A stretch of DNA of 64,000 bases from Strobilurus pachycystidiatus. Lineage: Eukaryota; Basidiomycota; Agaricomycetes; Agaricales; Physalacriaceae. A program made the translations under genes and the position numbers. A model generated the notes under the pieces. That model searched no databases, had not been told where the DNA came from, and saw only the letters and a program-made list of their open reading frames with translations. The DNA lies in contig JAHLMK010000033.1 in NCBI GenBank assembly GCA_019915135.1, positions 62,001 through 126,000 on the forward strand, given 5' to 3'. Positions 1-64,000 of this stretch are shown in pieces (position 1 is the stretch's first letter; every line of letters starts with the position of its first letter).

Positions 1-972
1 ATAGTTAGGTGAGCTTTTTCTCTCATTAAATTTGCAACTTTACAAAAGTCATGGAAATCTAGTAATTTCTGACCCATGATAGGGTTTTTAACAAAAAAAG
101 GTATTATTTTAGTATCAATGTCCGCAAATTTTTCAACTCGAAATTCATAAAATACCCTGTTATATTTTTTATTTATTTTTTTTTGAACTGAACCACAATC
201 TAAATAATCAATAAAACTCTCCAACAATTGTTTGTCTCTAGACTGTTGTCCTATACTAAATCTTAATAACACTTGAGGTTTATGTTTAAAAGGTTTTTTT
301 TTTATATCTACTTGAAAACTACCTTCTCCAGATGCAAAACCAGAAAATCAATGGGGGTCTATTATTTGATGAGGCTCTTCTGTGGTGTTAGGAAGAAATT
401 TAAACTGTGGAAAGGCCAAAAGGAGTTCTTTGGATAAACCATTATTCATTGAACTTTTTATTTCTATTAGTTTATCTAGCCCTTTTTTTGTTAAATGCTC
501 TTTATTTATAATAATATTAAAGGCTTTTTTAAAAAGGTTATAATCATTGACTTTTTTAGTTATCAATGGAAATTTATCAAAATGGGAAATAATTAAATGT
601 AAATCTTGGATAGATCTAACACCATATTGTTTAGAATGTTCGCCGTGATGAAAGACACTCCCGACACTAAAATAATTTTGAATCTGATCTAAGAGAGACT
701 TATCTCTTTTATGTAAAGTTATTTTAAAATCTAAAAAAACATATCAACCTATTTTTGAAGCAGTATTTTTATAAATGTATAATCCGAAACATCCTTCAGC
801 ATCAATAAATCCTGTGACATCTCAAGGGTTTAATTTAAGTATAGGTTTGTTTAACAAAATGTCATCCTTAGTAATAATCGGTGGTTTTGAATTTAAGCGG
901 ATATTACTCTGACTTAAAGATAGCTGGCTTTGATGAATAAATCTTGGAGATTGAGTATGTAAACTTTTCCTT
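1..972 (-). CDS. LAGLIDADG homing endonuclease in nad4 intron 1, 3' end outside window
   Basis: This intron-encoded LAGLIDADG endonuclease would cut the intronless nad4 allele to spread its host intron. Read with TGA as Trp, the frame shows a first motif preceded by NPWDVTGFIDAEGCF near 815 and a second, WFSGFASGEGSF, near 330. The linker, with the phrase NKEHLTKKGLDKL, is typical of the two-motif fungal family. No stop is seen from about 960 down to base 1. Upstream, the frame coming from the ribozyme core ends at a TAA near 975, so the junction of the usual N-terminal extension with the domain is broken by a frameshift or stop. The catalytic acids (E in DAEG, E in SGEG) are present. The C-terminus and the rest of the intron lie beyond the window. 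Confidence 0.75.
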
Positions 973-1039
973 ATCTTCCTGAACCCTTACAGTCAGAGAG
1001 AGGGTGAATAATTTATAAATTGGTTAGAAGGGTTGCTGG

Positions 1040-1310
1040 TTTGATAGTCTATTTCGAAACCCATTAGAGTATACCTTAACTTTGATACATTTAAATATCT
1101 AAAGCAACTACCGTCTACTCGTTGCTCTTTTACAAAATTTTTTAAGGTTATTTTTTTTACGTAAAATTTTGATTTAGATCCGCGATTGCCCATTTCGTTT
1201 TCACGTATCTTATAACTTGTTACCATACATGAGTAATTAGCTCATCCACTTATTATCTTTCGAGAATAGTTTGGTATTATAAGCTTTAGGGGTTCCCCGG
1301 AGTTTGATAG
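1040..1310 (-). ncRNA. Group I intron ribozyme core, nad4 intron 1
   Basis: This block is a member of the core family repeated at about nine intron sites here. On the minus strand it starts with CTCCGGGGAACCCCTAAAGC, passes through AATGGGCAATCGCGGATC and ends with the stretch read as KEQRVDGS and LRYTLMGFE. It begins just inside the 5' splice site at 1343, before the HEG, as in the related introns of nad3, nad2, nad5, cox2 and cob. The subgroup is not assigned here; a covariance search would settle it. Confidence 0.8.
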
Positions 1311-1343
1311 TTGTAAGCACAAAAGCGATAACCCACATCACTT

Positions 1344-1832
1344 AGCACTTTCGAAAAAGATATAAAAAAGTAATAAATCTAAAGAAACAAAAGCACAAAT
1401 TTGTAAACTTTCTAAAATTAATAAAGAAATTAAAATTACTTTTAAATTAGAATTAATATTATAATAATTAGACAATATAGCTACAGGTGTAACAAATGTT
1501 GTTAATAATACAAAATAGATAGATAAACCATCTATACCAAAATTAAAATGACAAAAACTTAATTGATTAAATTCTGACACAAATTGAAATTGAGTATTAT
1601 TTGAATCAAAATAAAATCATAAATTTAATGATATAAAAAAGTTTATTAAGGAAGTAGCTAAAGCTATTTGTCTTATCTTTTTTAATTTATTTTCTGAATT
1701 TGATGTTATTCTTTCTATAGTACCAGATTTGGATACTCTTTCTAAATTTTTCGTTGAATTTTCTCTCTCTATATTTATAAATAAAATTATAATAGATCCT
1801 ATTATGGGTATTAATATTAATAAGGTTAGCAT
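1344..1832 (-). CDS. nad4: NADH dehydrogenase subunit 4, exon 1
   Basis: This is the first exon of nad4, a membrane subunit of the proton-pumping arm of complex I. The ATG at 1832 opens MLTLLILIPIIGS, and the 163 codons include the conserved stretches GIDGLSIYFVLLTTF and LDLLLFYIFFESA. The reading crosses TGA Trp codons. The exon ends at ...GAAAGTGCT (1344), right after FFESA. That is a known intron-prone place, because the protein normally continues with LIPMF. The intron begins AAGTGATG, and the remaining exons are outside the window. An insertion rich in charged residues (about 20-50) makes the N-terminus longer than usual. Confidence 0.93.
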
Positions 1833-3672
1833 TTAATTTAAGTTTATTTTAATCCCTATTCCGCGTTAGCCTTATTAACTACCTCTTAAAAAAGAACCCT
1901 TAAAAAGGAAAGAGACTTGTTCACCCCTCCTTAAGCTTATTCAAAAAAAAAATTAAATAAATAAAAAAAAAAAGGGTATATTTTTTTTATATTTAAGAAC
2001 CTATATTTAAATAGACCGGAGGAAGTAGTAAAAAAGTATTTATACGTGATTAATAAAGGGGATACACGACCTGTACATGTTCCACAATTACCCTTAAAGA
2101 AGTGAAAGGTATAAAAATAAATTCCTTCCCTCACCCCCCCCCTCCTCTCCCCGAAAAAAAAAAAAAAAGAAAAAAAAAATTTTTTTTTTTTGCCGTACGG
2201 CAGGGGGGGGGGGGACCCCTTAAAAGGGAGAAGGGGACGGGCCGCCCCACCAAAAATGGGAGAAGGTGGGAAGCCCACCCTCCTCCCATAAATGGGTAAA
2301 AAATTGAATCAAAATTTGGGATTCAATTTTTTTTTTTGCGTACTGCCGGCAAAAAATTTGATCTGCATCAGCCGAGCGAAATACATTTGATATCAAACTT
2401 TATCCACGGAGCCTTACGACTGGGGAGTGGTGAAAAAAAAAAAAAGAGTAAAAGTTTTTTATGACTCTCTGTTAAAAACACTTAAAAAAAAAATTTACTT
2501 TTTTAATCTCTTCAGTATAGGGGTTTTATCCGAATAGTGGTGGTTTTTATTTTATACCCTTACCTAATTAAAAAGTATAGGGGGATTCGTACACGTAAAT
2601 TTTATATTCTCTCCACTGCCGGCAGACTGAAGAAAAAATAAATATAAGTATATATAACAAAAATATAAATATATTTAACAATGATAATTTATTTAATTTT
2701 GTTATTGTTGTCACTTTTAATTTTATGTTTCTACTAAAAAAGTGTCAAATCTTTTATTTATAAACTAAATGGTATTTTTTACCTTAATAATACTTTGTGG
2801 TAAATAATTAAATGACAAAGGGTTGGAAAAAATAAAATATATAACTATTTTTAGATAAAAAATAAAATTGTAATAAATCTATATTTGACCCCCTATTTTT
2901 AACTAAAAAAAAATAAATTTTACGGCTATATAAACAAATATTAGCGTTGTTACCCTGTCTTTACTCTTTTTCAGGGCTGGCTGTACCCCACCTGGACCCC
3001 CCTCCCCTCCACACCCCCCCTGCGTTAGCCCACCCATTTATGGGAGTAGGTGGAGGGGGGGGCGCCGTACGGCTAAAAAAAATAGAAATTTACAAGTTTC
3101 TATTTTTTAAGGCCCATTTTTGGAGGGAGGTATGAACCCATTTTTTTTAGAAATGATGGGCCGTACGGAAGGGTGTAGCTCTTTTTTTAGAGACTATGAA
3201 TTTAATTTTCTACTAACTAATCGAGAATATAACCCAGAAAAAAAAAAAAGATATAATTAAGGACATTAATAATTTTAATAAAAAATTTTCTATTTTTAAA
3301 TTATAATTATTTATATTGCCTCAACATTACAGACTTTAAAAAATCTAATAAATTTAATATTATATTTATTATTCTTAAACCAATTAAATTTTATCTCAAA
3401 ATAAAAATAAGAATAATGATTAAAAATAACAAAAATATTAATATAGAATATAAGAAAATTAATAATAAACATTAACTCATTGAAAAAATATAAAAGCAAA
3501 TGTCGGAAGGGTGAGCGGATATATTTAAATTAAAAAGCCGGCCATCCCGCCCCCCCCCCCCTACTCCCATAAATGGGTGGGCTAACGAAGGGGGGGGTGG
3601 GTGGGATGAACCAAAATTTTATTAAATTAAATATTTTTTTGTTGAATATTTTTATATTGTTTATTGTTGTTT
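1833..3672. other. nad3-nad4 spacer with GC clusters
   Basis: No gene is recognised. The spacer is AT-rich and interrupted by poly-C/poly-G tracts and palindromes. These include CTGCCGGCA near 2343 and 2622, an AT hairpin with GAATC arms at about 2292-2335, the framed hairpin element at 3064-3112, and CTCCCATAAATGGG elements near 2280, 3040 and 3560. Predicted ORFs here are low-complexity readings of these repeats. Confidence 0.7.
3064..3112. repeat. Framed hairpin repeat element
   Basis: CCGTACGGCT is followed by an A-rich arm, a near-perfect hairpin (AATAGAAATTTAC / AAGTTTCTATTTT) and then AAGGCCC. The same frame with a related stem recurs at 12775-12824 and 39245-39286. Stems without the full frame lie at 37501-37545, 49602-49634 and 53520-53580. 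Confidence 0.75.
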
Positions 3673-5775
3673 TTAATCTTTATTTTTATTATTAAAATTA
3701 TCATAGTTACTTAAAGAAATAGCACCACTTCCTATTTCTAATATAAATCCAATTGTTAATAAAGAAAAAAATACAGTCATAATAGTAAAACCAAAAGGAC
3801 CTATCTCATATAGAGCTAATGAAGCAGGAAATACTAATAGAATTTCCAAATCAAAAATTAAAAATAACATAGCAATATTATAAAATTGAACAGAATAAGT
3901 ATTTCTAGTTTGTTCTGTATAACCAATAAAACCACATTCATACTTGGTCATCAAATTTATCATGCAATTAAATAAAAAAAAAACCACAAATTAGCCTAAA
4001 ATTTCAATAATTAGAAATCGATTATCTCCAATTTTTACGTGGAATTTTTGCCCCCCACTCACGTAGTGGAGTCCACCCGACCCCTACTCCCATAATCCCA
4101 TAATCCCATAAATGGGTGGTCTTGTAACGCAGCCGGGGGGTGGTCTTGTTACGCAGCCGGGTGGGTTTGTGGTTATTAGGGGAGGGGAGACGCAAAAAAA
4201 AACTATATATAAAATTTGATAGTTTTTTTTTTAACCAAACGACCAGCTAATAAAAATTTTTGATGTTAAATCAAATAAAAAAATTATAAGGGTATGGCTA
4301 TCAAGGTCTTTTCAAATTCATATTTTTTTTAATATCTACTATTTTATTAAAACCATCAGGTGTTAAATGGGTTTTTATTTTTATAAGTTTAGAAACCTTT
4401 TTAAAATCTTCAAAATCTAAACTTTTTTGACCTAATATAGGAAATTGGTCAAAAAAAGGTATTATTAAAGACTCTATGGCAGAAAATTTTCCAAATATTA
4501 GACCTACAGAATTATCTTTTTCTGATCTATAATAATGTTTATAGACTTTATTTGAAATTTCTTTTTCTCCCTGCCTTAGTCCACCCTTAATGGGAGAAGG
4601 GGAGGGGCCACCCATTATAGGTTTTAAAAATATAACTATACCTTTGATTACCTCCTCTTCTCTAATGTGTAATTTAATAGAAAATCTTAATACAACTTTT
4701 CGAAGAACAGTATCAGTTATTTTTGATCTTCGTTCACTGACTGTGACACTAAAACTACCATCTCCACTAGTAAAACCGGCCAATCAATAGGGATCAGGTA
4801 TACTTTTAAAAACATACTTAGGCTTATTAGTCGAGATAATATTTGGAAAAGCTTCCTTTAACTTATCTGACAGTCCTAAATTTAAAACACTTTTTAAACC
4901 TAAAATTTGTAATAACCCTTTTTCAGTTAAATGTTCTCGTTTACTGATAATTTATAAACAACTTTTGAAAATTAAATAATCACAATGTTTTAATGTGATT
5001 AAAGGGAATTTATCAAAATGATTAATAATAACTTGTAATTCTTTAAAGTTATCAACACGATATTGAACAGCTTCTTCTGTATTAAAAAAACTGATACGCC
5101 CAACACCCAATGTTTTTCTTATTTTATTAACTCTAATAAAGGTTTATCTTTCTTATGAAGTTTAATTACAAAAGCATGACGAACTTCTCATTTTAATTTT
5201 AATCTATTGTCTTGTCGAATTGAAATTTGAAAAGAGCTTTCAGCATCAGCAAATCCTGTTAACCATCAAGGATTAAGAGTCAGTATAGAAAGGTTAGTGC
5301 TATTATTTAGATTTTTTTTATTTATAATAGTACAATAATATGATTTATGTAATTGGTTAGAAGGAATTTTGACTTGATAGTTTCTTTCGAAACCCAATAG
5401 AGTATACTTTAAGCGCTTATCTGTGTATAAGCACCTGCTACCGTCTACTCGTTGCTCTTTTACAGTAAATTTTATTTTATAAATTTCTGATTTAGATCCG
5501 CGATTGCCCATTTCGTTTTCACGTATCTTATAAATTGTTACCTTACATGAGTAATTAGCTCATCCACTTATTATCTTTCGAGAATAGTTTGGTATTATAA
5601 GCTTTAGGGGTTCCCCGGAATTTGATAGCAATACCCGCAATAGTGTTTTCCCAAAACACTTAACAGGCGATATTTTTTCTTCATAAGGACTATGAGGAGA
5701 TAAAATAAAATTTAAAAAAAGTAAAAGTAAAGCTAAAAAAGGGACTAAAATAAAATAAATTGTGATATTATTCAT
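3673..5775 (-). CDS. nad3: NADH dehydrogenase subunit 3, two exons
   Basis: nad3 encodes a small complex I membrane subunit. Exon 1 is 5775..5665 (37 codons, MNNITIYFILVPFLALLL to EEKISP). Exon 2 is 3942..3673 (89 codons plus TAA), starting YECGFIGYTEQ and containing LFLIFDLEILLVFPASLA. The joined product of 126 aa reads EEKISP-YECGF, the family signature. The splice follows the T/G rule (CCT before the intron, AAG at its end). The start lies 3 bases after the nad2 stop, so nad2 and nad3 are presumably co-transcribed. The single intron (5664..3943) holds a decayed LAGLIDADG gene. Confidence 0.95.
4298..5290 (-). pseudogene. Decayed LAGLIDADG endonuclease, nad3 intron 1
   Basis: The first motif, NPWWLTGFADAESSF, lies near 5255 and the second, [13 protein letters not shown], near 4770. 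Between them the frame is broken by a shift near 5120 and an in-frame TAA near 4950, so no full-length enzyme can be made. The C-terminal half (4783..4298) is open. It carries an in-frame GC-rich insertion at about 4565-4615, read as MGGPSPSPIKGGLRQGEKE, which matches the GC clusters of the spacers and is foreign to the family. The normal role would be intron homing. Confidence 0.8.
5370..5632 (-). ncRNA. Group I ribozyme core, nad3 intron 1
   Basis: This is the same core family as in nad4 intron 1, with the conserved blocks ATTCCGGGGAACCCCTAAAG, GGGCAATCGCGGATC and GTAAAAGAGCAACGAGTAGA. It starts about 30 bases inside the 5' splice site at 5664. It is among the closest relatives of the nad4 and nad5 copies by eye. 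Confidence 0.8.
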
Positions 5776-5778
5776 TAA

Positions 5779-8700
5779 TTAAATAATTGGAAATATTGTA
5801 GTAACTACTCAAAAAGTAGGATTTAAGATTAAAGAGGGTTTAAAGATAAAAAAAATAATAAATAAAGTTAAAACAGATATTAAATAACTATGAAAGTTAC
5901 TTAAGATATATGTATCTATTTGGTAATTACCTTTTATGTATTTATTTATTGTTGGGGTATATCCGCTAAGATTTTTATTAGTAGTTAAAATATTGCTATC
6001 TACTATTGTTTCATAATAAATTTCTTTTATAATTTTTAAATAATAAGAAGCACTAATAACACTTACAATAATACCTACTAAAGATATAAAATAATAACCT
6101 TCTTGAATAGCGGATAATAATACAAATTGTTTTGAAAAAAAACCTAATAATGGTGGTATCTATAGTTTTTTACTTTATTTGTACTTTGTATTCAACCTTC
6201 CACGAGAGTTGGGATTTTTTTTTGTTTTTTTTTTTTTTTCTCAAAAAAAAAAGGGGAGGGTGGCATCGGGAGGGTGCTGCCAGGTATAAGAACAATAGGA
6301 GTTAAAAAGGTTTAATAATTTGTTAATAATAAAAATTAGTAGCAATATATTTTAAATGTTTATCTTGGTTATAAGAATCTTTTTCATTTTTTAACTTTTG
6401 AAGAATCTTAGGACCTTCTATCGTTTTATGTTTTTTATAAATGGATAATTGAAGTAATTCAATGTTCACTAAAGCACCAGTGTATTTATATGAAAATAAA
6501 GGATACTGCATTAAATAACTATTTATAATATAATTAGAATTAATACCTCCAGATTTGAGTTCATAGCCTAATTCCAAATAAGTTTTTCTATTTCTTTTTA
6601 TAGTTTGAAGAGTAGTTGATAAAAATTTTGCTATTTTAGTCATAATATAAAGATAGGATTTACCTACTTGACTTTCTCTATGATACATTTGTCTTTGTGT
6701 AATTCTTAAATAGAATAGGAGAGATATAGGTAACTCTTTTTTATTTATTGACCAATTTAAGTAAAAACTAGCATCAGCATCTAAAAACCCGGACAATCAA
6801 CTGTTAATTTGTAAAGGGCTTTCATCTAAATACAACAGAGGTATATCAGTGTTATAACGTTTATTAAATCAAATAATTAATCGATGTAAAGCTTCTATCT
6901 TTGGAGTTCTCATGTATCCATTAATTAAATTAATTAAATTAAAAACAGTATCTATATTTCTAATATATCAAATACAAGCTTGTCCTCTAATCCTTAAAAA
7001 CCCTCCTAGTAATTTTTGTAGAGATTCTGCTAAAGCTAAATCTTTAATATTAAAACAAATTTCAAAACCTCCCCTATTGACACTACCATTAGGAGAAAAA
7101 GGTTTATTAGGAACAATAATTGAACCATCACCCTCTATTAGACCTGCAAGATATGGCCCTAAATTTTTGTTTCTATTACCTTTATTCACTATAATTAAGG
7201 CTTCATGACGAAGTATATTGCTAGCAGGTAAAGTTAAACTAGATAAAAATGAAACAGAATAAAGAGACGGAATATTTTGATAATCAATTAAAATTTGTCC
7301 AGCAGAACACCAGGTAATTAGATAGTAAAGGTTTAGATTTATTACAACATAAAGTAAAATCAATAGTCTTTTTTTTTAATAAAAACATAGATAGACTTTC
7401 AACCTGTTTAAGGGTAATGTAAAAATTGATTCTCATAACTATAACTACCATTGATTGATTTTTAGACAGTCAGTGGTGAAAAAAAAAAAAATAAAAAAAT
7501 TAAAAAAATAAAAAACTATCGGACTATATATTTGGTCAAATTAAAAAATCATTTTTTTTTTAATTTAACTGTTTCACGTATAGTCTCTGAGGCTAGAATT
7601 AGCCTGCTGGTAATTATCACACTGATAAAGTTTTAACACCCAATTTTTGTTATATGGGCCTAAAGTAAAGGTAGGCCACATTAGTCCATGTAGACAGAGA
7701 TGTAAATATTCAGATTTAAAATATAACCTTCCAGCAAATAGTGAAAATATTATAGCAGGCATACCTTTAAATACCTGCTAAGGAGAATAAACAAATACTA
7801 AAACATATACTTATTAGAGGATTTTTAAAAAATTGACCTTTAAATTCACTTATTAAATTAATATCAGTTATTCCTTTAAATAAAAAATTATTATTATTTA
7901 TTAATTTTTTATTTATTATATTTTGATTTAAATAACTTAAAGCTATTATAATTAAAAATATATTTAAATTTGTTATAGAATATTGTATAATATAAAATAT
8001 AAATGATTCTATTGATTGAGAACTAAAAATAGTTAAAGCTAATAGAATAAATCCAAGATGAGATATTGTACTATCATGGCTAGCAAATTTACCATAAAAA
8101 ACAGGAAAAAAAAAAAAAAACAACGGTTCTGCCGGCAGTGTGTTCCTCGTTTTTGGCAGCGCTACAATTTACCAATCTAATCTTCCCTTGTTCATCCCCG
8201 CTTTTAATTTAAGAATTTCGGAAGAACCTTCTGTAGTAAGATGACCATCCCTTTTAATTATTTCTGCTACATTAACCCAATCTGAGAAATCCTTATCTTT
8301 TACCCCTCTGATAGGGTGTTGAATAAAAATTGGTAAAATTATATTATAATTATCTAAAAATTTTGTACATTGATAGTAACCCCATTTTTGTGGACTAGTT
8401 ACAGTATAATGACCGCTTTTAAAATAAGTTACAAAACTTTTCATTAGTTCCTCATCTCGGATATGTTGAGCGACTTGAAAAACTATTTGAACACCGACAC
8501 CCACTTTGTTACGACCCTTGTTGATTTTAATAAAAAAACAACCCTACCCAGATACAAATCCAGCCATTCATTCAGGGTGAAGAATATGTTGTGCTGGCAA
8601 TAAGGGTCGAGAGACAGAAATAGTATTAGGAAAACTTGCCTTAAGACTTTCTGACAAACCTAAATTAAGTGATGCTCTAATATTTACAATTGCTTGAAGC

Positions 8701-11700
8701 CCTTCCTCTTTTAGATGTTCTTTTTGCAGCACCATCATAACTAACTCTTTAAATAAAAGATAGTCTGCATGTTTTTGTGTTATTAAAGAATAATTATCAA
8801 AATGCGGCAAGATTTGTGTAAAGATTTGTTCTGGAGAACTTACTCTGAAAGCACACATATCTGCAAAAGTTACTATACTTCCTGTTTCACCAAAATAAGT
8901 TTTTACAAGTTTTAAGAGCTCTAAATCTTTTTTATGAAGTCCAATTTGAAAAACAACTTCAACCCTTCATCCTAACCGGTAACGAGTAATTTTTCTAAAA
9001 ATAGTTGAGAAGATTCCTTTAGCATCTGTCAACCCGGTAATAAAAAAGGGTTTAAGCTGGCACTATTGATATGCAAAGTGCTTAAAGATGAATTAGGAAA
9101 GAGAGATAAGGCTTTTCCGGTTGTAGCAGCGGGACCAGTTGAATAGAACCGTGTTTGAAAATTTGACCTGTTTTTTTTTAGGAAGAACTTTGCCTGGAAG
9201 ATTATTTTGTAATCCATTAGAGTACACCTTAATTGCAAATATTTGTTGCATTTTGCAATAACTACCGTCTACTCGTTGCTCTTTTACAGAAGAACTTTCT
9301 GATTTAGATCCGCGATTGCCCATTTCGTTTTCACTTGTCTTCTGACTTATTACCTTACATGAGTAATTAGTTCATCCACTTATAACTTTTCAGTTATAGC
9401 TTGGTACCAGAAGCTCTAGGGTGTCCCCGGAATTTGGCAGTTTCTGCCCACACCCTTTCTACCATCGCTTAATAATTAAGCGCGGACATTTTAGATATAA
9501 AATTTAAGGTTGGAAAGGGCTAGTAATTTCTAAACTACTTCGCAGGCTAATAGTCTTTTAATTCGTTTTTGAACTAAACCAACTATTCCTCCTATAATTA
9601 ATGAACTTAAAGAGATTATTAATAATAAATATTTTATTAAATTATTATTTAATAAATTTGTTATAGAAAAAATACTTCTTTCAGAAGAGACTAAATTTAA
9701 ATTAACAACATATCCTTCTAAACCTAAACTTTGATAGTCTAAATTAAATTTACAATATATTTCTAATAAAAAAATTAATATTGATATTTTAGGTATTATT
9801 GTTAATCAAATCGTCACAATTGTAGGTGTATTATCATAAACATCCATGGCTTTAAACCTTATCCTGCAAAAAAAAAAATATATATCATTTGACCTACGTT
9901 GTTAAACTAAAAAAAAAAGTTCAATTTATTTAGGATCATGGTCTTCTTAAATTCATTGTAGAATTTATTTCCACTATTTTTTTATAACCTTCTGAAGTTA
10001 AATGTCTTTTAGTTTTCACAATTTCAGCAACCTTTTTAAAGTTTTAAAAATCTAATTTTTTGACACCTAATATAGGGTATTGGTCAAAAAAGGGTATTAT
10101 TATATTCACAATATCAGAAAATTTTCTAAAATAAAGGGTAACAGTATTTTCTGTATTATAAAGATGAAGGGGTTCATTACGAGGGGAGCTGTTTCTTCTT
10201 GTTTTTAGATACAAATTTAAAACTAGCACCTTTAACTCTCTGTGTACTGTACCGGAGTGGTATGCCTTAAAGTATGTTTCCAAATTTTTGAGGACTTTAG
10301 CATCTCTGCTATGTAAACATATCACAAAATTTAAAACAACTTTTCGATATACATTTGAGCTAACTGTAGAATTTAGCTCTCTAAGATGAAAATAGAATGA
10401 ACCATCTCCACTAGTGAAACCTGATACTCAATAGGGATCAGGTATACAATTAGAATTATGAAGAGGTCTATTAACTGGCATAACATTTGGAAAAGCTTCC
10501 TTTAACTGATTAGATAAACCTAAATTTAAAGAACTTTTTAAACTTAAAATTTGTAATAATCCTTTTTCAGTTAAATGTTCGCGATTTTTAATGATTTGAA
10601 AACATTGTTTAAATAATAAAAAATCGGAAACCTTGTCAGTAACAAGTGAGTATATATCAAAATGGTAAATTAATACTTGTAATTCTTTAACAGATCAAAC
10701 ATTATAATTACAAAAATTTTTCCCATCTGTTGTTATAGTTCCTACTCCTAAAGTGTTTTTAATTTGTTCTAATAGTGCTAAATCTTTAATATGCAGTTTT
10801 ATTTGAAAAGCAGAGCTTACTCTTCATTTGATTTTTTGTTTCAGATCTTGTCGAATTGAAACTTGAAAACAACCTTCAGCATCTACAAAGCCAGTTAGGA
10901 ATCAAGGATTCAATTCTCCATTATTAGACATCTTTTTTTTATCTGTAATAGTACACGTAGAAAATGAAAATATTTTAAATTGTTTAGAAGGGTTATTTAT
11001 TCGATAACTGCTTTCGCAGCCCATTAGAGTACACCTTAAATGCGAAACTAGAAGAAGTGGGGTTGTGACCATACCACTCCTTCTAGTTTTGCATCAACTT
11101 CCGTCTACTCTTTGCGCTTTTACAAATTTACTAAAAAAATTTGATTTAGATCCGCGATAGTCCATTTCGTTTTCACTTATCTTATGCATTATTACCTTAC
11201 ATGAGTAATTAGTTCATCCACTTAAATGCTTTCGCAAATAGCTTGGTATCATAGGCTTTAGGATGTCCCCGGAGTTTGATAGTTTAACCCGTCTTAGCGT
11301 GTTCCCACAACGCTTGGCAGGAGATCAATTATGTAAAGGAGCTGCAGCTATTTTTATTAAAAATCCCACAAAAATAATTAATATTCCTAAATTAAAATTT
11401 TTTAATTCATATAATGTATGAACAGATAAAATATTAAATATAGAATCAAAATTAGTTAATCCTAGAGAACTATATATTAAACCTGATCCTAATAAGATTA
11501 GACAGGACGCTAACCCTCCTATTAAGAAATATTTTAATCCAGCTGAAGTAGATTTTTCAGAATCTTTATATAGCGTAGATAAAACATATAAAGAAAAAGA
11601 TTGTAATTCTATACTTATGTACATTGAAATTAAATCTCAACTAGATATAAGTAATGAAGCTCCTAAACAACTAAATACAACTATTATAGAATAATTTATA

Positions 11701-12080
11701 CTATTTTTTAAATAATTAATATCTGTTAATAGTGTATTTATTTTGGATTTTTTATTTTCGAAATTATCTAGCTGACTGTGATTTAATAAAGATAAAGCGA
11801 CATTATTAGGAACATTTTTAATAGGTCAAGAAATTAAAATTAAAGAACCAATTATTAATAAAAATAATTCCATAATTTGAGAAGCTAATGTTACATGATA
11901 TAATCCCCCATATATTCCAATTCCAGAAGTGACAGTAAACGTCAAATCAATAGTATTATAAATCAAAATACTTGAAGATATTAAAATTATGGTCGATACT
12001 CGAATGTAAAAGGTATAATTAAGATTTATTAGATTGAAGGCTTTACAAGTTATTAATATTATTAAAGATAAAATTAACAT
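5779..12080 (-). CDS. nad2: NADH dehydrogenase subunit 2, four exons
   Basis: nad2 encodes an antiporter-like membrane subunit of complex I. Exons are 12080..11324 ([13 protein letters not shown] to PLHNW), 9849..9544 ([15 protein letters not shown] to KRIKRLLA), 8074..7773 ([15 protein letters not shown] to CLFSLAG) and 6159..5779 ([15 protein letters not shown] to FPII, TAA). The sum is 1746 nt, 581 aa, in frame. All three introns obey the T/G rule and interrupt conserved signatures: HNW|SMDVYD, LLA|YSTISHLG and [12 protein letters not shown]. Each houses a LAGLIDADG gene. The stop is 3 bases before the nad3 start. Confidence 0.95.
6323..7363 (-). CDS. LAGLIDADG homing endonuclease, nad2 intron 3
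   Basis: An intact frame of about 346 aa lies inside nad2 intron 3 (7772..6160). The motifs [14 protein letters not shown] (near residue 80) and [12 protein letters not shown] (near residue 190) are both complete with their acids, so it is probably active as endonuclease and/or maturase. The ribozyme P7-type sequence, CACGTATAGTCTCTGAGG on the plus strand at 7575, lies between the 5' splice site and the gene. It differs from the short-core family used by the other nad2 introns. The start at 7363 is the first convenient ATG; the true start is uncertain. Confidence 0.85.
8169..9080 (-). pseudogene. Inactivated LAGLIDADG endonuclease, nad2 intron 2
   Basis: The two-motif domain is readable along its length but is catalytically dead on paper. 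In the first motif (GLTDAKGIF) the usual acidic residue is Lys (codon 9018-9020). In the second (MAGFVSG*GCF) the acidic codon is a TAG stop at 8544-8546, one substitution away from GAG. The rest, including [20 protein letters not shown] and the TAA at 8169, remains in frame. The intron itself (9543..8075) keeps its core at 9200-9445. Confidence 0.85.
9200..9445 (-). ncRNA. Group I ribozyme core, nad2 intron 2
   Basis: This is a family core with AATTCCGGGGACACCCTAGA, GGGCAATCGCGGATCTAAAT and GTAAAAGAGCAACGAGTAGA. The 5' part is slightly diverged from the nad4 and nad3 copies, for example GTCTTCTGACTT-type changes. It lies immediately after the 5' splice site at 9543. Confidence 0.78.
9930..10930 (-). 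pseudogene. LAGLIDADG endonuclease with one nonsense codon, nad2 intron 1
   Basis: First motif [15 protein letters not shown] near 10890; second [13 protein letters not shown] near 10415. The frame is open except for a TAA at 10044-10046 within the KLDF*NFKKVAE stretch near the C-terminus, after which the usual ending ([12 protein letters not shown], then TAA at 9930) continues. A truncated but possibly folded protein lacking about the last 40 residues could be made. Both catalytic acids remain. The gene follows the ribozyme core in the 11323..9850 intron. Confidence 0.8.
11000..11285 (-). ncRNA. Group I ribozyme core with GC hairpin insertion, nad2 intron 1
   Basis: This family core carries a 37-base inverted-repeat insertion at 11048-11088 (arms CTAGAAG..AGTGG and CCACTCCTTCTAG) in the peripheral segment between the [13 protein letters not shown] block and the ATGGGTTTCG-type block. 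An insertion in a loop would be tolerated by the ribozyme. It also reads GTAAAAGCGCAAAGAGTAGA in place of the family's GAGCAACGAG. Confidence 0.75.
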
Positions 12081-13506
12081 TTATTTAAGTACTAGTCAAT
12101 TGTGTAAATACAAATTTTAATATTATAAAAAAAATATCTAATTTGTAAAGTCAAAGTAAGAGAAAAGTTATCTTAAAAAAAAAAACTTCTTTTTTAATTA
12201 AATTTAAATAATTATCGACTAAAAAAAAAAATTTTTTTTAATCTAATTCCTCGTAGTTCCGTCTTTCTTCTTTTTAATCAGAGGTTTATAAAAAGATTTG
12301 GGGGTTAAAAAGAAAAAAAGGTTAAAAACTAAAAATGATTTTGAATTAAGAAATAAATAAAAAAGAATTATAATTTAATATTAACTTATTTTTGAGGGTA
12401 AATTTGTTCTTCTTTATTTTCATCTTCATCTTCAATAAAGTTATTACAACTCTCTCTTTTTAATACTTTAAATCTATTTATCAAATTATATTTCCCTCAC
12501 CCCCCCCCCCCCTCCCCTCCCCTCCCCTCCCCTCCCCCCCCCCCCCTCCCCAAAGGGGAGGGGAGGGGAGGGGGCGGAAAAATTAAAAACAGACTGCCGG
12601 CAGAATAAGAAAACCATTTTTAGTCTTTCTTTTTATCTCTACCTGTTAGTAAAAATAAAAAAGGAAGAGATAGAAAAATAGGGAGGTTAATTAAAAAATA
12701 GTTTATTATTATAAAAAAGTAACTTATAAAATTCTATTCTATAAAAAAAGATGAATGTAGATCCTCCCCCTTCCGCCGTTCGGCTAAAAAAATAGGAATT
12801 TATAAATTTCTATTTTTAAGGCCCATTTTTGGAGGGGGGGAGGGTAATAAAGGGGTTTTACAAATTTTAAATAAAATTTTTTATTTCTTTATCAATCTTA
12901 ATAAAACTAATATTAAGAGTTTGGAGAGATTTTATATTTCCTACACAACCCTGGTTAAATTATAACATAAAAAAAAAAAAAAAGACACGTAAAATCCCGC
13001 TGTTAATTTATTTAAAAAAGTTTACGTTCCCACCCCCGGTTAAGGGAACCCATTTTTCCTTTTTTGACAATTATGGGCCGGGGGGGGGGTTATGGCTTTA
13101 AGGTTTTAATGGTTTATGGGATTAAGGGAGAAGGAAAAAAAAAAAAATAGATTACAAATACTTTTGTAATTTTTTAAAACCGTACACCCTCCCTGCCGTC
13201 CCATTTATGGCACCCTAAATGGGACGGGGGAGGGCCGGGAGAAGGGGGATGTAGGTAGAAAAATACAAAAAATTTAGTAAATCCTTTTTATTAAAAGATT
13301 TTTTTTTTCTATATAATTTAATTTAGAAATTATTAACATATGCTACTCTTTTTGTATATTAAAAAAGATAAGGAAATTTTTCTTTATATTTTTTTTTTAG
13401 GCTAAAGGATAGGGAAGAAGGATAGAAATTAAAATTTTATATTACTAAAATGACAAAAATCATTAAGTACTATATATTAAATATTAATTAAAATAAGGTA
13501 TATTGT
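12081..13506. other. nad5-nad2 spacer with GC clusters
   Basis: No gene is seen. The spacer holds a C/G-run block at 12498-12575 (poly-C, CCCCTCCCCTCCCC, then GGGGAGGGGAGGGG), the palindrome CTGCCGGCAG at 12593, a framed hairpin at 12775-12824, and G-rich patches at 13030-13095 and 13185-13250. The rest is AT-rich homopolymer tracts. It probably contains transcript-processing sites, but none is recognisable. Confidence 0.65.
12775..12824. repeat. Framed hairpin repeat element
   Basis: CCGTTCGGCT, an A-run, the hairpin ATAGGAATTTATAAATTTCTAT and then AAGGCCC. It has the same frame as the elements at 3064 and 39245 but a slightly different stem. Confidence 0.72.
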
Positions 13507-16500
13507 TTAAGATTGTTTAGAACTCTTTTTAATAAAAGCTACTGAAAAAACATATAAAGTATAACTTAACACTACAATTAGTTTAGGTAAATCATTAGAA
13601 TACTCGATACCAAATAAGAAATAACTAGAGATTAAAGAAATTACAAATAATAAGACGATAGTAAAATAAAGAGCATAAGTAGTTATTAAACCTGTATCTA
13701 ATTTAGAAATATTATTACTAATAAAAAAGAATAAACTACTTAAACCATGAGGTCCTACTAATTCTATAACACCCCTATCTAGTTTTTTAGAAATAATATA
13801 ACCCAATTTAAACCCATTAGAAAATATATAATTATTATATATAACATCAAAATAATATTTACCATTTAAAAAACCATATATTTTTTTAATTTGTGTATAT
13901 TTAGTTAAAATAGATAACAGATGAGGTGTTTGATTATAAAGAATTAAACCTATAAACGATCCTAAAAAACTTAAAATTGTAGGTAATAATTTAATAAATA
14001 AATTTAAAGAATATTCCGCTTCAACTAAAGAGATATTATTAGGATGTATAAATAAAGAATTACCAAAAAAATCAGAACCTATACCCACAAACATATCTGA
14101 AAATAAATAACCAAAAAATATACTAAATAAAGATAATATAATTAAAGGTAAAATTATAGCTAAATTAGATTCATGAGCATTTAAATAAGATTGTTTATTC
14201 CCATTTGGATTAGATAAAAAAACTAAACTTATTAATCTGAAACTATAAAAAGCGGTTAAACCAGCTGTTATAGAACCTAATAAATAAGCATACATACCAC
14301 TAAACTTATATTTACCATAAGCTAATTCTAATATTAAATCTTTACTGTAAAATCCACTTAAAAAAGGTGTAGCTAATAATGATAATGTTCCTACAATCAT
14401 CACTGAATAAATGAAAGGTAAAAATTTTATTAAACCTCCCATTTTTCGTACATCTTGTTGATCATTAAATGAATGGATAACGGCTCCAGCTGATAAAAAT
14501 AATAAGGCTTTAAAAAAACTATGATTTACTGTATGAAATAGTGCCACATTGTATTCACTAAGTCCTATAGCCATTACCATATAACCTAGTTGGCTGATGG
14601 TAGAAAAGGCTATTATTCTTTTAAGGTCGTTTTGGACCAAACCACTAGTAGCAGCAAAGAAAGCCGTAGTAGCCCCCACTAAAGTAATAACTAATAAAGC
14701 TGTAGGACTATATTCTAATATAGGTGAACTTCTTAATAGTAAATAAATACCTGCAGTTACCAACGTAGCAGCGTGCAATAAAGCTGAAACAGGAGTAGGC
14801 CCATTTTCTCATTAATTAAAAATAAATTATAATTTAGGGTTTGTTATGGGAGCTTTAACTAGTTTACTTAATATTACCAGGGTTAAGAAAAGGGAGGGGG
14901 TGGTTCCCCTTCTCCCTCCCATTTTTGGGCGGTCCCCCTTATCTACCGACCCTCCCCCGCCATTTATGGACGGCGGGGGAGGGTGGTCCCCTTTTGCCTC
15001 CTAAGCCCGGCCCACCCCTTTGAGGAGGGGGAGGGTTGGGTGGGGGAGGGAGGCTGGTGTGGGGGGGGGGGAGAGTGGGAGGGGTAACTACAACTTAAAC
15101 TATTCTTCTCTCCTATTCTTTCAATTGAAAGGATCAATATCAGTAATAAAGATTTAATCTCAAAGATAATCTTTATATTACTTACATTGGTTTCGATAAA
15201 AAATGACCATAAAAAAAATTTAAAAATATTTAAATTAAAAAAAATTAAAAATTAAAAATTAAAAATATTTAAATTAAAAAAAATTAAAATTATAAAAAAT
15301 AAATTTAGAATAAAAATTGTCAGATATTTAACTAAATTTAGATAATAATTTTTTTTTAATTTATTTATATTTGTGTGACCGTTCCTAATAAGGAAGAGGG
15401 AGCTGGCTTTTTTCATAGTCATAATGTGATTCTTAATAAAATCAGGATATCATTTATAAATTGAAAATTTTTTTCCTTTAGTTATATTTAGTATTAAATA
15501 AAAATTAAACATATAAAAAAATATCAAGCTTAAACTAATTAAAAAGGCTATAAGACTACAGGTTATTAATAAATAATAAGTTTTTAATTGCGGCAAAAAA
15601 AAAGTGACATTAAAATAGTTTAGTATACAATAAATAAATTCAGCTAGTAAGAAGTTAAAAAAAAATTTATTTAACCATAAATCTAATTTAGGCCAATTTG
15701 TTCCCCCCACCCCCTCTTCGGCTCTTCATTCCCCTCCCCAACTATGGGTAGGGGAGGCAAAGGTGAAAAGGGTAGTGATTAATTTCATTAAAGATAAGTA
15801 TAAATTATTATCACATCATAATTTTCAAATTACTTTATAATGTTTAAATGGTATCATTATTAAATATAAAAACATATCTTCAGGTTCAAAATCTGATCCT
15901 CCAGAAGAATCTGAATCTTTTTTAGCAATATTTGAATCTTTATTATCTTTTGACTGTTCTTCTTCCTGACTTGTTTGTTCTTTTGGTAACAAATCAGACT
16001 CTTCGGTTGAGTTATCAGAATCATTTGTATCTGATTCCTCAGTCAATTTCTCAATTTTAGGATCTTCTGTGTAATTGGATTCTGATACATGTTCATCTTT
16101 TGATGTAGAAGAGTCCCCTGTGTCTGTGGTAGTTTTTGAATTGTGATTATTATCCCAATCAGAATCAGCTCTCTCCTTACCTTTACCTTTACCTTTTGAA
16201 ACTATATCAGAAGAAGAAGCAGAGGAATATTCGGAGTTATCATTAGAATCAATAATTGGATCAGCTATACCTGCCCCTGAAGATCTTTCAGAAGAAGAAG
16301 CAGGGGTAGGACTAGAAGTTCGAGTAGGGGTCTGAGTAAGAGTGCCAGTAGGAGTCACTGTTGGGGAAGAAGAATCATAATCTGAATCAATATCAACCTC
16401 ATTCTGAATAGGTCTTGTTTGAATATGAACGTCTAAAAAATGACGGTCGTAGGTACGTCTATCACGGACGTAATCTTGTCACACAGAAGTATTTTGTAAC

Positions 16501-19500
16501 CCATTCTCTTCGTTACTTTCAGGATAAGTCGAAGAAGATCCTTCAGTATTACTTATATGGGCAGTTGAAGTACTTGCTCCTACGTTACTTTCCGTATAAG
16601 TCGAAGAAGATCCTTCAGTATTACTTATATGGGCAGTTGAAGTACTTGCTCCTACGTTACTTTCCGTATAAGTCGAAGAAGATCCTTCAGTATTACTTAT
16701 ATGGGCAGTTGAAGTACTTAGTTCAGGGTCAGTAAAAGAATTTGATTCAGGGTTATTTACAGAAGAAGGGGTAACAGGTCTATACGGAATATATTCCTCA
16801 TTAGCACCTAATACCCCGGCATCTCTACCTAACCTGCTTAATTTAAATGAGGAACCTTCCATAAAAGATTGTCCAGCGTCCATAACATATGCGAAATCGC
16901 ATCCCTTTTCCTTTAGGACTTGAGAGATCTCTTTAAGATCTTCCGCTTTATTAATAAATTCCATTACTGCTTCCGGACCTTTCGCACTAGCAGCTTCATA
17001 CAGAGCATCAATTTGGGCTTCTCTAGCCAGATAAAGAGCCCTATCCATAGGCACTAGTCTTTCAATATTTTCAGTATTTCCCGAACTATCAAAAGGTAAA
17101 ACACGACCCAAGTGAAGATAAAAGGGATTCCTTATTCCACGTAAAAACCTAGACAATTTTAGTTTTAAATAATTAAAAAATTTATTTTTATTATTTTTTT
17201 TAATGGGTGGTAAACCATTCCCTCCCGATCCCTTAATGGGAGGGGCTGGGTGAACAGAAGAATTCAAATGAGTCTTTTGTGTAAGACTACTTGGTTGTAT
17301 TTGTGAATTTGGTGTTGGCTTTGAATTTAGAGTAGTATTTTTTTGCGAAAACTTTGAAGAAAAATTATAACTTCCTTCCAATACCTGTTTTTTTTTCGGA
17401 AAATTATAAAAATAAAAAAAAAATAAATACAAAAAACTAATAAATAATAAATTCAATTTATTATGAATTACTGGAACCTCAAACATAGACTGTGATATAT
17501 AGAAATAATCAAACAACGTCGACAAAATGCCAATAGACAATACCAGACTCAAGACCAACATGACCCTCACGATTAAAAAGGTAAAACACCTGCCTAAGGC
17601 AGCCAAAAAATAAAAAGATAGTTCCAACGATAACGTGAAAACCATGTAGACCCGTGGAGCTGTAGAAAACAGTACCAAAAGCACCATCCGCTAAAGAAAA
17701 TTCGGCATTAGAATATTCAAAATATTGGAACATAGTAAAAATAACAGCTAATAGAATAGTTAAAATTAAACCATTAATAGAATCAGTTCTTTTTCCACCA
17801 ATTAAAGAATGATGAGCATAAGTAACAAAAGACCCACTAGATAATAATAAAAAAGTATTAAGTAATGGTATAGCAAAAGCATCTAAAGCAGTGACACCAA
17901 ATGGTGGTCAAATTCCACCTAATTCAACTGAAGGAGAAAGTGCACTATGAAAATAAGCTCAAAAAACTGACATAAAAGCCATTACTTCACTTATAACAAA
18001 TAAAAAAAAACCTAAAATTAAACCTTTTTTAACTTCTTTAGTATGGTTTCCTAAAAAAGTTCCTTCTATTCCTATATCTGTAAACCAGAAAGCCATAACA
18101 GCAAGAGTAGAAACAAAACCTAATAATAATAAGTTTGAACCTATTTGAAATCCTTGCATTGATAATACTGCCCCAATAGCCATAAAAAATAAAGTTCAAC
18201 TGATTGTAAAAGGTCAAGGAGAATTTTCCACTAGATGAAATGGATGAGATTGAAAATTATTTTTTAAATTAATTAAATTTAAATTTAACATTAAAATTTA
18301 ATGTTTTTCACCTTTAAAAGGTTAATATATAAAATTGTCTTATAAAATTCTATTGTAAGTTTTCTGCCGGCAAAAAATTTATAAATAATTTATTTTTGAA
18401 TTTTTTTCCTAGTCCCTTCCCTTCCCTTCCCTCCCCTTTCCTTGTAGATCACAAATATAGACGGTTTAACGTACACCCATTCTCTAAAAAGAAAAAAAAG
18501 GTCTCTTTAATTAAAGGGTAGAGACATGTTCTATTATAATTAAAAGTAAATTTTATTAAGGGGGTTAATTTTAATTTGGGCAGGTGTCCCCCCTCCCCGA
18601 CCCCGACTCCCATAAATGGGTGGAGGGGAGGGAGGGGGGAGGGGGAAAATATGATAGTCTAACTTTAAAGTGTGTATATTAAATAATATATTTCACACCG
18701 TACGGAAAAAGAAAGACTAATTTAAATAAATATTATTTATTACAAATTTTTTTACTTCAATAAATTTAAAAATTAATTAATTTTAATTTGATGCTCTTCT
18801 GCTCTGCTCTGCATCCCCACCACGAATAAAAACTCCTTTACCTTACACCCCCTCCTATACCCCCCCCCATAATTGGGAGAATGGAGAATGGGAGAATGGG
18901 GGGGACCCTCCCATAAAAAAAAATATGTGTATCTACTATCGTACTCATCTTTGGTAGATATTAAAAATAAAAATAAAAATAAAATTAAAAATAAAATTAA
19001 AATTAAAATTAAAATTAAACCTCTTAAAGGTAGATAGAGTATACGTAGTAAATTAAATTAAATTATTTAATAAATTTATTTGTAGAAGTGGAAGTGGTAG
19101 TGTAAGTGAAAGTTAAAGGAGTATTAGTTTTTTTTTTTCTTTAAAGTGGTAGTGTTAAAATTAATTATTTACCTTAAAAAAATGAAAGGAGAATAACTAC
19201 TTAAATATAAAGTAATGTAGTTAAAACCAGTCATTTACTTCTTTTTTTGATTAATTAAAAAAAAAAAGGAAAAAAAAATTTTTTTATTTAGGGAAAAAAT
19301 CCTTCACTTAAATAATAAAATAAAAATTAAACTCTCCTCTACGTGGACGTGGACGTGGACGTGGACGTGGACGTTGGACGTGGACGTGGACGTGGATTAT
19401 TTTAATTAAATTTAAATAATATATATATTAATTGTTTCTTTATATTACACTATGTCAAATTTAATTATTATTTTTTTTTTAATATTATAAAAATAGATAA

Positions 19501-22500
19501 AAGAAAAAAAACCTCTACTTTTAAATTATATAGTAATAATTGAGGTTTTAATTACCCAATTAAATAAAAATAGAAATTTAATTACAAAATAAAAAAAAAA
19601 AAGGGGAGGGCCCCCTCCCTGCGTTAGCCCTCCCATTTATGGGCTTATGGGCTTATGGGACCCTTTTATGGGACCCAATTATGGGAGGGGAGGGTCTGCT
19701 CCCTTCCTTCCCGGCAGGGGTTGGGAAATGGAGGGCAAGATATGGGAAGGATCTTTTATATTGGTGGTGGTGATGGAGCTGAAAAAGAGGGTGGAACTAA
19801 GTAACAAATTTTTTTTGTGATAGGGGAGGGGGGAGATTTTTAATTTTTTTAGGATTTTTTTTATAAGTTTAAGATTTACTTCTTTATTAAATCTATTATA
19901 TTTCTGGTAAAAAAAAAATAAATAAATTTTTTTATTTTTTTTTTCTTATTTAATGATTTAATTTTTTTTATAAAAAAGAAATAGGATTTTAACCTCTTCT
20001 TCTTTTGTTGTTAGGAGAAGGTAAAGTGTTTTCTGTATCTTCCCCAGGTTGAGGTTGAGATTGAGATTCTGCCGGATGGTGAGAACTAGAACCAGAGACT
20101 TATGAGGAACGGGACTCCATTAATCTCTTAAGTACTTTATTCTTCACTATTCATTATCAGATTCACCCCATTCGGATCAGTACTCGTTCTCAGAATCAGA
20201 TGGATCTGATAATGGATTATACCCATCTTCACCATAGTTCTGAGGAAGTAAAGCAGGATCTATCTCCTTTAAAATAGGCTTAATACGGTTATACCCGTCC
20301 ACTCACTGGTCTAAGGATTGGTTATACTCTGGGGTACCCTTAGTAGCAGCAGCAAATCTATCCTGACGTTCAGAAAGTACTTCGTTGGCAGCTCTTAAAG
20401 TTTCAGGGTTTCTCTCCCCTGATGTATAACTCTTAACCGCAGCATCAAGAATAGGGTCACCCTCCAACTCCAGATCGTCTGGATTATCAGTAATTGGAGG
20501 ACGAGTAAGAGAGTAACTACCATAAGGATCATAATCATCGTCTGGATTTGAAGAACCAGGATTATCGTCTGGATTTGAAGGACCAGGATTATCGTCTGGA
20601 TTTGAAGGACCAGGATTACCATTCTCACTTAATAGAGTCTGAGGGTAAGGATCTAATTTAATAGTATAATCCATCTCAACGGAATCAACATAAAAATAAA
20701 AATCGTCATATAAATAATAATAGCCACTGTAAGTATCTGAAGAAAGATAATAAACACAAAAGTTTGAAATAATGGTAAAGTCAAAGTAAAAAATACCTGA
20801 ATATAAGAAATAATAAATACTGAAAACTAAAAATTTTAAAATAAATAAGATTAAATATTTTTTAAAATTACTTATTTTAAAGGTTCAATAGTAATGTAAA
20901 AAATCGAATCGAATGAAAAAATACAGATTTAAATTTAAACCTTTCCATTTAGGGTAGGGTTGAAGTTTACACTGAATTTTAAAATAAGAATAAATTGCTT
21001 CACAATAAAATAGGAAAAATCTGAACATCTTTATTAAAAACATTTTAATTTAATTTAATTTTGTTAGTTTAAAAGCTGTACCATTTAATTAAACTCGTAT
21101 ATTGACAAGAAGGACTTAAATGTGAATTAATTAATAATATATTTTTACTTTAAAAAAAAAAGCTAGTTAATTTAAAGTTGTAGGAATGGCTGTTAAATAT
21201 TAAAAAGACAATTTAGGTGGGGATTGGGTCACGCGCTCACGAAATAAGGTCGACCCATAAATAAATGGGAATGGGCGAGTGGTAGAGATAAGTGCTGAGT
21301 GGTGATCAATTTTTGGCTTTGGCGGCGTCCGCCGCGGAGAAACAACTTGAAAGAATAACTATATATTTATTATATTATTTTTTTAATCAATGTGTTTAAG
21401 GTTCATCAATAATTGAGTAATTTATTATAAATTTAAAATTTAATTAGAATAAGAAAATTTTAGATTATTCAAATTAAATAGTATAGCTTTTGCTATTTGA
21501 CTGTTCAGGCAAATAAGCTAGGTCTTACACCTATTATTTTATTTTTTTTTTTTTGAACGTCTAATTAATAGAAGAAATATAATATAATTTGGAGTTATGA
21601 TTTTAATCTGATTAAAATATAATTTGGAGTTATGATTTTTATCTTATTAAAATTTTACAATATATCTAACTATATTTACATTTATGAGAGTTCTTTCTTT
21701 TTTAAAAATGACCCTCTTCTGTTCTGTTATTAAAAAAGATAAAATTAAAACCAGCGAAGCTCTGCTCTGCACTTTATCTTTTCTTTAAACAGGTCATGTT
21801 ATATATAAACTTAAAATTTAAGTTAATAAAACTAATTTAAATGATAAACATTTCGTCTCTGAATATTTTAATTATCATCTTGCTGATTGACATAAAATTT
21901 GAAATTTTTACTATTAAATATTTTTATTTTTTTAATTTAATTTTAATTTAATTTTAATTTATTAATTGAAAATGAAATTATCCTCTTTTAAAGAAAAAGA
22001 AAGAGAAAAAAATTTTAATTACGTAATTAAATAAAAAAAAGAGCACATTAAAACCAAAAATGGTGGACTTTATCTTTTCTTTAATAGTTTTAAAGTATTA
22101 AATTAAAATTTAACTTAAGAAAACTAAATTAACTTATAAACGTAAAGTCTCTGAAGATATTAATTATCATCTTGCTGATTGACATAAAATTTGAAATTTT
22201 TACTATTAATTAAAGGTATTTACGTGGATCTTTTTTATTTTTATTAATTTATTAAGTAAATAATCTGGATTTAAATAAATATATAAATTAGTATTCAAAT
22301 TTAACAGTGTTTCCAGCATATAGTTTATTTTTTGATTAGGAGACCCCTACTATTTTTTTTTTTTTTTTTACAACAAATTTTATTTTTATTTAAGTATTAA
22401 ATAATATATTTTTTTTTTAGTTATGCAATCTCCTTATATCGATATTTTAATTTTTTTTGTTTTAAATTTTACAAAATCTTACTAAAAATAATTATTTATT

Positions 22501-25500
22501 GGGTTTTCGTTACAATCTTATATCTACCCTCAAATAGTAAATTTTTATCAGAATATGTTCGTATTCGATTTATTTTGTATTTACGAGCTGCTGCAGATGC
22601 TGTATCAAAAGATTCTGTTTTATTTGTTAAAGTATCAAAAACTAAAGTAAATTTTTTTTTCCTATCTAAAATTAAAGAGTTAGGATTACGAACAAAGTAA
22701 TAAGAAATATTATCTCCAGTTAAAATATCTTTAATTGTTACTTGATATTCTTTATTAATAGCATAATTTATAATTTTATTATGTTTTAAACCTAGGTTTA
22801 ATCTAGCTTGGCTAGCATTATTAAATTCTTTTACAATCTCTTTATTTGCATTTAAACCAAAAACTTTATTAAGAGGCAAAGAATAAATATCTATATTAGT
22901 TATTAGAGATATTTCTTTTAATGGATCTGAAGTTAAAATTTCAGACTCTTTCAAGGGCATTAAAGGAGTATATAATCTTACTAGTTTATTTCACACTTTA
23001 ACATTTAAAAAATTAGGATGATTTAAATATCTGACGATAGTTCTTCTGGATATTTTTAATTCCAATGAAGCTGCATTTATAGAAGAAAATTCTTTTATTC
23101 AATCTCCTTTTTCACTATAAGCCACAAAAGATACAGATTGATATTTAGGATAATAAGAAGGTTTTCAGTTAGTAAATTGAAAAGTTACTGGGCGTAAAAA
23201 ATCATTTAAATTTGGTTTATAATAGGAAATTAAAGCTTGTTCATATATTCTAATTTGATATTGAGTAAAAGCATCAAAAATATACTTTAAAGCAGGATCT
23301 TCTTTAATAATTTTACGCTCCGCCAGCACCGCCTGATCCGTCTCCGCAAGACTTAATTTATTTTTAGCATCTAGGCTAGCCAGATACTTTACATAATAAT
23401 TAGGAAAATTAATTATCACTTTAACTTTAAAATCTTTTAACTGACTGTCATTAGAATTGTACAAAATAGATGTGAAATCATTATTAGAATTTCTAAATCC
23501 TTGTAAATGTAGAGTAAATCTATTATAAAAATGAATAGAAGATCCTATATACATATCTCCTGTCTTGGTATTTAGAATTATATAAATACCTGATTGACCT
23601 GAGTATTTATCACCTAATATTTTATTAGTATTTGTAGCTAAAAAGGGAATGTTCTTATCGTTAACAATATCAAGCTTATTTATAGTATCTGTAGTTAAAC
23701 CTGTATCATCTTTATAAATTTTTAAGGTAGCCCCTAAAAAGCTATTACAATTATCTATAAGAAATAACTTAGAAGAACTATTAGAAGGCAGGGATTCGAT
23801 CATTTTTATTAAAATCTCCTTAGCTTGTATAATTGTATTTGTTTCATTTCAAGGTATAAAGTTTCTGCTAATATTATGACTATCGCGCTTTCTAATCATA
23901 ATTAAATTAAAAAAAGAATATTTAACAACTTTATACAATAAACCTTTCCATATTGACTGTGTGTAAGTGTAAACACCTGTATTTAAAGAGGCGGAGGCTC
24001 CGCACAACAAGAAAATTAATGTTTGATATAAATTAAAAAAAAAAAATACAAATATTATAAGAAAAAAACAAAAATTGTAAAAATATAAAACAAATAAACT
24101 TCAAATAAAAATACACGTTATATTAAAAATTTTTTTTTGTGTAATTAAATAATTTAAGTTAATTGTAGTAGTTTGTTCAGCCTCCATACTTCCAGGTAAC
24201 CAACTATGTAAAGGTATTTGACTGGATTTAGCCGAAGCACCTCCAAATAGTAATAAAGCAATTATAGTTATAGCTGTTTCATTCATAAACGGAGCTAAAG
24301 AAAAAACAGTAGAATAGTTTAAAGAATTAAATAAAGCTATTATAGCAAAAAACCCAATACTTAATAACATATCACCTTGCCTGTTGACTGTGAAAGCTAA
24401 TATTGCTGCTTTGTTTGCTTGAATTCTTGTAAAATAAAAATTAATAAGTAAGTATGATACTACTCCGATAGCTTCCCAACCTACAAACATTACGAAGTAA
24501 TTACCTCCACTAATTAAAACTAACATTCCAAAAGTGAAAGCTGATAAGTAAGAGAAGAATCTTTGAATGTGCATGGCTATCAAATTTATCTTGTAATTAA
24601 AAATTAAAAATCACCTTTACTAGAAGGCGGAGCGGCTTTATAATCTCTATTATTATTCATAAAAGATTTTATAGTTCTAATTTTATCTAAACCTTCTGAA
24701 GTAAGATGAGACCTCAAATTAATTATATTAACAACTTTACATCAGTCAATAAAATCCAAACGTTTTATACCTAAAATTGAATGCTCTTCAAAAAAAGGTA
24801 TAATCTTTTTGTTTATATCTGATAAACTAACTACGGTTAAATACACAGCATTTTGATTTTTATAGTGATATAAAGAACCCGTTCCTAGACAATCAATGAT
24901 AATTTTCATTAATTCTAAGTCTTTGGAGTGTTGAGTAATTCTAAATCTTAATTGAACACGATAACCGCTATTATGTGTGGAATCTCTAGATATATTTATA
25001 TCAAAAGAACCATCACCTGATACGAAACCACTAATTCTATTAGGGTCAGGAATACGACCTAGTTTCAATTTCAGGTTTTTCACATATTATAAAATTAGTA
25101 AACTCAGATTTTAAATTATCAGATAGCCCTAAATTAATGGATGCTTTTAATTTAACTATTTTGTGTAACCCTTCTATTTGGAAATGACCTTTATCAAAAT
25201 AAATTTGAGCAGCTTGCTTAAAAAAAATTCAGTCTGCTTTTTTTTTTTACTAATTAAAGGATACTTATCAAAGTGAGTTATCAAAACGGCTAAATCATCT
25301 TTAGAGCTAAGTGAGAAATTTGCTACTTCACGTTTATTATTTATATAAATATTTCCAGCCCCACCCATATAAATTTTTAATTGATATAATAAATTTACAT
25401 CTTTTATATGCAGACCCATTTGAAATTTTAATTCTACACTTCAACCTAAGGAACGTTTTACTTTTTTTGTTATTAGAATAGAAAATGAGCCTTCTGCATC

Positions 25501-26208
25501 TATAAGACCTGTTCAAAATCAAGGATTTATATTCGAAGGTAATGTAGATAAAGTAGAATATTTTTTAATATTTAATTGGTTAGAAGGGATTTTGATTGGA
25601 TACTTTCTTTCGAAACCCATTAGAGTATACCTTAACTTATTTAATTTAAATAAGTAACTACCGTCTACTCGTTGCTCTTTTACAGATAAATTTTTAGAAT
25701 TATAATCTGACTTAGATCCGCGATTACCCATTTTGTTTTCACGCATCTTCTGACTTGTTACCATACATGAGTAATTAGTTCATCCACTTATAGCCTTTCG
25801 GATATAGTTTGGTACCAGAAGCTTTAGGGCTTCCCCGGAATTTGATAGTTTAACCCACAACAGTGTTTTTCCAAAACACTTGGCAGGATCTGAAGATAAA
25901 TAATCAACAGTATAAATATGAATTAAAGTAGAACAATATAAAACAGCTAATCCTAAAGAAACTGTAATTTGATCAAAAATAAACTCTCAAGATATAGTTA
26001 AAAATTCGGAATCAATTCAACTACCTAAATTAATATAAACGGGAGTTCCGCAAATACACACTTCATAAAAAGCTATAGTCATAAATAAAGATGAAATAAT
26101 TAAACTAGTAATAGTTATTAATTGTGATCCTTTTATTCCAATTTTTCTTCCTAATAACCCTGCTGATAATGATCCTAATAAAGGTAATATAATAATTAAA
26201 AAATACAT
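13507..26208 (-). CDS. nad5: NADH dehydrogenase subunit 5, three exons split around cox3
   Basis: nad5 encodes a large antiporter-like subunit of complex I. Exons are 26208..25885 (MYFLIIILPLLGSLSAGLL to VDYLSSDP), 24571..24179 (HIQRFFSYLSAFTFGMLV to HSWLPGSMEA) and 14799..13507 (PTPVSALLHAATLVTAG to KKSSKQS, TAA). The total is 2010 nt, 669 aa, a normal length. Intron 1 is 1.3 kb with a decayed LAGLIDADG gene. Intron 2 interrupts MEA|PTPVSALLHA, a classic site, but exon 3 lies 9.4 kb downstream with cox3 and two orphan ORFs on the same strand in between. Either a giant cis intron with nested genes or trans-splicing is required. The start is 11 bases after the nad4L stop. Confidence 0.93.
14800..15251. 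other. Segment between orphan A and nad5 exon 3, GC-rich cluster
   Basis: A very GC-rich block at 14885-15090 contains several mutually complementary runs, such as CCCCCGCCATTTATGGACGGCGG. It is flanked by AT-rich DNA. The last 70 bases before exon 3 should hold the 3' end of nad5 intron 2, which ends AAAATGGG before CCTACT. I cannot recognise ribozyme core elements here. Confidence 0.6.
15252..17486 (-). CDS. Orphan ORF A, 744-aa membrane-anchored Ser/acid-rich protein
   Basis: This is an unrecognised gene directly downstream of cox3. With TGA as Trp, the frame runs unbroken from the ATG at 17486 (inside the last codons of cox3, overlap 26 nt) to the TAA at 15252. The layout is: membrane segment about 11-29 ([17 protein letters not shown]); Ser/Pro linker; a helical-looking charged region about 147-210 (RALYLAREAQIDALYEAA); three exact-length 24-aa repeats about 257-328; a long Ser/Thr/Asp/Glu-rich tract about 362-545 with KGKGKGKERAD; then hydrophobic segments about 606-622, 639-664 and 720-744. 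Two stretches (about 79-97 and 570-595) are encoded by GC clusters inserted in frame. Codons are less AT-biased than in cox3. Function unknown; acquisition from a plasmid or nuclear source is possible. Confidence 0.7.
16503..16718 (-). repeat. 72-bp tandem repeat, three copies, inside orphan A
   Basis: Three tandem copies have an exact 72-bp period: the word GATCCTTCAGTATTACTTAT recurs at 16537, 16609 and 16681. They encode STSTAHISNTEGSSSTYTES-type 24-aa units. Near-identity indicates recent expansion or ongoing homogenisation. Confidence 0.9.
17461..18291 (-). CDS. cox3: Cytochrome c oxidase subunit 3
   Basis: An intronless 276-aa core subunit of complex IV in the inner membrane. It begins at the ATG at 18291 with HPFHLVENSPWPFTISW near the N-terminus. 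Conserved blocks include FWAYFHSALSPSVELGG, YAHHSLIGG, TGLHGFHVIVGTIFL and YWHFVDVVWLFLYITVYVW, ending GSSNS and TAA at 17461. Several Trp codons are TGA. The gene lies entirely between nad5 exons 2 and 3 on the same strand, and its 3' end overlaps the start of orphan A. It looks functional and complete. Confidence 0.97.
18292..20146. other. Spacer between orphan B and cox3
   Basis: Repeats fill this stretch: CTGCCGGCA at 18363, a CTCCCATAAATGGG cluster at 18600, poly-AT blocks, short AAATTAAAATT tandem repeats at 18960-19020, the GTGGAC array at 19340 and a GC block at 19600-19700. At 19990-20140 a minus-strand stretch reads like a decayed C-terminal extension of orphan B (KVLKRLMESRSS, later SGSSSHHPAESQSQPQPGED) broken by stops. 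Confidence 0.6.
19339..19396. repeat. GTGGAC hexamer microsatellite
   Basis: About nine tandem GTGGAC units (ACGTGGACGTGGACGTGG...) with one slipped copy (GACGTTGGAC). A shorter array in opposite orientation (CCACGTCCACGTCCACGTCC) lies at 31429-31453 in cox2 intron 5. Confidence 0.9.
20147..21043 (-). CDS. Orphan ORF B, 298-aa membrane-anchored acidic protein
   Basis: This is an unrecognised gene between the nad5 intron 2 HEG and cox3. The frame runs from the ATG at 21043 (preceded by an in-frame TAA) to the TAG at 20147, with three internal TGA Trp codons. The N-terminal 120 residues are Tyr/Phe-rich with a strong membrane segment about 62-87 (YLILFILKFLVFSIYYFLY), followed by YFDFTI and a Tyr-rich tract. 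Residues about 142-168 are three NPGPSNPDD-type repeats. The remainder is an acidic/helical soluble part (GDPILDAAVKSYTSGER, NEVLSERQDRFAAATKG, YNRIKPILKEIDPALLP). It resembles orphans A and C in layout and codon use. Function unknown. Confidence 0.62.
20540..20620 (-). repeat. 27-bp tandem repeat, three copies, inside orphan B
   Basis: The unit ATCGTCTGGATTTGAAGGAC plus CAGGATT is repeated three times. It encodes NPGPSNPDD units, with one copy carrying Ser for Pro. Confidence 0.88.
21044..22495 (-). ncRNA. nad5 intron 2 ribozyme region with duplicated P7-like segment
   Basis: The stretch after the HEG stop should hold the catalytic core of nad5 intron 2. Two copies of a P3/P7-like segment are present: 22100-22215 and 21790-21920. 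Each has a CGTCTCTGAA / AGTCTCTGAAG motif, and both share an identical 47-base block (TCATCTTGCTGATTGACATA within it). This matches the GTCTCTGAGG...CTGCTGATT pairing seen in other introns here. Also present are a 33-34 bp tandem repeat around TATAATTTGGAGTTATGATT at 21580-21645, a GC-rich block with GGCGGCGTCCGCCGCGG at 21325, and otherwise AT-rich DNA. Confidence 0.6.
21871..22209. repeat. Direct repeat of 47 bp, 292 bp apart
   Basis: Positions 21871-21917 and 22163-22209 are identical, starting ATTATCATCTTGCTGATTGA. The flanks are also similar (CTTTATCTTTTCTTTAA at 21773 and 22070), so the duplicated unit is about 290 bp. Confidence 0.88.
22496..24178 (-). CDS. GIY-YIG homing endonuclease fused to nad5 exon 2, intron 2
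   Basis: The frame of nad5 exon 2 continues without TAA/TAG through the intron to a stop at 22496, so the enzyme is likely made as an exon fusion and processed. After a hydrophobic stretch (LFVLYFYNFCFFLIIFVFFF), a GIY-YIG domain appears: SGIYIILNTKTGDMYIGSS, then FYNRFTLHL and EQALISYYKPNLN. It is followed by NUMOD-like DNA-binding segments (LELKISRRTIVRYLNHP; TESFDTASAAARKYKINRIR). A GC-rich 30-base insertion near 23320 adds about ten residues (ETDQAVLAER). It is a clear paralogue of the decayed gene in cox2 intron 5. Confidence 0.85.
24604..25560 (-). pseudogene. Frameshifted LAGLIDADG endonuclease, nad5 intron 1
   Basis: First motif [15 protein letters not shown] near 25530; second RISGFVSGDGSFDINI near 25035. 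The frame slips in a poly-A run at about 25240 (coding LISKKK) and again near 25085 before the second domain, so at least two shifts separate N- and C-terminal halves. Catalytic acids are intact in both motifs. The frame ends SSKGDF and TAA at 24604. A recent loss, or homopolymer sequencing errors, could explain the breaks. Confidence 0.78.
25600..25858 (-). ncRNA. Group I ribozyme core, nad5 intron 1
   Basis: This is a family core just inside the 5' splice site (25884) with ATTCCGGGGAAGCCCTAAAG, GGTAATCGCGGATCTAAGTC and GTAAAAGAGCAACGAGTAGA. Readthrough gives [13 protein letters not shown] and KEQRVDGS. Confidence 0.8.
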
Positions 26209-26219
26209 TATTAAAAATA

Positions 26220-26486
26220 TTATGTTCTTAACGAAATTGTACCTTTAACTCTATAATGTGCTACAAGAATACTTAAACCTATAACTGATTCTGCTCCAGC
26301 TATTGAAATAATAAATATACTATAAGTTTGTCCAATACTATCATCAAAACCTAATGAACTTAATAATATTAACACCGTTACTGCTAATAACATTATTTCT
26401 ATTGCAATGATCATTAAGATAATATTTTTTCTATTTAAGACAAAACCTAAAATACCTATTAAAAATAAAATAGATGCAAATGTCAT
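26220..26486 (-). CDS. nad4L: NADH dehydrogenase subunit 4L
   Basis: An intronless 88-aa complex I subunit. The ATG at 26486 begins MTFASILFLIGILGFVLNR; conserved AIEIMLLAVTVLILL and AGAESVIGLSILVAHYR follow. The TAA at 26220 is followed 11 bases later by the nad5 start, the usual nad4L-nad5 coupling in fungi, although overlap of one base is more common. Co-transcription is expected. Confidence 0.97.
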   Translation of the reverse strand: MTFASILFLIGILGFVLNRKNIILMIIAIEIMLLAVTVLILLSSLGFDDSIGQTYSIFIISIAGAESVIGLSILVAHYRVKGTISLRT

Positions 26487-26825
26487 AGTTTAATAATTTT
26501 TGTTTAGACTAAAAAGTTCAATTAAAATTGATAAATTTCGGAGCCATTTTGGTAAGGGGTGGGTGTGCCACTCCTCCTATTTAGGGTAGTACAAATGGAA
26601 TAATTAAGCGGCAGAAAAATTTAATTAAATTAAATTAAATTAAAAATAAAAATAATTAAGGGGTTGTTTACATTTTTTTTTTTTTTCTTAGTATAAATTT
26701 TTGTTAGTTCTACCACTCCTCTCCCCTCCCCCCCCCCCCCTACGGGCGGAGGGGGGGGGAGGCGCCCTTTTGGGAGGGGTGGGGTGAGTACTAACTATTG
26801 TGGGCTAGGTTTAATTTTAATAAGG

Positions 26826-26958
26826 GCAAGATGTTTCTCACCAGTAACAATTAATCTAATATGACAATCAACAGGAATAACCAATCGATTATCCACGTCA
26901 AGTAGCCGGAATTGACCTGTTTCTAACGTATCATCCCCCATTTATGTGGGTGACTAAA
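26826..26958 (-). pseudogene. Fragment of cox2 exon 5, out of place
   Basis: The minus strand encodes [20 protein letters not shown] and then HIRLIVTG, which is cox2 exon 5 sequence. It is preceded by GDDTL instead of the resident PESDL and followed by unrelated codons to a stop. The 58 bases 26839-26896 are identical to 31813-31870, whereas the upstream 30 bases differ at most synonymous sites (for example GTCAAGTAGCCGGAATTG against ATCTAAAAGTCTAAATTG). The piece is therefore a mosaic: part homogenised with or copied from resident cox2, part from a different cox2 lineage. It is too short to function. Confidence 0.85.
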
Positions 26959-27469
26959 TTAAACAGACAATAATAAAAAAAAAAAATAATTCAATTTTAA
27001 GGTAATACTAGACTATTATTTTTTTTTTACTTATTTTTATTTTAACTAATTATTAGAATAAGACTACAGCATGAAAAAAATTAAAAATCAAAATTCGAAT
27101 ATTAGAGTAAAAATGACACTTTTCCTAAAAAAAGAGAAAATAACAAATAATAAATAATAAATAATAAATAATAATTAATAAGGGGGTGACATTATTATTT
27201 ATTGTTTTTTTAACAAATATAATTTTTCTTTATTGGAATGATGTTTATACTTCACAACCCGCCCGCCCCCCCCCCCCCCCCCACCCACCCCTCCCCTCCC
27301 CCCCCTACTCCCATAAATGGGTGGGAGGGGGAGGGAGGGGATAAAAAAACAAAAAATAAACAACCGTCCCGTTAGGAATAGTTATATTAATAATAAAGTA
27401 AATTAAACAAAATTCTGTAATAAAATTAGGGTTAATTTAATTTATATAATTTGGTTATTAGGGTTATTG

Positions 27470-27735
27470 ATTGGATAGTTTGCTTTTGCAAACCCTTTTG
27501 AGTACTTCTTAGATGTTTTTTATTAAAACAAACATAAACTACCGTATACTCGTTGCTCTTTTAAAAATTTACTAATGATAATTAGATTTAGATCCGCGAT
27601 TTCCCATTTGACTTTCATCTATCTTATAAATTGTTACCTTACATGAGAGATTAATTCATCCCCTTGTACTCTTTCGAATATAGCTTGGTATTATAAGCTT
27701 TAGGATGTCCCCGGAGTTTGAAAGTTTCCCCACCT
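27470..27735 (-). ncRNA. Stranded group I intron core downstream of cox2
   Basis: A degenerate member of the recurrent core family (ACTCCGGGGACATCCTAAAG, GGAAATCGCGGATCTAAATC, AAAGAGCAACGAGTATACGG) lies 70-330 bases after the cox2 stop, outside any gene. No LAGLIDADG gene follows it. It is probably the remnant of a cox2 intron allele that came with the exon fragment at 26826. Confidence 0.75.
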
Positions 27736-27803
27736 TTAAGTGACAATCTAAAACACTAAGCAGGGGTTATTAAAAGCTCGTAAAGTGTGTAAAACCCAGA
27801 TAA

Positions 27804-30800
27804 TTAAAATTGAGCATCTAATCAAACTAGGAAGTCATTACTTTCAACTGCTTCAACTGCTATTGGCATGACTATGTTATTGTTATTTTTATTAAAGGAT
27901 AATTTAAGGATTTAGTACGGTGTAATTTGCCATCTATAGCTCATCTGTTTATAGTCCTGTCACTAATTCCTAATTCTCTTCTTAAAGAAGCTACAGAATC
28001 AAAAATTATTTCTTTATTAGAATTAGCATCAAATAAAATTATTAATCTACGCTTATTATGTGAATCCGACATTTTTTGTCGAGTAATATCTGAAGCCTTT
28101 TTACCTATTCGATTTAATTTATGAAGATCTATAGTAGCTTGATTATCAGACCTATTTAAGAATGATAAAGATAACTCTATATTAGATTCCTCATCTCTAA
28201 TATAACCTTTAGACCCTGAATTATATGAAGATCAGTTAGAAAAATAGCTACCATTTAGTGATGGTTTAATTTTATCCATATAAACTTGTTCAGCAATAGT
28301 TAACTCATATTTAGTCAAATTCAAAAGAAAACCATATTCTTCTTTAGTTAAAATATAGTTAGGGTTTAATTTAGAGAATAATTCAATATGATTAGGCGTA
28401 ACTTCTAAAATAGATAATGTAAACAAACCTCAAGTATTTTTTATAACATTATTATAAAATTTTATATGTGTCTTTTTCTTGGTAAAAGCATTATTTTTAT
28501 GTTGTTTAAAACATCTAATAAATAAATCTTTAGAAGAACCCAAATAAGAATCTTTATTGTTATTAAATAAATAAATACCTGGCATACCTTTATAGTTCTG
28601 TAAAACAGGTCAGTCCTTAGGTAGGCATAATTTGGCTATAGGATAATCAATGTTTTTACCATACTTAGAAGCAATATCATTTAAAGATAAAGAAATAACA
28701 CTTTTCCCGTATTTATGTAAAAACACGCTAATGTTAATAGACTTATTTTTATTTAAAAAAGAATCTAAATTTAAATGTAAATTTGAAATTGCAGATTTAA
28801 TTGTAAATTAGATTCTTTTATTTCCCTTTTGTGGTCCAGCATGGAGACAAAAGATGGTAATATAATACTTTTAAACCTAATTTCGCCCTCTAAAAGGGTA
28901 GCGGAAGGAAATACCTCTCCCCTCCCTCCCATTTTTTTTGGGGGGAAATAACTTCCAAAAGATTATGAGTATCTATCTCTTTATTGTTTAAATAATCAGA
29001 TAAATTACAGTTATACATGACTATTTGATATTATCCTTTTTAATAATAATTTCTTTTCTCACGAAAAGTATCGGACCATTTCTTTAACTTATTTTAGTTA
29101 TTTAACGTATGGCCTCTGAGGCATAATTAATATCCTGCTAGTTGCCTCTCCCCCAAAAAAAAAGGGAAGGGGTGTATAAAATTTTTATTCTATTGTTTAC
29201 AATAAACGCCCTTTTCCTTCTTAATAAAGTTTTTAATATGTAAGGTATTAACTTATATATAAAAAACTTATAAGTACGGCTAAATAATTTTAAATAAAAA
29301 TATGACATTAGAATTAGCCGGCTATTTTTTTTTTTTTTTCCCACCCACCATAAATGGGCCGGGCTTACGCATAATGGGAGGGTCCCATTTATGGAGGGAA
29401 GGGAGGGGGGAAATTCTAAACATTTTTCAGAATACTTATACTTTTTTTTAGGGTTCTAGCATATAGTTAAATTTTATACGAGCTCATGCAAAGCAAGTTG
29501 AACCCGTGTCAAACACCACAACAAATACTTAATTATTTAGTAATGTAACTGATAATATATTTATTATTATAAATCTTATTTTTTTTTATATAAATTTTAA
29601 TCAAATTAGAAAAAGAGTCAATAGTTAAACCTAAAGCTTTACAACAACCATTTATAGAGTCATATTTAATTTGATTATTAGTATGAATATCCGTACAAAT
29701 AACAGAATTTTTATTACCCTTTGATAAAGGATTTTGTGCAAATAATAATTTTATACTTTTTCCTTCTATTACACAATCTATGTAACGATTATTAATATAA
29801 CGAGAAACCTTATAATAATGACCTAAGCCACAAATTAAGGCAGCTTCTGTACTAGAGCTATAACTGTCAAATACCTTCAAATCCTCTGTAAAAGCAACAA
29901 CTTTATTTAAAGGTAAATTACAGTAATCAATACCCTCTATTGAGGGTCTAAGGTATGGATTAGCATGAGGACTTAAGCCTAATTTTACAGGTAATTGAGG
30001 TTCAATAAATTTACAATTTTCTTCAATATTTGGACAATATGTATAACTATTAGGATAATTCATTATTGTAGAAATAGTTTTTCTGCCGCCGAAATTTCTA
30101 AAACATTAGAAGCGAAGCTTACAGAAGTAAATTATATACTTTTACCATTTTCCGTTCTACAAATAAAAGGTCGACTACCCAGTAATGATGACCTAATATC
30201 TGTCGAATCTCAGTTAACAGTAAAAGTTATATCACCTTGGCCATTAAGTTGAGGTTTTATATAACTTTTTAAAGCTTGTTCATAAATACGCAATTCATAT
30301 TGTGTAAAAGTTTGAAGTACTCTAAATATTTGATAATCATTAGAAAATTGTAAGTTATTCAGTATAAACTTTTCATAATAATTAGTTTGAGTTTTAGTAG
30401 AAGATCATAAAAAATTATTAAAACCATCTGTATCATATATTTCTCTATATAAAGGTCTGCTTCTTAATCTTATAGATTTAGCATCTGAATAATGATTACA
30501 AAATCTGGCATTTAAATTAGTAGATCCTATATAAAATTTTTTAGATTTTATAGAAAATAAAGTATACACTAGACATTGATTAGGCGAACTCTTAAATTTT
30601 TGGGTGAACTTTTAGCAGGAAGTTGTTCTTTATTTTTAAGATCTCAAAATCTAATATCAAAATAAGTTTTAGGAATACCTGTATCTTGAGAAGGTGCTTT
30701 AAGTAATTGACTACAGTTAGTTATTAAAAATAACTTTATTTCACTATCTTCATCAAAAGAGTTAAACATTTTTATTAAAAGCATACGAACTTTTTCTATT

Positions 30801-33800
30801 TGTTTACTGTTGCTTCTCCCCCCCTCCCCTCCCCTCCCCACCCCTCCCCTCCCCTCCCCTCCCCAAAGGGGAGGGGAGGGGAGGGGTGGAATCATATTTG
30901 ATTTTTGTATATAAATGTTACGTTTACAACTAGGGTATATTTTAATAATTAAACGACTACTAAAAAAATTAAGAATAGATTTTTTAATTTCTATTTCAAT
31001 AACTCACGCTATTGTTTAGACTATGTCTTCAACTTACTACTTTTAATAACATCTAAAAAGAAGTAACAATTAAGCAGGGAATAAGTTGTTGGGCTATCGT
31101 GTCGGAATTATTGTTGGTAATACTCATCCATTAGTCGTTGAACGTTCTTGATACAAAATTATACCATATCAAGCTTCGCTGCAAATTGTCTCTAATAAAA
31201 AAAAAAGCATTTAATTATTAATCCTAGTATTCTCCAATTTTTATTTTATAAAATCTTCTGGAACCATGATCCAGAGAGATTAGACGGGAGTCTAAATTTA
31301 AAAAATTTTAAGCAGGGTAATTTATTCCCATTTTTTTTTATATTAAAGTTAAAAAAAAAAGTACGACTTAAAAAAAGTTTAATACAGAACTCTCCCCTAC
31401 CTTTTTTGTTGTCATTGAAAAAAAAACCACGTCCACGTCCACGTCCACGTAGGAGGGGGGTTCAATATCACTGATCCAGCTAAGCTTAAGAAGATTAGAA
31501 CTTTAGATCTAATCAAACTTTTTTACCGCTAAAAAAAAATAAACCAAAACCCTAATGGGTGGGATTTGAAGTGATGTACTAAAACTAATAACGACTTTAT
31601 CCGTTTAGTTTATATAGAGAGTTTTTTGCAATTTACCCAATTTTTCAAATAGGCTCACACCTATTAGGAGACTTATGGTTATTAAATCTCAGAACATTGT
31701 CCATAAAATATTCCTGTTCTTTCTGCAATGAAGGAAACTTGATTAAGACGACCTGGAACACAATCTAATTTTAAACCTAAAGATGGTACAGCGAATGAAT
31801 GAATAACATCTGCACCAGTAACAATTAATCTAATATGACAATCAACAGGAATAACCAATCGATTATCCACATCTAAAAGTCTAAATTGTCCCAGCTCTAA
31901 ATCAGATTCAGGCAGCATGTAACTATCAAAGTCGATAGATTCCCCATCTTCACTGATAAAATCGCTATATTCATAAGATCAATATCATTGATGCAATCAC
32001 GCAATTTTTAAGTAAAGGAAATGTTATAGCTTATAAAGTAAAAAAAAAAAAGATACAAATTAACGTTTTATATGAAAAAATACTGCAAATAAGAAATTAT
32101 AAACCTAGTTTATATAACATACTAGAATGCATATAGGGTTAAACCAATTCTCTTAATCTAGGTAAAGATGAAACTTAAAAATAAAGAGAATATTTATCCT
32201 TAGGAGTATTACCTCCTTTTTTGGTTTGTAACTGAATTGTACAATCTAATTTAAATTTAGCCTTAAAGATATCTCTTAATAATTCAACTTCTTGTAAATA
32301 AAAGTTATTAGTAGCTATTCTAACACTTTTAGAACCTTACACCCAACCACCGTCAACCCTTATCAGAAAGGCAATTGACATATGAGTTAAATAATTCATT
32401 ATTTCATATGAAATAATTTTAATGCCATTAAGGTAAAATAAATCATAAAGCCAATTTAAACTACTAAATGTAAAAAGATCGAATTCATACCCGTAATAAA
32501 TTTTTGGTTTTTATTTGCAGCATTTATAAGGATTGTTTTATATTCCCTAGGTCCGGAATTTGTACAATATCCTCTATTAAAAAAAACATAAAAAAAAACA
32601 AATAGTCTTTATGTCTACCACTTTGTTTAAATCTAAAATTTGTACCTGGAATAGCACTTTTACTTTTTTGTAGTATAATCATCTCCGAGAAGACAACCTA
32701 CTAAAACACTAATAATATCTAAATTAAGATGAGCTATTCTATTAGAAGTTTTAGTTTTAGTATGGAATTGTCTAGAAGTTGAGCAGAAAGGTTTCATGCC
32801 CAGTGATAAAAATTGGTGAAAAATTATCGAAATAATTTTAATTTGTCGACTGTACATTAAGCAATATAAATTTCATTATATCACCCACAAGTGACCCAGT
32901 CTGTAGCAATAAATGTAAAAAAATAAACCATTTACTGACGGTCTATCTTCTATCTCCGATATAAAAAAGTATAGAATTTTAACCGTTTTCACTCGCATCG
33001 CCAAAGGCTATAAACCTTTAAGAATCCCGTCGGACTCTTAGAAAAAATAGACGTTAAATTTATTTAAATTTTTAATTAGACGTAAAATTTTTCACGACTA
33101 TTATATATATGTGTTTCCTGCAGCAGCACCCTAACGTGACGTCACGTGACGTTAGGCTAGGTAAGGGTTCTGCTTCTGCTTCTGCTTCTGCTTCTGCTTC
33201 TGCTTCTGCTTCTTCTGCTTCTGCTTCTGCTTCTGTGCTTTGCGAATATTGCTGCAGGAGTTTGAAAGAACTTAAACAAAATTATTAATACCTAGTTTAT
33301 ATAACATAGAAGAATGCATATAAGGTAAAAGTATTTCTCTAATATGATTAACGGATTGTTTTTTAATATATATAGAATATCTGTTTTTACCACTTAATTT
33401 TTGAATAGTTGTTTCTAATTTAAAATTAGATTTCAACACTTCACTTAAAAGTTCTAATTCTTTAAATTGAAAACTATTAGTAGCTATTCTGATACCATAA
33501 ATAGTTCAACAACCATCATCCATAATCAATACAGCTAAAGCTAATGGTGTTAAATATTCATTAATGTTTAAGGGAATTATTTTTATACCGTTTTTATAAA
33601 ACATTTTATGTATTCAATTAAAACTACTAAAAGTAAAAGTATTAAATTCAAAACCATAATATAGCATACCCGGTCTACTTTTAATAGTCCTAGTATTTGA
33701 TCTGGGCTGTAGATTACTAGTATAACCCCTACTATAAAAAAAAGAGTATAATCAAAAAAGATATTCTTTATGTATTATACTTTGTCTATAGCATATTCTA

Positions 33801-36800
33801 ATACCTTCTCCAGACCTCTTATTTGCATAGCTATCCCCCAATAATGAACCTATAATTACAGATAATACATCTTTATTATGTGGTCCAATTCTATTTTTAG
33901 CCCTTATATTACTTATGTGATAATGTCTTTTTAGAATTTTATTTTGAATTTTAATTTGTTTTTTGTTATAAAATTGACATAAGTTTCTACGTGGAGAAAG
34001 TATTGAATCTAATCCACTATTAAAGTTAAACCCGTTAAACCCATTTTTATGTTGAAAACTAATATTAATAGCCGTACTTGATACGTTACACATGTTATTT
34101 TTTTGACCAATTATATTTGACAAAAAATTGGTGTCTTTCATTTTATTTAATATATATAATTTTAGGCCACCTAATAAAAAAAAGAGACCTACTACTTTGA
34201 TTGTTAATGTTGGAGAAATAACTTCATCCATGATATAAAGTAATCTAAATGAAGGAAAAGCAATAGCAATTAAAACTAAGGCCATGGAATAAAATTATAT
34301 TATTATGCAGCTCCCGCTTTTATTAGCGTTTTTATAATATTTACACTAGATTAAGCGTAAGAACTGCGTGGACAGCTAGCGTCCACTCACCCCTTCTCCC
34401 ATTTTCCCATTTAAAAATAAATGGGTCCCATAAATGGGTCCCATAAATGGGAGGGGCGCTCGCTGCGGAAGAGGGCTTTGTGGTAAAAAAGAAACACTTT
34501 TTTTTTAATTAATAGCTTGGCTAATATTGAGCAGAAACTAATAATTTGAGGAAAAAATTTAAAAATTTTTCAAGTTAAGGATAAGAAGATTATTTATCCA
34601 GATTAAAAATAATGAGAAAGAATAAGCATCCCTAATATTAAATTAAGTATTTTTCAATTTCTCTATATAAAACAATACAGCAAAGTATAATTATTATTTG
34701 AGTACTAGTATTAGCCTAATTACTAGATCACAGAATAAAACCTATTATTTAATAAATTATCCTTAAAACTATTTTAAAAATCTTTTATTATTCATACCAG
34801 CTTGGATATCAAAAAGTATATCTAACCCTTCTTTAGTAATATGAGATCGGTTTTTAATTAATTCTGCAGCTTTACATCAATCTTTAAAATCTTCAGATTT
34901 GACACCTAAAATATTATATTCTTGGAAAAAAGGTATAATTTTTTCTACTATATCTCGAATATCACTAACTAAAAAATAGTATACAGGATTTCTAGTATCT
35001 TTTTTTAATGTTCCACAATTAAAAAAAGAAATAAATTTCCCCAATAAATTGAAGTCACGAGAATGTTGGGTTATCGAAAAGGCTATCTCCGTTCTATATC
35101 CTACTTTAAACTTTTTATTAACTCTAATAATAATGTAGAAACTACCATCACCAGAGGTAAAACCAGCCATTCAATAAGGATTAGGTATCTCTTTATCTTT
35201 TATTAAAGGTCTGACAACGGGACTTATAGTTGGAAAATTTGTTTTTAGTTCATTAGACAAACCTAAATTTAACGATGCTTTAATAGATAGAATTTTCCTT
35301 AAACCTTCTAAAGTTAAGTGTTCCTTATTCGTCATTAAACTGATAATATCTTTAAAAAGTATATAGTCAGCAAGCTTTTGAGTTACTGGGGAATATTTAT
35401 CAAAGTGCGGAATTATCACATCTACAATTTGTGATAAAGAATCTACACGAAAAGTACAGTAATTTTTAAATATTACTATTTTACCAGCCTCGCCAAAATA
35501 ACCTTGAACTTATTTCAATAAATGTAAATCTTTAATATGGCTAGTAGTCATAAATCTTGCGGCCACTACAAAACCGGTTTTAGTTGAGGGACTATTTAAA
35601 ATACTAACAGTAAAACTACCTTCAGCATCGATTAGTCCCGTTATAAACCAAGGATTAATAAGGTTACTAGATTTTTTAACAATAAAAGGATTTGAACTAG
35701 CGATTGTAGAAAACTTTTGAATTTCCTGATTACTCTTAAAGGTGTTTGTCTTTCTTAAAACCTGAAGCTTTTTAAAAAGCAGATTATTAATAATATAATT
35801 TTTCTAGAAATAGTCTCCCCCTCCCCTCCCCCCACCCCTTTGGGTGGGGAGAGGGGAGGGGAGAGGGCCGCTCGCAGCGCTACTCCCATAAAAGGGTGGG
35901 AGAGGTATTACTAGAGTTCCATAGAGTACACCTTAGATGTTTTTTAATTAAACATCAACTACCGTCTACTCGTTGCTCTTTTACAGAAAATAAATTTCTG
36001 ACTTAGATCCGCGATAGTCCATTTAACTTTCGTTTATCTTATGAATTGTTACCCTACCTGAAGGATTAGTTCAGCCACTTATAATTTTTCAATTATAGTT
36101 TGGTATCATAAGCTTTAGGATGTCCCCGGAGTTTGATAGTTATACCCAAATATTTGATTTAATAACTAGGTGTAATAGTTCAAACTAATTCTAATACTGT
36201 CACCGCTAGAGTTACGGTTGGACTATCTCTTTATCTTTTTTCCGGCAGCACTGCGCTTCCGTTTCCGTTTCCGCTATCGCTTCCGCTTCCGCTTCGGCTT
36301 CCGCTAGCAAGATATTTCACGTATAGTCTCTGAGGGTTGTTAAATCTGAATATCACAGATAAAATTTATTTCCTGCTGATGATTATTTTAATCCTAAATT
36401 TTTCACTTATAATTATTTATAGTATTTAAGAATTAATAGTTCTCAACATATAGTGAAATTTAATTCATAGTTTTTCTTCCAATAAGTTAAGTTTTATTAA
36501 TTAAAAATAGATATCTATCTTTAAAAATCAACCCAGATTTGACATATCTATTAACAGTACTAGCACTTATTCCTAAATGGTTAGCGGCTTTTCTAGCTGA
36601 ACTAAAACAACCTATTAATTTAGTTCCTCCCTTTGAATTTTTTTCATAAATATTAACAGGATTACCATGTTTTTGACTCAATAATAATTTAGTATCATCA
36701 GAAATTTTTATACCTAAAGCTTTTTGTATCATTAATTCCTTAGTTTTCACACTGTGAGTTTGACCATAAAGAGGATTTTTTTCACCAGATTTCTTAAGAC

Positions 36801-38860
36801 TCATTAATCTTTTAGATTCTTTACTATGTGAACGGAATAGATTAGAAGATTTATTTTCTTTATAAAATTTATTTAAAGATTCCCTAATTTTTAATTTAGT
36901 TTTTTCTGAGTGAAGAAAGCCTTTAGAAGAACCCGCTATTTTTAAAATATTATACTTAGGGTTTAATTTATCAAAATAATATTGTTCTTTAGTTAATAGT
37001 TCTGATTTACTACAATATTCTAATATTGTCAGAGAAAAATTAGAGTACCCATATTTTATTAAAGCTCTACTAATGATATAACCGTCCCTGCTTTTTAAAT
37101 AACCCAGGTTAAAATAATTTTTAAATCTATTAGAGATATCTATAGATTGTCCTACATATATCCCCTCTTCTAGTTTATTACTTAACATATAAATACCTGA
37201 TTTACCTTTGTTCTCTTTAATAATAATTTTTCTCATTAAATAAAGGTTATCATAATATTTTTCTGAGGTTATCTTATCATTAGAATTATTGGCTTTAATT
37301 ACTAAATCTAAAGGGTTAGTAGGTAAGCTAGAATAATATTGATTTGTCCTTACCTGCTTGACGTGAATCCCTTTAAAAAGAGGGATAGTCTGTCGGTAGG
37401 GCAAGGGGAGAGTCTTTTATGATATAAATGGGTGTCCCCCCTTCTGCTATCCTTTGCGCAAGCCCATTTAGGGGAGGGACAGGGACAGGGCGAGCGCCTC
37501 CTAAAAAAAGGATAGACATTTATAAAATTGCTATTTTTTTTTAACTTAGATTCAGATAAACTTTGAATAGGCACAGTAGTACCATGGTTTAAATATTTGT
37601 GAGCAATAGGGTTTTTCTTATTATTATAATAATAAATAATTGAAAAAAGAACTCAGAAAACTGATAATCCAATTACAATTAAATAAAAACCAATACTATT
37701 ATGTAATGTTACTAAACCAGTAAAACCTGGAGCAGCCTATTTTTATAAACAAGTAAAAAAATTTTTATATATTTAATTATTATAATATAGTAAATTAATT
37801 TATTGTTATAACTGGGACTATTTCTTTTTATAATTAATTACTTCAATTTAACTGGTTCTGCTTTTACTTTATATAACATTTCAGGTATAATAAAAGGGAT
37901 TACAATTGGAGCTAACTTTTTTAACTGAGAAGAGGGAATATTGATTCTAGGATTTAACCCTGTAGGAGTCTTTTTCATAAACAATGTACATTGAATATTA
38001 TAACGTATATTCAAAACATTCATAAGAACTACTACTTCTTTAATTGAAAAAGAGTCAGTACAAAGACGTAAACCATAATCTCTAGCTTCACCGTCCCCCA
38101 TTATTCAATGAGCTATAGCTATAGGCGTCAATAAGTTATAAATATCATTAGGTATAATTTTTTTTCCCATTTACATCTAAAAACTGTAAACATAAATTAT
38201 GAATTGCTGGCAAGCCCATACTTATAATAGCTAAAGTATAATTTTTAAGTCCCCTTCTATCTTGGATTCGTAATACTGGTAAAGAACTAAAAATAAATGA
38301 CAGTGAAAAATAAACATGCATAAAATAATAAAAATGCAATGTATAGGATTGTACAAAAGCTATACGCAAATATTTATTGGATTTGCTTTTATTTATACCA
38401 CCATCTGAAAGTAATAAACCTACTAATATACCTTCATAAGTATAAGGTAAAACAAACAATTTTCGCATATTTTTAGTCAATTTTTTTTTTTTTTCCTTCC
38501 GTAAGACCATGATAAATTCGAACTTTGTCCAGCACAACTAACTATTGAAACACTGTTATAAGTATAAAAAAAATCAGCTAAATTTTCAACTTCAAATTTC
38601 AGATAATTAAAGTATAAATCAAACGTGTAGTCTCTGAGAAAGTAAGTACTTTCTGCTGATATTTCAAAGCAATTGAATTTTTCTAATATAAAATTAGACC
38701 AATTACTTATAAAAATGTCCCAGCATATAGTCTGAGAAGATATTAATAAATATCCAGATAGCACTGCTAGTATAAAAGCACTATCTTGAAAACCTAGTTG
38801 TCATGGCTCTGCAGCATCGTTTAAAATAATAAGATTAAATAAATATAATAAATGTGTCAT
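27804..38860 (-). CDS. cox2: Cytochrome c oxidase subunit 2, seven exons
   Basis: cox2 encodes the CuA-binding subunit of complex IV. Exons are 38860..38780 ([10 protein letters not shown] to GFQDS), 37736..37581 ([13 protein letters not shown] to KYLNHG), 36200..36168 (TVLELVWTITP), 34282..34187 ([11 protein letters not shown] to LTIKVVG), 31993..31686 (HQWYWSYEYSDF to GQCSE), 29521..29502 (20-nt micro-exon, CGVWHG) and 27871..27804 ([24 protein letters not shown]). The sum is 762 nt, 253 aa. CuA ligands are visible in GQCSEICGVWHGFMP, assembled from three exons. All six introns obey the T/G rule; four carry LAGLIDADG-type and three GIY-YIG-type genes or relics (intron 4 has two). Confidence 0.95.
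27872..28806 (-). CDS. GIY-YIG homing endonuclease, cox2 intron 6
   Basis: Domain order: GIY-YIG core ([31 protein letters not shown]; catalytic-region [13 protein letters not shown]), a short NUMOD3-like stretch ([15 protein letters not shown]) and a C-terminal helix-turn-helix of the IENR1/NUMOD1 kind ([16 protein letters not shown]). The stop is TAG at 27874-27872, whose last G is also the last base of the intron. The 5' end is unclear: a TAA precedes the frame at about 28808 and no ATG is seen before the domain. A possible N-terminal piece (28860-29020) lies in another frame next to a GC cluster. Confidence 0.75.
29533..30940 (-). pseudogene. Decayed GIY-YIG endonuclease, cox2 intron 5
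   Basis: This is a paralogue of the nad5 intron 2 gene. It has an N-terminal [22 protein letters not shown] match, the GIY-YIG core ([19 protein letters not shown]), [19 protein letters not shown] and a C-terminal repeat domain (29533..30063, [19 protein letters not shown]). It is broken by a frameshift near 30590, a TAA near 30140 and a further shift before 30063. A GC-rich inverted repeat (30815-30890, CCCTCCCC / GGGGAGGGG) sits inside the N-terminal region and adds Gly/Arg-rich codons. It cannot yield a full enzyme. Confidence 0.8.
32110..32862 (-). pseudogene. Second, decayed LAGLIDADG_2-type gene in cox2 intron 4
   Basis: A diverged duplicate of the upstream intact gene. It has [14 protein letters not shown] near 32690, fragments like [14 protein letters not shown] near 32380, [16 protein letters not shown] near 32310 and a near-identical C-terminus ([12 protein letters not shown]) near 32130. 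Multiple TAA/TAG codons and shifts interrupt it. Both copies end beside similar DNA (ACCTAGTTTATATAACATA at 32104 and 33292). It lies between the ribozyme core and the 3' splice site, an unusual position. Confidence 0.8.
32838..33012 (-). ncRNA. Group I ribozyme core, cox2 intron 4
   Basis: Blocks in minus-strand order: GGCGATGCGAGTGAAAACGG, AGATAGACCGTCAG, GCTACAGACTGGGTCACTTG and GCTTAATGTACAGTCG. The same series recurs in cob intron 4 (51840-51975) and cob intron 6 (48240-48470). There too it follows a LAGLIDADG_2-type gene, which defines a second intron family in this genome. Confidence 0.78.
33169..33238. repeat. GCTTCT hexamer microsatellite
   Basis: About eleven TTCTGC units with one deletion (TTCTTCTGC), in cox2 intron 4 between the intact gene and the ribozyme core. 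A short related run (CTGCTGCTTCTGCTTCGC) is inside the cob intron 2 gene near 56155. Confidence 0.9.
33272..34186 (-). CDS. LAGLIDADG_2-type homing endonuclease fused to cox2 exon 4, intron 4
   Basis: The exon 4 frame continues through the intron to the TAA at 33272 with no break. Motifs: [21 protein letters not shown] followed by SYANKRS (first LAGLIDADG-like motif, about residue 115 of the intron part) and [16 protein letters not shown] (second). Terminal HSSMLYKLG is characteristic of this family, which also occurs in cob introns 4, 6 and 10. It may act as endonuclease and maturase. The N-terminal 100 residues are a variable linker. Confidence 0.85.
34769..35660 (-). pseudogene. LAGLIDADG endonuclease with a nonsense codon, cox2 intron 3
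   Basis: First motif [15 protein letters not shown] near 35650; second [17 protein letters not shown] near 35165. The frame is open except for a TAA at 35510-35512 (DLHLLK*VQGYF) inside the first domain, and it ends with RFLK and TAG at 34769. Catalytic acids are present. One substitution would restore the frame, so loss is recent or the codon is an error. The gene follows the family core at 35905-36145. Confidence 0.8.
35905..36145 (-). ncRNA. Group I ribozyme core, cox2 intron 3
   Basis: A family core with ACTCCGGGGACATCCTAAAG, GGACTATCGCGGATCTAAGT and GTAAAAGAGCAACGAGTAGA. A GC cluster (35815-35905, CCCCACCCCTTTGGGTGGGG plus TACTCCCATAAAAGGGTGGG) is inserted at its 3' edge, before the LAGLIDADG gene. 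Confidence 0.78.
36250..36308. repeat. CTTCCG hexamer repeat
   Basis: Imperfect CTTCCG / TTTCCG units (CGCTTCCGTTTCCGTTTCCG...) lie between exon 3 of cox2 and the P7-type motif of intron 2 (CACGTATAGTCTCTGAGG at 36319). Confidence 0.85.
36487..37404 (-). CDS. GIY-YIG homing endonuclease with NUMOD repeats, cox2 intron 2
   Basis: An intact frame of about 300 aa. It has a GIY-YIG core ([44 protein letters not shown]), NUMOD3-like repeats typical of the SegE/I-TevI relatives ([32 protein letters not shown]) and a C-terminal NUMOD1/IENR1 helix-turn-helix ([19 protein letters not shown]). It is encoded in intron 37580..36201 and is not fused to exon 2. The first ATG in frame lies near 37236, and the open frame reaches further up. 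Likely active. Confidence 0.85.
   Translation of the reverse strand: MPYRQTIPLFKGIHVKQVRTNQYYSSLPTNPLDLVIKANNSNDKITSEKYYDNLYLMRKIIIKENKGKSGIYMLSNKLEEGIYVGQSIDISNRFKNYFNLGYLKSRDGYIISRALIKYGYSNFSLTILEYCSKSELLTKEQYYFDKLNPKYNILKIAGSSKGFLHSEKTKLKIRESLNKFYKENKSSNLFRSHSKESKRLMSLKKSGEKNPLYGQTHSVKTKELMIQKALGIKISDDTKLLLSQKHGNPVNIYEKNSKGGTKLIGCFSSARKAANHLGISASTVNRYVKSGLIFKDRYLFLINKT
37838..38779 (-). pseudogene. LAGLIDADG_2-type endonuclease fused to cox2 exon 1, frameshifted
   Basis: The intron 1 frame (38779..37737) starts from exon 1 and encodes [17 protein letters not shown] (first motif) and [17 protein letters not shown] (second motif), ending in [16 protein letters not shown]. Two slips occur in A/T homopolymers: near 38485, and at 38158-38165, where one A too many breaks [10 protein letters not shown]. 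Either recent loss or homopolymer sequencing error would explain them. The P7-type motif CGTGTAGTCTCTGAG is at 38620. Confidence 0.75.
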
Positions 38861-39244
38861 TGATTAATTTAATAATATTCAAATGAAAATGTACTAATGT
38901 TTATTAACACCAAAAGTTTAAATTAGTTAGTATATTTAATATATTTTTTTTTATTTTAAAAAAATATTTTATTAAAATTAATTAAGCGGTATAATTATAA
39001 AATAAAAATATAGGAATTAAATTTAATTGAATTGGTTTTATAAACCATTAAATTTATAGCAATAATAAAAAAAAAAGTATTTTTAACTAGACATATGGCA
39101 AAGTTATTAAATAACAGCAAAAATATAAAACATAAAACGTCCACGTGGAGTATGTTAAACACCATGTAATCTTTTTAATACTCCTTTTTCCCGTACGGAG
39201 TACGGGGGAGGGGGGGGGGTAGCAAAGAATGGGCGATACCATTC

Positions 39245-39286
39245 CTCCGTACGGCTAAAAATAGAAATTTCTATTTTTTAAGGCCC
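39245..39286. repeat. Framed hairpin repeat element
   Basis: CCGTACGGCT, AAAAATAGAAATTTCTATTTTTT, then AAGGCCC: the shortest copy of the family, with a perfect stem and no loop insert. Confidence 0.75.
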
Positions 39287-40077
39287 TCCCGGCCCTCCCT
39301 TTTTTTAGGTGGGGGGGGGGGGGAGGCAAGTGGGAGGTGTAGAAGTATTAAAAAGAAATTAAATTTTATAAATAAAAAAAAAATAAACAAATTATAAATA
39401 TAGATATATTTATAATTATAAATATAAATTTAATTAATTTATCAAATATATTTAATTAAATTAATTATCAAAAAAAAAAAAGAATTATTGTAACAGCTGA
39501 TAAAACCATCTAAATCCACCCCACAAAGAATAAACTTTCACCTTTTGTGTCTATTCACTACTTTATGTTGTGTGGGTGCCGTACGGCTCCCCCCTACTCC
39601 CATAAATGGGTGGAAGGGGGGGAGGGGAGGGGTGGGGTGGGGGGGAGGGTCAAAAAAAAAAAAAGAGTACCCACACAATATTGGAAAGCAAAGTGTCCAC
39701 GAAAACTTAAATACTGGTTTAAACATGTTAATAGATTAATCATCCATTTTACAACCTGAAATAGTAAAGGCAAAGAAACTAAATTTTACGCGGGGATTGA
39801 ACAGAATAGTTTGGCATGACCACTGGAGGGCTTGCTTCCCGAGTTTATTTTTTTTTTTAATTTAAGAGGTGATGGTTAAATAAAATATATTTTTTTTTAT
39901 TTACACTTATTATTTAATTAATTATTTTTTAATTTAATTATTTTTTTTTTTAATTATTTATAAATTATTTATAAAATTAATTTAAATAAAGATTTTAAAA
40001 ATCTTTAACTTTATCTTTAATTAAAATTTCTTAAACAATATGGAAAAGGGTATTGTTTAATCTTATAATTTTAGGAT

Positions 40078-40431
40078 TTGAACCTAATTATTTTTGTTTT
40101 TTTTTTGATTGGGTGCATATTAAAAAAAAATTTTTTTTTTCACTTTTTCTTTCATCCAGTAGACGTTCGGAACTGGAGCAATATTTTAACTACAGATTTA
40201 ATTTGCGTATTAGGTTTTGGATTTGGATTATTATTGGGAGGTAGTATCTTTTTTATTACTTTTTATTTAGCGGAAGAAAGAGTGAGGGGTTTATCCCTCC
40301 TTTCTTCTAAAATATTAGAAGGTATCCAGTCCTCCCAAACACCTTTTCCTAAGTGCTGTTGCGTAAGAGCTGAATGGGAGGGTCGTACCGAAAAATTTTT
40401 ATATAATTATTTAATAATATGGGAGTCCTAA
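40078..40431 (+). CDS. Small plus-strand ORF, hydrophobic, unknown
   Basis: A 117-codon frame on the strand opposite to all other genes. It has a segment that looks protein-like (TTDLICVLGFGFGLLLGG, IFFITFYLAEERVRG), with two hydrophobic stretches. The N-terminus is a low-complexity Phe/Lys run, and the C-terminus runs through a GC cluster (KCCCVRAEWEGRTEK). It starts from TTG, not ATG. It may be a gene fragment, perhaps plasmid-derived, or a chance ORF. Confidence 0.25.
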   Translation: MNLIIFVFFLIGCILKKNFFFHFFFHPVDVRNWSNILTTDLICVLGFGFGLLLGGSIFFITFYLAEERVRGLSLLSSKILEGIQSSQTPFPKCCCVRAEWEGRTEKFLYNYLIIWES

Positions 40432-41071
40432 ACCTTTCATTTTACGTAAATAATCACCTTTTTAATTATACGGAGAAAAATAAATTCAAATTAAGAGAGA
40501 AAATATACAGAGTAAATAAGACAATAAGTTAGAGAAAGGAGATTTTTATTTTTTTTTTTTTTTTTTTTTTTTTAAGTTTAAGATTTGATTGGTCATACTC
40601 TTTTATAAAAACAAAGAATAATTTCCTTTTTATTTGTGGACGTAATCACCCTAACACCCACCTACCCATTTAATTTTTTGAGTCGGTTTGGTACCCTCCC
40701 CCCATTTATGAGACCCTCCCCCTCCCCCCCCTCCAAAAAGGGGAGGGACGGTCCCCCTCCCTTTTTGGGCTTATGGGATGCGTAAGCCCATTTAAGGGGC
40801 GAGGGGTTGATTTCCTCCAATATATGTACGGGTTAAAAAATTACATTCGATTAGTTTAACGTAAATTTGGCATTATTTTTTTTTTAGTGCGTAAGCGAAA
40901 AATATTTTGATAGTACGTGAAGGTGGTAAAAAATTTAGGTAGAAAAGTAAAATTAACTGATATTAAAATTTGAAAAATTGTAAAACCTTAGTGATTAAAC
41001 TTATTAAATTTAAATTAGAAGTAGTTGTATTGGTTTTTTTAAATTAATCCTATATTTTTAAATTAAAGACT

Positions 41072-44000
41072 TTATAGGTTTAAACCTCATTTTTTAATAT
41101 TTAAATCTAAAAGAGTATTTTCAACCAAACCTGTAACAGGTACAATAACTAAAAAAAAAGAAAAATAAAAAATTGTTGATAATTGACCGATCTCCAAATA
41201 AGGAGTATTTGGGTGTTGAGAACCAATTCAAAATAACATTATAAAATTTACAACAAAAAATCAAAAGAATAATTTCATAGCTGGTCTAAATTGGTTTCCT
41301 CTTATTCTTGAAAGATCTGTTAATGGTAATATTAATAATATTAATAATGAACCAAACATTGCAACTACTCCTAACCATAAAAAAAAAAAATAAATTAACG
41401 CTATTTAAGTGAGTCCACTCAATTTTTTATAGATACATCTCGAAATTGAATAGCTTGGTTAAGGGCCTCTCGCCCTACGTGGTCCGTTTCACTATAGCTG
41501 GCTTCTTTTAGAGGGAGTGATGATTCAAAGTTTTTATCTATAGAAAAACCAAATTGCCGAGAGTTAGTTTTAGATTCAACAGGAAAAACACACTTCCAAC
41601 CAACAATCTGACCTTTTAAAACTCCACGTCCATGTACAGCCTGAATATTATTTTCACCTGAAAGAGCTTTTGCTGCTCGCGACTTAAACCAACATTGAAT
41701 AATTTTAATTCAAAATTCTTTAGGCTGATGTCGGTTATGAGGGTAACTATAAATAATTTCAATTATATTTATAAATCCATACAAAGTGTAATGTGTTTTA
41801 GCCTTAATAAGCTTTGTCACAATGGACATTAAATTATATTGGTCTATTTTCCAGAACAGAAAATGAGAATAAGGACTTATAAGAGGTAATAATTTATAAA
41901 ATACTGATTCAAGACTTTCTACAGTTAGGACTGACATTTCAGTTTTATTTTTTTCTTTAGACAGTACGGTCTCATCGTTAAATTTATCTGGGCTTAACAT
42001 TTCTAATTCCTTATTCTTATTATTAATGTAAGTTTTAATATTGAGAGAATTAAAAAATTTTTCTAATATAGAGAAAAAATGAGCGTTATATTTATTTTTA
42101 AGCTGAGGCAAAGTTAAAGTAGGTATTAACCAGATTGAACCTTTATCCGAATTTCTTAATCTTAAGAATAGAGTACCGTCACCAATAATAAATCCTATAA
42201 TAAACAATATTGAAGGGGTTGATAAATTATCAGTGTAAACAGGTAGAACCATCTTACGAGGAATGATATTAAATAAACTTAATTGCTCTGATAAAGATAA
42301 TTTTCGATTTCTTCCATCTAATGAGAGATCATAAACAAGGTGTACAGCTAAATTTAAATCAGAAAGATAATCGTTACAATTAGTGTAGCTACGAGAGGCC
42401 ATCGAAAATTTTTTAGATGTTAGATGCCTTATTTCAGCTAATTTTTGGAAAGCAACATATTTTTCACCATATATACTATCAAAATATTTTACATAATTTG
42501 TAAGTATTGTTTCCCAACTTTCACTACCTAACCGTATAACTAATTTTTCAGGATTTCGTTTATTTATAGTCAAGCTCAATGTCCCTGTTCGCCCTAACAC
42601 ATGTCAGAGAGTTAAAAAAAAATTTAAAACTTCTCCCCCTCGGCTATCTTGAGATATGGACTGGACCTTGTTTCGATCGGCTAAATTTTGATTAAGAGAA
42701 AAGACTGGTGAAAATCTATTTTTTCCTCTAATCCTACAGGAAACATAACCTTCAGCCTGAAAGAAACCATTTGCGACTTGACGAAACTCATCTGGATTAA
42801 AATTTGTAGGTAAATTAAAATTATCTTTACACTGTTTTAATTGTTTACGTGCTGAAGAAATAGATAAAAAATTTTTATCCTTCGAATTAAAGATTGTATC
42901 ATTTGAAATCAAGATAGGAGATAAATGCTGAAATACTATTTCAATATCATTACCTAGTCTTTATTGACTATATCTTATGTTGATTTAATACAATCGACAT
43001 TTTTACGTATAGTCGATGAAGTTTTTATAAACAAACACTCCACCCTACCCCTCCCCTTAACGTAGAAAACACGTTGACGATGAGGAAAGGCTCCTCCCCC
43101 TAAATTATTTTTTTAGGCCCCACCACCGTAGAACAGTAGAGGCTGAGCAGAGTAGTCAAAAAAAAAAATTTGTTAAATTTGACAAATTTAGGGCCGGAAG
43201 TACGGGTAAAAATAGATGAAAATGCTTTTTCATCTATTTTTTTAAGGGCATAATATTTACTCTATAGTAATATTACTTAGAGTTATAATAGCATTGCTAA
43301 GTTTGTAATAGCCTAAAACTAGCTAATTATCTTAAACAAAATCTAAGATTTTTACTGTAGGTTACAGTACTTTGGATTTACAAGACTTTCAAGCTTATAG
43401 TAAAATTTAAACAAACCACTAGGAGTAATTTATCTGGAATACTTCTAAGTATAGCATAGAATGGTAAAAGGTCAAAAGAGAACTAGTATCCTATTTTATA
43501 ATTCATTGAAGGGACTATGTAAGGAGAGACTAAAGGGTTTAAATTTACCATATTTATTTTATTTATATAGATTCTAGGACCTCTGTCTGTCATATGTATA
43601 GAACATTCAAGATTATATCTTTCATTTAATGCTGTTATTAATAATTGGACATCGGAAGTAGTAAAAGCATAAACGCTCAAATGAATTCCTTCATTCTGCT
43701 TGCTACCATCACCCATTATTCAATGAGATAAGGCTAAAGGCGTTAGCATTTCTTTAATATTTGATGGTACTATCTTTATATTATTATAATATCAAAGATT
43801 ATGTAATCTTGAAAAACAAGGAAGTTGCATAGTTGTAAGAGAAATACTACTATTTATAGTTTTAGATCTAAGATCTTTCCATTCTTTAGAATAAGGAACA
43901 TAGTTAGCACTACAAAAGGGTTTCATTATTTCTAATACTAAATTAAAGTATTCCCGTTTACTGGGTTTACCAGACTGTGCAAAAATAAATCTAGCATTAC

Positions 44001-47000
44001 CTGTAACAGATCTTTGTTGGATATACCCATCACTTAACATCATAACAGTAATACAACTCATAGTCTCATCATTAATACTAATAGCTTCACGCTGCAATTT
44101 AGAAAGCTTTTTAATACCTTTAGTTGATCGTACTGCAAACAATAAAACACTAATCAAAAGATCGAAGATAAAATTTATCTAACGGACTATATCTTTAGTA
44201 ATATGAAGTTACATGCTGTGTTGTAGTCTCTGAACATCTTTTTAAAAAGAGTTGCTTATTGTTTCTTGCATTAAACATTTTTACTTTAATTTAAAAACCA
44301 TAAAAAAAGGGGGGCCCTACACAGATATACCATAAACCCCTCCCCCCCCCCATCAATGGAAGAGGGCTACTCCCATAAATGGGTGGCCCTATCCCCGAAG
44401 GGGTGGGGGGGGAGGGCCCCCTACTCAAATGGGAGGGTGGGTCCCTCCATTTATGGGCGCGAAAACCCATTTGTTGGAGTAGGGGGGACGGTAGGAACTC
44501 CAACCACAAAAATGAGGTTAGGACATTTAATTAGGTTTTTACTTTATTTATTTAAGTTCCAATATTAACACCTTATCTAAGAATAGCTCAGTTAAATTAA
44601 AAAATTAAGGTGGTGAAACCAAGGTAAGTGACATAAAGTAGTTTAGCAATTAAAGAACTTTTAAGCATAAAGCACAATTTAAAAATGACACCTTTACGTA
44701 TCATTCTGGCACTATCGAAGCTGGAGTAACCATGGGGTCGGCAGGTATGTAGTTGTCTTGATGACCCATTAGGTTAGGATAAAAGAAAACAATAACAGAC
44801 AAGATTCAAAAGAAAGCAAATATTGTCACTAAGTCCTTAAATATAAAATAAGGGTACATAGGATATCTATCAGTGTTAGATGTAACCCCATTGGGATTAT
44901 TAGAACCGTGGATATGAAGCACTGATAATGGACGTAAAATTTTTTATTATATTTAAACTTTTTTTAACCCTCCCATAAATAAAAATGGTCTGCTGCACAG
45001 AAATATAATATGCCGGTAAACAGTTTAAATATAAGAAATTTACGTTTAAATTATATGTGGACAATCTCTTATTCCTAAAACCTCATTAAATAAAACAGGA
45101 TAAAAGGATATCAAGCGTCTTGTCTCTGAGGATAACTTTTTTTTTATAATATCTAGAACAGACTATTAATTAAAATTTAAAACATTTCCTGCTGATTCTC
45201 TTTTAAATAACTTAAAATTTTTACTTTTTACCTATATTAAAAAAGTACTTAAGTCAATAAGAGTTTTAGCATATAGCTTAATGTTCAAATATATTTTACA
45301 ATATAAAGAGCCCTTCAATTCGAGCCATAAAGTGTGCAACAACTAAAGCAGCTAAAACAAATGGTAAAATATAGTGTAATGAAAAAAATCTGTTTAATGT
45401 AGCATTAGACACTGAACAAAGTGTTGATAACCCCGTAATCAATTTATTTAATTAAAAACTCTCGTTATACTCAATATGTCACCATATTGTTCGGACTATA
45501 TCATAAACTTAAAAAATTTGTTATTTAGTATTTTTCAGGTATACTGATTTTGGTTGTGTACCTTGGGATTTGACGTAGTTCTTTAAGTCATAATAAAAAT
45601 TGTAAATTTTTATGGCCCATTAATTTTACTGGAGCATTTTTCAAAAATTTTATTATATTTTCTACAGATCTAACACTAGAAACTTTTAATTTAAAACAAT
45701 TGGTTTTATCTTTATGAACTTTTTGAGTTAAAGATAAATATTTAGAGATTGCTAAAATTAAATTCGATTCATTAGTTTGTGCTATGTCAAAACTAGCTAC
45801 TTTTGAAGTACTACTACGAGGTTGATAGATACTAAAACAACCTTCAGCTTCAATAAAACCAACTAATCAAGATGAAAAATAATGGGTTCTGATAATAGTT
45901 TCTACAGAGTTTAAAGGTATTGTTGGACGTATATAATCAGAATTTAATTTATCAAAAAGTATAATTCCTTTTAAAAGTGCATCTCTAAATCTTAAATAAT
46001 CATATTGTTTGTTAGATAATAGAGGATATTTATCAAATATTGGTAAAATCACAGACTTCAAATGATATTTATTTCTAACTCGGTAAATGATTGTGTTACT
46101 TCTACCTTCTGTGTTTCTAAAATTAACGGTGCCTATACCTAATAACTCTTTGAATTTATATATTAATTGTACATCTCTAATACTCAATTCTATACCAAAT
46201 TCATACATTAAATATTTACCTTTTTTTGAAACAGTAAATCAACCATCTCCTTCCACAAAACCTACTAACATGGCTTTTTTAAGTTCTACAGCGTTTAGTC
46301 TCTGAGGTACTTCGATATACGAATTAAATCTAATACCTGCTGGTTTTCTCCTTGTAATTAGCTTTTTCACTACCATAGTTAGACTATGAGAGTACCTATT
46401 ACTTCAATTTGGAGCCGTTCTAGCAATAAGCTGCATTTGCAATACAATATCACTATTGTATGGCTCTTCAGTCATTCAATGACAAAAGCCACCTCAGATT
46501 ACAATTTTATTATGAAAGAATATTTAATCTCTATCTTCATCGGTTAAGCGATGGTTAGACTATGTCTTCAACCAAAAATAACTCAATTAATGGTTGTGGG
46601 GTTCTCGTGTCAAGCTTATTGTAGGTTTAACTCACTCGTTAGTCGTTGAACGTTCTTCACCCTTTAATTTTTAAATTTATAAAAAAAAAACACCGAGTAA
46701 AGCTCCGCTGCAAGTAATCTGAAATATAGAGGAAATAGATAAGACGTTCTTGCAATTCTCCCCATTATGCCTTTAAATTATTACTAATTTAAGGAGCCAA
46801 TCTTAACAAAATAACATGAAAATAAAAAAGCAAGGTAGTTTATTAATATTAAAAACGGTCCCTTCCTAAAAAAAAAAAATTTTTTTTTTTTGTTTTAATT
46901 TTTATAACAATTTTTATTTTTAATTAAACACAATCATTAGCCATATAAAGAAAAGAATGATACAGTTATAAAGGATAATTTAAATCTTTATAACGTTTAC

Positions 47001-50000
47001 TATTTTGTAAATCATTTAACCATTTAAAGTATTGAATATTTTTTTTTCCAACTAAAGGGTGTAACCCTGAAAATGAGAAAAAATTAACAATTTCTTGAAT
47101 ATCTTTTTTAGAGCTAACAGAAAATTGAGCATACTTATCTAGCTCTATATCTATTTTTCGATTACTCTTAAATAATAATTTAAAACTTTCAAATAAAAGG
47201 GGATCAATCCTTTGTTTTAATTGAAAACACCCATCATTATTATTTTTAATTAAAAAAGAACCTTCAGAGTTTGTAAAGCCTATTAGTCAATTTCTATAAA
47301 ATTTTAAATTTAGATATCCATAAGATGAATCAGGTAAATTATAGTCACTAATAATGTTATTATGAGATATTTTATCATATAATTTTATATCATTTTTAAA
47401 AATATACATGGCCTTATTATACTGATCCCTTCTAGCAGTTATCAAAAAAAATATTTTATGAAAGTTTAATAACGGAAAGATAACCTCTTGTAAATCAGTT
47501 CTATTTATTCTATAAGTACAAGTTGGATTTAATCTGTCTTTACTAATAGTTATTATTCCTAAATTTAAAATAGAATGAATATACTCTAAAGTAGAGAAAT
47601 CTTCTAAACTTAATGTTAGCGTTAATTTTATAGCTATAAATCCTTTAGTTGTTTTTGTTACTTGGATATAACCATCCCCATCTATTAAACCTACAAAAAA
47701 GGCTATAAATTGATAAGGTATTGAAAGACATTCCTTTTTATCTGTTCTAATCCTTTTACCTTTCTTTAAAGCATGGGGACTGACGATCCCTATTGTTGTT
47801 AAAAGGGACTCTTGCCTATGTTTTTCACTCCTCGGAAGCGGAATAAACAAGGGGCTGCTCAAAAAAAAAGGTTCAGATAAATATTTATTAAAAAAAAAGT
47901 CAATTGTTATTAAAATTAAATTTTCTATTTTGTAAATTAACTCAACTATGTCGGTTCCAAAAACTGGGATAGCTGATAATAAATTTGTAATAACCGTTGC
48001 CAAGTTTAAACTTAATGTATTGTAGTTAAATTATAACTAAGAAATTTTAGAATTAAAAAAGAGCTAAACCTCGTTTTTTCAACACACTAATCACGTATTT
48101 ACTTGATATGCTTAAATAAAAACTTTTATTTTTTCCATATATAAATTTTATTATTACCATATAAGTAATTAAATCAAAGGAATAAAGTCTTATATTAAAT
48201 ATCAACATTTTAGTAAACCTTATGTCATTAAATTAATAATGATTAAACTTCGACTGTACATTAAGCAACAATTTTTTTACAGGTATAAATAATACAAAAG
48301 ACTATTACCTAAAAAAAAAAGTACCCACCGATGGACCAGTCTGTAGCGATCAATTTTAATTTGGCTATTTTTTTTTTTTATTGTTTAATTAGCCCTAAAA
48401 ATTTAACCGACGGTCTTGATACAAAAAACAATATCTTTGACCTGTTTTCATCGATGTCGCCAAATTAATAATTGAATATAATCAATATAGAAATGTTATT
48501 TATAGATTACATATTATTAAATGACTATACTAATTTAAATACTTAATTTATATTTCATTGAAGAATGAACGTGAGGTAAGATTATTTCACGAAGTACAGG
48601 CATAGATTCTTTTCAAATATAAATATGATATTGGTCCCGAACTCCTGCTGATTGAACAGTAGCTTTCAATTTAAAATTATCATTTAAAACTGTTACCAAA
48701 AATAAACAATCAGAATAAGAAAAAGAGTTTGTAGAAAGTTTAAGACCTTCATTGACTTTACCCCCATCACCCATTACTCATATTGCTAATGCTAAGGGAG
48801 TAAGAAGTTCTCCAATATTAGAAGGAACAATTTTTACACCATTACTATATCACAATTCTTGAATCCAATTAAAACTAGAAAATGTTCAGGTACTAAATCT
48901 AATTATTTTTCTTACTTTACCTTTTGATCCTAACCGTGTTTGAATTTTTGGTAATTCAATACTAATATATCCTAAATCAGAAAAAATTTGATGTAATCAA
49001 AGTAAATAAGAAACATGAGAACCTTCTTGATAAAAGGTTATACGGGTTCCTTTTCCTTTAGTTCTGCGTTCAGCATACCCATCCCCTAATAAAGCTCCAA
49101 AAATCATAGTTAATACTAATTTATTGTGAGGTCCTATACGTTTATAGGCCTTAATTCTGGTTAAATTGGGATTTTTAATTTCGTTTAGACAAGATAAATC
49201 GTTAGTACAAGACATATATCCCATTTGTCCTAAGAAACATATTTCTTTATTAATTTTTTGGGGTTTGGCTGAAATTAAAAATAGTAAGGAATAATAGTAG
49301 GAATAAAAATTTTCTACCTCCTCCAGATTTAAACTAACCCTAATGGGGAGGGTGGGGGGGAGGGTCGTAAAAAAAAGATTGAAATTATAAATATATAAAT
49401 AATTATTAACTAGAAACTCTCACAAAAAAAATATAAATTGAAGTAATAAATTAGCATTTGGGGCTTGGACTTTTACACCCCATAAACTCATTTGTCCGAA
49501 CTTGGCAATCATATGTATCAATTATTTAACTTATTTAAGGATTGAAATCCCCTAGACTTCCCCTCCCTCCCGTCCCCCTCTTCATACTGTCGTAAAGATA
49601 AAAAAATAGAAATTTATAAGTTTCTATTTTTTTTACCCCCCCCCCCCCTCCCCATAAATGGATTGGGTTAATGGTAGAAGGGCCATTTATGGGCTTATGG
49701 TATTATGGTATTATGGGATTATGGAGCAGTGGTGGACAGGGGGACAATCCCTCCCCACACCCCCCTGCCGCGCAGGGGACAATGGGTACTAACCTCTCTC
49801 AGTCATGCCGAGCGAACCTTCCCCCCCCCCCCAACTGTCTTAAAGTTAATTTTAAAAAGTGAAATTTAAAAAGTGCTGGCAGGCAGCGGTGGCTGGGTAT
49901 TTTGGAAAAAGAATTTTGCCAGAAGGGTAGGAAGGCTGGTTTGGACGTCTAGAGGATCCTTATTATATCTGTTTAAGCATTATAGAATAAATTAATTATA

Positions 50001-53000
50001 AAGAAATATACATGATAGATAATTTGGGCTGGAAAATCTATATATAAAATATATTCAGATATATTCTTCAAGAGGCTTTCTACTATTTGGTATTAATTTA
50101 ATAGAAATTTATCTACTCTTCAGTATCATTATTATTGTTAGTTTCATTAGATTTCAGAGGTAAAAGAGATTTAAGTTCCTTAGCCTCTTTTCGAGCAAGA
50201 TAACGTGGGGTTGCATCAAATAATTCTGAAAGACAAGAATCCCAATCAGATTTAGAGGGATTAGGATGTTCTGAGAGTAAAGCCCGTTCATAAGCGGTAT
50301 CAATACTTTTAGTTTTCTTCGCGTCTGTGTATCAGAAATTAAGAAGTCTTGATTTCGCTTTAGGCATACTCTCATCCGCAACGGTAGATGAGGATTCCTC
50401 GTTATCCGATGAAGATCCCGCGACTTGATCATTCAATGCTTCAATATTGTCAACTAATCTCATCTGAGTAAGAAAATAGTCATATTTTGCCCTTTTGACA
50501 TTATATTTAGATATAATCTCTTCTTTAGATTTGGGATTCTCAGGAGCAGGATACCGAGAAACACCCAAACCTGTGCTACCACCAGTCCAATTCATCTCAT
50601 CAGGAGAAGGATACCGAGAAGGATCCGTACTCAAGAGTCTTATTGAATCTCTATCATTAGGATGTCGAGGTCTCTGTTTGGAAGGGATATTTCAAGGCAA
50701 CATCATCAGATAAAAACCATTTTTAGGTTTGACAGTATAGTTCATAGTAAGGTTAAAAACCTTCTGAAAAAAATCTTTATAGTATAAAAATAAAAGTTCT
50801 AAAAAACTTGAAAAGACCATTAAAGAAGATAAACTTAACATATATATAGTAAAATCATAACAAGGATTAATGAGTTTAGCTATAATAAATAAGGTACAGC
50901 TTAGAATAAGTAATCAGAGAGTGTATAATAAAACTAACATTAAGCGTATATTCTTTTCTGTTTACTCTATATTTTATCGAAGTAAATAAATATAGGGTAG
51001 TAAGATAGGTTTTTAGACACCGTTAGCTCTGCTTCACATAAACAACAAAAAAAAATTAAAACAAAAAAAAATTTTTTTTTGTTTTAATTTTTTATTTTTA
51101 GGAGTATTTTGTACCTCCTCCCTCCCTCCCACCCTGCCATCCCCTCCCCCTCCCCGAAAGGGGGGGCGTGGTGTGGTGGGATGGGGTGTGAAATTCGCAC
51201 TTAGAGAGGGTGTTGACCGTCAAATTAAGGGGAATTGCCTATTATTAAGGTCTCGGGGCTAGTTGAAACGATCGGTCGTATAGCATATACGTGGGTTTAC
51301 CCCCAACCGATCCAAGAAAAAAGGTAAGAAAAAAAAAAAAAAAAGCAGCAAAATCATTTAGCGTAAATATTAGAAGGGATTTTGATTTGATAACTGCTTT
51401 AGCAGTCCAATAGAGTACATCTTTACTATTTAAAGTAACTACCGTCTACTCGTTGCTCTTTTACAGAGATAAACTCTGATTTAGATCCGCGATTGCCCAT
51501 TTAGCTTTCGCTCATCTTATGAATTGTTACCCTACCTGAAGGATTAGTTCAGCCACTTATAATTTTTCAGTTATAGTTTGGTATTATAAGCTTTAGGGTG
51601 TCCCCGGAGTTTGGTAAATTTGGAACCCTCTTTAATAGTGTCTTCCCAGAACTCTCAGCAGGTATAACATAACCCAGGAAACCTATCAAAGGTTTACCAT
51701 TATACATACTTTATTAAATAAAGTAAAATCTCGTATTAATGGTCTTGTACTCTATCAAATTATTAATCCTCAATACATATAGATATTTCTAATAATCATC
51801 ATATAGATCCTTGTGTAATTAAAAAAAAAAATTAAAACCTTCCGACTGTACATTAAGCATCATTGCAGACACCCACTAGTGACCCAGTCTGTAGCGATTG
51901 TGTTTTCAACCGACGGTCTGGAAACAGATTTGATTTCTTTAACCGTTTTCACTAATATAGCCAGTTTATTAAAAACCAAAACCTCTGTCAAGGTTTTAAG
52001 ATACTTCTATACCAAATCTTTATAAAACAACTTATGATTTGCCCTAGTATCTTGACTTTGTATAATAGGATTTGAATGCTTAGCTACACTCCTCCCCCCT
52101 TACTCCCATAATCACCACAATCCATAAATGGGCCCCATAAATGTGGCCCCATAATTGTGAGGGAGGGACCCCCCCCCCCCCCCCTTCGGGGGGGGGTGGG
52201 GTGGGGTGGGGTGTGAAAATTTCTCATTAAAGATAGAATAGTCCACTGTTTAAGATAATAAACTTAAATTATAAACGACCCTTTAATTTATATTCCATTT
52301 CAGGTATAAAATAAGGTTTAACTAATTCCACTAAATCAGGCATAGATTCTTTCCATATAGAGACACACCATTGATCAGTCTTACCAGATTTAACTACACT
52401 AGTTTTAAATTTATATTTATTTGTTAGTGTTAAAGCAAGAAATCTACAATCTTCATAAGTAAAACTATTTGTAGCTAATTTAATGCCTTGACCTTTCTGA
52501 AAAGAACCATCTTGCATGATTCACTGAGCTAACCCTTTGGCTGTTAAATATTCGGATATAAAAAAAGGTACCTTTTTTATAATTTTACCACCTTTAACCT
52601 CGGTATAAAAAGAATCATAAATTCAATTAAAAGTAGAAAATGTAAAAAGAGTGAGGCGATAATTAAATCGATTTTCTATATTTTTATCTGTTTTTTGTAC
52701 TAAAACAGGAATAGGGCGAGCACAATAACCTAAATTATAAAAATACAAAGTTAAAGAATGAATATAAGCTGCATTAATTATACTTTGTTCTATTTGAAAT
52801 CTAGTAGAATTAAAAAATTTTCCAGGGATTTTATCTCCTCAAAAATCCCCCAGCATACCACAAATAATAACGTCTAATACTTCTTTATTATGAGGACCTA
52901 TCCTTAAAATAGCTTTAGTTCTAGGTTTGTTAAAATAAAGCATAGTACTTGTCATATAAGATATATTAGTGGCGAAGCCAAAATCATATTTACAATTTGG

Positions 53001-56000
53001 CCAAAAATTAGCCATCATTAATACCAGTATAATAACTCCAATAGATCACAATAAAACTCTAGGAGATTTATAAGAATTATAATATAATCCTCGACCGATG
53101 TGCAAGATATAGTTAACCTCTCAAAAACCAAAATATTTCAAAAGAAGTATTGAGAATCAAAGTGAAAAAGGATTAAACCTATAAATTAGAATATTTCATA
53201 AAAATAATTAAATAGATTAAACTACTATCTTTTAAATAATTTTCTTTAATTATTTTTTCAGACGTATATTCGTTGAAAATATATAAATATTTTGCTAATA
53301 AGTTTTTTACTTCTATTAACCTATAAAACCTCAAATAGATGGCTCATAGGACTTATAAATAAATTTTACATATCAAAATAGATAGTACATTTATAATAAA
53401 ACCTTTTAAGCATATAGTCTGATTCTTTAATATATAAATTAGTAGATATCATATATTAAAGCCCTTACCCCACCTGCAAAAAGTGGGTATATATTAAATA
53501 TTATTTTTTTTTTACAGCCCTTGCCCCTAAAAAAATAGAAAATCTACAAAGTAAAAACTTCTATTTTTTTTTTAGGGGCTGAATTAAAATTAAAAAAAAA
53601 AGTGAAAGGTAGAGCAATAATTAAGAAAGGATTTGTAATGTCGAATAAAACTTATATTCTTTATAAGGTTTACCTGAGTCAATGTAGTTTTTAATACTAG
53701 AAGGAGAGATTACACCTAAAACTTTACAGCAGTCTCTATAACTGTGGAAAGGTGATTCTTTTATTTTAATCCCATTTTTATAAACATATACTTTAAAACC
53801 ACTACGACTTCCCTTTTTAGCATGAAATTCTTTAGCTAAAACAAAATGACTTTTTCCAGAATAAATATCAAAAGGAGGTTGAGTATCAAATAGTTCTTTA
53901 AGCTCTTGAATATCCAACAACTCTGAAATGTCTGAAAAATATCTTTTAGAATTCATATTATTAGATAATTTTAATAGTAACTCTTTACCTTTAAATAAAT
54001 GATTATACCCATTAATTAAGATATGTAAACCTAAACATCAGATAGAAAAATCAATCCCTTTTCGAGAAAAAAACTGTAAATTTTTAAAAAAAGGAAGAAT
54101 ATATTGAAATAAAACATCTTTATCTTGAATATCTAATTGATAAGCAGTATTATTATTTTTTCTTGTTATTGAACAATGAGGTTTAGAGGGTTTAACCAAT
54201 CCTTTATAAGGAGGACTTAAAGGAATATTTTCTAAATAATCCCGAATAACTTCCAATATTCTTTTATCCTTTTGAGTAATACTAAAAATAGCATTACCAT
54301 TAGTAAAAAAAAAAGAACCATCCCCTTCCACAAATCCCACTAATCAATAGTTAGAAATCATTTCTTTTTTTAATTTATAGTTTTGATAATCGGTTCTGTT
54401 AGTGTTCATATTATTTTTAATGTGAGATATCTCATTAAAAGTTGTAAGACTTAAAGATATTTTGCTAGTTTGGTTTTTATTTTCTTTTTTTAAGATTATA
54501 GCCTTTCTTCAATCATTATACTCTAATTGTTTTAACGTTAATAAAGGATATTTATCGAAAATAGGTAAAAGTACATTTATTATATTTTGAAAAGAATGAA
54601 CACTATAAATACAAGTTTGATTTTTTATTGAAACTACTCCAATACCTAACCTTTCTCTGATTGTAAACAATACTGCACAATCATCAATATGTAAAGTTAT
54701 TCGAAAAATAAAATGCGCCTCCCCAAAGGTAGAGTTATTCTTTAAACTAATCATAAAAGAAGCCTCAGCATCACTAAATCCTGCAAATCATTGTAAAAAA
54801 TCTGATTCAAGTTCAAGACTATCTACCAATCCTGAAAATTTCGATTTATTTAATAATGTTTTATCTTTAATATTTAAAAACTCCTCAATTATTTTTTTTA
54901 TTAATACAATAGCATTTAATAGAAAAAGTTGTATAGAATAAAGATTATTCATAATTACAGTATCATTTCCATTGCTAAAGATTCAGTCTTTTAGCTGTAA
55001 GTTGTGTAATCCTATTTTAATATATTTTAGTTGAGCGTAAACGAATATAAAGAAAAATGAAGCTACGTTAGCATGTGTATATCTCACTATTCATCCTGAT
55101 TGAACATCTCTCATAATCTAAGGAAAAATAAACGGTTTTTAATTAGAATATCCTTAACCATTTATCTGTCAAATTGAACCAGTGCTTACTTAACTAAAAA
55201 TAATCAGAAAATTTGTCTTGGTTATTCAAATCAAATTTGGAAATAAACTAACGAAAGATTAGAATTCATAATAAAAAAATTAGTTTTCCTTCGGACTATA
55301 TTATTTAGATTAAAAATCTAACTCCATGTATAGTCTCTGAGGTTAAAAAACAACGTAGGGTATATAATTACTCTTTCCCCCCCCCAATACTCCCTTAAAT
55401 GAGAGTAGGGGGGTGGGTGTGATATGTTTTTTAATTTAATTAACCTGCTGATTATCTTATAAATTATTATTAAAAAATTTTTACCTTAATTTTATTTGCA
55501 ACTGAAATTAGACAAAATAAAGTTTAAAAAGGTATTTCGATAATTTAAGAACTTCCAGCATACAAGGGAGTTTAAAGAACACATTATAAGGTCAGATAAC
55601 GTATGCTCCCTCCAAGTCAAGTCCAATTGTAAGGCAGAGAGGAAGAAGTGTTAATTTAGGGTTATTTTTTTTTAGGCATATCTCTAAATTCTTAAAAATT
55701 TTGAATAGTCAACTCTCATTCGCGCACCCATAATTTGTATGCTGGATTTCGAACGTTTTTCTTCCGCCGACGGCAGAGAAAAACTAAAACACTAAAGGTT
55801 AAACTTTAGCACAGCTTAAAAATATAAATCATATAGTGAGAAATTTTAGGAGTCTCCCTCCGCTCCCTGCCGTACTAAAAAAAATTGAATCACAATTAGT
55901 GATTCAATTTTTTTAATCCCACCCCTTTGTTTATTCAAAAGAAAAAGAGGCTAAGATAAGGGATAATAATTAATTGAAGGCTATTATGTGAAAGATTAAA

Positions 56001-59000
56001 TAACTAAAGAAGAAACTCTTTTTACAAGAAAATATTGTTGATTAAAAAAGATATAATCTCCAGTATCTAGTTTTCTAACAATAGTTCTTTCACTAGTGTT
56101 AAAAAATAGAGCTGTCTTTTTTATACTTTCAAAAGATTGAATTAGGATACCTCCTGCTGCTTCTGCTTCGCTAATTAAAAAAACATCAATTTGAATATTA
56201 CCTCTACCTTTTAAATAAGTTTGAGATGACTTAATAAAAATTTTACCATTCTCATGATTCTCAAAATTAGAATCCGATAGTAAATATTTTATTTTAGCTT
56301 CTAATTCTTTAATATCAATAAAATTTGAATTTTTTATTTTTTCAGTGTTTGTGGAAAGCCTCTTATTATTCATTCTAGTTATTATACTTGTTATTACTTC
56401 TTTACCTAGATCCGAAAGATGTCATCCTTTTTGTTTTAGATTTAATATTAATTTTCAATCTTTATAATCTAATTCTTTCTTTGAATGCCAATCTAAATTA
56501 TCTAAAAAAGGAACGAGAACATTTAGAATATAAGAAGAAAGAAAGACTGAGACTCTTCCCATAATATTAGACCTCTCATTTTTAGCTTTACTATCTAAAT
56601 GAAATTGAACAGGATTACTTTTACTATTCATAAGTTTAAATTCACCTGGTAATTCTAATAAAAAAGTTTGAATAGCTTTTAAAACTAAACTATCTCTAAT
56701 AGTTTGAGAGACATTAAATTCTAATCTAAAACCTCCAGTTTTAGCTACAGAAAAAGAACCCTCCCCTTCTATAAAACCAAGTAATTCAATAAGGAGTAAT
56801 TAAAATATTGTGGTTTTTTGGTAGATCAAAGTCAGTTCTGTTTTTATTTATAGATTTTTTTAAATCTAACAAATTTTGAAATAAAATTTCTTTTTGTACC
56901 GCCGCAGAAGAATAAGCTGAAGGATTTAGTCTATAATTATTATAAATTTCGACTGCTTTTTTAAAGGATAAAAAGTTCAAATATTTAGTAGTATTTAAAG
57001 GATGAGCATCAAAAATTTTTATTAATTGTAATAATTCTTCTATATTATTAATATTAAATGAAGCAAAATGTTCATAAATATATACTTTACCTAATTTTAA
57101 TCTTTTTTGTATATAGTATAATAATGGAGCATCATCTTTATGTAAATTAATTGAAAATACAAAACTCGGAGTTACTGACTGTTTCCCATCTTTGCTGTAT
57201 ACTTTTATTATAAAAGAACCTTCACCATCAGTAAATCCTCTTAATCATTCAAAAAATTTAAAATTCACTAAGTTTCTACCTTCTACTAATTCTAATTTAA
57301 TGTTCGAATATTTTATAGGAGAGAGAGAGAGTTTTCTTTTTAAGGGTTCTTTACCTACGAGACCTGAAACAAAAAGATTAGCCTTAAAATACCTAAAACA
57401 CGTTAAGATTGCTAAAGAATGTTCCACAGAATTAAACGCCATTTCCGCATGCGGAGTGAAGTGCCATTATTAACAGAATATTTAATAAATACTTAGTTAT
57501 TTAAGATTAGATAATTTTATTAAAACAGAGAAGAGTAAATATTCTCGTTCTTTAGTTCAAGAAGTGTTACTGATTGTTAAACAAACAGCCTCCAATCAAA
57601 GACAATATTGGGAATATTTAAATCCTTTTAAGGGATATCTACTAAAGAATGGTAGAACTACATGCTGTAATAATTTAATATTAGTAACTCTAAATCTACT
57701 TATACCACGGTTTTCAGTAAAAACAGATCCGCTATTAAAATAAGACAAGAGAGCTTCCAATAAGTAAATATCTACTGTTTTTTGGGAGACCTCAAAAACT
57801 AAAGTATAATCTATTTTAATTATACCTGAAGAAGTAGTCCGTTTTCTTTTAAAAAAAGTAAAACAACCTTCTCCAGTAACAAATCCTATTATTCATCAAG
57901 GATTAATATTTTGTAAAGAATTTTTTCCACGTACAGTAACAGGAGATAATATCAAAACAGGTAAAGGACCATAAACTGTTTCTATTTCATTTAAAACAGA
58001 CTGGTCTATCTTATTATTTAAACCATCTATATACATTAAAGACTTCATAAAACCTTCAGGACTTAAATGTTCTTTATTTTTAAACATATTAAATATTTTA
58101 ACAAAAATATTAAACATATCTCGTTTAGAAGATTGTAAAGGATAATGATTAAAATGCTCTATTATTATTTGTAAATTTTTAATTGAATTAACATCTAAAT
58201 AACAATTCGATCCTGATTCTTTATAATTACATACTTTAGGTGGAAAAAAATTTATTACTTGTTTTATTAATAATGAATCCCTAATACTCATTGTAATATT
58301 AAATCTTGGAGAAATTGATCAACCTAATCGAGAACTTTTATTTTTAGATACAGAAAATGAAAAACAGCCTTCTGCATCTACTAAACCTGTGATAAATCAA
58401 GGACTTATTGAATTAAAAAAAACATTCATGTTATAAATGTCAGAAAAATTTTTCTCTGGAGGTCTTAATACAGAATATATATTACAACCCTAATTATTTA
58501 GCGAGGTAACTGTGTTTTAGATTGCTTAAACACTAGCTAAACAAAATTCTAAAAGCACCTTTCCTTATCATTACGGGACCTTCCTAAACACCAGGGGGAG
58601 AGCTATATAAAAAAAATTTGACATCAAATTTTAAACTCTGCATCCTTTGTAAACAGCCACAACAACTAAGGGTAAAAGGTATAATTTAAATTAGTATAAC
58701 TTTAATATTCTTCTAACTGTCTCCTAATCTCTTTTTTTTTTATTATAACTAAAAAGTATTGTATATTCTGTATTTGGATTATATCTTAGATTAAAATTTT
58801 TTGTTAGTTAATCTTTCCACGTATAATCTCTGAGGGTTCGGTATACCCTGCTGATTGTTTCTAAAATAAATAAAATTTTGACTAATTTATGCTAGCTGTT
58901 AAGATTAGTATTTATAAATTTATTTTTATACTTGACTATTACCCTTCGGTGAGGGTTGCAGGAAAAGCCTGCTTAACCCTCCTCACCCTACCCTGGTAAC

Positions 59001-59255
59001 AAAAAGGAAAAATGAATATAGTCAGATAAGCAGACAGAAATTTTCCAGCAATTAGTGGAATTTTTATTTTTTTTATGTAAAAATGAGCAACACACTTGGC
59101 ATTGCTAAAAAACAACCAGTTAAAATTTGTAATACTAAGCAAATACCTAATAATGAACCAAAATTTCATAAATAAGTAATATTTGCTGGTTGAGGAGAAT
59201 CTACCATATAGGAATTAAGAAGTCTTAATATTATATTATCTTTTAAAAGTCTCAT
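41072..59255 (-). CDS. cob: Cytochrome b, twelve exons
   Basis: cob encodes the haem-bearing subunit of complex III. Exons: 59255..59101, 57464..57419, 55117..55034, 53102..53010, 51686..51660, 49500..49477, 48000..47940, 46501..46486, 45416..45323, 44919..44700, 43472..43427, 41375..41072. The sum is 1170 nt, 389 aa, exactly in frame. Signatures include [85 protein letters not shown] and [12 protein letters not shown]. The last in-frame TGA is Trp; the protein ends KKWGLNL before the TAA at 41072. Eleven introns make up 94 percent of the 18.2-kb gene. The smallest exons are 16, 24 and 27 nt. Confidence 0.95.
41401..42912 (-). CDS. Large LAGLIDADG endonuclease/maturase-like protein, cob intron 11
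   Basis: An intact frame of about 500 aa in intron 43426..41376, with several TGA Trp codons. The two LAGLIDADG-type motifs are [16 protein letters not shown] (about residue 48) and [16 protein letters not shown] (about residue 240), the second followed by [18 protein letters not shown]. The size and spacing fit the long two-domain proteins of fungal cob introns. The C-terminal 80 residues ([16 protein letters not shown]) have no motif I recognise. The stop TAG at 41401 is 25 bases before exon 12. No ATG is found near the 5' end, so the start is uncertain. Probably active. Confidence 0.8.
43483..44157 (-). CDS. LAGLIDADG_2-type homing endonuclease, cob intron 10
   Basis: An intact frame of about 224 aa in intron 44699..43473. 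Motifs [14 protein letters not shown] (about residue 40) and [17 protein letters not shown] (about residue 145), ending [13 protein letters not shown] ten bases before exon 11. It belongs to the same family as the genes in cob introns 4 and 6 and cox2 introns 1 and 4. A GC cluster at 44290-44510 lies between exon 10 and the gene. Confidence 0.85.
44290..44512. repeat. GC cluster with nested palindromes, cob intron 10
   Basis: Alternating C-runs and G-runs with CTACTCCCATAAATGGGTGG at 44369 and a later ATGGGCGCGAAAACCCAT. The arms could pair over about 200 bases to give a compound hairpin in the intron RNA. Confidence 0.7.
44920..45322 (-). ncRNA. Small ORF-less group I intron, cob intron 9
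   Basis: A 403-base intron between ...VVAHFMA and LHIHGSNNP. It has the P7-type pair (CTTGTCTCTGAGG at 45119 and TTTCCTGCTGATTC at 45183 on the plus strand) and TTTAGCATATAGCTTAATG near the 5' splice site, as seen in other introns of this window. There is no reading frame of interest. Confidence 0.75.
45525..46376 (-). CDS. LAGLIDADG homing endonuclease, cob intron 8
   Basis: An intact frame of 283 aa from the ATG at 46376 to TAA at 45525, inside intron 46485..45417. Motifs [15 protein letters not shown] (about residue 35) and [16 protein letters not shown] (about residue 175), both with acids. The ribozyme P7-type sequence (GTTTAGTCTCTGAGG at 46291) lies within the N-terminal coding part, so ribozyme and HEG overlap. 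Probably active. Confidence 0.85.
46966..47939 (-). CDS. LAGLIDADG maturase/endonuclease fused to cob exon 7, intron 7
   Basis: The exon 7 frame runs on to the TAA at 46966, about 320 intron-encoded residues. Motifs [17 protein letters not shown] (about residue 80) and [16 protein letters not shown] (about residue 215) have the classic spacing of the yeast bI4-type proteins, which assist splicing of their intron. The core has TTCAACGACTAACGAGTGAG (R element) at 46632-46655 and GACTATGTCTTCAACC nearby, as in group IB introns. Confidence 0.87.
48240..48470 (-). ncRNA. Group I ribozyme core, cob intron 6
   Basis: GGCGACATCGATGAAAACAG, AAGACCGTCGGTTAA, GATCGCTACAGACTGGTCC and GCTTAATGTACAGTCG occur in order between the HEG and exon 7. 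It is the same family as cox2 intron 4 and cob intron 4. Confidence 0.78.
48535..49476 (-). CDS. LAGLIDADG_2-type endonuclease fused to cob exon 6, intron 6
   Basis: The frame continues from the 24-nt exon 6 without interruption to the TAA at 48535. Motifs [20 protein letters not shown] followed by DGYAERRT (about residue 110) and [20 protein letters not shown] (about residue 230), ending [10 protein letters not shown]. It is intact and the closest relative of the cob intron 4 and cox2 intron 4 genes, with a variable linker of about 80 residues after the exon. Confidence 0.85.
50113..50940 (-). CDS. Orphan ORF C, 275-aa membrane-anchored protein in cob intron 5
   Basis: This is an unrecognised gene in cob intron 5 (51659..49501). 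The frame runs from the ATG at 50940 to TAG at 50113 with TGA as Trp. Two membrane segments (about 3-22, [20 protein letters not shown]; about 33-52, [19 protein letters not shown]) precede a soluble part: a Pro/Arg-rich stretch with two copies of [16 protein letters not shown], a helical region ([20 protein letters not shown]) and an acidic C-terminus rich in Ser, Lys and Asn ([16 protein letters not shown]; ending NNNNDTEE). There is no LAGLIDADG or GIY-YIG motif. Codons such as GCG, GTC, CGG and TCG are frequent compared with cob exons. It takes the place of the LAGLIDADG gene expected in this intron family. Confidence 0.68.
51370..51625 (-). ncRNA. Group I ribozyme core, cob intron 5
   Basis: A member of the main core family (ACTCCGGGGACACCCTAAAG, GGGCAATCGCGGATCTAAAT, GTAAAAGAGCAACGAGTAGA) directly after exon 5. 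Unlike the sister copies, it is followed by a short AT/GC spacer and orphan C and not by a LAGLIDADG gene. Confidence 0.8.
51840..51975 (-). ncRNA. Group I ribozyme core, cob intron 4
   Basis: GAAAACGGTTAAAGAAATC, CAGACCGTCGGTTGAAAAC, ATCGCTACAGACTGGGTCAC and GCTTAATGTACAGTCGGAAG. It has the same order and position (after the HEG, before the 3' exon) as in cob intron 6 and cox2 intron 4. Confidence 0.78.
52269..53009 (-). CDS. LAGLIDADG_2-type endonuclease fused to cob exon 4, intron 4
   Basis: Open from exon 4 to the stop at 52269, about 246 residues. Motifs [20 protein letters not shown] (about residue 50) and [18 protein letters not shown] (about residue 165), ending [13 protein letters not shown]. 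It is intact with the usual acids (GD, QDG). A GC cluster (52085-52215) with a poly-C/G stem lies between the gene and the ribozyme core. Confidence 0.85.
53621..55033 (-). CDS. LAGLIDADG endonuclease with C-terminal NUMOD1-like domain, fused to cob exon 3
   Basis: An unbroken frame from exon 3 to the stop at 53621, about 470 residues. LAGLIDADG motifs [16 protein letters not shown] (about residue 85) and [15 protein letters not shown] (about residue 230) are followed by a C-terminal extension with a NUMOD1/IENR1-like DNA-binding unit ([37 protein letters not shown]). Such modules are commoner on GIY-YIG enzymes, so this is a domain fusion. A framed-type hairpin (53520-53580) sits between the gene and exon 4. 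Confidence 0.85.
55996..57418 (-). pseudogene. LAGLIDADG plus NUMOD1 gene fused to cob exon 2, one frameshift
   Basis: Frame continues from exon 2: first motif [16 protein letters not shown] near 57230; second [15 protein letters not shown] near 56775. A single-base slip just before the second motif (TTACTTGGTTTT, about 56795) breaks it. The C-terminal part (56373..55996) has a NUMOD1-like unit ([20 protein letters not shown]) like that of the neighbouring intron 3 gene. A short GCTTCT-type insertion adds SEAEAAGG near 56160. Only one base separates it from an intact enzyme. Confidence 0.78.
57497..58429 (-). CDS. LAGLIDADG homing endonuclease, cob intron 1
   Basis: A frame of 310 aa from the ATG at 58429 (after an in-frame TAG) to TAA at 57497, 32 bases before exon 2. 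Motifs [18 protein letters not shown] (about residue 12) and [17 protein letters not shown] (about residue 180), both acids present. The ribozyme P7-type sequence (CACGTATAATCTCTGAGG at 58818; CCTGCTGATTG at 58848) lies upstream, next to exon 1. Probably active. Confidence 0.85.
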
Positions 59256-60409
59256 TTGCTGTTTTTTTTTTTTATTTAAAATATAATTATATTATTTAAA
59301 GATATAAAGAAATAACTAATTATATTAAATTGATATTATTTTTTATAGAAAACTAATTAAAGTTTTATATATAAGGTTCGAAGATCCAGTAGTAAAATTT
59401 TAAGATAAAATAAAATTAAGGAGGCAACAGAAAGTAAACGCCGCCCCTTAATGATGAAAAAAAAAAAAAAAAAAACAGTAATAATAAATAAGTTCAATTA
59501 CTTAAATATAAAACATAATATAAATTTAATAATTATAGAATTAAAAAAAAAAATTTTTAATTTTTCCTACAAATTCTAATTAAGAGATGGTTATTAACTA
59601 CCGTTTATTCTGCAAAAAAAGAAAAAAAAAGACGACGTTTAGTGGCAAAATAGGGTAAACTATAGATTTCTTTGCCCGTAGAGGGGGGGGGGGGAAAGGT
59701 GTAGTCTAATCACAGCTAAGGTTCAAGTTAATACCCTCACCATAAAACTAAAATTTTTTCATTTTCTTTATATATAAAAACAGACATTAAAATAAAAATT
59801 TAATGATCTTGATATTCTATCAAATAAATTTCTTTTTTTTTTGTACGTACTTAAATTATACAATATTATATCAAATAAAATTCTTTTTTTTTTGTTTTAC
59901 AAAATTAAAAAAAAAACCACATCCTCCCGTACGGGTAAAATTTTTAATTTTTTTTTTTAATTTTTTATCTGTTTCTGTAGGAAATTAATTTAGAGTATTG
60001 ATTTTAATTTCTATACAAATTGGACAATATATCTATATCTTCTATTAGTCACCATAAAAAAATTCAATTTATTTTAATATAAAAAAAAAATCCATCTTCT
60101 TTTAAGTATTTATTTATTTCTTTATTTATTTATTTCTACGTTATTGTGGTCGATTTAGAATTAAATTAAGATTAATATTAATATTAAGACTAAGGGGAGA
60201 TCTTTATTTTTGGATTTACGTTGGTTTAACGTATAGGTGTCTATCTCTTTTTGTGTGTCCGTGTTGTGGGTGGGGGGAGACACTTAAATTTTGATTGATT
60301 AATAGGGTTAATTTTAATAAATTAATTATAATAAACAATATTAAATTTTACTTTAATTCTATTCTTTTAATCTTTTTTTTTTATTAAATTAAAAATTAAT
60401 AAAAATAAA
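59256..60409. other. nad1-cob spacer
   Basis: AT-rich with long A/T runs (59459, 59546, 59830), one G-run at 59683 and CCGTACGG at 59926. No tRNA cloverleaf or ORF worth reporting was found on either strand. It presumably holds the 3' end of the nad1 transcript and the 5' leader of cob. Confidence 0.6.
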
Positions 60410-63400
60410 CTAATAAGGTAATATATCAAAAGAAATCAAAATGCTAGGAACTAAAATTATTAATGCGACACAGATAGGTAATAAATACAATCAACATAGA
60501 TCTATTAATTGATCATATCTAAGTCTAGGTAATGTAGCTCTTACCAGTACAAATAAAAAACAAAATAAACAAGTTTTTAACCCTAAAATAATAGATTGTA
60601 TGTTAAATAGTGATTCATTAACAAAAAATTCTGGTGAATTATAACCACCTAAAAATAAAATAGCTGTTATAGCACTGAATAATACTATTGATGAATATTC
60701 TCCAAGGAAGAAGAAAACAAAAGGGACAGATGAATGCATGTTTAATACTCTCCAACCTTATAGAAAGTTATAAAAAGATAAAGTTTATTATAAGAATAAA
60801 CTAAAATAAATTTAAACCCTAATTAGGTATAAGCTGAGTACATAACGCCCAGTTTCCCAGGCTATTAGAGTATACCTTACATCGTGTATCTATCCTCCTA
60901 TTCTAGAGTTATTCGAGGTTTTAACCTAATACATGACGAGTAACCATCTACTCGTTGCTCTTTTCCACATTCTAGCCATCTTTCTAGTAGAGGTGGTTTA
61001 GATCCGCGAAGGGCGATTCCTAGTTTCCCAGAATCCATAACCTTGTTACTATACTCTTTGGATTAAAAAGACCTTCACCCTTGCCCTTTTAGACTAGTGA
61101 GTTAGTAGTTATGGCTTTACGCTTTACCCGGAGTTTGGCTACTATAGAGCAAAATTAAAGCTTGCTTAAGGCCTTTTTTACTCAGTCATAAATCCAGACA
61201 CTAACTCTGATTCCAAATCTCTTTTTTTTTGATTCTGTAATTACAATTTTTCTTTTAGTGTAGAGAATTTAAACTAAAGATATATTCTTCTTTAGTATAT
61301 AGGCTAATTTTTTTATCTGTTAACCCATTTGCGATCATTCTAGCTAAACTTTTGTATTTTTCACTTAAGTGTGGAATAGACTTAGCTGCAGCACTTATAC
61401 TAGGAAAGGGTTCCCCATTATTAAGAGGAATATATTTGCCTCCTATAGATTTATTGTATACTCACACTAATTTAGGATTAACATGAGTATTTTTTCTAAA
61501 ATATTTTTTATTTTTGTTGACAATATCTATTAAATCATTTATAGTTATAAACTCTACAATTGATGAGGGTATAAATTTAGTATCAAATCATAGACCAAAA
61601 ACATCTCTATTAGATTTATAAGCAGCAGCGATAGTATTATCACCCACGCCTAAAATTCTTCCAGCCTGTCTAAATGAATAAAAAAAATGAATACATTTTT
61701 TTCTGTCAGGAGTATAAACATATATCTTGGTTCCGAGAATAGACATAAATTTAACTAACTCCTCGGGAGTATAATCTTTTTTTCCTCCAAAGGGAATGTA
61801 CATACTATTAAGTTTAGGATAGAGTTTTAAAAAAAGTATTAACTCATAAAAAAGATGTAATTTATTTTTACATAAATGAGAAGGTAAAACAGAAATGGAT
61901 AATTTAAATTGTGAAATATTTTTTTTTTTATCTAGCTTATCGAATGAGTATTTATTAATGTCAGAAAAAAGATAAAACTTTTGAGGTTCTAACTCATTAG
62001 GGTTAAGTTTAGTTTGACTTTTTAAATAACGTAGGAAAGAACCAAAGTTACCATGTGCTGTTAAATTACCACTCACCTTATAAGTTTTGAATCTGATAGC
62101 AGATTGAGTAGTTGATCCCACATACTGTAAACCTGTAGATAAGTGTGTGAATATATAACAACAGGTCTTATGAGTTTCTGGTTTGCCCACCAGTCCTACT
62201 AAAGAGGTAAAATTTTTCCTCTCTTCCTTTTTAAGGTGTTCAGGAAAAGGCAAATAGAAATCTAAAAAAGGTAAGTTGTTTAATTCCTTAAACTGTTCTT
62301 CATTTATTTTTAGACCTTGATGAGATAATAATTCATTTAAGATCTTTACTGAAGGTTTAGTTCCTTTTTCCAAATATCTCTTCACTAAAATAAAAGGATT
62401 ACTCGTCTTTTTACCCTTATCGTTTAGATAAGCCAACTTAAAAACTTCTGATAAAGAAAAAGGACTTTCCCCTTTTAATAAAAATTCAAGTTTTTCAAAA
62501 GAACCCTCTTCTTTTGAACTTAGTTTGCTGTCCTGCTCTGCCGACCCGCAGACATGAACGATCCCTCGGGAAAGATTCGAAGGGTTAAATTGAGGGATCC
62601 CTACCAAGAACTGGTAGGACCCCTTAAACCGACTCGGGAAACCCGAAGGATAAATAAAAGTAAACGATAGATATAAATTATTATAATAATTTTCACCATC
62701 ACAAATTATAAAAATTAAATTCACATTTAACTTAAAAAGATAAAAAATTAGCATACTTCTACACAAGAAAAAAAAAAGATATTAAAAACAAGCATAAAAA
62801 AGATTCCAAAAGACTTCATTTAAAAAAGATATCCTCCCTTCCTCAGCTCACCCTGATTGAAGAAGTATCAGCTATGCTGACCTATTTCTTTTTTTTTTCT
62901 TCTATTATTTATTTGCCTCCTCAATCTTTTCACCCCTACCCTCAAGTAGAGGGCTAACGCAGGGGTGAAAAAAAAAATTTTATTTGAAAAAGTCTTTTAA
63001 ATCAAATTTTTTTACACGTAGCCAGATTTATTTTTATTAAGGAGAGTAAATTGAAGAGAAGATAAGGAAATGAAGTCAAACGGAGATTTAATCATTATTA
63101 ATAAAATTTGAATATTAAAAAAAAAAAAAGAGTTCTGACTATCTCTTATTGAAAATTTTAAATTTTTATTGCCTTCTTAGTTTAAAGGTATATAATTAAA
63201 GGCTTGTTCAATGATTACGTATAGTCGATGAGAAAAATTTTATTCTTTTTCTGCTGATTATTCTATTTCTATCATCTTTTAAAGAGGGTCCGTTTTTTTA
63301 AGGCTTAAAAAAACTTCCTATCTAACCAAAACTCCCACAACCCTAACCTTAACCGTTAGGAAGGATAGAACAGGCTTAGGGTAAAAAGAAATCCGTACAG

Positions 63401-64000
63401 CACCGCCTGGCCTTAATCTGCCGACATTCTTCAGTGTTTCCTTTATTTTGAATATAAAAGGTGAAAAGTGTAGGTGAGGTATACCTGCAGCACTCTCTAG
63501 CCATCCACATATTCTGACAGGGATGGTTATAAAAATTTTTGCAAAAATATTGAACTCCTTTAAGGTTAACAATATAACTTAAGCAAAGCTTAAGAATATT
63601 AGAAATTTAGATATAATAAAACCGAGGTATTAGGCGGGAATATGGAAAGACGATGAACCCCGTGCGTAAGCCTAGTGGGATATGGATAACTGAAGATAGA
63701 CAGTTAAACTGAGTTTGGTTTACTTTTAAAATTTAGGTTTTATTTTTAATTTTTAACCTTGAAAAAGGTATTATAAATAAAAGAAATTCCCAGCATATAG
63801 TAATCTTTATAATATCTAATAACATAAGTTATTAAATAAAGAGACCGAATCTTGTATGTCTTAATTATAAAAACAATTAAAGGTTTGTTTTTCAGCCTCT
63901 TGTAGGTCAAATGGAGTACGGCTCGTTTCAGCTAATATCGCAATAAAATAAAAAATAAAAACAGGCAATAAAGGAACAATAAATCAAATAGCTTGTTGAC
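60410..64000 (-). CDS. nad1: NADH dehydrogenase subunit 1, three 3' exons, 5' part outside window
   Basis: nad1 is a complex I subunit lining the quinone site. In the window: exon 64000..63894 (IWFIVPLLPVFIFYFIAILA then ETSRTPFDLQEA), micro-exon 61213..61181 (ESELVSGFMTE, 33 nt) and exon 60736..60410 (HSSVPFVFFFLGEYSSIVLF to SFDILPY, TAG). Joined, they read DLQEA-ESELVSGFMTE-HSSVPFVFFF, the conserved loop. The first junction obeys the T/G rule; the second ends in G at the exon, so its exact border may shift by a base or two. The two introns carry a GIY-YIG gene and no gene, respectively. Confidence 0.94.
60737..61180 (-). ncRNA. Small ORF-less group I intron, nad1 intron between micro-exon and last exon
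   Basis: A 444-base intron with a diverged member of the main core family: ACTCCGGGTAAAGCGTAAAG, AATCGCCCTTCGCGGATCTA and AAAAGAGCAACGAGTAGATG. It is the most distant copy seen, with no LAGLIDADG remnant, and may be close to the minimal form from which the ORF-bearing copies differ. Confidence 0.75.
61255..62754 (-). CDS. GIY-YIG homing endonuclease with DNA-binding repeats, nad1 intron
   Basis: An intact frame of 499 aa (first ATG at 62754; in-frame TAA just upstream) in intron 63893..61214. The first 190 residues are unusual for the family (KLEFLLKGESPFSLSEVFKL). The GIY-YIG core is CCYIFTHLSTGLQYVGSTT, then IRFKTYKVSGN and YELILFLKLYPKLN. Two C-terminal IENR1/NUMOD1-like units follow (FYSFRQAGRILGVGDNTI; FPSISAAAKSIPHLSEKY). 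The 5' part overlaps a GC-richer segment at 62530-62640. A P7-type motif (TACGTATAGTCGATGAG at 63219) is in the upstream intron part. Likely active. Confidence 0.82.

Follow-up and report, generated by a model that had tools for sequence, protein, structure and literature searches.

A candidate gene-carrying nad5-717 group I intron with cox3 inside in the mitochondrial genome of Strobilurus pachycystidiatus

Introduction

With regard to the literature, introns that enclose whole genes at one particular site of nad5 are described from corals. The ND5-717 group I introns of Hexacorallia are reported to hold from two to nearly all of the mitochondrial genes (PMC10167242); according to a further account these genes are inserted in P8, the intron ends in A, and back-splicing has been demonstrated in two mushroom corals (PMC6545197). 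The same source states that the hexacoral intron appears to be of fungal origin (PMC6545197), and the intron site at nad5 position 717 is listed for fungi, coral, choanoflagellate and liverwort (PMC7325650). Nested genes are described in fungi as well, rps3 within an rnl intron of Ascomycota being the known case (PMC7290925), and a nad5 intron of Annulohypoxylon stygium is cited as having two sets of group I core sequences (cited in PMC8393795). In this study, the nad5 locus of the basidiomycete Strobilurus pachycystidiatus was investigated in a window of 64,000 nucleotides, by which we mean the whole stretch of DNA analysed. On the evidence of its sequence, we consider that this nad5 probably carries a giant, gene-bearing nad5-717 group I intron that is spliced in cis and contains what is apparently the only cox3 gene.

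The nad5 exons and their junction

The contig, one of 61 in an assembly of 51.8 Mb, is 206,922 bases long, and the window covers its bases 62001-126000. The first 200 bases of the contig recur at about 180.57 kb and tRNA-Tyr is present in both ends; the contig is therefore a circular mitogenome of about 180.6 kb that was read past its start. The self-repeat at the contig ends spans about 26 kb (1-26348 and 180575-206922), and its two copies differ by indels.

We observed that nad5 consists of three exons on the minus strand, at 26208-25885, 24571-24179 and 14799-13507. Exon 1 (25885..26208) has 108 codons and carries the Proton_antipo_N domain; it is followed by the nad5-324 intron of 1,313 nt (24572..25884, minus strand), which carries LAGLIDADG frames. 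Exon 2 (24179..24571) has 131 codons and finishes with GGAGGCT, and exon 3 (13507..14799) starts with CCTACT and has 430 codons and a stop. The last base of exon 2 is T24179 and the first of exon 3 is C14799, exactly where the first-pass annotation had set them, and the nad5-717 intron between them, on the same strand, covers 9,379 nt (14800..24178, minus strand), its final base being G.

The in-frame join claimed in that annotation is correct, as the protein runs gap-free through GSMEA|PTPVS. The joined product has 669 residues and is ungapped at the junction against solved ND5 chains (three alignments printed). Among the 120 homologues listed out of 8,000 scored, the alanine at the junction (residue 239) is present in all 120, and all are gap-free over the 20 residues on either side of it; named matches include Collybia, Infundibulicybe, Pleurotus and Amanita. 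These listed homologues are mostly full-length intact frames, so the sample favours uninterrupted genes, and they test the exon join, not the presence of an intron. Alternative junctions giving ME-G-PTP were rejected, as alanine occurs in all the listed homologues and the guide described below fits the GCT|CCT cut. Altogether 239 codons, or 717 nt, precede the cut, counted along the codons of this nad5 itself and not via the reference mitogenome of the nomenclature, and residue 239 is ungapped against the best solved ND5 chain, 7zm7_5. The intron would thus lie directly after nad5 nucleotide 717, the insertion site of nad5-717 introns.

That a rearrangement disrupted nad5 and left it without function is hardly conceivable. 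The unusual distance between exons 2 and 3 speaks for such damage and nothing else does, whereas the three exons are all open and conserved, the junction agrees with every one of the listed homologues, and no other exon 3 was found in the assembly.

Copy number and assembly

Exon 3 of nad5, cox3 and the full interval were each found in one copy in the assembly searches. When the first 124 residues of exon 3 were used as query against the assembly, the exon itself and one 30%-identical match (E 9e-4) were returned, and tblastn within the mitogenome gave the exon itself and one 26%-identical match. Within the interval we also looked for a remnant or nearer duplicate of exon 3, and dropped the idea because only short, mostly AT-rich words were met there; elsewhere in the mitogenome blastn gave short matches alone, none of them over 40 nt. 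The second, closer exon 3 that the first-pass annotation had named as evidence against its own reading was thus searched for in both assembly and mitogenome, and none was found.

The interval with 100-120 nt of flanking exon on each side has one full-length match in the assembly, and its 12 other matches each concern stretches of less than 100 nt, all on the same contig. We regard it as very improbable that cox3 and the ORFs owe their place between the nad5 exons to misassembly: the interval does hold GC-rich repeats, and the 26-kb redundant contig end does not reach this locus, but the contig is circular in an assembly of 61 contigs and neither junction has a second copy in the assembly.

Genes and repeats within the interval

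The interval holds, as had been annotated, an endonuclease gene, cox3 and two orphan ORFs (A and B), all of them on the minus strand. The endonuclease ORF (22496..24178) is in frame with exon 2 and would, with the guide correctly assigned, be enclosed in the loop of P1. It has a NUMOD1 match of 37.5 bits and a weak GIY-YIG match of 22.8 bits against a cut-off of 22.6, and no homologue at E<=0.001 was obtained among 7,996 scored candidates. ORF B (20147..21043) encodes 298 aa from ATG, and ORF A (15252..17687) encodes 811 aa from its first ATG and overlaps the end of cox3 in another frame. For neither ORF did Pfam give a match at E<=0.01, nor does either recur in the mitogenome at E<=1e-4. Both contain in-frame tandem repeats, of 72 bp in 2.9 copies (98% matches) at 16511-16719 in ORF A and of 27 bp in 3.0 copies (98%) at 20537-20618 in ORF B.

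The cox3 gene (17461..18291, minus strand) is intact, encodes 276 aa and covers positions 1-258 of the 258 of the COX3 profile. It is the single match in the assembly, and no second cox3 was found in assembly or mitogenome. Its nearest named entry is M9MU60_FLAVE (75% identical), which we take to be Flammulina velutipes, and it is 97% identical to one further sequence cluster. Together with the nad5 matches named above, this points to an Agaricales mushroom as the most likely host; a search by nuclear 5.8S rRNA gave no match. Relatives sought through cox3 in IMG/VR gave two stretches that fit a pattern, none of them confirmed.

The codons of cox3 change in composition along the gene. G or C occupies the third position in 23/69 of the last codons (17464-17687) against 19/207 of the first (Fisher p 8e-6, with a cut point that was chosen after looking), while the richest 69-codon windows of nad5 reach 19 in exon 3 and 18 in exon 2. 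ORF A begins in another frame near the point where this third-position G/C rises. The pattern looks like the replacement of the gene's end by an invading element, or like two frames that both code.

Against a mitogenome of 27% GC, clusters of 60-64% GC occur at 14880-15100, 18580-18660 and 19600-19720, the first of them (14880..15100, 64% GC) standing ahead of exon 3. Parts of these clusters recur dispersed over the mitogenome, and they may be recombination points.

Guide sequence and group I core

A predicted internal guide, AGTAGGGGTCTCC, is located at 22339..22351 on the minus strand. Its first 6 nt face the start of exon 3 (P10) and its last 7 the end of exon 2 (P1), so that, read from 22351 to 22339, it pairs at 13/13 positions with GGAGGCT of exon 2 and CCTACT of exon 3, through 11 Watson-Crick and 2 G.U pairs, with U.G at the cut. 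The two strands of the mitogenome contain no other 13/13 site. When the interval was resampled 200 times by a first-order Markov model, 13 pairs were reached in one resample and 12 in 56. T24179 faces the first G of GGTCTCC in the guide and G14800 is the last intron base; the T/G splice rule invoked by the first-pass annotation therefore applies, and the sequence has the U at the 5' exon end opposite a guide G and the intron-terminal G that would be expected of a group I intron. A GC hairpin at 24005 was rejected as guide with only 10/13. When the same test was run on the nad5-324 intron, the only control tried, the best result was 10/13, and this positive control thus failed. The nad5-324 intron is without the R/S pattern searched for and may belong to another subgroup.

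The putative group I core, P3-P9, lies at 22053..22325 on the minus strand and starts 13 nt past the guide. Its P3, P4, P7, P8 and P9 strands were found by motif, P3 requiring one bulge; P6 was placed by eye, the script having given another occurrence of its 5' strand, and these six helices are the ones assigned, P9.0 not being among them. P7 has 7 bp, its strands (22149-22143 and 22072-22066) standing 70 nt apart. Similar R and S motifs occur at other places of the mitogenome. Several other introns here have a P7 of GACTAT/ATAGTC, and GACTTT/AAAGTC is found in nad5-717 and one other place, a two-sided change. An unconstrained fold of the core includes P4, P7 and P9, although its stability is no greater than that of shuffles (z 0.19). 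By these motifs the locus would possess the P3-P8 core with P7 and R/S that marks group I introns.

The covariance-model check proposed in the first-pass annotation gave no support, as Rfam called no group I intron in the whole window at its gathering score, in 13000-27000 at E<=1 or in 21700-22500 at E<=10. We do not count this as a defining failure, because the other group I introns of the window, which is rich in introns, likewise went uncalled. A helix bridging the edges of the insert (22056-21925 against 14892-14800) reached a duplex of -15.7 kcal/mol, a stability attained by 56% of 300 resampled pairs. A decayed partial copy of the core stands in tandem with the working one at 21768..21965 on the minus strand (79% over 199 aligned nt); it was excluded as the working core, as its P7 does not pair.

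Discussion

What is seen in the sequence is an exact join, its position, a single guide that can pair with the edges of both exons, and an unbroken core on the exon 2 side. The recognisable ribozyme thus appears to lie whole and upstream, next to exon 2, and since cox3 and the two orphan ORFs are located after the intact core, the insert would sit between P9 and the 3' splice site. All parts are moreover collinear on one strand and present in single copies, and cox3 is complete, which are points for an intron spliced in cis. Since the two exon edges can be brought to the core by the same guide, we take cis-splicing with a 7.2-kb 3' loop to be the simplest reading.

A single minus-strand precursor would be transcribed, and the guide and the end of exon 2 would form P1, with the endonuclease ORF looped out. 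Once the first cut is made, this guide would pair anew, forming P10 with the first bases of exon 3, and a loop of about 7.2 kb would hold ORF B, cox3 and ORF A; the last G of the intron would then occupy the guanosine site, the exons would be joined in cis, and the released intron RNA, whole or in part, would serve for the translation of cox3. Against such cis-splicing stands the argument of the coral authors that it would require the processing of the enclosed genes to wait (PMC6545197).

Of the two options offered by the first-pass annotation, the nesting of cox3 within a nad5 intron is favoured by the guide, the core and the collinear parts, and the split, trans-spliced intron found no positive evidence. 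Trans-spliced group I introns have reportedly been found, for example in Gigaspora rosea. Here the intron would be functionally split, one RNA ending after the core or cox3 and another starting before exon 3, the two being joined through P10 and minor contacts. We consider this unlikely, though deserving of attention: the core lies entirely in the 5' piece, the 3' piece ahead of exon 3 is without a recognisable core element, and the cox3 message has to be freed from the precursor somehow. On the other hand, the parts follow one another on a single strand and no break was seen; nor did a promoter come to light ahead of exon 3, a search for the yeast-type nonamer, which may not be the one used by this fungus, having given matches within the interval only in the repeats of ORF A.

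The order of events decides what becomes of both messages. Prior excision of cox3 would leave the nad5 exons to be joined in trans, and prior splicing would leave the released intron as the cox3 message. Cutting at tRNAs is a common way to free mitochondrial messages, and since ARAGORN detected no tRNA in the 81-kb stretch around the locus, it offers no route to the cox3 message here. It is a rather doubtful, speculative prospect that the nad5 and cox3 messengers compete for one precursor, excision of cox3 splitting nad5 and the ribozyme rejoining it in trans with little beyond the six-base P10, by which the production of complex I and complex IV would be coupled through one natural group I ribozyme. 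We also set aside back-splicing of the kind shown in mushroom corals, as exon 3 reaches exon 1 only by the long way of about 167 kb.

Regarding the origin of the cis-spliced intron, cox3 could have entered by recombination into the 3' arm of an ordinary endonuclease-bearing intron. For four Armillaria species it is described that nad4L overlaps nad5 and that cox3, near nad2-nad3, has moved between species (PMC6506933). In Strobilurus pachycystidiatus, a frame with the start of nad2, identified by motif only, follows nad5 exon 3. A recombination putting cox3 before exon 3 would, we infer, suffice for the arrangement; comparisons of the interval and the mitogenome revealed no target-site duplication or remnant copies. 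The capture of a host gene by a fungal intron at the site known from corals, but in a different part of the ribozyme, suggests that such events occurred more than once, and it allows the expression of intron-nested genes and the joining of splice sites 9.4 kb apart to be studied outside corals.

Comparison with known systems

As in Hexacorallia, whose introns are compared here as far as the cited accounts describe them, the same gene is interrupted at position 717, and respiratory-chain coding capacity lies inside the intron with the genes on one strand. Unlike in the corals, where the genes are in P8, the insert here would come after P9, the P7 strands being 70 nt apart; the intron ends in G14800 and not in A; and one respiratory gene (cox3) is accompanied by orphan ORFs, against two to nearly all genes in corals. 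Of the features of the hexacoral type, the locus would accordingly share the enclosed respiratory gene and neither the P8 insertion nor the terminal A. Since these gene-bearing introns form a close precedent at the same site, one that the first-pass annotation did not mention, the novelty of the present case is lower.

Among fungi, the nad5P717 introns of Candida species are group I introns at the same insertion site, and the part of the source describing them, by which alone they are set alongside, mentions no nested gene (PMC7325650). In the rps3/rnl case, as described, a fungal intron likewise houses a conserved gene of the mitochondrion, but the host gene is another, and so is the guest, a ribosomal protein gene (PMC7290925). 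Likened by description to the two-core intron of A. stygium, the present one has a second core that is a decayed copy (PMC8393795). The exon edges are far apart as in the Gigaspora rosea type, but here they are collinear. The titles and abstract starts listed by searches of open-licence PubMed Central articles gave no report of cox3 inside a fungal nad5 intron. Within that literature, genes in the nad5-717 intron are known from corals, and the fungal cox3 case with its insert after P9 appears to be a new variant.
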